This document shows, one piece after another, positions 1 through 35,262 of a DNA stretch of 35,262 bases. Where the stretch lies: positions 1 through 35,262 of IMG/VR virus record IMGVR_UViG_3300042445_001201, one strand, 5' to 3'. The notes beneath the pieces were generated by a model, which was given only the letters and a program-made list of their open reading frames with translations, did no database searches and was not told the DNA's origin. The stretch is from a virus. How positions within the stretch are numbered: the stretch's first letter is position 1; every line of letters starts with the position of its first letter. A program made the position numbers and the translations under genes.

Positions 1-12
1 GTTAGGGCGCAT
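1..12. repeat. 12-bp terminal direct repeat, left copy
   Basis: The first 12 bases (GTTAGGGCGCAT) are identical to the last 12 of the window. This means the molecule was circular when assembled, or that its ends overlap by 12 bases. The site lies 48 bp before the small terminase gene, where lambda-like phages carry cos, and lambda cohesive ends are also 12 nt long. A cohesive end is an inference; the repeat itself is seen. Confidence 0.85.
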
Positions 13-17
13 TCCGC

Positions 18-26
18 TTTTTTTTT
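18..26 (+). other. T9 tract before the terminase operon
   Basis: A run of nine T follows a weak GCG/CGC hairpin (7-9 with 15-17). It could terminate transcription arriving from 34315-35145 across the circular junction, or be a bendable part of the packaging site. The stem is too short to call a terminator with confidence. Confidence 0.3.
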
Positions 27-59
27 ACGACAACTTTTAAACCGTCCTACCCCTTTACC

Positions 60-506
60 ATGGGAGCGCACGCCAAAGGAGACCGCACGCAAGCAGAACT
101 AGCCAAGTTGGCAGGCGTGACCGTGCGCACGATCCGCGAATGGGAGAAGGAGGGAATTGACGTTTACGATCTCCAATCACTGATGGCGCGAGCGTCCAAG
201 GTGAGAGAGCGCGAAGAGGCGACGGAGGACTTGGCGGGTGTCAAATTGAGGAAGCTCAAAGCGGAGGCCGACCTCAAGGAGCATGAACTAGAAGTGGAGC
301 GCGGGCGCTTCGTCTCCCAAGAGTCGCAGCGGGCTGATGGGCAAAAGCTCGGACTTGTCCTGCAAGGGATGCTCCTAAAAATGGCAGGCGACCTGACTCC
401 GATCTTGGCTGGACGACCCGCTGGCGAGGTGAAGAAGGCCATCGACAAATACGCCCGCGAGAAGCTGGTTGAACTCTCCCAATATGCGCCCGACACCCTA
501 CCTTGA
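60..506 (+). CDS. Terminase small subunit (Nu1-like)
   Basis: This is probably the DNA-recognition subunit of the packaging motor, which binds the cos/pac site and recruits the large subunit. Residues about 10-35 form a helix-turn-helix (TQAELAKLAGVTVRTIREWE), as in Nu1/phage DNA-packaging proteins. The middle (about 55-85) is highly charged and predicted coiled coil, which suits oligomerisation. At 148 residues it is a normal length for the family. ATG at 60 follows a pyrimidine-rich TTTACC with no Shine-Dalgarno. The 3' end overlaps the large terminase gene, which supports the assignment. The family name comes from the motif plus position. Confidence 0.85.
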   Translation: MGAHAKGDRTQAELAKLAGVTVRTIREWEKEGIDVYDLQSLMARASKVREREEATEDLAGVKLRKLKAEADLKEHELEVERGRFVSQESQRADGQKLGLVLQGMLLKMAGDLTPILAGRPAGEVKKAIDKYAREKLVELSQYAPDTLP

Positions 507-2223
507 CGGATTCCGGCTAGGTGTTCGCCCGCCGCCTGAGATGCCGCTCCGCGAGTGGGTATCGGAGAACGTCTACCTGCCGAACTCGCCGGAAGGAGCG
601 CGGTATTCGCTGGATGCCGTCCCGGCTCACGCTACGATTTTCGACTGGCTGGAGGATTCCGAGGTCCGCGAGATTGCCTTGATTGCCTGCGTTGGATTCG
701 GCAAGACGGCCATCCTTGAATCGTGGTGCGCCCGCATCGTCGCTGTTGAACCTGGGGACACTCTCGTCATTGGCCAGACATCCGACATGGTCAAGGACTG
801 GATGGAATCGCGGATGCGAAAGGTTTGGCAGACCTCACCACTGACCCGCGACTACATCCCGACTGGCCCCGAGCGGTCGAACTGGAAGAAAGACTCGGTG
901 ATTTTCCGGCACATGAACTTCTTCGCGGGAGCGGCGAACGTGACCGACCTGCAAGAAAAGTCGATGGTCAACACGGCGGGGGACGAGTGCTGGCGGTGGG
1001 ATGACGGCATGATCGGGTTCCTGCTCAAGCGGCACCACGGGCGATGGAACCGGAAGAACCTGCTGATGTCCCAGGGCGGGAACGAGGGAACCGAGTGGCA
1101 CAAGCACGCGAAGAACGGCAAGTGGCATGAACTGGAGCATGTTTGCCCCTCTTGCTCGACCGGCTCAGTTTTCGACTGGAAGAATTTCCAATACGAGACG
1201 ATCCGCGACGGCAACGAGGAGCTAGACTGGCCCGCGATCTTCGCGACCGTCCGGCTGAAATGCCCGCATTGCGGCGAGGAGTTTGAGGACACCGAATACA
1301 ACCGTCGCCAGTGGGCGAAGTGCCGCCCGGTGTGGGACGAAGGGCGATTCATGCCCGAGCGAATGACGCTCCGAGCAACCTTCATGACCGTTTGGCGCTA
1401 CCGATGGAGCGACATCGTGAAAGAATGGATTGTCGCCAACGAGGAAAAGAAAAACGGGCAGCTTGAGAAGCTGGAGCAGATCGTCACCCAGCGTTTTGCG
1501 TCGTTCTGGGCGCCGCCGAGCGATACGCCAAGGCTAACGGATACGGGCGACCCCTACTCGAAAAACGAGTTCCACGAAGGCACCAAATGGGACATGGAGG
1601 ACTTCCGCTTCATGTCGGTGGACAACCAAAAAGGCCACCGATGGGTTTCCATTCGCGCTTGGAAAATTGGAGGGCAATCGCGGTTGCTTTGGGAGGGCCG
1701 CGTTGAAACATGGGACAACGTGCGCTATTTGCAAGAGCGGTTCGGCGTTGAGAACCGATGCGTGTTTGTGGACTGCGGATACCAGCAGGAAGAAGTGGCG
1801 CTTGAGGCATTGAAAGCGGCGACACCGACCGACCCTAAGCCTTGGAACCTAACCAAAGGCGCGGACGTTGACGGCTACGTTAAACGCTACGGAGAAAAGA
1901 GGTATCGCCGGATTTTCGGGGATTACATCAACTGTATTTCGTCCGCTGGTCAGCCCTATCAGATCATTCCATTTTCCAACCTGCTAGCCAAGGACCGGCT
2001 TACGGCGCTCATGGGTAGCGGCAGCTTCGGCGTGCCGGTCGATGCGTCGAAGAACTACCACGCGCAGATGCAGAACGAGCAAAAGCGCGAAGTGAAGCCG
2101 GGTTTGTGGCGATGGGAACTCGTTAAGCAACACGCCCCGAACCACCTTTGGGATACCGAGGTAATCGGCGTTGTCGCCGCGTGCATCTTCAAGGTTCTTG
2201 TGGCGATGGAAGAGGTGAAGTGA
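484..2223 (+). CDS. Terminase large subunit (GpA-like)
   Basis: ATPase-nuclease that translocates DNA into the prohead and cuts concatemers. A Walker A motif (VGFGKT, residues 70-75) is followed by an acidic AGDECW segment suited to Walker B. A zinc-ribbon-like pair, C221/C224 and C260/C263, is characteristic of the GpA family rather than the T4/HK97 terminases. Later acidic segments (MSVDNQKG, FVDCGYQ) fit an RNase H-like nuclease. I chose ATG 484 over an in-frame TTG at 469; the gene then overlaps the small subunit by 23 nt, implying coupled translation. Its 579 residues are slightly short beside lambda GpA (about 640). Confidence 0.93.
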   Translation: MRPTPYLDGFRLGVRPPPEMPLREWVSENVYLPNSPEGARYSLDAVPAHATIFDWLEDSEVREIALIACVGFGKTAILESWCARIVAVEPGDTLVIGQTSDMVKDWMESRMRKVWQTSPLTRDYIPTGPERSNWKKDSVIFRHMNFFAGAANVTDLQEKSMVNTAGDECWRWDDGMIGFLLKRHHGRWNRKNLLMSQGGNEGTEWHKHAKNGKWHELEHVCPSCSTGSVFDWKNFQYETIRDGNEELDWPAIFATVRLKCPHCGEEFEDTEYNRRQWAKCRPVWDEGRFMPERMTLRATFMTVWRYRWSDIVKEWIVANEEKKNGQLEKLEQIVTQRFASFWAPPSDTPRLTDTGDPYSKNEFHEGTKWDMEDFRFMSVDNQKGHRWVSIRAWKIGGQSRLLWEGRVETWDNVRYLQERFGVENRCVFVDCGYQQEEVALEALKAATPTDPKPWNLTKGADVDGYVKRYGEKRYRRIFGDYINCISSAGQPYQIIPFSNLLAKDRLTALMGSGSFGVPVDASKNYHAQMQNEQKREVKPGLWRWELVKQHAPNHLWDTEVIGVVAACIFKVLVAMEEVK

Positions 2224-2260
2224 CCGGGCGGCTGTCAAACTTTGACACCCTGCCCTTGTA

Positions 2261-2542
2261 ATGGCCGGGAGCGCATTGCAGGCAGCACAAGACCTTTACG
2301 ACTACGCACGCGGGGACGCTCTTCGCACTGCGGAGATCGAAACCGCGCTTTCGTCTGCGATTTCTAGCGGGCTTTTGACGAAAGGCGGCACCGACAACGT
2401 GACAAGCGCGAGCAAGAACAACGTTTCAATGCAGAAGACCGTTGGATTGCCGGAACAGCATCGGATTACGGCAATGCGGATGGCTCTTAACGGGCTTTTG
2501 GCGAACACGCGACCGAGCAATCGAACTTATCCCCGATACTAA
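2261..2542 (+). CDS. Small head protein, gpW position
   Basis: A 93-residue, mostly helical protein between large terminase and portal, where lambda has the head-tail joining protein W. The helical N-terminus (ALQAAQDLYDYARGDALRTAEIE) and small size would suit a W-like role, but no diagnostic motif is visible and it is longer than W (68 residues). Its stop codon abuts the portal ATG exactly (TAAATG), so the two are in one operon. Confidence 0.65.
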   Translation: MAGSALQAAQDLYDYARGDALRTAEIETALSSAISSGLLTKGGTDNVTSASKNNVSMQKTVGLPEQHRITAMRMALNGLLANTRPSNRTYPRY

Positions 2543-4060
2543 ATGGCAATCGTCGATCAATTCGGAAGCCCTTTTTCTAACCCCTACGGCAACCACGTTG
2601 CACGGGGCGCGTCTCGTTACAACGGAATGCGCCCGTGGGAGCCTGTGCGGTTGCACGACATTGGCAAGCTAGTCCCCGCGATTGATCGGCAAACGCTTGT
2701 TTCAGCCTCTCGCCGCCTTTACTTGAACCAGCCGATCCTTTCTGGCGCGGTCGAACAAAAGTCGATGTATTCCATCGGCAAGGCATGGATGCCGAAATTC
2801 ACCGGGCAGGATAAGGATTTCGGTGATGCCGCGACAGCCTGGTTGACGGAGATTTTCTATCCGCTTTGCGACCTTCGCGGCCCGGTTTTCGACTTCAAGA
2901 CCGAGCTTTACCTGCTGTCCGACGCAATCGACCGCGACGGCGAAGCTTTCGTTGTCCTGACTGAAACCAAGGAAGGATTCCCGCGAATCCAGCACATCCC
3001 ATGTCACCGGGTCGGCAACCCTGTAGGAATGCAAGACGGCCCGATTGAAAGCGGGCTTTACCGCAACGCTAGACTTGCGGATGGTATTGCTTACAACCGA
3101 GTCGGAACGCCGATAGCCTTTGCTTACCTAGATGAAGATCAGAAATTGATCCAATGGGTTTCGCTTCGTGATGCCATCCACGTTTACGACCCGGCATGGC
3201 AGGAGCAGGGGCGCGGATTGCCAGCATTCACGGCATCCTTGAACATGCTGCGGGACGCGATGCAGTCGCATGACCTTGAAACCATGGCGCAGGCGATGCT
3301 TTCGGGCCGAGTCTTCATCGAGTGGAACGAAACCGGCGCACCTGATACTGGCGACCCTGCTTTTGCGCTGACCGGATCGGCTACCGGCGGCAATCAAAGC
3401 CCAGGCGTGCAAGTTGAGAATATCAACGGGCCGATGAACACTTACTACCGCGCCAACAGCGGGAGCAAGCTGGAGACGTTCCACAATCCACGCCCCGGAG
3501 AGGCATGGGAGAACTTTCAAGACCGCATCATCCGAGGCGCATTGGCCGGCGTGAACTGGCCTTACGCGATGGTATGGAAAGCCAGCGGACAAGGCACCGC
3601 CGAACGCCACGAAATCGCCAAGGCTCAACGCGCAATCGAGGACAGGCAAAGCCTTTTGATGCGCCCCGCGCTTGCAATTGTTTCGTGGGCCGTCGCCAAG
3701 GCACAGAAGATGGGCACGCTGCCGCAGTCGCCTGAATGGTATAAGTGGAGCTTCACGATGCCGCGCAAGCTTACCATCGACGATGGGCGGATGAGCAAAG
3801 AGCAGATTGAGGGATGGCGGGCCGGATACGTCAACCATGAGGACATCCTCGGAGACTACGGCAAGACCCTTGAGGAGCATTACGATGCCCGCGCCCGAGA
3901 AATCTACCTGCGGAAGAAAGCGGCGGAAAAATGGAGCATCGACGGCATCGAGATTGAGGACCGCGAGATGTCCATGCTGACCCCGAACGAGCAAAGCGCC
4001 GAGCAAATGGAAGCGGCGAAATCACCAACCACTCAAGACAATGGAAATTCTGACGATTGA
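2543..4060 (+). CDS. Portal protein (lambda gpB-like)
   Basis: This should form the dodecameric ring at the capsid vertex through which DNA is packaged and the tail attaches. It has 505 residues, close to lambda gpB (533). The order terminase, small protein, portal, protease is diagnostic. Conserved-looking stretches include the early RRLYLNQPILSGAVEQK and the later RIIRGALAGVNWPYAMVWKA, both typical of lambda-type portals. The C-terminus is charged and probably disordered. The last 20 nt overlap the protease gene. Confidence 0.93.
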   Translation: MAIVDQFGSPFSNPYGNHVARGASRYNGMRPWEPVRLHDIGKLVPAIDRQTLVSASRRLYLNQPILSGAVEQKSMYSIGKAWMPKFTGQDKDFGDAATAWLTEIFYPLCDLRGPVFDFKTELYLLSDAIDRDGEAFVVLTETKEGFPRIQHIPCHRVGNPVGMQDGPIESGLYRNARLADGIAYNRVGTPIAFAYLDEDQKLIQWVSLRDAIHVYDPAWQEQGRGLPAFTASLNMLRDAMQSHDLETMAQAMLSGRVFIEWNETGAPDTGDPAFALTGSATGGNQSPGVQVENINGPMNTYYRANSGSKLETFHNPRPGEAWENFQDRIIRGALAGVNWPYAMVWKASGQGTAERHEIAKAQRAIEDRQSLLMRPALAIVSWAVAKAQKMGTLPQSPEWYKWSFTMPRKLTIDDGRMSKEQIEGWRAGYVNHEDILGDYGKTLEEHYDARAREIYLRKKAAEKWSIDGIEIEDREMSMLTPNEQSAEQMEAAKSPTTQDNGNSDD

Positions 4061-5102
4061 AAACAAGTCCGGCAAGGTCCGGCTAAATGAGTCGGTCAAC
4101 CCCGATTCCATGACCCGACTGATTGAAGAAATCAGCCAGGTCTTCGGGGCGCAAGCTGCCGCCAACGGTGCCCAGTTTGGAGAAATCACCAACTGCATCG
4201 AAAACGCGGCGGATACCCTCGACATCGAGATTCATTCACCAGGCGGAAGCGTGCTTGATGGTTACAAGCTCTATCACGCATTGCTTGAGCTTCGCGGGCG
4301 CGGAGTTTTCGTCACCGCAACCATCAACAGCCTCGCCGCAAGCATGGCATCCGTGATCGCAATGGGAGCGGACAAGATCCGCATGGTTAAAGGCGGGCGG
4401 ATGATGATTCACGAAGCGTCTAACGTCGTCGCTGGTAACGCTGAGGACATGGCGCGAGCCGCAAAGCTACTTGATGAAATCAGCGGCGAGATTGCCGACA
4501 TCTACGCAGGCAAGACCGGCGGCGACCGCGACGAAATCCGCGACATGATGAAAAAGGAAACTTGGATGGGCGCGGATGAGGCTAAGTCGAAGAATTTCAT
4601 CGACGAAATCGTGGATGGGAAATTTGACACCGCGAAGAAGGGCAAGAGCATGAATATTCTCGACCGTCTCACTTCTCCCGCCAGCGCCGAAGCCTTGGCG
4701 GAAATCGACACCTTGAAAGCCGAGGTTTCCAACCGCGAAAGCGAAGTTGCCGAGCTTTCTAACAAGGTCAGCGTTGCTGAAGCCGCGTTGCAAGAAGCCG
4801 CCACCGCTGCCGCCGAGCTTCGCGTTTCAAACGAGACCTTAACGGCTCGCGTTACCGAACTTGAGGCAATCGCCGCCCGCGTCCCCGAGCTTGAAGCCGC
4901 CGCGAAAGTGACCGTCGAAAAGATCGGCAACGAAGCCGCGCAGATCGCCGCTTCCATCGGTCTCACCCAACCCCTCCCGGACGCAAACAACGGCGAAACC
5001 AAGTCGATTCTCGCTCAGTTCAACGAACTTGAGGGCGACGAGGCAACCCGTTTCTACAAGGCGAACCGCAAGCAAATCATCGAAGCTCAACTCAACTCCT
5101 AA
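4041..5102 (+). CDS. ClpP-like prohead protease fused to scaffold
   Basis: A capsid maturation protease of the ClpP/S14 fold fills about residues 40-195: the HSPGGS loop (65-70), probable nucleophile S101 in SLAASMAS and catalytic H124 in MMIHEAS. A charged Ala/Glu-rich coiled coil (about 205-300) plus a tail to 353 looks like a fused scaffold, as with lambda C and its nested Nu3. The protease would remove the scaffold domain during head maturation. The start at 4041 lies inside the portal 3' end. An internal ATG at 4650 could make free scaffold. Confidence 0.92.
   Translation: MEILTIENKSGKVRLNESVNPDSMTRLIEEISQVFGAQAAANGAQFGEITNCIENAADTLDIEIHSPGGSVLDGYKLYHALLELRGRGVFVTATINSLAASMASVIAMGADKIRMVKGGRMMIHEASNVVAGNAEDMARAAKLLDEISGEIADIYAGKTGGDRDEIRDMMKKETWMGADEAKSKNFIDEIVDGKFDTAKKGKSMNILDRLTSPASAEALAEIDTLKAEVSNRESEVAELSNKVSVAEAALQEAATAAAELRVSNETLTARVTELEAIAARVPELEAAAKVTVEKIGNEAAQIAASIGLTQPLPDANNGETKSILAQFNELEGDEATRFYKANRKQIIEAQLNS
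4650..5102 (+). CDS. Candidate nested scaffold protein
   Basis: An in-frame ATG at 4650 falls exactly where the protease domain ends and the coiled coil begins. It would give a 150-residue protein, M-N-I-L-D-R-L onward. It is preceded by a purine-rich GAAGAAGGGCAAGAGC, one of the better Shine-Dalgarno-like stretches in this genome. Lambda makes Nu3 scaffold from the C gene in this way. Internal initiation is an inference, not shown. Confidence 0.45.
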   Translation: MNILDRLTSPASAEALAEIDTLKAEVSNRESEVAELSNKVSVAEAALQEAATAAAELRVSNETLTARVTELEAIAARVPELEAAAKVTVEKIGNEAAQIAASIGLTQPLPDANNGETKSILAQFNELEGDEATRFYKANRKQIIEAQLNS

Positions 5103-5114
5103 TCACTCCATCTC

Positions 5115-6023
5115 ATGGCTACCACGTTTGTTGACAAAATCTACACTCAGGAGGTGCTTCGCGCCTTCACCGCTGGCCTCGCGCCACTCTCCGCATTCAC
5201 CCGCAGCTTCTCCGCAGAAGCCCGCCGCAAGGGTGACGCCATCATCATCCCTCGCGTTTCCGCTCTCAGCACCACGACCTTCGCTTATGCGAACAACAGT
5301 GGTTCGCCCTACGAGACCGAAGGCGGCGAGATCGCAGCAATCACCGTCAACCTGGATCAACACCAGATCGTTGGTGTTGACCTGACCGACATCCAGTATG
5401 CCAGCGCCGGTTCCGCCGATATCATGAACTTCGCGCAGAACCAAGGCCGCGCCTTGGCCCGCAAGTGCATGGGTAACCTGTTCAACGCGCTGACTGTCGC
5501 GGCTTTCGGATCGCCAGCCGCTACCGCCGTTACCATCGGTGGAACCGGGTTGACTCAGATCCGCTCCGCTCGCCGGACTCTGGTGAATCGCCAAGTGCCG
5601 ATGGAGCCGGTGTCGCTCATTGCGACTGCTGACCTCTACCACTCCCTGCTTGGCGACACCAACATCTCGCAGTCCTTCCAATACGGTGGGTCCGAAGCAG
5701 TTCGCGAGGGTCGCATTCCTCGCCTGCTCGGCATGGATGTTTACGAGACCAACCTGACCAGCATCGGAGCTTCGCTTTCGATTGTCGGGTTCCTTGCTCA
5801 CCCCGATGCCGTTGCTTGCGCAGTCCGCAATCTTCAGCCCCAGGACGGTGGCGACAGCTACCTTGCGGTTGAAACCGTTTCCGATCCTGAAACCGGCCTT
5901 GGGTTCACCTATCGCCGCCACTTCAACCCCGGCAAGGGTCGCCACTACGCTTCCATCGAGTGCCTCTTTGGATTCGCTGCCGCCCTCACCCTCGGCATTG
6001 GCCTTATCGCCAAGACTGACTAA
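5115..6023 (+). CDS. Major capsid protein
   Basis: A 302-residue protein directly after the protease/scaffold gene and before a strong terminator, the expected slot for the most abundant virion protein. Composition is Ala/Gly/Thr-rich with few Cys. The C-terminal segment (FTYRRHFNPGKGRHYASIE, then FGFAAALTLG) resembles coat proteins of small HK97-fold phages. It has no long N-terminal delta region, consistent with a separate or protease-fused scaffold. ATG 5115 has no Shine-Dalgarno (CATCTC precedes it), notable for a highly expressed gene. Confidence 0.9.
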   Translation: MATTFVDKIYTQEVLRAFTAGLAPLSAFTRSFSAEARRKGDAIIIPRVSALSTTTFAYANNSGSPYETEGGEIAAITVNLDQHQIVGVDLTDIQYASAGSADIMNFAQNQGRALARKCMGNLFNALTVAAFGSPAATAVTIGGTGLTQIRSARRTLVNRQVPMEPVSLIATADLYHSLLGDTNISQSFQYGGSEAVREGRIPRLLGMDVYETNLTSIGASLSIVGFLAHPDAVACAVRNLQPQDGGDSYLAVETVSDPETGLGFTYRRHFNPGKGRHYASIECLFGFAAALTLGIGLIAKTD

Positions 6024-6046
6024 CCTTCCTGCGGTGTTTCATGGTG

Positions 6047-6079
6047 CCGCCGCTCTGGGAAACCGGGGCGGCGGTTTTT
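6047..6079 (+). terminator. Rho-independent terminator after capsid
   Basis: A 9-bp GC-rich stem pairs CCGCCGCTC (6047-6055) with GGGCGGCGG (6066-6074), with one G-U pair and a 10-nt loop, followed by TTTTT (6075-6079). It sits 23 nt after the capsid stop and probably sets capsid expression apart from the downstream glycosyltransferase and tail genes. Confidence 0.88.
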
Positions 6080-6124
6080 CGTGTTGCGTTTTGGCCCTAG
6101 TCGGGGTTGGATGCCGCCAACCAG

Positions 6125-7840
6125 ATGAGAAAAATGAAACTGTCCTTGTCGGTGATTACCGGCAACTGTGAAGCAGATGTGGTGCGGTTCCTGAATGTGT
6201 TTCAGCCGCACTTCGACGAGATCGTGATGGTTCGCGCAATCGGGAATCAGAAACCGGACAAAACGCTTGATATCGCAAAGCTTCGCGGGTGCAAAACAGG
6301 AGAATACTTTAACGGCGTCACCTGCGGCGGCGGGCGAGTAAAGCTTTGCCGTAAGAAAGGAACGGAGGACTGGCCGCACGTTGACGACTTCGCCGCCGCT
6401 CGCAACAAATCCGCCGAGCTTTGCACTGGCGACTGGATCATGTGGGCGGATATGGACGACACCACCGAGGGGCTGGAGCATCTGCGGACCATCCTTGAGA
6501 ACCTAGACCCGGCTATTGACGTTCTGCGCTGTCCCTACGTCGTCGGAGAGCAAGGGGTGGTGGCGAACTACCGGGAACGAGTCTGGAAGCGCGGAACACC
6601 CCACAAATGGGCAAACGCGATCCATGAAAACCTTGTTAGGACGGACGGCAAGGATGCGAAGCAAGCGCAGACCGACCGGGTGCGACTCGTCCACATTCCG
6701 AGGCATAACAGGGAATGTTCCAAGGACCGAAACCTGCGAATCCTTGAGTCGATCCCGGAGGAAAAGCGCACGCACTCGCATACGTTCTACCTGATGAACG
6801 AATACGCGAGGATTAAAGACGCAAAGGCAATCGAGCTTGCCAAGTCTTTCCTCGCGCATCCAGAGGGCGGCGGTCCTGAGCGTTACGAGACGTTTATGAT
6901 GCTCGCCGCGATGGCGGAAGAGTTGCCGGACAAGGCGGCAATCTACGCGCAAGCATTCAACGAAGACCCGAGTCGCGCCGAAGCTCTCTACGAACTCACG
7001 GCGCTCTCCATGTCGTTCGACGAGCCGGAACGGGCGCTTGCTTACGCTCGCCACATGATGACCTGCGAATGGCCGGAAAAGCCGTCCTGGAACCACCGGA
7101 AGATGTTCTACGAGTTCTTCCGCGAGGACTTGTATTTGCAGGCTCTCCGCATCAACGGGCGGGCCATGGAATCCGACACCCGGCGCGGGAACATGCTGGC
7201 GACATCGGGCAAGGCGACGATTTCCCTGCTCCACGCGACACGCGGCAGGGCGATGCAAGCGATCCGCTGCCGGTCGGAATGGTTGCGACTCGCGGACGAT
7301 CCCAAGCGAGTTGAGCATATTTTCGCGGTCGATTCAGACGACGAGGAAGCCGAGGTTTTCTTTCGCTTCCCGTCCATCATCATGGACAACAACGGCGGGC
7401 CGGTTGCTGCATGGAACATCGCGGCGAAGCAAAGCACCGGGCAAATTCTGGTCCAGCTTTCCGACGATTGGAAACCGTTCCGAGGATGGGACACGGCGAT
7501 TGTCGATGCCATCGGAGACACATCCGCGCCCGCTGTTCTTGCGGTCAGCGACGGACACCGGAAAGACGACCTGCTTTGCATGGCGATCCTGACCCGCGCC
7601 CGCTACAAGCAACAGGGGTATCTATTCCATCCCGAGTTCTTCTCCATGTTCTCGGACAACTGGTTCTCGCATTGCGCCTTCCGCGACGGCGTGGTGATTG
7701 ACGCTCGAGACCGAATCACCTTTGAGCATGTCCACCCGGCATTCGGCAAGGCTGAGATGGACGAGACATACGCCCGCAGTAATGCCGCCGAACACTATCA
7801 AAAAGGCTCAGAGATTTTCCAAAGGTTGACTCATGAATGA
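6125..7840 (+). CDS. Two-domain glycosyltransferase with TPR-like middle
   Basis: The N-terminal domain (1 to about 190) is GT2-like: SLSVITGNCEADVVRFL, then DDFAAARNKSAE and the DxD motif ADMDD (108-112), which would bind metal and nucleotide-sugar. The middle (about 210-340) is helical and repeat-like (EDPSRAEALYELTALSM). A second GT-A-like domain starts near residue 363 (KATISLLHATRGR) and carries another acidic LSDDW motif near 447. The substrate is unknown; capsid or tail proteins are plausible from context. I chose ATG 6125 (MRKMKLSL); 6134 is an alternative. It lies directly after the capsid terminator. Confidence 0.82.
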   Translation: MRKMKLSLSVITGNCEADVVRFLNVFQPHFDEIVMVRAIGNQKPDKTLDIAKLRGCKTGEYFNGVTCGGGRVKLCRKKGTEDWPHVDDFAAARNKSAELCTGDWIMWADMDDTTEGLEHLRTILENLDPAIDVLRCPYVVGEQGVVANYRERVWKRGTPHKWANAIHENLVRTDGKDAKQAQTDRVRLVHIPRHNRECSKDRNLRILESIPEEKRTHSHTFYLMNEYARIKDAKAIELAKSFLAHPEGGGPERYETFMMLAAMAEELPDKAAIYAQAFNEDPSRAEALYELTALSMSFDEPERALAYARHMMTCEWPEKPSWNHRKMFYEFFREDLYLQALRINGRAMESDTRRGNMLATSGKATISLLHATRGRAMQAIRCRSEWLRLADDPKRVEHIFAVDSDDEEAEVFFRFPSIIMDNNGGPVAAWNIAAKQSTGQILVQLSDDWKPFRGWDTAIVDAIGDTSAPAVLAVSDGHRKDDLLCMAILTRARYKQQGYLFHPEFFSMFSDNWFSHCAFRDGVVIDARDRITFEHVHPAFGKAEMDETYARSNAAEHYQKGSEIFQRLTHE

Positions 7841-8033
7841 CCGAACGACACACGGAGGAAAAGGAGACGCGCCACGATCAGGCGGTGGCGAGAAATTCCG
7901 CAGCAACTACGACAAGATTTTCAAGAAGCATGAAGCCAACCCTATCGATCCTAACACCCGCAATCTGGAACCGGGAGAGCGCGAGGTTCCTAGCCGCCGC
8001 CATTTCCGACCAGATTGGAAACAGCTTGGTTGA
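7833..8033 (+). CDS. Small conserved-looking protein overlapping a glycosyltransferase
   Basis: A 66-residue basic protein beginning at an ATG inside the last codons of the preceding gene. The N-terminal half (THGGKGDAPR, then EKFRSNYDKIF) resembles short phage proteins of unknown function with a GGKGD-PRP and a YD/WD-KIF motif; this is from memory, not a search. From about residue 33 on it shares DNA with the glycosyltransferase starting at 7930, read in another frame, for 104 nt. No function can be assigned. Confidence 0.6.
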   Translation: MNDRTTHGGKGDAPRSGGGEKFRSNYDKIFKKHEANPIDPNTRNLEPGEREVPSRRHFRPDWKQLG

Positions 8034-8493
8034 GCATCTTGTGCTTTTCGACAACCGCGCCCGAAGCATTGGGGCGAAACGGCAGGCGCTAGTGGACATC
8101 GCACGCGGTGAATACGTCGCCTTCGTGGACGATGACGACGACATTTCGCCGGACTATGTGGACCGATTGTTGAAAGCCGCCAAGACTAACGCCGATGTCA
8201 TCACGTTCCGCCAGCGGGCAATCTACAACGGGTTGGAATCCGAGGTGCATTTCGGCATCAACAACCAAGACGGGCCGTTTACACCGGGCGGCACAACCCT
8301 CCGCGCTCCGTGGCACGTTTGCGCGTGGAAGCGGGAGCGGGTAAAGGACTGCTTGTTTGCCGAAAGCAATTACGGCGAGGACTTGGCTTGGTGTATGCAA
8401 GCTCGCAGAAGGGCTAGGACCGCGCACCACATCGACGCGGTCTTGCACACCTACCGGCACGATGCGGCGACCACGGCAGCACCGGAGCTTTGA
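7930..8493 (+). CDS. Glycosyltransferase family 2-like protein
   Basis: A compact 187-residue single-domain GT-A protein. It opens with the family beta strand MKPTLSILTPAIWNRE, has the conserved GAKRQALVDIARGEYVAFVD and a DDDDD run serving as DxD, followed by ISPDYVDRLL. The later YGEDLAWCMQARRRA matches the acceptor-side ED motif of GT2 enzymes. I chose ATG 7930 because the fold starts there; the in-frame extension to 7837 has no GT features and overlaps the 66-residue gene. It probably acts with the larger upstream enzyme on a virion or cell-surface glycan. Confidence 0.82.
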   Translation: MKPTLSILTPAIWNRESARFLAAAISDQIGNSLVEHLVLFDNRARSIGAKRQALVDIARGEYVAFVDDDDDISPDYVDRLLKAAKTNADVITFRQRAIYNGLESEVHFGINNQDGPFTPGGTTLRAPWHVCAWKRERVKDCLFAESNYGEDLAWCMQARRRARTAHHIDAVLHTYRHDAATTAAPEL

Positions 8494-8508
8494 CTTGCTC
8501 GCTTATGC

Positions 8509-8826
8509 GTGAGCATCATTGATGATTTTCTAAACGGTTCCGCCGACGAGGTGGATTCAATGTTTGGAACTAAGACCATGGTTTGCGAGGGTCAAACCTT
8601 CGCCGTGGTCTGGGATGACTACAGCAGCGACTCAGACGGCGCTTTAGGCGGTCTTGAGCCAGAAGTGCAGGCAATGGCAACCGCTCAACCTGGGGACGTT
8701 GCAAACCCAGCCACGCTCAAGGGCAAGCGATGCACGGTCGGCGGCGTGGCATTCCGCATCTATGCCGTCCGCGTGGGCAACGTGGCGATCCGTTTTGACC
8801 TTTGCGACCCGAACGAAAGCAAATGA
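8509..8826 (+). CDS. Head-tail connector candidate (gpFII-like position)
   Basis: A 105-residue acidic protein starting with GTG at 8509; the ATG at 8505 is out of frame. It is beta-rich near the end (CTVGGVAFRIYAVRVGNVAIRFDL). Its place ahead of the Z-like and U-like genes is that of lambda FII, the head-completion protein to which tails attach. Its stop overlaps the next ATG (ATGA). Confidence 0.65.
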   Translation: MSIIDDFLNGSADEVDSMFGTKTMVCEGQTFAVVWDDYSSDSDGALGGLEPEVQAMATAQPGDVANPATLKGKRCTVGGVAFRIYAVRVGNVAIRFDLCDPNESK

Positions 8827-9485
8827 TTCGATTTCAACTAGATCCGGCTTCCGTTCGCGGATTCAGATCGCGACTAACCGAGTTCTCGAAAGGGACAGGC
8901 AAGACGATTCAAGAGTCCATGAACCTACTAGGGAAGGGTTGCGCTAAAGAACTAGCGTCTCTTGTTCCTCCCTACGGGGTTTCAGCAAAGCAAGGCGCGG
9001 CGTTTCAAAAAAGCATTGCCAAGCAAATTGATCGAGCAATCCGAGCGGCAAACGTCGCAGGCACCCAAGGGGCAGCCGGATTCGTCCATGCGCAAGTCAG
9101 GCGTAAAGGACAAGTTCCCAAGGGGCTAAAGACGCAAGGCCAATACAAGCGCGAGCCGATCCCGATTAAGGACAAGGTGGATCTGCTCCGCAAGAAGCAA
9201 TCGGCAGCAGGCACAGCTAAAGGCGCATGGGTTGCGGCGGGGGACGCGATTGACGGGAAGAAAATGCGCGGGGTTGCAAAGTGGATTCGCCGCCACGCTC
9301 AGAAAAACGGAGCGGCAAGCATTAAGTCCGAAGGCATCGGCTCGACTATTTTGCTCACTAATAATCTCCCATACATCAACGGGCTACAGCCGCAATCCGT
9401 CATTGATCTTGCGCTAAAGCGTGGATACGCCCGAAACTTCCGGCACATGACCATTGTCGTTAAAAAACTACGAGGGGAAATCTAA
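8823..9485 (+). CDS. Minor tail / tail-completion protein (gpZ / HK97 gp10-like)
   Basis: A 220-residue strongly basic protein (many Lys/Arg) of the sort that completes the tail end facing the head. Order FII-like, this gene, U-like supports Z/gp10. The N-terminus (MIRFQLDPASVRGFRSRL) precedes a long helical region, and the C-terminus (NNLPYINGLQ...RHMTIVVKKL) resembles the ends of HK97-gp10 proteins, where a YA/YI pair precedes a G. I chose ATG 8823, which overlaps the upstream stop, over the in-frame start at 8802. Confidence 0.65.
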   Translation: MIRFQLDPASVRGFRSRLTEFSKGTGKTIQESMNLLGKGCAKELASLVPPYGVSAKQGAAFQKSIAKQIDRAIRAANVAGTQGAAGFVHAQVRRKGQVPKGLKTQGQYKREPIPIKDKVDLLRKKQSAAGTAKGAWVAAGDAIDGKKMRGVAKWIRRHAQKNGAASIKSEGIGSTILLTNNLPYINGLQPQSVIDLALKRGYARNFRHMTIVVKKLRGEI

Positions 9486-9904
9486 TGACCACCCACAAAC
9501 TCACCAACGCGCTTATCGCCCTACTTGAGCCGATCAAGCCCGACGCTTCGATCACCGTAGTTGACGCCCGCGCCATCTCTGACATCGACCTGCCAACCAT
9601 CGCGGTTGACGTTGGCGACCCTGAGCGGCATTCGCTGGCGCTTCCTGGTGTGATGAAATGCCCGGTTGAAATCACCCTCCGCGCCCATTCCGGCGACGGG
9701 GTAACACGCGACACTCTCAAGGCGTGGGCGGATGCCATTGAGCGCAATATCAACGGGACAATCAACGTCGCGAGTTTCATCAGCGGCTCAGGACTCGGAG
9801 TTCAATGTGACTACTTCCAGATGGATGGCGGCAGCACCAGGTGGGAAGAAACGACGTTTGAGGCATCGTTCACAGCGGAAGCGTGGATTCAGCGGACCAG
9901 TTGA
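9485..9904 (+). CDS. Tail terminator candidate (gpU-like)
   Basis: A 139-residue alpha/beta protein (KLTNALIALLEPIKPD, then TIAVDVGDPERHS, with an acidic end). Size and position between the Z-like and tail-tube genes match tail terminators, which form the ring that stops tube polymerisation and binds the connector. The start codon shares its A with the upstream stop (TAATG). Assigned mainly by gene order. Confidence 0.6.
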   Translation: MTTHKLTNALIALLEPIKPDASITVVDARAISDIDLPTIAVDVGDPERHSLALPGVMKCPVEITLRAHSGDGVTRDTLKAWADAIERNINGTINVASFISGSGLGVQCDYFQMDGGSTRWEETTFEASFTAEAWIQRTS

Positions 9905-9931
9905 CCGAATTTGACACCATGGCCATTTCAA

Positions 9932-10306
9932 ATGGCTACGTCCTTCGGCACTACCACCGGCCTTTTCGGCATCGCGGCGCAACAGACGGGATTTCTTCTC
10001 GACTCCGTTTCTGACGACTACGCGCAGGATTCCAAGACCGTAAAGAACATCAGCGGCGACGATACCGGCGAGGCTTACTACAACGAGCGGATCGAGATCT
10101 CCCTTGATGGCTACGCGCCGTCCACCTCCGCTTTCTCTGGCACCCTCGCCAGCGCAATCAGCCTTGCGACCGCGCCAGCCGATCACCTAATCGGAGCCGT
10201 GACCGGCGGAACCTACGTCATTACCGGCGTGACTCGCTCTAGCACCTCCGAGGACTACCGCAGGATTTCCGTTAAGGCGAAATACTCGCCAACGATTCTC
10301 GCCTAA
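9932..10306 (+). CDS. Probable major tail (tube) protein
   Basis: A 124-residue protein rich in Thr, Ser, Ala and Gly with beta-prone segments (ITGVTRSSTSEDYRRISVKAKY), in the gpV position between terminator and chaperone genes. It is shorter than lambda gpV but would suit a tube subunit without an Ig-like C-terminal domain. ATG 9932 (MATSFGTTTG) is preferred over TTG 9911. No Shine-Dalgarno is seen despite expected high expression. Confidence 0.55.
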   Translation: MATSFGTTTGLFGIAAQQTGFLLDSVSDDYAQDSKTVKNISGDDTGEAYYNERIEISLDGYAPSTSAFSGTLASAISLATAPADHLIGAVTGGTYVITGVTRSSTSEDYRRISVKAKYSPTILA

Positions 10307-10324
10307 ACAGGCACCAACAAGATA

Positions 10325-11020
10325 ATGTTCCGAACCAGATTCGTGGGCGTCACCGGAGAGGGTGGCGCTACCGCAAACACCCGCGCAGCCGCCGCGCTTT
10401 ACGCGCTGGACGTTCCGCTTGATTTGCAGCGGACGCTTACCAGCATGGCTGGCGATGGCATCAACGGCGTGCGAATCACTTGGCATTTTGCCGAGGCGTC
10501 ACCGACTGGCGACTCTTCCGCGAAGATGCTCAAGGCGTGGGACGACCAAGAGTGGGCGCGGGCCAATCCCGATTGCCCGTTGGTCAACATCAAGGCCGCG
10601 TTTGTGGCCTACGCGGAAATTACGCGAACCATCAAAGAGGGGACGATTGAATGCCGCCCCGCCGCTGTCCCGTTTCTCGAAACGGTTGATACCAAGATGG
10701 CGGCTTGCATGGTCAAACTGGGTCACCCCATTTCCGGCGTTGCCTACCGGGACGGGAAATACCGCTTCCGGTTCAATCAATGCGCGGGCGCTGACTTCGC
10801 GGTTTGGAACACCATTGACCCGGCCCGCACAAAACACCCCGACACCCTCCTGCACGCGCTGTGGTGCGCGTTCGACTGTCACCAGAGAATGGTCGATTTC
10901 ATCAAGCGCGACGGCCCGCAATTTGCCGCCGTTAAGCATCGTGGGCGCACGGCTCTTATCGGCAAGGACATGGAGCAAGAGCAAATCAACCAGTTGGAAA
11001 AGCTACTCTACCGCAGATAA
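10325..11020 (+). CDS. Unknown protein between tail tube and chaperone genes
   Basis: A 231-residue soluble protein. Features seen: an Ala-rich N-terminus, several Cys (CPL, ECR, ACM, QCAG, WCAFDC), a YRDGKYRFRFNQ beta hairpin-like stretch and a helical C-terminus (MEQEQINQLEKLLYRR). It has no close lambda counterpart in this slot. Being inside the tail operon, six bases before the G-like gene, it is probably a structural or assembly factor. I do not recognise the family. Confidence 0.7.
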   Translation: MFRTRFVGVTGEGGATANTRAAAALYALDVPLDLQRTLTSMAGDGINGVRITWHFAEASPTGDSSAKMLKAWDDQEWARANPDCPLVNIKAAFVAYAEITRTIKEGTIECRPAAVPFLETVDTKMAACMVKLGHPISGVAYRDGKYRFRFNQCAGADFAVWNTIDPARTKHPDTLLHALWCAFDCHQRMVDFIKRDGPQFAAVKHRGRTALIGKDMEQEQINQLEKLLYRR

Positions 11021-11025
11021 ACAAG

Positions 11026-11376
11026 ATGACCTCATTCCAAGCAGAACCACCGACGATTACGATTCGCGGCAAACAAACCAAGCTCCGACCATTTGGGCGC
11101 GGAGCAGGCCGAATCTTGGCACAACTTTCCAACGTAGAAGACGCCAACGAAAAGGGCGGCGCTTTCGTCGTGGCGTTTGCCGCGATCTACAGTCTGCCAC
11201 CCGCCGAAGCTTTCGACGCCGTGAACGACGAGGCTCGATTTAACCGCGAGGTGGGAATTGCCGACATGGAGCTTTCCAGCGAAGATCTAAACGCCGTTGC
11301 TGAATACATCGCAGGCATCAACCAGCGAACCGAGGCGGCATCCGTGACGGTGGATGACTCGCCGGGAAAGCCTTAG
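11026..11376 (+). CDS. Tail assembly chaperone (gpG-like)
   Basis: A 116-residue acidic protein directly before the T frame and tape measure, the universal place for tail assembly chaperones, which bind the tape measure and keep it soluble. It ends D-D-S-P-G-K-P-stop. The last codons hold the slippery sequence G GGA AAG (11364-11370), the same heptamer used in lambda G/T, so some ribosomes move to the -1 frame and make the longer GT product. ATG 11026 follows AAACAAG. Confidence 0.85.
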   Translation: MTSFQAEPPTITIRGKQTKLRPFGRGAGRILAQLSNVEDANEKGGAFVVAFAAIYSLPPAEAFDAVNDEARFNREVGIADMELSSEDLNAVAEYIAGINQRTEAASVTVDDSPGKP

Positions 11377-11606
11377 ACCGTGGAGACCCGCCCGAAGATG
11401 AAGCGTTTGAAATCGACCTTTTCGCCAGCGAATACGGGTGGACCATCGACTACATCCTTGACCTCCCGCCCGACCAAAAGGCCGAGCTATTCCACGCGCT
11501 GCTTTACAGGAAAGGACTTCGGACGATCAAGGGAGCGGCGAAACAAGAGCCACAAGCAAGCCTGCGCGACCGAGCGCAAGCAATCTTTGACACCGTGAAA
11601 GAGTAA
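11026..11606 (+). CDS. GT fusion chaperone made by -1 frameshift
   Basis: Frame 0 runs 11026-11370 (115 residues, ending in Lys). After a -1 slip on G GGA AAG the next codons are GCC TTA GAC, giving A-L-D-R-G-D-P-P and then the T domain to TAA at 11604-11606, about 193 residues in total. The T frame has no ATG of its own and contains a clear chaperone-like sequence, EYGWTIDYILDLPPDQKAEL then FHALLYRKGLRTIK. The fused product would recruit tail tube subunits to the tape measure. The next ATG (11606) overlaps the stop. Confidence 0.88.
11364..11370 (+). promoter_or_regulatory. Programmed -1 ribosomal frameshift site
   Basis: GGGAAAG is positioned as G GGA AAG in the G-like frame, two codons before its stop (CCT TAG). 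It fits the X XXY YYZ rule and is identical to the lambda G-T heptamer. After the slip, P- and A-site tRNAs re-pair on GGG and AAA. I did not identify a certain downstream stimulatory structure. Confidence 0.9.
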
Positions 11607-12868
11607 TGGCGCTCACCATCAAGATCCGGGCTGATGCCAGCCACTTCAAGAAGACCATCGCGGGCATCGAAGTCCAAGCGAGCGGTCTAACTGGCGTGAT
11701 GGGCAAGCTTGCGACTTCACAAGCCGCTTTCGGCGCTGCCCTTGCTGCCGCCGCTGCTGGTGCTGTAGCCCTTGGCGCTGGCCTTGCGTTCATTAAGGAC
11801 GCATCGACGAAGGCGGCAGGCATCGAGTCGTTGACGATGCAATTTGAAACACTTCTTGGCAGCGCAGGAAAAGCCAAGGAGCGGATGGAGGAAATCAAGA
11901 AGTTTGCCGCTTCTACCCCGTTTGAAGTCGCCAACCTTTCAGAGACTTCCAAGCTTCTTCAAACCCTCGGCGGCGATCTTCTGGCAACTGGTGCTGGGCT
12001 TCGGATGGTTGGCGATGCTGCCGCGATTGCCGGCCAGCCCATCCAAGAGGTCGGATTGCATTTCGGCAGGTTGTTTAATGCGATCACCAGTGGAACGAGC
12101 GCGGGCGAATCCATTGGACGACTGCAAGAGCTTGGATTGATGACCGGCAAGGTGAAGTTGGAGTTTGAGGCGTTGGCGGCAGCGCAGAAGAAGGGCGAAA
12201 AGCCGATCTTGACCCAGACTCAGGCCATGACCCTTTTGCAGGGAGTCTTCGCGAAAACGGAGGGCGCGATGGAGCGGCTTTCGACGACGACTGAAGGCAT
12301 GAAATCCAACTTTGTGGATGCCGCCGATAATATCAAGGTTGCATTTGGAACTGGATTTAACAAAGGATTAAGGTCCGCATTAACTGCCGCGAACAGTTTC
12401 CTCCCGCAGCTTGAAAGCCGCTTTGCTGCCGCTGGCGATTTTCTGGGTAAGGCGCTCACGGAATCCATCAGCGGAGACACCGAGAAATTCGCCGCGCTTG
12501 GAGTGCTAGTCGGGACTGCTTTCTGGGAGGGCTTTAAGGAGATCGGGGGCAACGTCATTGTCGAATCCATGCGTGGATGGATGGAGAAGACGGGATCAAT
12601 GGCGGGAGCCGAAAGCGGGGTTGCGGCATCCGCTGTTGGAAACGCGCTCTTTGGTCAAAAACCGACCATGCAAGACATGATCGGCAACGTGCGAACCGGA
12701 ATGCAACCCGCCATTGAAGGCATAGAGCGAGCAAATGCGCCGGACTGGAACAAACAACTTGAGGAGCAACGGCGACGAGTTGATCAGGAAATTCTGAATG
12801 AGGCCAAAAAGACCAACCAGCTTTTGCAGAAATCAGCAATCGTCGGCCTTTACCCAACATCACGATGA
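11606..12868 (+). CDS. Tail tape measure protein
   Basis: A 420-residue helical, Ala-rich protein after the G/GT chaperones. It has an opening MALTIKIRADASHFKKTIAG typical of tape measures, a hydrophobic Ala/Gly stretch (about 33-60) that may cross the host membrane during DNA ejection, and a block resembling tape measure proteins (SLTMQFETLLGSAGKAKERM, then KFAASTPFEV). At about 1.5 angstrom per residue the tail would be near 60-65 nm, short for a siphovirus. The start overlaps the T-frame stop (TAATG). Confidence 0.92.
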   Translation: MALTIKIRADASHFKKTIAGIEVQASGLTGVMGKLATSQAAFGAALAAAAAGAVALGAGLAFIKDASTKAAGIESLTMQFETLLGSAGKAKERMEEIKKFAASTPFEVANLSETSKLLQTLGGDLLATGAGLRMVGDAAAIAGQPIQEVGLHFGRLFNAITSGTSAGESIGRLQELGLMTGKVKLEFEALAAAQKKGEKPILTQTQAMTLLQGVFAKTEGAMERLSTTTEGMKSNFVDAADNIKVAFGTGFNKGLRSALTAANSFLPQLESRFAAAGDFLGKALTESISGDTEKFAALGVLVGTAFWEGFKEIGGNVIVESMRGWMEKTGSMAGAESGVAASAVGNALFGQKPTMQDMIGNVRTGMQPAIEGIERANAPDWNKQLEEQRRRVDQEILNEAKKTNQLLQKSAIVGLYPTSR

Positions 12869-13695
12869 GCGTGACACTTAAAGGATTCTCGTTTTCGGAC
12901 GTAAAGCCGCAGCCAGGCTTCACGGCAACTCGCCAAGAGAACGGCGGATACATCGGGCGGCACTCATTCGCGATTTCGAGAACGGCATGGGAAAGCGGGG
13001 CCGCGAATCAATTTTCCAAAGGCCAGCCGATTACGTCGTTTGACGACAGCCTGCCGTTCTCATGGAACTTCCTAAAGATCGTCGAAACCGAGATCGTCAG
13101 TGAGGAAGGCGACATCGTGATGATCTCCGTGACCCTTTCAGGGGCGCAGGGAGCATCTTACAACGAGGACGACGAAGCGCCCGCCCCGACGTATCGACTG
13201 AACGGTCAGTTGCAAGATGCACCGCTTTCGATGCATCCGAAATGGGCCGCGCTTGAAGACATCGAAAAGGCTGGCCTTGCATTGCTGATTCGCGGGCAGG
13301 CGGAATATGATTTGCCGACGTTTAAGGTTGGGTCATACAGCGTGGAAGACAGCACTTTCAACGCCATCAAAGACAGCAGCGGCACGGAAATCCTAATGGA
13401 TTCCGAAGACGCCAAAGAGTTTGCGTTACGAATCGCTCGCGGCGAAACCACTTATTCCCGCCCCGTCATCACTTGGACCGAATCCGCGCAAGGAACCGAT
13501 GGATTGACGAACGCACAGCTTAACAAGCTAGGCAACGTCTCAACGCCACGCGGCGACCCGCCAGAAGCTAGCGGCACACGGGACTGGATGCTTACCAGCG
13601 CATTCCAAGAACAACGCGGCGACCTATTCACGACCGACCTTGAGTGGACGCTTTCCGAAAAGGGCGGGCATGACGCATTCCTCTACGAAGAATAA
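12865..13695 (+). CDS. Tail tip protein after the tape measure
   Basis: A 276-residue protein beginning inside the tape measure stop (ATGA). It has many Ser/Thr and aromatic residues and a beta-rich look (MSVTLKGFSFSDVKPQPGF, RPVITWTESAQGTDG). Genes directly downstream of the tape measure usually encode distal tail or baseplate components (M/L/Dit-like). No motif fixes which one. Confidence 0.65.
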   Translation: MSVTLKGFSFSDVKPQPGFTATRQENGGYIGRHSFAISRTAWESGAANQFSKGQPITSFDDSLPFSWNFLKIVETEIVSEEGDIVMISVTLSGAQGASYNEDDEAPAPTYRLNGQLQDAPLSMHPKWAALEDIEKAGLALLIRGQAEYDLPTFKVGSYSVEDSTFNAIKDSSGTEILMDSEDAKEFALRIARGETTYSRPVITWTESAQGTDGLTNAQLNKLGNVSTPRGDPPEASGTRDWMLTSAFQEQRGDLFTTDLEWTLSEKGGHDAFLYEE

Positions 13696-13700
13696 AGCCA

Positions 13701-14831
13701 ATGACTCCCATCCGCAAAGGGTCGAACCCGGTCAAGATTCCGTTCCAAATCAAATCGAGCGACCGGACTTTCGCGTCGTGGGCCAACGAGGTTAGAACGG
13801 CGCTGCTACAGCTTGAGGGGCGCGTTCCAACTGCGAACGTGGGCAGGGCTGTATCCAGCGGGGCGCAGCTTCAATTCAAAATCTACGGCGTCCGCTACGA
13901 CACCGAGGCAGAGAAATGGTTTTGCAAGGTGCGCCCCGGATGGGTCCGCAGCCGCAACCCTGACGCCGACGCCACGGAGCCGATCAAAGACTGGATGCCA
14001 ACCGCTGGCGACCCTGCCGTTGCGCTCGACGCTGAAGAGCCGCCTGAAATCGAGATCGCGGACGGGCAGACGGTTTACTGCCGCGTCACGACCACGGCAA
14101 AGGGCATCATCGAGGAAGCGCCGACAATCGAAGCTGCAACGACGCCCGAAGCAGGCGTGCATTTCCAGCCGCCGAATCAAGAGACGGAAGGCGATCTGTA
14201 TTTCCCGCTTTGCAACATCACAATCGAAGGCGACCCGGAAGTGGTCACGCTCGAGCAGATCCAGCAGGGCGGGCCGATTGACGTTGTTCCGAACCTGCCC
14301 GAGCTGAAGAACGTCGGGGACGAGCGGGAGGTCTTCAAGGGGCGGGAATCGGCGGGGGATACCTACGATTTCCGCACTTTAAAGCAGATTGAGCCTGATG
14401 CTGATGGCTTCGCAGTCATCAAGCCCGAGCCTGAAGACCCAACGGAGGCCGGAAACCTTGAAACGATTGACTTCAAGTTCATCACGCAGCGGGCGACGGG
14501 CGCACAGGTCCAAGTGGAGGATGTGGACGACGGCGAGGGAATCCGCGTAAAAGGCAATGACTACGACGACACCTACTTTGATCCGTTTGGCGGGTCCGTC
14601 GAAGTGATTGACGGGCTAGTGACAGGCATTACCCCGAGCGACGTTGAAGGCAAAAACCTAGACCTTACCATCGAGAATCTTGAATACGCTGGAGGCGAAA
14701 TCATCGGATCGCCAGCGTTTGCAGCAACCCTATATTTCAGAGGTGGCGTCTACATTGGAATGGTTGACCCAGAAGACGCACCAGCTCAACTTGACGAAGC
14801 CACGGTGACGCGGATGATTGAGGGCGCTTAA
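13701..14831 (+). CDS. Tail tip / fibre-associated protein
   Basis: A 376-residue highly acidic protein with many Glu-Pro and Asp segments (AEEPPEIEIADGQTVYC, EPEDPTEAGNLE). The N-terminal part (IKSSDRTFASWANEVRTALLQLEGR) may be an attachment helix; the remainder is beta-rich and low in hydrophobic residues. Its place among tail genes suggests a virion component, perhaps linking tip and fibre. Family not recognised. Confidence 0.6.
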   Translation: MTPIRKGSNPVKIPFQIKSSDRTFASWANEVRTALLQLEGRVPTANVGRAVSSGAQLQFKIYGVRYDTEAEKWFCKVRPGWVRSRNPDADATEPIKDWMPTAGDPAVALDAEEPPEIEIADGQTVYCRVTTTAKGIIEEAPTIEAATTPEAGVHFQPPNQETEGDLYFPLCNITIEGDPEVVTLEQIQQGGPIDVVPNLPELKNVGDEREVFKGRESAGDTYDFRTLKQIEPDADGFAVIKPEPEDPTEAGNLETIDFKFITQRATGAQVQVEDVDDGEGIRVKGNDYDDTYFDPFGGSVEVIDGLVTGITPSDVEGKNLDLTIENLEYAGGEIIGSPAFAATLYFRGGVYIGMVDPEDAPAQLDEATVTRMIEGA

Positions 14832-14895
14832 CCCTTTGGAGGCCGACACCTGATTCCCCGCTTGCCATTCGCGGTTTTGACATCATCCCATCGGT

Positions 14896-15750
14896 ATGCC
14901 GATCACGCCAAATTCAGCACGGGCCTACTACGGCTTGCAGGCCACTGCGGAGCCGACGAAGACGCAGGTTTCTGGGACAGTCGCCATCGGTGTTCCGTCG
15001 TCGGTGATGACGCTGACAGGGGCGACGACCGCCTATTGCGTGTCGGCTACTCTCGCATCTACGGGAAACACCCTGACAATCGACACCGAGACGGGCATTG
15101 CCACCATCGGAACCGCGCCCGTTTCCCAGGTCGAAACTGCCACAATCGTTGCGGCTGGAGGTGCGACATCGAGCGGAAACCTCGCTGTCACCGTCACGGC
15201 AGCGGGCGTCACTGGCTCGCCATTGGCAATCCCGGTCGCGCTTGTCACTGGAGTTGACACTACGGCATCGCTCATCGCCGCGAAGGTGCGAACGGCGCTC
15301 GGGGCAAACACCGCTTTGACCGCGCTTTACACCGTGGGCGGCACTGGGGCGAATGTGGTTCTTACCCGAACCGTGGCAGCGAACAACGACGCGACTCTAA
15401 ACATCGCCGTTGCCGCTGGTCTTGGCGTGTCCGCAATCACCACATCGACCGACACAACGGCTGGAGTTGGCGGGGTAAAGCTCACCAATGGAACCGGCGA
15501 CGGTAAAGACTTTGAGGGGATCAGCCTTGGGAACGCGCTTGTTATCGCCGCCTGCATTGTTAAGGCATCAGGAACTGGCGGGATTGATGTGGATGTCGTT
15601 TCTGAGAACTACGTCTTCAATTTGCAGCCCGGAGCAATTTGGATGATTGCATCGGGAAGCGGAGAGCTAAACGACTTTATAGGCAACATGGTTATTACCG
15701 CTCAAAGCAATGATGCGGCGGTTGAAGTTACAATCATCGGCCAAGCATGA
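14896..15750 (+). CDS. Ala/Thr/Gly/Val-rich tail protein
   Basis: A 284-residue low-complexity protein dominated by A, T, V and G. It contains the stretch AVTVTAAGVTGSPLAIPVAL then TGVDTTASLIAAKVRTAL, a repeat-like domain seen in phage tail and fibre proteins, apparently with a partial second copy after an ANVVLTRTVAANNDATLNIA linker. Beta-sandwich or fibre folding is likely. Gene order supports a tail component. The spacing of 64 nt from the upstream gene is among the longer gaps in this operon. Confidence 0.6.
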   Translation: MPITPNSARAYYGLQATAEPTKTQVSGTVAIGVPSSVMTLTGATTAYCVSATLASTGNTLTIDTETGIATIGTAPVSQVETATIVAAGGATSSGNLAVTVTAAGVTGSPLAIPVALVTGVDTTASLIAAKVRTALGANTALTALYTVGGTGANVVLTRTVAANNDATLNIAVAAGLGVSAITTSTDTTAGVGGVKLTNGTGDGKDFEGISLGNALVIAACIVKASGTGGIDVDVVSENYVFNLQPGAIWMIASGSGELNDFIGNMVITAQSNDAAVEVTIIGQA

Positions 15751-16094
15751 CCCCCGCATTCATCACCCTCCCAGAGGCGAAGAACGACAAAACGTGGGAC
15801 GGCTTGACCGTCTCACTGTCATCGGACGGCACGACCTTTGACGAGTCGCTAGCGTCCGTGAAGATGACCTTCAAGCTCGCGGGCGTCGAGTCGCTGACAC
15901 TCACTAGCGCGGCTTCGCAAATCACCATCACCGACGCCAACGCATGGGAGTTTTACATCAACCCCATCTCACGCTTGACGCTCGCCGCTGGCGTGCATTC
16001 CTGGGCCATTGAAACAACCTCCAGCGCGTCACCCGCGAGCGTGCAGGACTACATCGTCGGAACCCTAGAAGTCAAAGCTGACAGCACACCATGA
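15747..16094 (+). CDS. Small tail-fibre-associated protein
   Basis: A 115-residue Ser/Thr-rich beta protein (KNDKTWDGLTVSLSSDGTTF; VESLTLTSAASQITITDANA) coupled by ATGA overlaps to genes on both sides. The pattern resembles small N-terminal receptor-binding or baseplate upper proteins, with D-x-T/S strands and W near the end (GVHSWAIET). This role is an inference from context. Confidence 0.55.
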   Translation: MTPAFITLPEAKNDKTWDGLTVSLSSDGTTFDESLASVKMTFKLAGVESLTLTSAASQITITDANAWEFYINPISRLTLAAGVHSWAIETTSSASPASVQDYIVGTLEVKADSTP

Positions 16095-17224
16095 GCGTAA
16101 CCGCGAATCTCACGACCAACGTCGAAACGATCACCGCGACCATCGTGGTTGAGGATGAGACGATCATTGCTCAGGTCAACACGGCACCACGCGGACCAGC
16201 GGGCGAGGCAGGCGCAGCCGGACCAAATGCGGTCACCACCGCGACGACGACCAACCTCACCGGCTTCATCTCCGGCAACGGCACCAACATCGCTGGTGCT
16301 ACTGCCGCCGCTACTGCCGCGACGGCGAACACGCTGGTGCTGCGTTCTGCGACAGGCGGGGCATCCTTCGGCCCACTCTCCGCCTTGGCGGGCAGCAGCA
16401 ACCAGCACAGCATCACCAGCTCGGCAGGCACCAACATTGTCGGCCCGCTTGCACTCAGCGGCAGCACGGGCGACACGCTCACCGCGACATACAACGCAGC
16501 TATCACGCTCAACAGCACGACGGGCGTGAACGTCAACGGTGGACCTCTCACGCTCACCCAGACGTGGAACGACGCGGCAGTGACCTACACGGGCTTGCAG
16601 GTCAACGTGACGGACACGGCAAGCAACGCGGCATCGCTGCTGGCGGATTTTCAGGTGGGCGGATCTAGTAGGTTTGCAATTGGTAAAACCGGATTTACTT
16701 TTAGAGCAGCAACGATCTTTGCTGGCATTAGCTCTGATGGATCAGGCAGAATTTTGCTTAACTCTAGCACGGCAGGAGGAGTAAGAGTTTCAGGCGATCT
16801 TCAAATTGGGTTGAGTGACACGGTCCTGCTCCGCGACGGAGCCTCAGGCACCCTAGCCCAGCGCAACGGCACCGCCCAGCAAGAATCCCGCATCTACGGC
16901 ACATACACCAGCGCAGGCAACTACCGCCGCCTCGCTCTGAAGATGGACACGGCTGGCGTGGCGCAGATCGTGGCGGAAGGGCACGGCGGCGGGGCGTCGG
17001 GTAACAGGCTGGAGTTCGTCACGGGCGGGGCTACGAGGATGACTGTTGCGGCTGATGGCAACGTCGGCATCGGCACGACGAGTCCGGCCAGCAAGCTGAC
17101 AGTCACAGGCGGTGACATCGAAGCCACCGACATCACCAAAGGCATCATCCTCAAATCCCCCAACGGCACCCGCTACCGCGTCACGATCAGCGATCTTGGA
17201 ATCTTGTCTGCCGCGTCACTCTAA
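16091..17224 (+). CDS. Tail fibre / receptor-binding protein candidate
   Basis: A 377-residue protein with a short collagen-like segment (PRGPAGEAGAAGP, about 36-48), long Thr/Ala/Gly/Ser-rich beta repeats, and near the end the fibre motif GNVGIGTTSPASKLTVTGG, which often precedes chaperone or tip domains in phage fibres. The segment encoding residues about 194-240 is much AT-richer than its flanks, suggesting domain exchange. It is the last large structural gene before lysis and the best candidate for host recognition. Confidence 0.75.
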   Translation: MSVTANLTTNVETITATIVVEDETIIAQVNTAPRGPAGEAGAAGPNAVTTATTTNLTGFISGNGTNIAGATAAATAATANTLVLRSATGGASFGPLSALAGSSNQHSITSSAGTNIVGPLALSGSTGDTLTATYNAAITLNSTTGVNVNGGPLTLTQTWNDAAVTYTGLQVNVTDTASNAASLLADFQVGGSSRFAIGKTGFTFRAATIFAGISSDGSGRILLNSSTAGGVRVSGDLQIGLSDTVLLRDGASGTLAQRNGTAQQESRIYGTYTSAGNYRRLALKMDTAGVAQIVAEGHGGGASGNRLEFVTGGATRMTVAADGNVGIGTTSPASKLTVTGGDIEATDITKGIILKSPNGTRYRVTISDLGILSAASL

Positions 17225-17236
17225 CCACCCACTCCC

Positions 17237-17608
17237 ATGCCCATCATCCCCGAGCAACCCATCGTCGTCCCGCCCGTCCCCGGCGAGACCTTCACCGAGC
17301 AGTGGATCTACAACCTCGTCGTGCATTCGCCCGCGATCAACTCAGGCCGCGTGCAGATCCAGCTCCTGCCGTTCGATCCGACCGCCCCGAAAATCGGACC
17401 CGGCGAGTTGCTCGAGAACATCGAGACCGACCGCCTCTGGGATGCCGTCGCGGAGGTGCCTGAGGTGGCGGCTGCGATGCAGTCGGTGCTCGATGCCGTC
17501 GAACCGCTGCGGGCATGGATCGCGGCGCAGAACGCACCGCAGCCTGAGCCTGAGCCTGAGCCGGAACCAGAAGCAGAACCCGAGCCTGAGCCTGAGCCTG
17601 AGTCTTAA
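17237..17608 (+). CDS. Pro-Glu repeat protein of the tail-lysis junction
   Basis: A 123-residue protein with a folded-looking N-terminal part (ETFTEQWIYNLVVHSPAINS, then a helix about 65-95) and a C-terminal PEPEPE tail from CCTGAG hexanucleotide repeats. The tail is very acidic and extended and could be a spacer or a phase-variable length tract. It may be a fibre accessory protein; function unknown. Confidence 0.65.
   Translation: MPIIPEQPIVVPPVPGETFTEQWIYNLVVHSPAINSGRVQIQLLPFDPTAPKIGPGELLENIETDRLWDAVAEVPEVAAAMQSVLDAVEPLRAWIAAQNAPQPEPEPEPEPEAEPEPEPEPES
17543..17604 (+). repeat. CCTGAG hexanucleotide tandem repeat
   Basis: About ten hexamers of CCTGAG and close variants (CCGGAA, CCAGAA) encode alternating Pro-Glu at the end of the 17237-17608 gene. 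Perfect copies cluster at both edges and degenerate ones lie in the middle, so copy number may vary by slippage without changing frame. Confidence 0.9.
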
Positions 17609-17611
17609 TCC

Positions 17612-17947
17612 ATGCACCCTGTCATCGACCATACAATTTCGGGCCTGACCGCAATCGTGGCGGGCGTCGTCGGATCGCAAGCACTTCCCGACATCCTCTC
17701 GCAAGTCCCTGCCCCGGACTGGATACAGCAGTTGCAGGGTCCATTCGGGGCACTCATCGGACTTGCACTTGGCTTGTGGTGGATGTCTAAGCGATTGGAC
17801 AAAGCCGAAGCCAAGGCGGACAAGCGCGAGGATGAGCGGGATGCCGACAGGAAAAGCCTGATTACCGTAGTCGAGCAAAACTCTAACGTGTTGCGGAATG
17901 CGTCGGAGATCCTCGGCAACGTGAAGGAGGCGCTGAAAAAGCCATGA
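17612..17947 (+). CDS. Holin-like membrane protein
   Basis: A 111-residue protein with a clear hydrophobic segment about residues 46-60 (GALIGLALGLWWM), a weaker one near 10-25 (ISGLTAIVAGVVGSQA) and a strongly charged coiled-coil C-terminus (RLDKAEAKADKREDERDADR). Position immediately before the amidase, with ATGA overlap, suits a holin that releases the endolysin or triggers membrane collapse. The topology is not certain and no family motif is visible. Confidence 0.6.
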   Translation: MHPVIDHTISGLTAIVAGVVGSQALPDILSQVPAPDWIQQLQGPFGALIGLALGLWWMSKRLDKAEAKADKREDERDADRKSLITVVEQNSNVLRNASEILGNVKEALKKP

Positions 17948-18597
17948 ATCTATTCGCCGCGTTCGCTGGCTGGCTTGCTGGCCGAATCGGGGACGCGGTG
18001 ATTCCAAACTACAGACCCATGCCACCCGAAACTCTAGTTGCAATCTGCGTCGGCCACTCTCGCCACATCAACGGCAGGCGCGACGGCGGGGCTGTCTCTG
18101 TCGGTGGCGTTTCGGAGTGGACGTTCAACCTCGACCTGGCGCAAGAGATCGACCGCATCCTGCGCGAAAAGGGCGTCGTTTCGTTTATCGTGAGCGACTA
18201 TCGTGGGTCGGGCTACACCGACTCCATGCGATGGCTGGCGGCGGAACTCAAGGCCAGGAAGGCGACCGTTGCCATTGAATGCCATTTTAATGCAGCGAGC
18301 GGCACAGCCAAGGGTCACGAATGGCTTTACTGGGGCCACTCTAAGCGAGGCAAGGCGCTTGCGGATGCTTTGCGCGGGGCATACTCCGAAAGCTTCCCAC
18401 AGGCCGTCTCTCGCGGCAGCAAAGCCAAGATCACGGGCGAGCGTGGCGGGGAGTTCCTCAAACTGACGCATTGCCCTGCCGTCATCGCGGAGCCGTTCTT
18501 TGGAGACAACCCTCAGGAGTGGCAGACGGCATCATCTAGCGTCTCCGCGATTGCCGAGGCGATGGCAACCGGCATCATTGACTACCTGACCCTATGA
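17944..18597 (+). CDS. Endolysin: N-acetylmuramoyl-L-alanine amidase
   Basis: A zinc amidase of the Amidase_3 type that cuts the lactoyl-Ala bond of peptidoglycan. Ligand and catalytic residues are recognisable: H38 in VGHSR, E58 in SEWTFN, H114 in ECHFNAA and E183 in IAEPFFGDN. The 217-residue length is one catalytic domain without a clear wall-binding domain. The first 20 residues (MNLFAAFAGWLAGRIGDAVI) are hydrophobic and could be an uncleaved anchor or signal, so secretion may not depend wholly on the holin. It overlaps both neighbouring genes by 4 nt. Confidence 0.9.
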   Translation: MNLFAAFAGWLAGRIGDAVIPNYRPMPPETLVAICVGHSRHINGRRDGGAVSVGGVSEWTFNLDLAQEIDRILREKGVVSFIVSDYRGSGYTDSMRWLAAELKARKATVAIECHFNAASGTAKGHEWLYWGHSKRGKALADALRGAYSESFPQAVSRGSKAKITGERGGEFLKLTHCPAVIAEPFFGDNPQEWQTASSSVSAIAEAMATGIIDYLTL

Positions 18598-18899
18598 CCC
18601 CCTCATGGATCAAAATTCACCGCGTTAGGGTGGCAGGCGTGGCGATTGCCATCGAGTTCGACGCCGGGCTGCACGAATTCGGGACATGGCACCGCGACGA
18701 GCAAATCATCAAGATCGGGCCGAAAGCGGAAGACTGCTTTTGGGAGACGCTGCGGCATGAGATGACACACGCGGCGTTGGATTTGGGAGGAGTCTCATTT
18801 TGTGAGACGATGGAGGTCGAGGCCGTTGTCCGTTGTTTGGACAACCTTTTATTTCCCGCATGGGAGGCAATTCAACCAATACGTCAACCAATGCCATGA
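18594..18899 (+). CDS. Small HEXXH metallopeptidase-like protein
   Basis: A 101-residue protein with the zinc motif HEMTH (H55, E56, H59) followed by AALDLGG and an acidic MEVEAVV helix that could provide a third ligand. It resembles short phage proteins with an ImmA/IrrE- or SprT-like HEXXH core preceded by an I-K-I strand (QIIKIGPK). Function is unknown. In this lysis cassette it might cut a host regulator or help lysis. It overlaps the amidase and the HTH gene by ATGA. Confidence 0.75.
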   Translation: MTPSWIKIHRVRVAGVAIAIEFDAGLHEFGTWHRDEQIIKIGPKAEDCFWETLRHEMTHAALDLGGVSFCETMEVEAVVRCLDNLLFPAWEAIQPIRQPMP

Positions 18900-19303
18900 C
18901 AACCGAAGAACGCATCGCGGCATCCATCGGGAAAAACCCCGGAGCGCCAAACCATACAATCGCCAAAAACCTTAGCGTTAGAGCGGCGGAAGTCCAAGCT
19001 GTCCGAGATAAGATGCCTCAGCATCAAGGCGACCCGGAAGAATCTTCGCTTTCGGGTATCGCGCTCACGAACAAGCAGATCCTATCTCACAGGCCAGCAG
19101 AGACGGCAGCACTATTCATCCAGCGCCTTCCCAAAGGACGCGGATTTCTTCCCGCGGAACTGTCGAAGAAGTGGCATCTCTCGGAAGAAACAATCAAAAA
19201 TCACGCCAAACGACTTGGATGTTTGAAATACCTGAACGTCGGCGCAGGCAACTGGGTGCAAGTCGTGATCAACCCTGAAACAGCGGAAGGCTTAACCGAA
19301 TGA
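18896..19303 (+). CDS. Helix-turn-helix DNA-binding protein candidate
   Basis: A 135-residue protein with two possible HTH units: residues about 5-35 (EERIAASIGKNPGAPNHTIA, KNLSVRAAEVQAVRD) and about 80-105 (AELSKKWHLSEETIKNHAKR). ATG 18896 overlaps the upstream stop; a longer frame from 18833 would overprint the metallopeptidase gene. It may regulate late genes or act with the phosphoesterase encoded next, which overlaps it by 4 nt. Confidence 0.7.
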   Translation: MTTEERIAASIGKNPGAPNHTIAKNLSVRAAEVQAVRDKMPQHQGDPEESSLSGIALTNKQILSHRPAETAALFIQRLPKGRGFLPAELSKKWHLSEETIKNHAKRLGCLKYLNVGAGNWVQVVINPETAEGLTE

Positions 19304-20304
19304 ACGAAGGAATCGACCTGACAGGGGCCAAGCTATCCAGCGATAGCGCGATCAAGGATGTGATGGCATTGCGGGCGAAGCTGCAAGAAAAGGATAAGGT
19401 CATCAAGGCGCTTCAAAGCGACCGCGAGGAACTTCTCTCGCAATTCACGAACCTACATCAAGCAAAGTATCCCGTGCCGGTTCCAAAGGCAAAACTGGCA
19501 GCCAGGACAAAGGGTGACTTCATACGCATCCTCGCCGGTGACGTTCACGGGTCCGCAATGGACCGTCCTGCCGTCGAGGCGTTCATCCGAGACGTGAAGC
19601 AGTGGCAACCCAACGAGATTGTCCTTGGCGGCGACATCATCGAGTGCGGCGGCTTCCTCGCGGAGCATCACACGCTCGGCTACATCGCTGAGACTGACTA
19701 CACTTACCAGGACGACATCGCCGCAGCGACATGGTTCCTCGACCAGCTTCAAGATGCAGCGCCAAACGCCAAGATCATTTTCATTGAGGGCAACCACGAC
19801 GAAAGGCCCGAGCGATGGGTAATCGACAAAACGATCCGCAACGGACGCGATGCCGAGTTCTTGCGCTCGCTGATTTCTCCCCGCACGCTTCTCAATCTCG
19901 ACGCTCGAGGCATCGAGTTCTTCAGCCGTGGCGTGAACTATGTTCCAGGCCTCCCGAACGGATGGATCAAGCTAGGCAAGATTTTCATCACCCACGAACT
20001 TGGGGGAGGCACAAACGCTGCCCGTGATTCGGTAAGCAAAACAGCGGGCAACGTCGTGTTTTTCCACACGCATCGCGCCGACACTTCGACGAGGGTGTTT
20101 CCCAACGTTGGTTTGGTCACAGCGTGGAACCCCGGCTGTCTCTGCCAACTCCAGCGCATGTGGAATCACTCCGATCCGACGGGGTGGAACCACGGCTACG
20201 CGATCCAGTTTGTTTCCTCCACCGGGAATTTCCTTCACATCCAAGTGCCGATCAACGATGGTGTCAGCCTCATAGGGCCAATGCACGACCGAATGACATC
20301 GTAA
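19300..20304 (+). CDS. Calcineurin-like metallophosphoesterase
   Basis: A 334-residue enzyme with all motifs of the two-metal phosphoesterase fold: D81-x-H83 (AGDVHG), GD at 111-112 (LGGDII), GNHD at 164-167, H231 (FITHELGGG) and H255-T-H257 (FFHTHRAD). A coiled-coil N-terminus (about 20-55) precedes it. Members cleave phosphodiesters in nucleotides or nucleic acid; the substrate here is unknown, with RNA/DNA end processing or a signalling nucleotide possible. It is the last plus-strand gene before a convergent junction. Confidence 0.85.
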   Translation: MNEGIDLTGAKLSSDSAIKDVMALRAKLQEKDKVIKALQSDREELLSQFTNLHQAKYPVPVPKAKLAARTKGDFIRILAGDVHGSAMDRPAVEAFIRDVKQWQPNEIVLGGDIIECGGFLAEHHTLGYIAETDYTYQDDIAAATWFLDQLQDAAPNAKIIFIEGNHDERPERWVIDKTIRNGRDAEFLRSLISPRTLLNLDARGIEFFSRGVNYVPGLPNGWIKLGKIFITHELGGGTNAARDSVSKTAGNVVFFHTHRADTSTRVFPNVGLVTAWNPGCLCQLQRMWNHSDPTGWNHGYAIQFVSSTGNFLHIQVPINDGVSLIGPMHDRMTS

Positions 20305-20477
20305 ATTACCTGACCGCTTGACGCCACGGGTGGGCGTGGTAGGTTGCGAGCAAGCGTGGCGCAAGCTGCGTAAAATCCAACGGCGGCAGGCACCGGGAAA
20401 CCGACCTGCCGCCCGAGGGCCACTTTCGACAGTCGCCCCGGCGGGATCTTAGGACCGAACCAGCGGGGCGCTTTCGT
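20305..20477. terminator. Structured intergenic region between convergent operons
   Basis: This gene-free 173 bp lies between stops that face each other. A perfect 9-bp stem (20382-20390 with 20405-20413) is capped by an inner CGG-GAAA-CCG hairpin with a GNRA tetraloop. A 7-bp stem pairs 20434-20440 with 20464-20470. Two 5-bp hairpins occur upstream, CCACG/CGTGG near 20325-20340 and TTGCG/CGCAA near 20345-20364. T-tracts are poor, so it may be a bidirectional transcription barrier or a small structured RNA. Confidence 0.5.
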
Positions 20478-20657
20478 TCAGCTAGGCTTATTCTCAAGAC
20501 TCGCCACAAACCGCGAGAACGGCGAGGGCGTGAACGGCTTGCTCTCTTTCCGCGCCAGCCACCGCGCCAGCTCCTCCTCCGCGAGCTTGCGGCCAGCCTT
20601 AGACTTGGCGTTGGCCACGTTGGCACGCAGGGCGTCGGTGATCGGGTTGGCGTTCAT
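20478..20657 (-). CDS. 59-residue basic protein at the end of the minus-strand operon
   Basis: A small ORF running from ATG at 20657 to TGA at 20478-20480. It reads MNANPITDALRANVAN..., then AGRKLAEEELARWLARKESK and ends SLENKPS. It starts inside the stop of the Mom-like gene (ATGA), which supports a real translationally coupled gene despite its length. It is helical and basic; function unknown. Confidence 0.7.
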   Translation of the reverse strand: MNANPITDALRANVANAKSKAGRKLAEEELARWLARKESKPFTPSPFSRFVASLENKPS

Positions 20658-21310
20658 AGCAATACAGGCTGGCTGGCCATGGCAATCGTCGGCCCGTCAT
20701 CGTAGCGTGAATGCTGACTTTTAGGGTAGCTGGAAACAATCGGGTATTGAAGCTTCGCCAGCATCGACCTGCGCTGCCTCTTGTCCCCGACGAATTGGAA
20801 GTATCGGTGCTTTTCCATCGGCGGCACAGTTTGGATTCCATGCTCTTTTGCCCATCTGCCGGGGTCGGTGATTCCGCGATCACGGAGCGTCATCGGATGC
20901 GTGCGAACACCGTCCACCAAGTATGCTTTGTCGTGAGATTTGGTCGCCCCGGTGTAAATCCAGTTCGTTGCCTGATAGACGATGCCGGAATGGCCTTGCT
21001 CGGTGTCAGCGTAGGACACGACGGCGCAAGGGGCAGAAAGCATTTGCAGGCTATTTCCGACCAAGAAAGAAGCCGCGTTTTTCTCGGTCGTTTGCACCAC
21101 TAAACGGGCAAGCTCGAAAAGCTGGAAATCGCGGTCCTTGAAAGCGTGCTTCTGAATTGGCGGCGAAGGCTGGCCATAGACGCAAACGCCTTCAATCATG
21201 CCGCCAATCTCCAATCCAAAGCCCGCCCAAAAGATTGGAGCGCGGCGGGAGTAGTGCTTTAGCTTTACCCACTCGTCGCACTCCGACTTGCTAAGTTTTA
21301 CGACTTTCAT
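20654..21310 (-). CDS. Mom-like DNA modification protein (GNAT fold)
   Basis: This 218-residue protein resembles phage Mu Mom, which changes adenine in DNA to a carbamoylmethyl form and protects from restriction. Features: KHYSRRAPIFW (18-28), GVCVYGQP (41-48), FELARLVV (65-72), the NSLQML helix, VVSYAD (97-102) and GHSGIVYQATNWIYTGAT (106-123), all in family order. I chose ATG 21310; the longer frame from 21373 lacks family sequence. It sits at the 3' end of an operon that starts with a DNA methyltransferase. The exact chemistry is inferred from the family. Confidence 0.82.
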   Translation of the reverse strand: MKVVKLSKSECDEWVKLKHYSRRAPIFWAGFGLEIGGMIEGVCVYGQPSPPIQKHAFKDRDFQLFELARLVVQTTEKNAASFLVGNSLQMLSAPCAVVSYADTEQGHSGIVYQATNWIYTGATKSHDKAYLVDGVRTHPMTLRDRGITDPGRWAKEHGIQTVPPMEKHRYFQFVGDKRQRRSMLAKLQYPIVSSYPKSQHSRYDDGPTIAMASQPVLL

Positions 21311-21318
21311 GTTAGGAT

Positions 21319-21546
21319 TCACAATCCGAATTCCTCCCATCCTTGCTTGGCGCTGGCAGCAGACGGCCCGCAAAATACTGGGGTCTTACCGGGATGGTTG
21401 CGCTCGATCCAGCGGTCAAGATCGTATGCAGCAATGGCCCAACTGTCGGTGTCGCTGACGCAATCGGTGTTTTTTCCGGCGTGGTGAAACCGTGGGCCGT
21501 AGTTGGTCCAGAGTGCTTTGATCTTGATGGTGTCGATGCTGTTCAT
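21319..21546 (-). CDS. 75-residue hypothetical protein
   Basis: From ATG 21546: an MNSIDTIKIKALWTNYG start, a central CVSDTDSWAIAAYDLDRWIE and a Gly/Ala/Ser end. An in-frame ATG at 21609 would add 21 basic residues (MKKVLRKSS...), possible but overlapping the neighbour's stop. It lies 8 nt upstream of the Mom-like gene and could be an accessory. Function unknown. Confidence 0.6.
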   Translation of the reverse strand: MNSIDTIKIKALWTNYGPRFHHAGKNTDCVSDTDSWAIAAYDLDRWIERNHPGKTPVFCGPSAASAKQGWEEFGL

Positions 21547-21605
21547 GGTCGGTGTTGGTTGACGGCGCAAACCTACCGCGCCGGATGATTTCCGCAAGAC
21601 TTTTT

Positions 21606-21815
21606 TCATGAGGGCGAACGATTGTCCTGCAAGCCTTGATCTAGCAAGGTTTCGGAGGGTTGCGAGTCTTGCCGATCTCGCTCCAGTCGGAACATCTCGA
21701 GCTGCTCGTCCCATTCGCCAGCACAAAGATCGCCAATGCAGTCGAACTGCCGGAACCACTCCTCAAAGTCGGCAAGCTCCTTGATGCGGTCGAAGATGAA
21801 TTCGTCTAGGTTCAT
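21606..21815 (-). CDS. 69-residue acidic hypothetical protein
   Basis: From ATG 21815, overlapping the MazG-like stop by 4 nt. It begins MNLDEFIFDRIKELADFEEW and is rich in Glu, Asp, Trp and Phe with two Cys (DCIGDLCAGE). The acidic, small character is like DNA-mimic or host-takeover proteins, but that is only a resemblance. Confidence 0.65.
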   Translation of the reverse strand: MNLDEFIFDRIKELADFEEWFRQFDCIGDLCAGEWDEQLEMFRLERDRQDSQPSETLLDQGLQDNRSPS

Positions 21816-22174
21816 GGCTTGTCCTTCACGAAGATTCCGCCTTCCATCTTGCCGGTGCGCCCCTTGATCTCGCCGTAGGCGGCGGCAAGGCAATCCTCAA
21901 ATCGCAGCCCCGCCATCTCGGCGGCGAGGATGAGCGTGACGGTGGTGTCGCCGATCCCGTCTTGCAACTCGTTGAAGGCTTGATCGTATTCGCTGGAATC
22001 CCCCGTGCTACGCAGCTTAACGGCGGCATCCACTGTTTCAGTGAGTTCCTCCTGCGTCTTTCTCAACTGCCCGAGTAGCGTGCCCTTTCCGTTAGGGCCG
22101 GTGATGTTGCGGGCGATGCCCCATTGGCGGACGTTCTCAATCAGTTCTTCGATGTTCATTGGTTGGTTGGTCAT
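21812..22174 (-). CDS. MazG-like nucleotide pyrophosphohydrolase
   Basis: A 120-residue all-alpha protein with the family pattern: KTQEELTETVDAAV (E-E-x-x-E-like helix) followed by NELQDGIGDTTVTLILAAEM (E-x-x-D metal-binding helix) and a later RFEDCLAAAYGEIKGR. Such enzymes hydrolyse dNTPs or (p)ppGpp-like nucleotides, adjusting pools during infection. The start at 22174 overlaps the upstream stop; a second Met at 22159 is possible. Confidence 0.8.
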   Translation of the reverse strand: MTNQPMNIEELIENVRQWGIARNITGPNGKGTLLGQLRKTQEELTETVDAAVKLRSTGDSSEYDQAFNELQDGIGDTTVTLILAAEMAGLRFEDCLAAAYGEIKGRTGKMEGGIFVKDKP

Positions 22175-22572
22175 TGGTGATTCTTTTCCGCCCATGTGGA
22201 AAGGGCATGGGCGATGGCATCCAGTTTCTTCGCGGCGGTCGCGGGAGACAGCTCGGCACCTTCCTTGGCTCGATGGTGACCCGTGATGGCCCCCTGGAAC
22301 TTCGGACTGATCCCAGCGTGAGCGGACCACTCGTTGGTTTCGATGTTGGCGACCATGCGCATCGTCACGGTCTTCTCGCGGTAGAACTCCATCAACATCC
22401 GCAGATCGTCCATGTCGGAAACCTTGAACGACACGCAGGACTCGTCTTCGTCGGACCAGTAGTTTTCCTCAATGCGCTGCTCCAATTCTGGATGCGTTCC
22501 GCCGAAAAATGGCCAGACCTGCGCGGGGTTGCAGGACGAAACGTGAAGGGTGAATTTGATGTCAGGTGTCAT
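22171..22572 (-). CDS. 133-residue hypothetical early protein
   Basis: It starts MTPDIKFTLHVSSCNPAQVW and has a beta-strand-rich middle (CVSFKVSDMDDLRMLMEFY) and a helical end (AAKKLDAIAHALSTWAEKNH). It overlaps genes on both sides (11 nt upstream, ATGA downstream). Family not recognised; a pool- or host-directed early function is the contextual guess. Confidence 0.65.
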   Translation of the reverse strand: MTPDIKFTLHVSSCNPAQVWPFFGGTHPELEQRIEENYWSDEDESCVSFKVSDMDDLRMLMEFYREKTVTMRMVANIETNEWSAHAGISPKFQGAITGHHRAKEGAELSPATAAKKLDAIAHALSTWAEKNHQ

Positions 22573-22777
22573 GGTGTCTTTGTTTGAGTTCGTGTAGTTC
22601 GATGAAAATGCTGATGGAGTTTTCGCGCTCGGCGTCGAGTTCCTCGCGCAGGGTTTTGACTTCGTGTTTCCAGACCGCCAGCTCGCGTTCCATCGACTCG
22701 GCCAAATCGCGGAGAATGAAGCTCCACTGGCCGTTGGAGGCGGCGATTGCGGCGTCGGTGCGCGGGGTCGGTGTCAT
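22562..22777 (-). CDS. TPRTDA-type coiled-coil small protein
   Basis: From ATG 22777, 71 residues: MTPTPRTDAAIAASNGQWSF, then a charged helix (ESMERELAVWKHEVKTLREE). Short phage proteins starting with T-P-R-T-D-A and continuing as a coiled coil are common, with no known function. The longer frame to 22831 enters the neighbouring gene. Confidence 0.65.
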   Translation of the reverse strand: MTPTPRTDAAIAASNGQWSFILRDLAESMERELAVWKHEVKTLREELDAERENSISIFIELHELKQRHHDT

Positions 22778-22781
22778 GGTG

Positions 22782-23024
22782 TCAATCTGGCTTCGTTCTT
22801 GAAAGCGCCATCCGAATAACGCGACGGTCACGCCGAAATGCCTCAGCTAGCTGCCTAGGCTCGACGCCATTGTCATAGGCTAGTCGAATCGCGATGTTGC
22901 GGGCGGCGATGGCGGAAGGGCTGTTGAGCGCGGGGGAAAGTGCTTGCGACGGCTTCACCTCCCACTCGCTGGCGGCTTGCCGGATCGCCTCGCGGACGAC
23001 TAGGGCGGTTTGCTCAAGGGTCAT
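22782..23024 (-). CDS. 80-residue HTH-like protein, paralogue of 32980-33222
   Basis: The N-terminal helix EQTALVVREAIRQAAS leads to an ARNIAIRLA core and a helix-turn-helix-like end (PRQLAEAFRRDRRVIRMAL). Ungapped alignment with the 80-residue protein at 32980-33222 gives about 31 identities, including all nine of ARNIAIRLA. The C-terminus suggests DNA binding. Start ATG 23024 overlaps the upstream stop. Confidence 0.75.
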   Translation of the reverse strand: MTLEQTALVVREAIRQAASEWEVKPSQALSPALNSPSAIAARNIAIRLAYDNGVEPRQLAEAFRRDRRVIRMALSRTKPD

Positions 23025-23344
23025 GGCTCGTGCTTCCAATCGACGATTAGCCGCGCCATCTGAGCGGCGGTCTTGACGGGCTTCGACTCCTTGCCGTTCA
23101 CGCTGGCCAGCATTCCGCGCCCGCCGCGCCCGTTGTCCCACAGCCACCAGTCAAGCCAGCCGTCCGGGTCGATGATTGTCACGGCGTCCCCGAAAGCGCC
23201 CCAGATAGCCTCGTGGAGCCTTCCCTCGGTGTCCATGCACCCCGCCTTGATCGCGGCGTTACAGGCATCGTCTAGGCGGTTATATGAGGCCGTCAGCGTT
23301 TCAATCACGCCTTGCCAGTGTTTGATTTGTTCAGTGCGGTTCAT
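23021..23344 (-). CDS. 107-residue hypothetical early protein
   Basis: It begins MNRTEQIKHWQGVIETLTAS and has a central DPDGWLDWWLWDNGRGGRG, then a helical K/R-rich tail. Trp-rich sequences of this type (W-L-x-W-x-x-x-N) occur in phage proteins of unknown function. It lies 58 nt downstream of the helicase-methyltransferase. Confidence 0.65.
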   Translation of the reverse strand: MNRTEQIKHWQGVIETLTASYNRLDDACNAAIKAGCMDTEGRLHEAIWGAFGDAVTIIDPDGWLDWWLWDNGRGGRGMLASVNGKESKPVKTAAQMARLIVDWKHEP

Positions 23345-23402
23345 TTTGTTTGATGGGTAAAAGCGAGCAGTTTCGCGACCTGCTCAGGTCGGCATGAGGA
23401 AA

Positions 23403-25601
23403 TCAGAAAAGTTGAAGCTGTGCTTTCGCGTTCCGAAGGTTGCCGCAAGCCTGCTTGAAATACGACTCCTTCAGCTCGCTGCCGATGAAACGCCGATTCA
23501 GAGTCAACGCGCCGACTCCCTCGCTTCCGATGCCAGCGAACGGCGAATAAACCAGATCGCCGGGGTTGCTCCAAAGCATCACAGCGCGTTCGATGACATC
23601 GAGCTGGAGTGGGCAAATATGCTTCTCGTCTTGTTCCGTCCTTGCGCCGTCACGGTTCAAAACTCGGCCTTGGTCAATCGTCATCCAGACTGGCGAAGCC
23701 ACCTCTTGCCACCATGAAACCGGAAACTCGCCGCGATCCTTAGATATAGGCTTTGGATTCTCTCCCGGCGCACGGAAGATCAGCAGGTAATCCGCCGATC
23801 CGACCCGCGAGTCGGCGCTGTCATTACAAAGCGTCTTGTGAAGCAACCCGTGCGCCTTGGTCCGCTGCATCTCGGTCACTGGATTCTTCCAGATGCAAAT
23901 CCGCGAGTGAAACCGGAATCCGCGTTTCCAGAATGACCGGATGATCTCGCCGCTGAAGTCTTGGAACTGAATCGCGCCGTGCTTCCACTTCGTCGCCAGC
24001 AAGTCAACGCAATGCACCGCGACCTCGCGACCCGGAACCATGATCCGCGCAAGCTCGTCAATCAGAAGCTCGAAATGCTGGGTAAACTCGTCCATGTCAT
24101 TGCAGTTTCCCATGTCCTGCAAGTCGTCAGAGTAGGTGAACAAATCCGCGAATGGCGGGGAGAAAACGGACAAGTCGATTGACTGGTCGGGGATCGTTTT
24201 GGCGACCCGGACGCAATCGCCGTGGTGCATTGTCCATTCGTTTGTGGATTCGGTGTTGATGTCGGTTTTCATGGTCAGTTCTTTAACTTGGAAGCCACGG
24301 AAGCATTCCGCCGCGATCTTCATTTTCTGCTGCATTTCTTCGTGCTGGCGGATCTTCTTATTGATGGTTTGGAGGATTGCGCCCTCCGTGGTTGCTTGGA
24401 CGATGTAGGCGTTTACCTGCCGCGTTTGGCCGAATCGGTATGACCGGCGCAAAGCCTGATAGAAGTCTTCGAAAGAGTAGGACAGTCCGACGAAAGCGAC
24501 GTTGGAACAATGTTGCCAGTTCATCCCGTATCCGAAGATCCCACTCTTGCTAATTAGGACGCGGATTGACCCATCCACGAATCCTTCCGCCGACTTCTCT
24601 TTGAACTTCGCGGTGTCGCTTCCCTTGACTTCGACGGCATCGGGAATGGCAGCGCCAAGGAGCTTGCTTTCCTCGTTGGTGTTGCACCAGACAATCCACG
24701 ACTCATTCGACCCGTTGACGAGTTCCGCCACTTTAGCGACCCGATCCGCAACCGTCATCGAAAGCTCTTTGTGCATCGTGGTTGCCGAGAGCGTTGAGTG
24801 GCGCAGTAGCTCGCCTTCTTTGCGCCCCTCCACCTCGTCAACCTGGACCGCGAAGGATTGGAGATTCAGCGGCGGCAGATCGTAGCCATCATCCGTAAAT
24901 CCAATGTCTGACGGCTTGGAGATGCACGCGGCCCACGATGAGAGCCATTCCCAAAACGACTTTTCAGCGTGGCGCTTCAGCCTCCAGTCGCCAGTGTTGA
25001 ATGTGTCGTTTAGAAAAAACGTGGCGAGCATCTGAGCGGGCGAGCAGATGCCGAGGAAGTCGGCGTGCTGCCCGAACTCCGTGTAATCGTTTGGCGATGG
25101 CGTTGCCGTGCAGCAGAGCCGATACGGGGTGTCGGAGAATCGCGACGTAAGTCGGATGCGGGTCTTGCCGGTGAAGTTCTTGAGAATCGAGCTTTCATCC
25201 AGAACCACGCCCGCAAAATCCACGCCGTCGAAATGGTCGAGCTTGTCGTAGTTCGTGATATAGATGCCGGTCCCGTTGCACTGGTCGCCAGACTCGACGA
25301 CCTTAGCAGCAATGCCAAACTTGCGAGCCTCCGCTTCCGTCTGCTTGGCGACCGATAGGGGTGTCAGGATCAATACCATGCCGGAAGTCTTGAGTTTGAT
25401 TTGATGCGCCCACTCAAGCTGCTGCGCCGTCTTGCCTAGCCCGCAATCTTCAAAGAGCGCGGCGCGTCCTTGGCGCACTGCCCATTCGACAACGTGGCGT
25501 TGCCAGGGGAATAGTGGAGCGGTGATTTCCAACGGCTCGAAACCGTGCGACTGAGCGCGCTTGGTTTTGGCTGTGATGAAGTCGTCGTATGTATTCGTCA
25601 T
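23403..25601 (-). CDS. SNF2-like helicase fused to DNA methyltransferase
   Basis: A 732-residue, two-part protein. Residues 1 to about 430 are a superfamily 2 helicase: Walker A CGLGKT (53-58), motif II LDESS (134-138), motif III TATP (165-168) and motif VI QALRRSYRFGQTRQ. Residues 444-732 form a beta-class N-methyltransferase: GDCVRVAKTIPDQSIDL, catalytic SPPF (481-484) and SAM-binding FAGIGSEG (688-695). The SPPF motif fits N4-cytosine or N6-adenine methylation. An internal in-frame ATG at 24272 starts the methyltransferase part. It is first in the minus-strand operon. Confidence 0.9.
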   Translation of the reverse strand: MTNTYDDFITAKTKRAQSHGFEPLEITAPLFPWQRHVVEWAVRQGRAALFEDCGLGKTAQQLEWAHQIKLKTSGMVLILTPLSVAKQTEAEARKFGIAAKVVESGDQCNGTGIYITNYDKLDHFDGVDFAGVVLDESSILKNFTGKTRIRLTSRFSDTPYRLCCTATPSPNDYTEFGQHADFLGICSPAQMLATFFLNDTFNTGDWRLKRHAEKSFWEWLSSWAACISKPSDIGFTDDGYDLPPLNLQSFAVQVDEVEGRKEGELLRHSTLSATTMHKELSMTVADRVAKVAELVNGSNESWIVWCNTNEESKLLGAAIPDAVEVKGSDTAKFKEKSAEGFVDGSIRVLISKSGIFGYGMNWQHCSNVAFVGLSYSFEDFYQALRRSYRFGQTRQVNAYIVQATTEGAILQTINKKIRQHEEMQQKMKIAAECFRGFQVKELTMKTDINTESTNEWTMHHGDCVRVAKTIPDQSIDLSVFSPPFADLFTYSDDLQDMGNCNDMDEFTQHFELLIDELARIMVPGREVAVHCVDLLATKWKHGAIQFQDFSGEIIRSFWKRGFRFHSRICIWKNPVTEMQRTKAHGLLHKTLCNDSADSRVGSADYLLIFRAPGENPKPISKDRGEFPVSWWQEVASPVWMTIDQGRVLNRDGARTEQDEKHICPLQLDVIERAVMLWSNPGDLVYSPFAGIGSEGVGALTLNRRFIGSELKESYFKQACGNLRNAKAQLQLF

Positions 25602-25867
25602 GCGCCGAACCCGCTACCCCTCTGCCGGTGGGCGCTCAACAAAAAAGGCGCATCCCGCGAAAATAAACCTGACGAAAAAACTTGCCAGCCGCGCCGCCTT
25701 TACGCGCCGTAAGCCTCGCTCGCCCGTCAAGTTTTTCGCGCTGTATGACACAAATAAAGTTGACGCTTTTTCTCGCCAGTCGATCCGGTCGAGGGGATTG
25801 TGCGGCTACCAAACGACGCAATACCACGGGGGCAGCGCATCCTACACGCTGACAACACGCCACGACC
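25602..25867. promoter_or_regulatory. Divergent early promoter/operator region
   Basis: 266 bp without a convincing gene separates the two early operons, which diverge from here. It has locally AT-rich patches, TTGACG-type hexamers on both strands (plus near 25760, minus near 25728) and an inverted repeat: CGAAAAAACTTG (25673-25684) and CAAGTTTTTCG (25728-25738). Early promoters and an operator are expected here; no convincing -10 box pair was found by eye. Confidence 0.5.
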
Positions 25868-26020
25868 ATGCAAGACGAATTCATCGACGACCAGCCGCCC
25901 ATTGGGCAACTCACCGACGAAGCCCGCGAGTCGCTGCGGCTCGCCATCGAAAGCACGCCACCGGGCCAGCTTGCTAAGTGGCGACCGGAGTTTGTGAAAC
26001 CGAAGGAGGACGCACCATGA
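25868..26020 (+). CDS. 50-residue first gene of the plus-strand early operon
   Basis: It starts MQDEFIDDQPPIGQLTDEAR, continues with a helix and ends KPKEDAP. It is small and acidic at the N-terminus. ATG follows CACGACC without Shine-Dalgarno, and the stop overlaps the next start (ATGA). Function unknown. Confidence 0.6.
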   Translation: MQDEFIDDQPPIGQLTDEARESLRLAIESTPPGQLAKWRPEFVKPKEDAP

Positions 26021-26112
26021 GCCTGCTAGCCGCCGTCTTTGTCTTGGCCGGTCTTTGCATCGTGGCGCTTGTCGCCTTCCGCCTGCTTCTCAACTCCAAC
26101 TTTCACCGATGA
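26017..26112 (+). CDS. 31-residue single-pass membrane peptide
   Basis: The sequence MSLLAAVFVLAGLCIVALVA is one continuous transmembrane helix followed by a short basic tail (FRLLLNSNFHR). It is coupled by ATGA overlaps on both sides, which supports translation. Possible role: early membrane alteration or superinfection exclusion; only the topology is evident. Confidence 0.55.
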   Translation: MSLLAAVFVLAGLCIVALVAFRLLLNSNFHR

Positions 26113-26336
26113 ACACGCCGATTACTGATGCCGCTGAAATGACCGGGTTTCCAACTCCAAGAGTGGCGACTGATGGGTGGGTTAGCTCCGATTTCGCCCG
26201 CCGCCTTGAACTCGACCGCGCCGCGCTGATGGACGCTCTATGCGAAATCCACATCCTCTCCCACGATTACAGCGGAGAGGGTTCGATTGCGCTAAAAGCC
26301 ATTGAAGCTGCCCGCGCAAACTTTCCAAACGCATGA
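26109..26336 (+). CDS. 75-residue hypothetical protein
   Basis: It opens MNTPITDAAEMTGFPTP, similar in style to phage TPRTDA proteins, and has an SSDFARRLELDRAALMDALC helix. The ATG at 26109 overlaps the membrane-peptide stop. Function unknown. Confidence 0.65.
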   Translation: MNTPITDAAEMTGFPTPRVATDGWVSSDFARRLELDRAALMDALCEIHILSHDYSGEGSIALKAIEAARANFPNA

Positions 26337-26581
26337 ACAACCTGACCATTACCAACCCGCTAGCTCTCGAGACCGACCCGCTAGTCATCGTCCGCACCTC
26401 CGCGCCGTCAGCGGCGAAATACGACAGCAAGGTTCGCCGTTACGATGGCCAGCTTGCCCGCGTCAACGTCCGCACCGGCGAAGACCTGGCGCTCATCCGA
26501 ATGCTGCGCCACGGCATCGACTACTTCGCCCCGGCTAGCGGCGACGGCATCCTCGTAAATCCCGAACTGCTGAAACGATGA
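26333..26581 (+). CDS. 82-residue hypothetical protein
   Basis: Begins MNNLTITNPLALETDPLVIV with basic residues in the middle (KYDSKVRRYDGQLARVNVRT) and a C-terminus GDGILVNPELLKR. It overlaps both neighbours by 4 nt. No recognisable family. Confidence 0.6.
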   Translation: MNNLTITNPLALETDPLVIVRTSAPSAAKYDSKVRRYDGQLARVNVRTGEDLALIRMLRHGIDYFAPASGDGILVNPELLKR

Positions 26582-26742
26582 AGCCCGACACCGCCCGTTT
26601 TTTCGCATCTGCTGCCGTCGTGCTGTCCATCGTCAGCATCGTCCTGCTTGCTGGTTCAGGATGCCGCGATTTTGCAACCTACCTCGTTTGCGTCGGGGTT
26701 GCGATCCTCGCGGGTTTTGTGGCGCTAACCCAGGACATCTAA
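26578..26742 (+). CDS. 54-residue two-helix membrane protein
   Basis: It has two hydrophobic helices (about 10-26, SAAVVLSIVSIVLLAG, and 34-50, YLVCVGVAILAGFVALT) joined by a short SGCRDFAT loop, with a charged MKPDTAR start. ATG 26578 overlaps the upstream stop. Function unknown; an early inner-membrane protein. Confidence 0.6.
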   Translation: MKPDTARFFASAAVVLSIVSIVLLAGSGCRDFATYLVCVGVAILAGFVALTQDI

Positions 26743-26843
26743 AACTTTCCTAGTGGAAACCGGGCGGCATGTTGCCAGTCGTTTTCTACCCGTCGAGGGT
26801 GGGATTGCTCACGACAGCCCGGAAACTTTCAACTGACCTAACC

Positions 26844-27092
26844 ATGAAGACTACCAAGAAACAAACACAGTGCCAGCGCCTGTTGGCGTATCTCCGCAAG
26901 CACCGCAAGGGCATCACCACGATGGAGGCTTTCGAGCATCTGCGCATTACCTGCGTCCACAAGCGGATTGCGGAGTTGGAGGAGACTGGGCAGCTTGACG
27001 GCTACAACTGGATTCAGGCCCATTTCATCACCCGCACCAAGGAGCGCACCGCTTCCGGCTCCATCGTCACCCGCTACAAGCTCGCACGCTAA
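26844..27092 (+). CDS. Helix-turn-helix protein
   Basis: 82 residues with a winged-helix-like pattern: KKQTQCQRLLAYLRKHRKGI, then TTMEAFEHLRITCVHKRIAE, and LEETG before a basic beta hairpin. This type of small HTH is frequent in phage early regions. ATG 26844 (TAACCATG) is chosen because the fold starts there. It may regulate early genes or modify host transcription. Confidence 0.8.
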   Translation: MKTTKKQTQCQRLLAYLRKHRKGITTMEAFEHLRITCVHKRIAELEETGQLDGYNWIQAHFITRTKERTASGSIVTRYKLAR

Positions 27093-27159
27093 TTTCCAGC
27101 GCCCGTCGTTGCCGACCTAGGGAGGACAGCACGGCACGGCGGGCAACTTTCCGAATACC

Positions 27160-27435
27160 ATGACAACCACCACCCACGAACTCGTCCAAGCCAACGACGC
27201 ACTCCGCGCCGAATATCCGACCGCGCTCATCCTTGATGCCCAGTTTGGCGCTGACGGATTCCGCCTGATGATGATGCCTCAGAGCGACGATTACGCCACT
27301 CAGATCGGCAAAGGCGCGACCGTCACCGAAGCCCTGGCCGACCTTCGTTGCAAGGTCGCAGCGAACGACCCGCTCGCCAAGCTCCGCAAGCAGGCCGACA
27401 AGGCAGGCTACATCCTCACACCAAAACAAGACTGA
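27160..27435 (+). CDS. 91-residue hypothetical protein upstream of RecT
   Basis: MTTTTHELVQANDALRAEYP leads into a beta-strand segment (ALILDAQFGADGFRLMMM) and a helical, Ala/Lys-rich end. It is two nucleotides from the RecT-like gene and preceded by an uncoded 67-bp gap. Function unknown. Confidence 0.65.
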   Translation: MTTTTHELVQANDALRAEYPTALILDAQFGADGFRLMMMPQSDDYATQIGKGATVTEALADLRCKVAANDPLAKLRKQADKAGYILTPKQD

Positions 27436-27437
27436 CC

Positions 27438-28079
27438 ATGACAACCGAACTGACAACCACGCAAGAATCCGCCGCGTTTGAACTCACCCAGCGGCAGGCT
27501 AAAATGCTCTCAAGCAGCACGCTCGTCCCGAAGGAGTTTCAGAACAACATGGCCAACTGTGCCATCGGTCTGAACATCGCAAAACGACTTGGAGCAGACC
27601 CGTTTATGGTCCTCCAGAACATCGACATCATCCACGGGCGACCATCGTTCCGCGCCTCGTTCCTCATCGCCATGGTGAATGCCTCGGGTCGATTCACGCC
27701 GCTTCAATTCCGCCTAGATGGCGCTGGCGAGAAACGCGGATGCGTAGCCTACGCCACCAACAAAGAGACCGGCGAGATCGTCGAGGGACCAGAGGTTACG
27801 ATGGCAATGGCTAAGGCCGAAGGCTGGTCCACGAAGTCGGGCAGCAAATGGCTGACGATGCCGGAACTGATGTTGCGCTATCGTTCCGCCGCGTTCTTCG
27901 CTCGCATCTACGCGCCCGACATCACGTTGGGTATGCAGACCGCCGAGGAGATCCACGACGCGGAACCGATCCGCAACGTCACGCCGCGACCAGGCTTCGC
28001 CGCTGCCATCGCAGCCCCGGTCGAACCGACCGCGCAAGAGTCCTTTGAAGCTGAACTCGCGCAGGAGGAGGAAGCATGA
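27438..28079 (+). CDS. RecT-family single-strand annealing protein
   Basis: A 213-residue recombinase that anneals complementary ssDNA, working with the exonuclease encoded next. Family features: a central stretch with FMVLQNIDIIHGRPSFRASF, a KSGSKWLTMPELMLRYRSAA segment and the AAFFARIYAPDITLG helix, all typical of RecT/Bet-like phage proteins. The C-terminus is Ala/Glu-rich and disordered. ATG 27438 follows CTGACC; the stop overlaps the exonuclease start. Confidence 0.88.
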   Translation: MTTELTTTQESAAFELTQRQAKMLSSSTLVPKEFQNNMANCAIGLNIAKRLGADPFMVLQNIDIIHGRPSFRASFLIAMVNASGRFTPLQFRLDGAGEKRGCVAYATNKETGEIVEGPEVTMAMAKAEGWSTKSGSKWLTMPELMLRYRSAAFFARIYAPDITLGMQTAEEIHDAEPIRNVTPRPGFAAAIAAPVEPTAQESFEAELAQEEEA

Positions 28080-28741
28080 AGATCTGGGACGTAAAGCAAG
28101 GCCAAGAGGAATGGCTGGCGCTGCGTAAAAGCTACTTCACAGGCTCCGCGCTAGGGGAATGGCTACTCGACGGCGACCGCACCAAGACAAGCCGCAAGGC
28201 ATGGCAAAATGCCATCTGGAACAAGCTTGGCGAATTGTCGCAGGATGACGAACCGAACTTCCCGAACTGGGCAATGAAGCGCGGCACGGAGCTTGAGCCG
28301 CTCGCCCGTGCTGCCTACGAGCGGCACACGGGATTCAAGGTCCGCGAGGTTGGATTCATTTCCCACGATTCGGACGGATTCGGGGTTTCGCCGGATGGTT
28401 TGATCGTCGGTAGCTTGGATTTCCCGATTGGCGATGACGACTTCTACCACGGACTTGAACTGAAATGCCCTGTCGCCCGCACGATGCTGAAGTGGCTCGA
28501 TGCCGGAACGCTGCCGGATGAACATAAGCTTCAGGTTCACGCGAGCATGGCTGCAAGCGGTCTTTCGCGCTGGGACTTCTTCGCTTACCACCCCGAGCTT
28601 GTGCCGCTGCACATCATCGTTGAGCGGGACGAGTTCACGGAGCTAGTCCTTGCTGGCCTACTCAAACTTTCCGACGACTACAGCGCGGCGAAGGCAAAGC
28701 TGGCGGGATGGATCGCAACGCCAACGAACGACACACCATGA
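28076..28741 (+). CDS. YqaJ-type viral exonuclease (lambda Exo-like)
   Basis: A 221-residue PD-(D/E)XK nuclease that degrades one strand of DNA ends for RecT. Seen: E72/E74 in KRGTELEPLAR, D107 in VSPDG, E128-x-K130 in LELKCP and Q153 in KLQVHASMAA, the signature order of the YqaJ family. It is the classic partner of RecT and overlaps it by 4 nt. Confidence 0.9.
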   Translation: MKIWDVKQGQEEWLALRKSYFTGSALGEWLLDGDRTKTSRKAWQNAIWNKLGELSQDDEPNFPNWAMKRGTELEPLARAAYERHTGFKVREVGFISHDSDGFGVSPDGLIVGSLDFPIGDDDFYHGLELKCPVARTMLKWLDAGTLPDEHKLQVHASMAASGLSRWDFFAYHPELVPLHIIVERDEFTELVLAGLLKLSDDYSAAKAKLAGWIATPTNDTP

Positions 28742-29130
28742 GAACCTACACCATCAACGTAACCAAAGAACAACTAGCAACGCTTTCAATGGCGTGCGAA
28801 ATTACGGCCCGATTGGGCATGTGCCAAATCGAGATGGCATTTGACGAACTGCCATTCCGAGAGCCGGTGGATTGGTCCGAATATCATGCGATGATGGACG
28901 ATATCCGACGCCAGCTTCGCGTCCATTGTGACGCCAACGTGGGAATCCGCCGCGCCAAGGATCGCCACAAGGAGGCTTGGGATTTGCACGCGGTTTTCCG
29001 TCATCGCCTCGCGTGGGACTGGCTGGAGGATCAAGGCAAGACAAAGCCGGATTTTTACGGAGTCAACTACGACCAGCCGCACAAGACATCTGACCAACCA
29101 CTAGCCAAAATTGAAAGAAACACACCATGA
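28738..29130 (+). CDS. 130-residue hypothetical protein
   Basis: Starts MRTYTINVTKEQLATLSMAC, a pattern common in phage proteins that begin with a strand followed by a helix. Rich in charged residues in the middle (RRAKDRHKEAWDLHA) with a short basic end. ATG is preceded by CACACC and overlaps the exonuclease stop. Unknown role, probably recombination/replication-related by neighbourhood only. Confidence 0.65.
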   Translation: MRTYTINVTKEQLATLSMACEITARLGMCQIEMAFDELPFREPVDWSEYHAMMDDIRRQLRVHCDANVGIRRAKDRHKEAWDLHAVFRHRLAWDWLEDQGKTKPDFYGVNYDQPHKTSDQPLAKIERNTP

Positions 29131-29396
29131 CCGACACCCTATTTGACATCCCCGAAAGCCCATCACCGCGCTTGCAGTGGTTGCGGCACCATCAAATCGA
29201 CACCATCGACAACGGCATCGACTACAAACCCGGCGATTGCTGCGAGATCACCAGAAACCGACTCTTCCGCTATTGGGCATTCCAAGGCGGAAAGCAGACC
29301 AAGACGGAGCTTAGCGAAGCTGGTGGCGACACCGAGGACGAGGCTATCGTCAACCTGGCCCGCAAACTCAACCTCAAACTCTGGAACGAAGCATGA
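29127..29396 (+). CDS. 89-residue hypothetical protein
   Basis: It starts MTDTLFDIPESPSPRLQWLR and has a DCCEITRNRLFRYWAFQGG segment with two Cys, then KTELSEAGGDTEDEA and a helix. ATG after CACACC overlaps the upstream stop. Function unknown. Confidence 0.6.
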   Translation: MTDTLFDIPESPSPRLQWLRHHQIDTIDNGIDYKPGDCCEITRNRLFRYWAFQGGKQTKTELSEAGGDTEDEAIVNLARKLNLKLWNEA

Positions 29397-29563
29397 GAAC
29401 CCCCGAAGACCCATGCCGCGACCCGGCATCCGAGGCGAGAGACGACTGGGAGGACCGCGAGCCGAACGACTGGCGGCGGCGTGACCGTGACCTAGCCGAC
29501 ACTGAGGAGCATGAGCGGTGGGTGCAAGAGCGGCAAGCAGGGAAGGAGACCAGCCATGAGTGA
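29393..29563 (+). CDS. 56-residue charged protein
   Basis: Reads MRTPEDPCRDPASEARDDWE, then Arg/Asp-rich DREPNDWRRRDRDLADTEEH and ends KETSHE. Almost every residue is charged. It starts inside the preceding stop (ATGA) and ends 8 nt inside the next gene. Function unknown; translation is likely from the coupling but not certain. Confidence 0.55.
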   Translation: MRTPEDPCRDPASEARDDWEDREPNDWRRRDRDLADTEEHERWVQERQAGKETSHE

Positions 29564-29750
29564 CCCCGAAATCGCCGCCATCCTCCGCGACTATTGCAGT
29601 AGGCGCCTTAGCGGGATCGAGCTTGCGCTTGTCTCTGGCATCGCGGAGGGCGTCCACCTCGACGCTTCTGGCCAGTGGTTGAGCGTGCAAGACCGCCGGG
29701 TCTTTGAGGGACTACAAACGCAATTCGCACCCGACCTCGCACGGAAATGA
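29556..29750 (+). CDS. 64-residue hypothetical protein
   Basis: Starts MSDPEIAAILRDYCSRRLSG and continues IELALVSGIAEGVHLDASGQ, then a basic end. ATG 29556 overlaps the previous gene by 8 nt; the longer frame from 29511 would overprint it. It also overlaps the VRR-NUC-like gene by 4 nt. Function unknown. Confidence 0.6.
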   Translation: MSDPEIAAILRDYCSRRLSGIELALVSGIAEGVHLDASGQWLSVQDRRVFEGLQTQFAPDLARK

Positions 29751-30040
29751 GCAAGGCCACATTTCACGGCAAGGACGGAAGCCAAGACGAGATCGTCGCG
29801 GCTCTACGGGCGGCAGGCGCGACCGTGCAAGACCTGTCCCGCATCGCAACGCCAGGGGTGCCCGACCTGCTCGTTGGCTACCAGGGGCGAAACTACTTGA
29901 TCGAGTGCAAGCCCGAACACGGCACAAAGAAACAGCTATCGCTCCGACCTTCTCAGGAAGAGTGGCACGACAAGTGGCATGGCCAAGTCTCGGTTGCTCA
30001 CACCCCGAGGCAGGCGCTTCTCATCATCCGAATCCCATGA
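29747..30040 (+). CDS. VRR-NUC-like nuclease
   Basis: A 97-residue PD-(D/E)XK protein: SQDEIVAALRAAGATVQDLS, then the core GVPDLLVGYQGRNYLIECK, where D of VPDLL and E-x-K of IECK are the catalytic acid/lysine set, and the family C-terminal helix-strand VSVAHTPRQALLIIRI. VRR-NUC proteins act on branched DNA; a junction resolvase or replication role is likely. Confidence 0.82.
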   Translation: MSKATFHGKDGSQDEIVAALRAAGATVQDLSRIATPGVPDLLVGYQGRNYLIECKPEHGTKKQLSLRPSQEEWHDKWHGQVSVAHTPRQALLIIRIP

Positions 30041-30480
30041 AAACCGACACCAAAGAACTAGCCGCCGAACTCGACAGAATCGCGGACGGAATCTTATTTG
30101 GTCGCTCTTTGCTTATTGCTAATCAAGCCGCCGACCGGCTAGAGGAGCTTGAGCGGGATCTTGAGCAAGAGCGCCAGGACCGCAAGCAGGCCGAGCTAGA
30201 CGTTTGCCGCGCACTAGACGAGCGGAACGACGCGAGGGCAATCATCGACGCCACTCTAAAGGCTTTGCCGGTTGGCTACATCCCGGCTCACACGCCGGAA
30301 AGCCTGCCGGGGCGCGTGGCCGATTTGGTCAGCGAGCTAGGGCGACTTACGGCGATGATCGAAGACCCCGACGAGGTGGAACTCGCGATGATCCGTGGCG
30401 ACATCGCGATTCCTGATCGAGAGGAGTTTGATGCCATCCGCACACCATCCGGTTACAATCCGTTACCGACTGACGCATGA
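30037..30480 (+). CDS. 147-residue coiled-coil protein
   Basis: Starts MKTDTKELAAELDRIADGIL, with a long Glu/Arg/Leu helix (AADRLEELERDLEQERQDRK, QAELDVCRALDERND) and an acidic C-terminus that ends near PTDA. The N-terminal A-A-D-R-L-E-E-L-E pattern is common in small phage proteins. It is the last gene of this block before the structured region at 30565-30666. Confidence 0.7.
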   Translation: MKTDTKELAAELDRIADGILFGRSLLIANQAADRLEELERDLEQERQDRKQAELDVCRALDERNDARAIIDATLKALPVGYIPAHTPESLPGRVADLVSELGRLTAMIEDPDEVELAMIRGDIAIPDREEFDAIRTPSGYNPLPTDA

Positions 30481-30564
30481 AACTCCTCGTCCGGCTCGAT
30501 GCCCAGAATCGCCGCTTGATAGTCCGCGGGGGTTGAGTAACGTGACGACGCCGCAAGGCCCGGT

Positions 30565-30666
30565 TGAGACCCGGAAAGAACGATGCAGAATTACAAACAG
30601 CCTCCAAATCCCTCGCCAGCCGGTTGCATCACCGGGTCTCACTGGCGGCGGGTTTGGGGGCTTTTT
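30565..30666 (+). terminator. Terminator-like structured RNA with pseudoknot potential
   Basis: A long hairpin pairs 30600-30611 with 30650-30661 (two G-U pairs) and 30613-30619 with 30642-30648, followed by TTTTT at 30662-30666. The hairpin loop contains CCGGGTCTCA (30632-30641), perfectly complementary over 10 bp to TGAGACCCGG (30565-30574) upstream, so a pseudoknot or alternative fold is possible. It sits just before the replication genes (30676), ten bases from the next ATG. It may be a terminator for 25868-30480 or an attenuator for replication genes. Confidence 0.6.
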
Positions 30667-30675
30667 ATTGTTACC

Positions 30676-30942
30676 ATGACTGAAAAAGAACCGTTTGCGT
30701 GGGATATTCATCGTTTCGATGAATTGTTTGGAAATGAGCCGAGCGCCGTTGAGATTGAAGACGGATGGCTTACGATTTGCGGCCACTACCCGATTGAGTT
30801 GACGCGCATTCCTGACGAGAGGGCGCTTTGCGAATGGGTTTATCACCTAACGCAAAAAACATGGGTCACTGGCGAAATCATCAATGATTTTGTCGGCGCT
30901 GTTTTTGCGGAAAAAGGATGGCAACTCTACAAACACATTTGA
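30676..30942 (+). CDS. 88-residue hypothetical protein before the initiator
   Basis: Begins MTEKEPFAWDIHRFDELFGN and is acidic with aromatic residues (YPIELTRI; EWVYHLTQKTWVTGEIINDF). ATG follows GTTACC, ten bases after the T-tract of the structured element, so its mRNA leader overlaps that element. Function unknown. Confidence 0.65.
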   Translation: MTEKEPFAWDIHRFDELFGNEPSAVEIEDGWLTICGHYPIELTRIPDERALCEWVYHLTQKTWVTGEIINDFVGAVFAEKGWQLYKHI

Positions 30943-30945
30943 GCC

Positions 30946-31656
30946 ATGGCTGGAGACTGGATAAAAATGAGGAAAAGCCTGCCGACCGATCCGCGAGTCG
31001 TCCGCATTTCGTCCGCTTTGAAAGCGGACAGATTGCGGACAATCGGCGGACTCATGTCCGCTTGGTGTCTTCTCGACGAACAGACGGAAGACGGAAAGCT
31101 CGACGGATACACTCCCGAGATTTTCGACGAGATCGTCGGATGCCCTGGCCTAGCCGAAGCAATGGCAAGCGTCGGATGGATGGAGCTTGGCGACGGATTC
31201 CTTGCTGCGCCAAGGTTTCACGAGCATAACGGGCAATCCGCCAAACGCCGGGCTCAAGATTCCGTCCGCAAATTGTCCGCACGAGAAGCGGACAAACGTC
31301 CGCAAGCAAAGCGGACAGATTGCGGACTAGAGAAGAGAAGAGAAGAGAAGAGTATTATCCCCCCTTCCCCCAATGGGGAATTGTCGGAGTTTCTGGAATC
31401 CGTGTGGAAAGCCGGACCCATTCAAAGCAGAACCCGATCTTCCAAGCGCCAACTTGAATCCGCTTGGAAGAAGACACAGCGCAAACCACAAGAACCGGAA
31501 GTCCTTCGAGTTCTTGGTTTGTGGGTAAAGTCTCACGCTTGGACGAAGGACAACGGCGAATTCACGCCGGGAATCCACCGCTGGATTCAAAACCGCCAAT
31601 GGGAGAACGAGCCGGAGCAATCGGCGCCATCAGCAATGGAGGGACGAGGCTGGTGA
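30946..31656 (+). CDS. Replication initiator candidate (O-like)
   Basis: A 236-residue protein directly before DnaB. The N-terminal winged-helix-like half reads GDWIKMRKSLPTDPRVVRIS, then AWCLLDEQTEDGKLDGYTPE, a pattern typical of phage replication proteins. The centre is basic and low-complexity (RREEKS); the C-terminus (about 140-215) is a second helical domain that probably contacts the helicase. Within the gene lie two clusters of GTCCGC hexamers and a purine tract, as lambda's origin lies in O. GTG of the next gene overlaps its stop. Confidence 0.82.
   Translation: MAGDWIKMRKSLPTDPRVVRISSALKADRLRTIGGLMSAWCLLDEQTEDGKLDGYTPEIFDEIVGCPGLAEAMASVGWMELGDGFLAAPRFHEHNGQSAKRRAQDSVRKLSAREADKRPQAKRTDCGLEKRREEKSIIPPSPNGELSEFLESVWKAGPIQSRTRSSKRQLESAWKKTQRKPQEPEVLRVLGLWVKSHAWTKDNGEFTPGIHRWIQNRQWENEPEQSAPSAMEGRGW
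31000..31061. repeat. Iteron-like cluster 1
   Basis: Six copies of the hexamer GTCCGC or its complement GCGGAC, starting at 31000, 31011, 31024, 31035, 31046 and 31056 (orientation F F R R R F). Spacing is 10-13 bp, about one helical turn, so bound proteins would line up on one face. Includes the left copy of a 20-bp repeat (31021-31040). Confidence 0.85.
31264..31327. repeat. Iteron-like cluster 2
   Basis: Six further copies start at 31264, 31275, 31288, 31298, 31311 and 31322 (F F R F R R), again 10-13 bp apart. Contains the right copy of the 20-bp repeat AAAGCGGACAGATTGCGGAC (31308-31327). Immediately precedes the purine tract. Confidence 0.85.
31329..31352 (+). other. Purine-only tract, possible unwinding element
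   Basis: 24 consecutive purines made of about five repeats of AGAGA, followed by TATTAT (31353-31358) and a C/T tract (31359-31371). The strand asymmetry and position right after the iterons resemble the lambda origin's A-rich region. It is also inside the coding frame (KRREEKS). Confidence 0.7.
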
Positions 31657-32969
31657 ACGAGACCCCACATTTCCAAGGACCGGAGAAATCCGTCATCTCC
31701 TCACTCCTGCACTCCCCAGAGCTTCTTGAGGAGGCTGGACACCTAACCGGCGACCATTTCCACCTCCCGGCGACAAAAACGCTTTTTCAGGCCATTCTGA
31801 GCGCAGTGGAGAGGCAAGAGGAGATCGAGCTAATCGCCCTTCGCGAACGGATGCACGCAGCGGGGACGCTGGAGTCAGTCGGAGGAACTGCCGGGTTGAC
31901 GGAAATTTACACTTACGCTCCTGGCGGATACCACTTCAAGCAGCACGTTAGGATGCTGACCGAAAAGCTTGCCGTTCGCCGCGCTGCCGACCTCGCCAGA
32001 GAGATCACCGATGCCGTCGCCACTGATGCCGACCCACAAGACCTAGCCGACCTCGTGGCATCCAAATCCACGGTGCTTTCTGACACGTTGGCGGAAGCGC
32101 GCCCTGTGGCCGACACCAAGGCTCTAGTCCTAGCTGCCGCTCAACGGTGGGAGGACAGAATCATGGGGAGGGTCCAGCCGGACGGAATGACAACCTCTCT
32201 GCCGGAATTGAATCAGCTTTTCCGGGGACTCAAGCCGCGCCGGGTCACGGTGATTTCCGCGCTGCCATCTCAAGGCAAAACGCTTCTAGGTGGGCAGCTT
32301 TTCATGGATTGCGTAATGGAATCTCACAAGGGGCTTTTCTTGACCTGGGAGATGGACCCGGACGAATTGATTGACCGATTCCTTGCCTACTCAGCACGCC
32401 AGCCAATCAACGCCGTAGCCGAGCCGGAAGTGTATTGGAAGGACGGCAAGCCGAATGAATACGAGTTGCGAAACCTCACGGCGGCATTCCGAAACGTCGC
32501 CACATACCCGATGACGATTGAGGCGATGCACGGCAAAAACATCAACCAAGCCATTGCAGCCATACGCCGCGAGCATCGGAAGGGGGAGCTAAAGGTCGTT
32601 GTCATGGATTTCATCCAGCGCATCGCGCCGAGCAAGGCCATGGAAAAGCAAAGCTACGAACGGGCGCTTGCCGACATTGCCGACCGATTCCAAAACCTAG
32701 CGCAAGAGCTTGGCTTCCACGGCATCATGCTTTCCCAACTCAACAAGGAGGGCGCTGCCAAGCACGCGGAAGCAATCAATGAGTCTTGCGCTTTGCACCT
32801 CAAAATCCTCAAGGTTCCCGTCACCGGCAGCGATGGCACGATTGTCATGGAAAACGGTGCCGCAAAAATCAAGGTGGAAGGAATTTCCGTCGTCAAAGAC
32901 CGATTCCACGGAAACCGCGACAAGCTACTCAGCATCAAGCTCGACCTCGAAACACAACGCTTCAAATAA
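31653..32969 (+). CDS. DnaB-type replicative helicase
   Basis: A 438-residue hexameric helicase. The N-terminal domain (EKSVISSLLHSPELLEEAGH; 10-130) matches DnaB, followed by a linker and a RecA-like domain with Walker A ALPSQGKT (203-210), Walker B VVVMDF (315-320) and the SQLNKEG motif near 360. I chose GTG 31653, which overlaps the initiator stop (GTGA); in-frame ATGs upstream would add non-family sequence. It would be loaded at the origin by the upstream initiator. Confidence 0.92.
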   Translation: MNETPHFQGPEKSVISSLLHSPELLEEAGHLTGDHFHLPATKTLFQAILSAVERQEEIELIALRERMHAAGTLESVGGTAGLTEIYTYAPGGYHFKQHVRMLTEKLAVRRAADLAREITDAVATDADPQDLADLVASKSTVLSDTLAEARPVADTKALVLAAAQRWEDRIMGRVQPDGMTTSLPELNQLFRGLKPRRVTVISALPSQGKTLLGGQLFMDCVMESHKGLFLTWEMDPDELIDRFLAYSARQPINAVAEPEVYWKDGKPNEYELRNLTAAFRNVATYPMTIEAMHGKNINQAIAAIRREHRKGELKVVVMDFIQRIAPSKAMEKQSYERALADIADRFQNLAQELGFHGIMLSQLNKEGAAKHAEAINESCALHLKILKVPVTGSDGTIVMENGAAKIKVEGISVVKDRFHGNRDKLLSIKLDLETQRFK

Positions 32970-32979
32970 CCACCACACC

Positions 32980-33222
32980 ATGACCACCGACCAAGCAACC
33001 ATCATCATCCGCGAGAGCATCCGCGAAGCTGCCAGCCAACGCGGGTGCCGACCATCGGACGCACACCGACCGTCCCAGGCGAACAAGACCGGCCTCAAGG
33101 CGCGGAACATCGCCATCCGGCTGGCGCGGGCGCAGGGTATTCCCGTGCATTTCCTCGCTGCCTCTTTCGCGTTGTCCCGCGAGACGATCCAGAAGGCGCT
33201 GAGAGAAGAAGTGGCGGTCTAG
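32980..33222 (+). CDS. 80-residue HTH-like protein, paralogue of 22782-23024
   Basis: From ATG 32980 (CACACC before it): TTDQATIIIRESIREAASQR, then a Ser/Pro linker, ARNIAIRLA and a helix-turn-helix-like end (VHFLAASFALSRETIQKALR). It is the same length as its minus-strand paralogue with about 31 of 80 residues identical. It may bind DNA and coordinate the two early blocks; the role is unknown. Confidence 0.75.
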   Translation: MTTDQATIIIRESIREAASQRGCRPSDAHRPSQANKTGLKARNIAIRLARAQGIPVHFLAASFALSRETIQKALREEVAV

Positions 33223-33230
33223 CCCTACAG

Positions 33231-33270
33231 CCGCAAGGGATTGAACGATTTATTGCAAAATGTCTTGCGG
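33231..33270 (+). promoter_or_regulatory. Inverted repeat flanking an AT-rich segment
   Basis: CCGCAAG (33231-33237) and CTTGCGG (33264-33270) are perfect inverted repeats around a relatively AT-rich 26-nt loop. It lies in the 77-bp gap before the 79-residue gene at 33300. A hairpin or operator is possible. Confidence 0.4.
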
Positions 33271-33299
33271 GTTTCAAGGGGCGGGAGTAGGTTCCTTAC

Positions 33300-33539
33300 A
33301 TGGCTAACAACAACCACCTCGACCTGCTCAACAAAGTTCAGTCCATCTTTATCGACTACGCCAACGCCAACGGCATCAACCTTGCCGATCATTTCGAAAC
33401 TCCGCAGGCCTTCAAGGACTTCATCGTCGGCGCAGCATTCAAAGGCCTTCGCGATGCTGGTGCCGATGTTGCCACCGCGTTCAACGCAACCGTTGGCGAG
33501 GGCCAATACGAAGCGGCCTTCGCCCGCTTTACAGCCTAA
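33300..33539 (+). CDS. 79-residue hypothetical protein
   Basis: Mostly helical, starting MANNNHLDLLNKVQSIFIDY and ending with YEAAFARFTA. Contains the ANANGINLADHFETPQAFKD stretch. It has its own upstream gap (inverted repeat) and a terminator directly after, so it may be a separate short transcription unit. Unknown function. Confidence 0.65.
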   Translation: MANNNHLDLLNKVQSIFIDYANANGINLADHFETPQAFKDFIVGAAFKGLRDAGADVATAFNATVGEGQYEAAFARFTA

Positions 33540-33549
33540 CCCACCCACC

Positions 33550-33576
33550 GCGCCGGGTTCCATCCCCGGCGCTTTT
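33550..33576 (+). terminator. Rho-independent terminator
   Basis: A perfect 8-bp stem, GCGCCGGG (33550-33557) with CCCGGCGC (33565-33572), a 7-nt loop and then TTTTCTTT. It follows the 33300-33539 gene by 11 nt and the next gene starts at 33584, so it may regulate read-through into the RHH and SSB-like genes. Confidence 0.88.
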
Positions 33577-33583
33577 CTTTACC

Positions 33584-33799
33584 ATGAAAGGCAAACCATT
33601 ATACGAAGTCCTTGGCCACGGCGGCAAACGCCCCAACGCAGGGAGGAAGCCAGGCAACCCTCGCCAGTCCCTCACCATCCGCCTGAGCGAGCCGGCGATG
33701 GCAAGGCTGGCGTCACTCCGCGAAAGCACCGGCTGCGGCTCAGGGAAGCTGATTGAGGCCATGATTCTCCAACTAGAAACCGACCAACCGAAACCATGA
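33584..33799 (+). CDS. Ribbon-helix-helix regulator candidate
   Basis: 71 residues with a basic lead (HGGKRPNAGRKPGNPR) and then an RHH pattern: strand SLTIRLS, helix EPAMARLASLRE, turn STGCGSG and helix KLIEAMILQLE. Such small proteins bind operator DNA as dimers. It overlaps the SSB-like gene by 4 nt and starts just after a terminator. Confidence 0.8.
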   Translation: MKGKPLYEVLGHGGKRPNAGRKPGNPRQSLTIRLSEPAMARLASLRESTGCGSGKLIEAMILQLETDQPKP

Positions 33800-34179
33800 T
33801 CCGACTGAAAATTGACCTACTGAAAATCACTGGCGCTCGCACCTTCACCGCGAAGGATGGCACCGCTTGCATTGCCTTCCCGCTCGAGGCAAACAACGTC
33901 TACATCACCCCGAAAGGAGCGCACAACCTGACGTTGACGCTGATGGACAACAAGCAGGGGCGCGACCAATACGACCAAGACGGGTTTTGCACCGTCGATG
34001 TCGGCAAGGATCGACGACTGGCTGGCGAGCGCGGTCCCATCCTGGGCAACTGGGCGGATCTTGATCGAGGGCAGCGCCAAGGGCCAGGGCGAGATGTTTC
34101 CGTTGCGGAGGCTACGAGGCGAACAGCGCCAGCGCAGGCTACGCAGCCGGATGAGGAGGAAACGGATATTCCGTTCTAG
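33796..34179 (+). CDS. Single-stranded DNA-binding protein-like
   Basis: A 127-residue protein with a beta-barrel-like N-terminal half (LKIDLLKITGARTFTAKDGT, VYITPKGAHNLTLTLMDN) and the phage SSB-type segment DQYDQDGFCTVDVGKDRR, followed by RGPILGNW. The disordered Pro/Gln/Ala linker ends in the acidic EEETDIPF tail, like the SSB tip that recruits replication partners. It would coat ssDNA at the fork. Confidence 0.75.
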   Translation: MIRLKIDLLKITGARTFTAKDGTACIAFPLEANNVYITPKGAHNLTLTLMDNKQGRDQYDQDGFCTVDVGKDRRLAGERGPILGNWADLDRGQRQGPGRDVSVAEATRRTAPAQATQPDEEETDIPF

Positions 34180-34231
34180 CACTTAAAACGGGGATACGAA
34201 GGGGTTTCTTTCAAGCCCTGTCAAGCACAAA

Positions 34232-34270
34232 GGCCGACTGGTTTCTTTATGAGACCAGCCGGTCTTTTTT
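34232..34270 (+). terminator. Rho-independent terminator after the replication region
   Basis: An 11-position stem (34232-34242 with 34254-34264; one mismatch and one G-U) with an 11-nt loop is followed by TTTTTT (34265-34270). It lies 52 nt after the SSB-like gene and ends the long plus-strand early transcript. Confidence 0.85.
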
Positions 34271-34291
34271 ATTTCTGATTTGACGAATACA

Positions 34292-34306
34292 ATAAGATAG
34301 CGTTTG
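34292..34306 (+). promoter_or_regulatory. Repeated ATAAGATAGCGYTTG element, copy 1
   Basis: A 15-bp element ATAAGATAGCGTTTG recurs with a single difference at 35169-35183. It precedes the 34315 gene by a few bases and follows a terminator, so it could be a promoter or regulatory element for the last operon. TTGACG (34280) and TACAAT (34288) lie beside it, but their spacing does not fit sigma-70. Confidence 0.5.
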
Positions 34307-34314
34307 GATTTGGC

Positions 34315-34623
34315 GTGCAACGAGATTACGCCGACACTCACTGGAGGCATCCTTATGAGGACGAGGATGATTTCCCGTCTGAGGAAATCGAGGTAGCCCG
34401 TAAAATGATGGCTATCCTTTCGGCAGTAATCGACGAAATGCCGGACTGTCCCGAGAAATACGGCGTTGCCTACGCTATCGGGGCGAACAATTTAGCAGGC
34501 CGCTCAATGTCTGAGATTGCCGCCAAGCTAGGCACGACAAGAGCGCTCATTTCCCATCGAGCCGTTGAGTTCTGCCGCCGCCATCAGTTGCCGCCAAGCC
34601 CTTACATGAAAGCCGCCAAATAA
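34315..34623 (+). CDS. HTH protein before the packaging end
   Basis: 102 residues from GTG 34315. The acidic start (YEDEDDFPSEEIEVARK) is followed by a sigma-region-4-like HTH: AIGANNLAGRSMSEIAAKLG, then TTRALISHRAVEFCRR. Position just upstream of the terminase operon on the circular map suggests a late gene activator. Confidence 0.72.
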   Translation: MQRDYADTHWRHPYEDEDDFPSEEIEVARKMMAILSAVIDEMPDCPEKYGVAYAIGANNLAGRSMSEIAAKLGTTRALISHRAVEFCRRHQLPPSPYMKAAK

Positions 34624-34626
34624 GAT

Positions 34627-35145
34627 ATGAACCAAGAACTATCCACAAGCCTTGCCGAGGAAATCGCAGCCTGCCACGCTAAGGCGCAGGAAAAAGCCAA
34701 TCAAGCACGGGAAAACATTGACGCGGCTCTCCACGCCGCTGCCGATGTAGGGCTTCTTATCGAGAAGGCGAAGGACACTTACCACGGCAGGCTTAACGAA
34801 TGGTTGCGCGAACACGTTCCAGGCTTGACGCCTGAGCAGGCCGATGTTTACCATGGAATCCACAAGGTAAGGAAGCGCAGGGAATGCCTTGAGGCTGATA
34901 GTCGCCAGCTAAAGCTCATTGGGATTATTGGTGACGAGGACATCAGCGAAAACGGAGGGACCAGCACAGGCCAGAAGGCTGACGGCTCACGCTGGATCAA
35001 ATGGGCGGGGCATATCGCCCACCATTTTAGGGGATTGGACAGCACGAGGCCGATCGAGCAGTGGGAAAGCTTTGAGCGTAAAGCCTTAGCCGATACGCTA
35101 GAGCCTATGGTCGCGCTATACAAGAGGGCGGGCGGTGTCCTGTGA
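34627..35145 (+). CDS. DUF3102-like phage protein
   Basis: A 172-residue protein with a helical start (EEIAACHAKAQEKANQAREN), then AAADVGLLIEKAKDTYHGRL and NEWLREHVPGLTPEQADVYH, which recall DUF3102-type phage proteins with a G-x-x-L/W-L-x-E segment; a DNA-binding role has been suggested for some. Located before the cos-like region, it might assist packaging or late regulation. Assigned on resemblance only. Confidence 0.68.
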   Translation: MNQELSTSLAEEIAACHAKAQEKANQARENIDAALHAAADVGLLIEKAKDTYHGRLNEWLREHVPGLTPEQADVYHGIHKVRKRRECLEADSRQLKLIGIIGDEDISENGGTSTGQKADGSRWIKWAGHIAHHFRGLDSTRPIEQWESFERKALADTLEPMVALYKRAGGVL

Positions 35146-35250
35146 ATATCCACGCGATGAGAGATAAGATAAGATAGCGCTTGATACTTAAGAAGATATG
35201 ACTATCTACCCCCCATATGGGAACCCTATCCTAAAAGATAGCCCCTCGGG
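35146..35250. other. Cos-like non-coding region
   Basis: No gene is visible between 35146 and the terminase start (60) across the junction. It holds the second ATAAGATAGCGYTTG copy (35169-35183), the perfect palindrome CCCATATGGG (35212-35221), a small hairpin CTATC-6-GATAG (35226-35241) and a CCCC-GGGG inverted pair (35242-35251). This is where a terminase binding and cutting site would be. The cos function is an inference. Confidence 0.5.
35169..35183 (+). promoter_or_regulatory. Repeated ATAAGATAGCGYTTG element, copy 2
   Basis: ATAAGATAGCGCTTG matches copy 1 at 34292-34306 in 14 of 15 bases. On the circular genome it lies about 140 bp upstream of the small terminase gene, so it may drive the late operon or bind a terminase or HTH protein. 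Confidence 0.5.
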
Positions 35251-35262
35251 GTTAGGGCGCAT
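35251..35262. repeat. 12-bp terminal direct repeat, right copy
   Basis: Identical to bases 1-12 (GTTAGGGCGCAT). The overlap shows that the left and right ends join. Confidence 0.85.

Follow-up and report, generated by a model that had tools for sequence, protein, structure and literature searches.

A candidate phage replication origin within its own initiator gene, and a predicted helix whose residues covary with the hexamer of its sites

Two hexamer clusters and a weak tract in the initiator gene

Twelve copies of one hexamer lie in two tight clusters within a single phage gene, which raises the question of whether they mark the place where the phage replicates, and if so how the initiator reads them. 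The gene (30946-31656, + strand; P0001, 236 aa) is annotated as PHROG 2509 'replication initiation protein', and in a profile search its residues 1-136, the N-terminal domain, match this family with an E of 2.5e-50. The next gene (31653-32969, +), whose GTG start overlaps the initiator stop by 4 bases, encodes a DnaB-like replicative helicase (phrog_19, E 5.3e-49). Upstream, a RecT-like annealing protein (27348-28079, +) and a RecE-like exonuclease (28076-28741, +) complete a replication and recombination context, and the left part of the window—the whole stretch of 35,262 nucleotides that was analysed—holds terminase, portal and head protease genes: it is an ordinary tailed-phage genome. It also carries, by PHROG match, a glycosyltransferase-like protein of 577 aa amid the structural genes (6107-7840) and a metallophosphoesterase-like protein (19300-20304), as well as a 732-aa protein (23403-25601, - strand) that matches DNA helicase profiles along most of the chain and, in its second half, DNA methyltransferase profiles as well. 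The right contig end, past the last open frame (35150-35262), has AGATA-type repeats, a CCCCCC run and GGGGTTAGGGCGC.

The first-pass annotation had reported six GTCCGC/GCGGAC hexamers at 31000-31061 and six at 31264-31327, and a scan of the window finds all twelve, exact and in place. Cluster 1 runs 31000+, 31011+, 31024-, 31035-, 31046- and 31056+, with steps of 11/13/11/11/10 bp; cluster 2 runs 31264+, 31275+, 31288-, 31298+, 31311- and 31322-, with steps of 11/13/10/13/11 bp. A near-match with one mismatch, ATCCGC (30989-30994, +), stands 11 bp before the first exact site, the distance that the rule described below gives for two + neighbours, and would be a seventh rung of cluster 1. The whole window holds 40 copies of GTCCGC for 34 expected, so that the remaining 28 are background, at chance level in the genome-wide count that the annotation had proposed; what stands out is the clustering alone. 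GTCCGC twice reaches six copies in 65 bp; among 60 order-3 Markov simulations no run brought any hexamer to this number, the best count per run being 3 in 45 runs, 4 in 14 and 5 in one. The sole other six-fold hexamer cluster of the window (17541-17598) is a tandem of the GAGCCT type encoding a Glu-Pro run, the C-terminus of an open frame that ends near 17608, and is an ordinary linker. In the initiator gene the sites occupy all three reading frames, and 2000 rounds of synonymous codon shuffling yield a mean of 2.7 GTCCGC, the highest count being 8, against the 12 real ones; thus the array is not a by-product of the protein sequence.

Directly 3' of cluster 2 comes a purine tract of 24 nt, AGAGAAGAGAAGAGAAGAGAAGAG (31329-31352, +), a candidate DNA-unwinding element: the least stable 40-mers within 30600-32000 start at 31317-31328. 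Such a tract is common to the family (median 23 nt, vs 6 nt in control stretches), and in most relatives it is an (AGAGA)n run placed directly after the second cluster. The duplex-stability profile averaged from 138 genes runs level near -1.50 kcal/mol per step, also between the two clusters, and reaches -1.29 only at the tract, after cluster 2, where GC drops from 0.57 to 0.42. In the Rac prophage the tract is spelt otherwise, GAGGAAGAGGAAG..., and encodes E runs; this different spelling hints at conservation of the DNA rather than of the peptide.

The annotation's reading of the locus as a candidate origin inside an initiator gene that a DnaB-like helicase gene follows is thus supported by both family assignments, by the weak tract alongside and by the conservation of the sites described below, and we consider it quite probable, from what the sequence offers, that 31000-31352 is the true replication origin of this phage and lies inside the coding sequence of its initiator. 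The GC-skew map it had also proposed gave no help, since the skew rises near 34 kb rather than at 31.3 kb and is uninformative at this length.

Relatives and the orientation of neighbouring sites

The comparison set comprised about 270 related genes in all, of which a first round gave 205 unique ones from viral contigs, named phages and bacterial genomes. When the clusters were sought in these relatives, as the annotation had suggested, the hexamers were found to be kept. The nearest relatives have them at identical gene positions (55, 66, 79, 90, 101, 111 and about 319-377); Salmonella phage epsilon15, Klebsiella BUCT711 and Pseudomonas phiPSA1 retain most of the hexamers of the window; and relatives with as little as about 30% N-domain identity, epsilon15 among them, still have such ladders. 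The relatives that keep the sites come from proteobacterial prophages, Planctomycetota MAGs and viral contigs. In a set of 56 genes with pairwise identities below 85%, the first part of the gene contains 125 sites for 31.9 expected by synonymous shuffling and the second part 192 for 46.8; GTCCGC reaches a density of 11.8 per kb over the first 480 nt of the gene, vs 0.65 in the flanks. No clear array was seen in 16 of the 205 unique genes. Three genes of Verrucomicrobiota (L250, L253 and L254) share the domain but lack a clear hexamer array within the gene; their word may be one that we do not recognise, or their sites may lie elsewhere.

The six-plus-six arrangement had been put forward as a possible new origin layout. 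The count sets apart this phage with its closest relatives, the window gene and its near-copy standing at the top of the range with twelve; the two clusters themselves recur across the relatives, so that the layout belongs to the family and not to this genome alone. Most GTCCGC genes have 5-8 exact sites, with a peak at seven and typically ++-- per cluster, and six-plus-six is an elaboration of this commoner, roughly four-plus-four layout. One large clade (MAGDWIKMRxNLWDDP...) has cluster 2 only, so that cluster 1 is not universally needed.

The steps of 10-13 bp noted at first sight are right as a range; they are not loose, since the orientation of both neighbours sets each step. In the GTCCGC group, neighbours of the same orientation are 11 bp apart (128/129 for ++ and 85/85 for --), converging ones (+-) 13 bp in 209/209 and diverging ones (-+) 10 bp in 9/9; the GTAACG and GTCACG groups, presented below, have near-identical spacings with some 12s for same-facing pairs. 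Taking all hexamer groups together (163 genes), 393 of the 429 adjacent pairs obey the rule, the 12-bp same-facing pairs being scored as misses, while 9.4 of 15.5 adjacent pairs fit in the synonymous shuffling control. These counts are inflated by the shared ancestry of the genes; on the other hand different clades put their sites at different codons, so that the rule has been met more than once. It also accounts for the mixed orientation within clusters, rightly described as unlike the direct iterons of lambda: what is fixed appears to be a helical ladder rather than a direction. From these distances we infer that initiator subunits would bind GTCCGC one per hexamer along a ladder with a step of about 11 bp (near 11.5 bp by our estimate), and that their contact point, slightly off the hexamer centre (by less than 1 bp), would make the distance 11 bp for equal, 13 for converging and 10 for diverging sites.

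The basic helix and the choice of hexamer

The N-terminal domain found no Pfam or NCBIfam model. An AlphaFold2 model made with 84 relatives predicts confidently a winged-helix domain over about codons 16-87 (30991-31206, +; pLDDT mostly >90) and, with modest confidence, a basic helix SAKRRAQDSVRKLSAREAD over codons 98-116 (31237-31293, +), which is our candidate for the recognition helix. A Foldseek search of the domain against the PDB gave no significant match, and VIA-align against the PDB gave generic winged helices only, none standing out; the RepA_N-type structures 4pt7, 4pql and 5kbj score Z 4.8-4.9, tied with many unrelated winged helices.

Not all relatives use GTCCGC. Among distant ones, GTAACG(C) is the word of Rac ydaU, of Xanthomonas CP2 and Olaya and of Pseudomonas VW-6S and PAN70, and others have GTCACG or GTCACA, and GTCTAC, with the same geometry; in these other-hexamer relatives the first cluster, where present, lies in different codons, at about nt 138-200. 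That the helix predicts which hexamer is used, which was absent from the first-pass annotation, is the main content of this analysis. Residues 101, 105 and 109 lie on one face of the predicted helix (R101 31246-31248, D105 31258-31260 and K109 31270-31272 on the + strand of the window). Between GTCCGC and GTAACG genes (86 genes), the mutual information of alignment column and hexamer is complete at 105 and 109: D/E105 goes with K109 in 56/56 GTCCGC genes, while the GTAACG genes have T105 in 28/30 and V109 in 27/30. The covariation is equally complete within the sole clade that mixes both hexamers (44 genes). Base by base, over 143 genes, R101 accompanies G at base 5 (66/68), D/E105 accompanies C at base 4 (67/68) and K105 T at base 4 (4/4), A at base 4 being found with small residues or T at 105; V109 accompanies A at base 3 (36/40), and C at base 3 is found with K/Q109. 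R108 is nearly invariant. The helix adjoins the second ladder, just upstream of it; its codons 101, 105 and 109 overlap no GTCCGC site in the window, and a few GTAACG genes have a site, at nt 309, that reaches codon 105.

In these comparisons the three residues predict the hexamer: R, D/E and K/Q give GTCCGC; T105 and V109 give GTAACG. In a first out-of-sample test on 54 new genes, less than 85% identical to the earlier ones, T105 with V/A/L/I109 predicted GTAACG in 8/8 and D/E105 with K109 predicted GTCCGC in 11/14, so that the two-residue rule was correct for 19 of 22 unseen genes. Two of the three misses have K101 for R101 and GTCAC sites; the third is without a clear array. With R101 included, an addition made post hoc, the rule agrees with 214 of the 227 genes that have phased sites, makes no prediction for 13 and is contradicted by none. 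The rule was then frozen in writing before a last scan of 11 new genes, and was correct in 7/7 where both prediction and call existed; of the other four, two were predicted as GTAACG and have shifted TAACGC arrays, one has no clear array and one received no prediction. This last blind set is small and mostly GTAACG, which makes it a mild test. One gene (L168) had been taken for an exception to the code and was rejected as such, its phased sites being GTAACG as predicted. Two others (L533 and L535) have T105 and V109, yet sites better written TAACGC or CTAACG, which hints that GTAACG sites can at times do without their first base.

Related initiators can differ in hexamer at N-domain identities of up to about 83%. 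The genes L160 and L180, for example, share 83% of residues 1-96, but the helix, the sites and all that lies downstream differ, with a DNA identity of 0.41 over the helix. The best tree of residues 1-96 has 12 changes between GTCCGC and GTAACG; firmly supported branches carry two of these changes, and helix and motif swap in 2/2, a weak test of independence (a second tree was made without L275, which has a long branch and a poor motif call). By this evidence helix and sites appear to swap together, and because the helix adjoins the second cluster, a single crossover close to the conserved HNG codons would carry the two along. Cluster 1 is missing from the very clade that mixes specificities, as would be expected, we suggest, if such an exchange were to leave a first cluster mismatched. 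We hold it somewhat better than an even chance that the helix code (residues 101, 105 and 109 for bases 5, 4 and 3) is family-wide, and that a helix and its own sites form one cassette through which a single recombination would create a new, self-consistent origin specificity.

A possible mechanism, its rivals and known origins

If 31000-31352 is the origin, the initiator would recognise its sites mainly by the basic helix, with residues 101, 105 and 109 contacting bases 5, 4 and 3. One assembly would cover codons 19-39 and a second codons 107-128, and the two may loop together; the assembly beside the purine tract would strain it and open it, and the C-terminal part of the initiator would bring in the adjacent DnaB-like helicase.

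The hexamers might instead be operators, for autorepression of the initiator or the timing of its transcription, while replication starts elsewhere. Initiators often autoregulate, cluster 1 is near the gene start and the clade without cluster 1 still has the gene; we nevertheless judge this unlikely, since the density of sites is not raised upstream of the gene, the usual place of operators, and since cluster 2, which lies far downstream of any promoter and against the stability minimum, is always kept. An array devoted to copy-number control, binding the initiator for handcuffing or titration while replication starts from another part of the phage genome, seems to us a shade less likely again: iteron systems do use arrays both ways and two clusters per gene invite pairing, but the low-stability tract next to the sites is conserved, and no further array was found in the window or in the flanks of relatives examined.

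Two further explanations concern the protein and the mRNA. One takes them for an artefact of protein or codon usage, conserved peptides such as VRxxSALxADxLR being spelt with GTCCGC. Cluster 1 does encode conserved residues and homologues share ancestry, but this explanation, already disfavoured, is made very improbable by sites that fall in all three frames at 3- to 6-fold over synonymous shuffles, by a spacing that depends on orientation, and by unrelated hexamers that keep the same geometry in other codons. The other sees in them the stems of RNA hairpins of the initiator mRNA, a + site pairing with the following - site, as GTCCGC-N7-GCGGAC can fold; same-orientation neighbours, unable to pair, keep their 11 bp no less strictly, and the hexamer varies together with residues in a protein helix, so that we give it hardly any credence either.

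How does the proposed origin compare with known ones? The origin of lambda has four directly oriented iterons of 18-19 bp in one cluster (six in the Stx phages P27 and 933W), each iteron an inverted repeat bound by an O dimer (PMC7466680), and the iterons are annotated inside the O gene. Like it, the present locus has repeated sites inside the initiator gene, 3' of a part that encodes a DNA-binding region, then a low-stability tract, and the order of initiator followed by helicase-factor gene; unlike it, the sites are single and of 6 bp, in mixed orientation with steps of about 11 bp, and usually in two clusters. The description of the initiator as O-like thus holds for the intragenic layout of the sites and is not supported for the N-domain, where profile comparison with lambda O detects no relation (hhalign probability 0.2%, 14 columns): by the tests made, of iteron form and N-domain, the system would work like the lambda origin but is not a member of its class. 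Certain PHROG 2509-type initiators have C-terminal parts in common with O-like PHROG families, so that the initiator family seems assembled from exchangeable parts. The C-terminal part of the present initiator, alone, occurs in plasmid replication proteins. The N-domain matches sit on phage-sized records (41-52 kb), and we found no small plasmid with this initiator as its sole replicon.

PHROG 2509 is also matched by epsilon15, YdaU and Vibrio, Cobetia and Pseudomonas members. Epsilon15 has the same protein family and type of array, with GTCCGC at gene positions 55, 66, 79, 101, 334, 345, 358 and 369, and differs by a DnaT-like C-terminus of its initiator; the Rac, Xanthomonas and Pseudomonas members differ from the window by GTAACG in place of GTCCGC. 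An active origin, oriJ, is stated for the Rac prophage (PMC3945230), and the GTAACG ladder inside ydaU (L093) may be this oriJ. In the PLE satellites of V. cholerae the RepA_N domain and the origin covary and swap as a module, by experiment (PMC8263062, PMC7145576). There the origin is intergenic, with semi-palindromic iterons of about 30 bp, and whole RepA_N domains differ, whereas here a short helix and adjacent intragenic sites would be exchanged, and the covariation is resolved to three residues. The PICI/SaPI origins have two sets of short iterons flanking an AT-rich region 3' of rep (PMC6092414); the two sets of short sites are alike, but here both are intragenic and the weak tract follows the second set instead of lying between them. 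We found no description of the present arrays in the open papers searched, subscription journals being mostly outside that search, and an earlier description is possible.

If our reading is true, the replication origins of many temperate phages and prophages, including those of well-studied enterobacteria, would be definable from sequence alone. The helix code is the point of greatest consequence: the replication specificity of these phages would be tied to three residues and one hexamer, and the family would offer a clear example from nature of joint change in a DNA-binding protein and the sites it binds.
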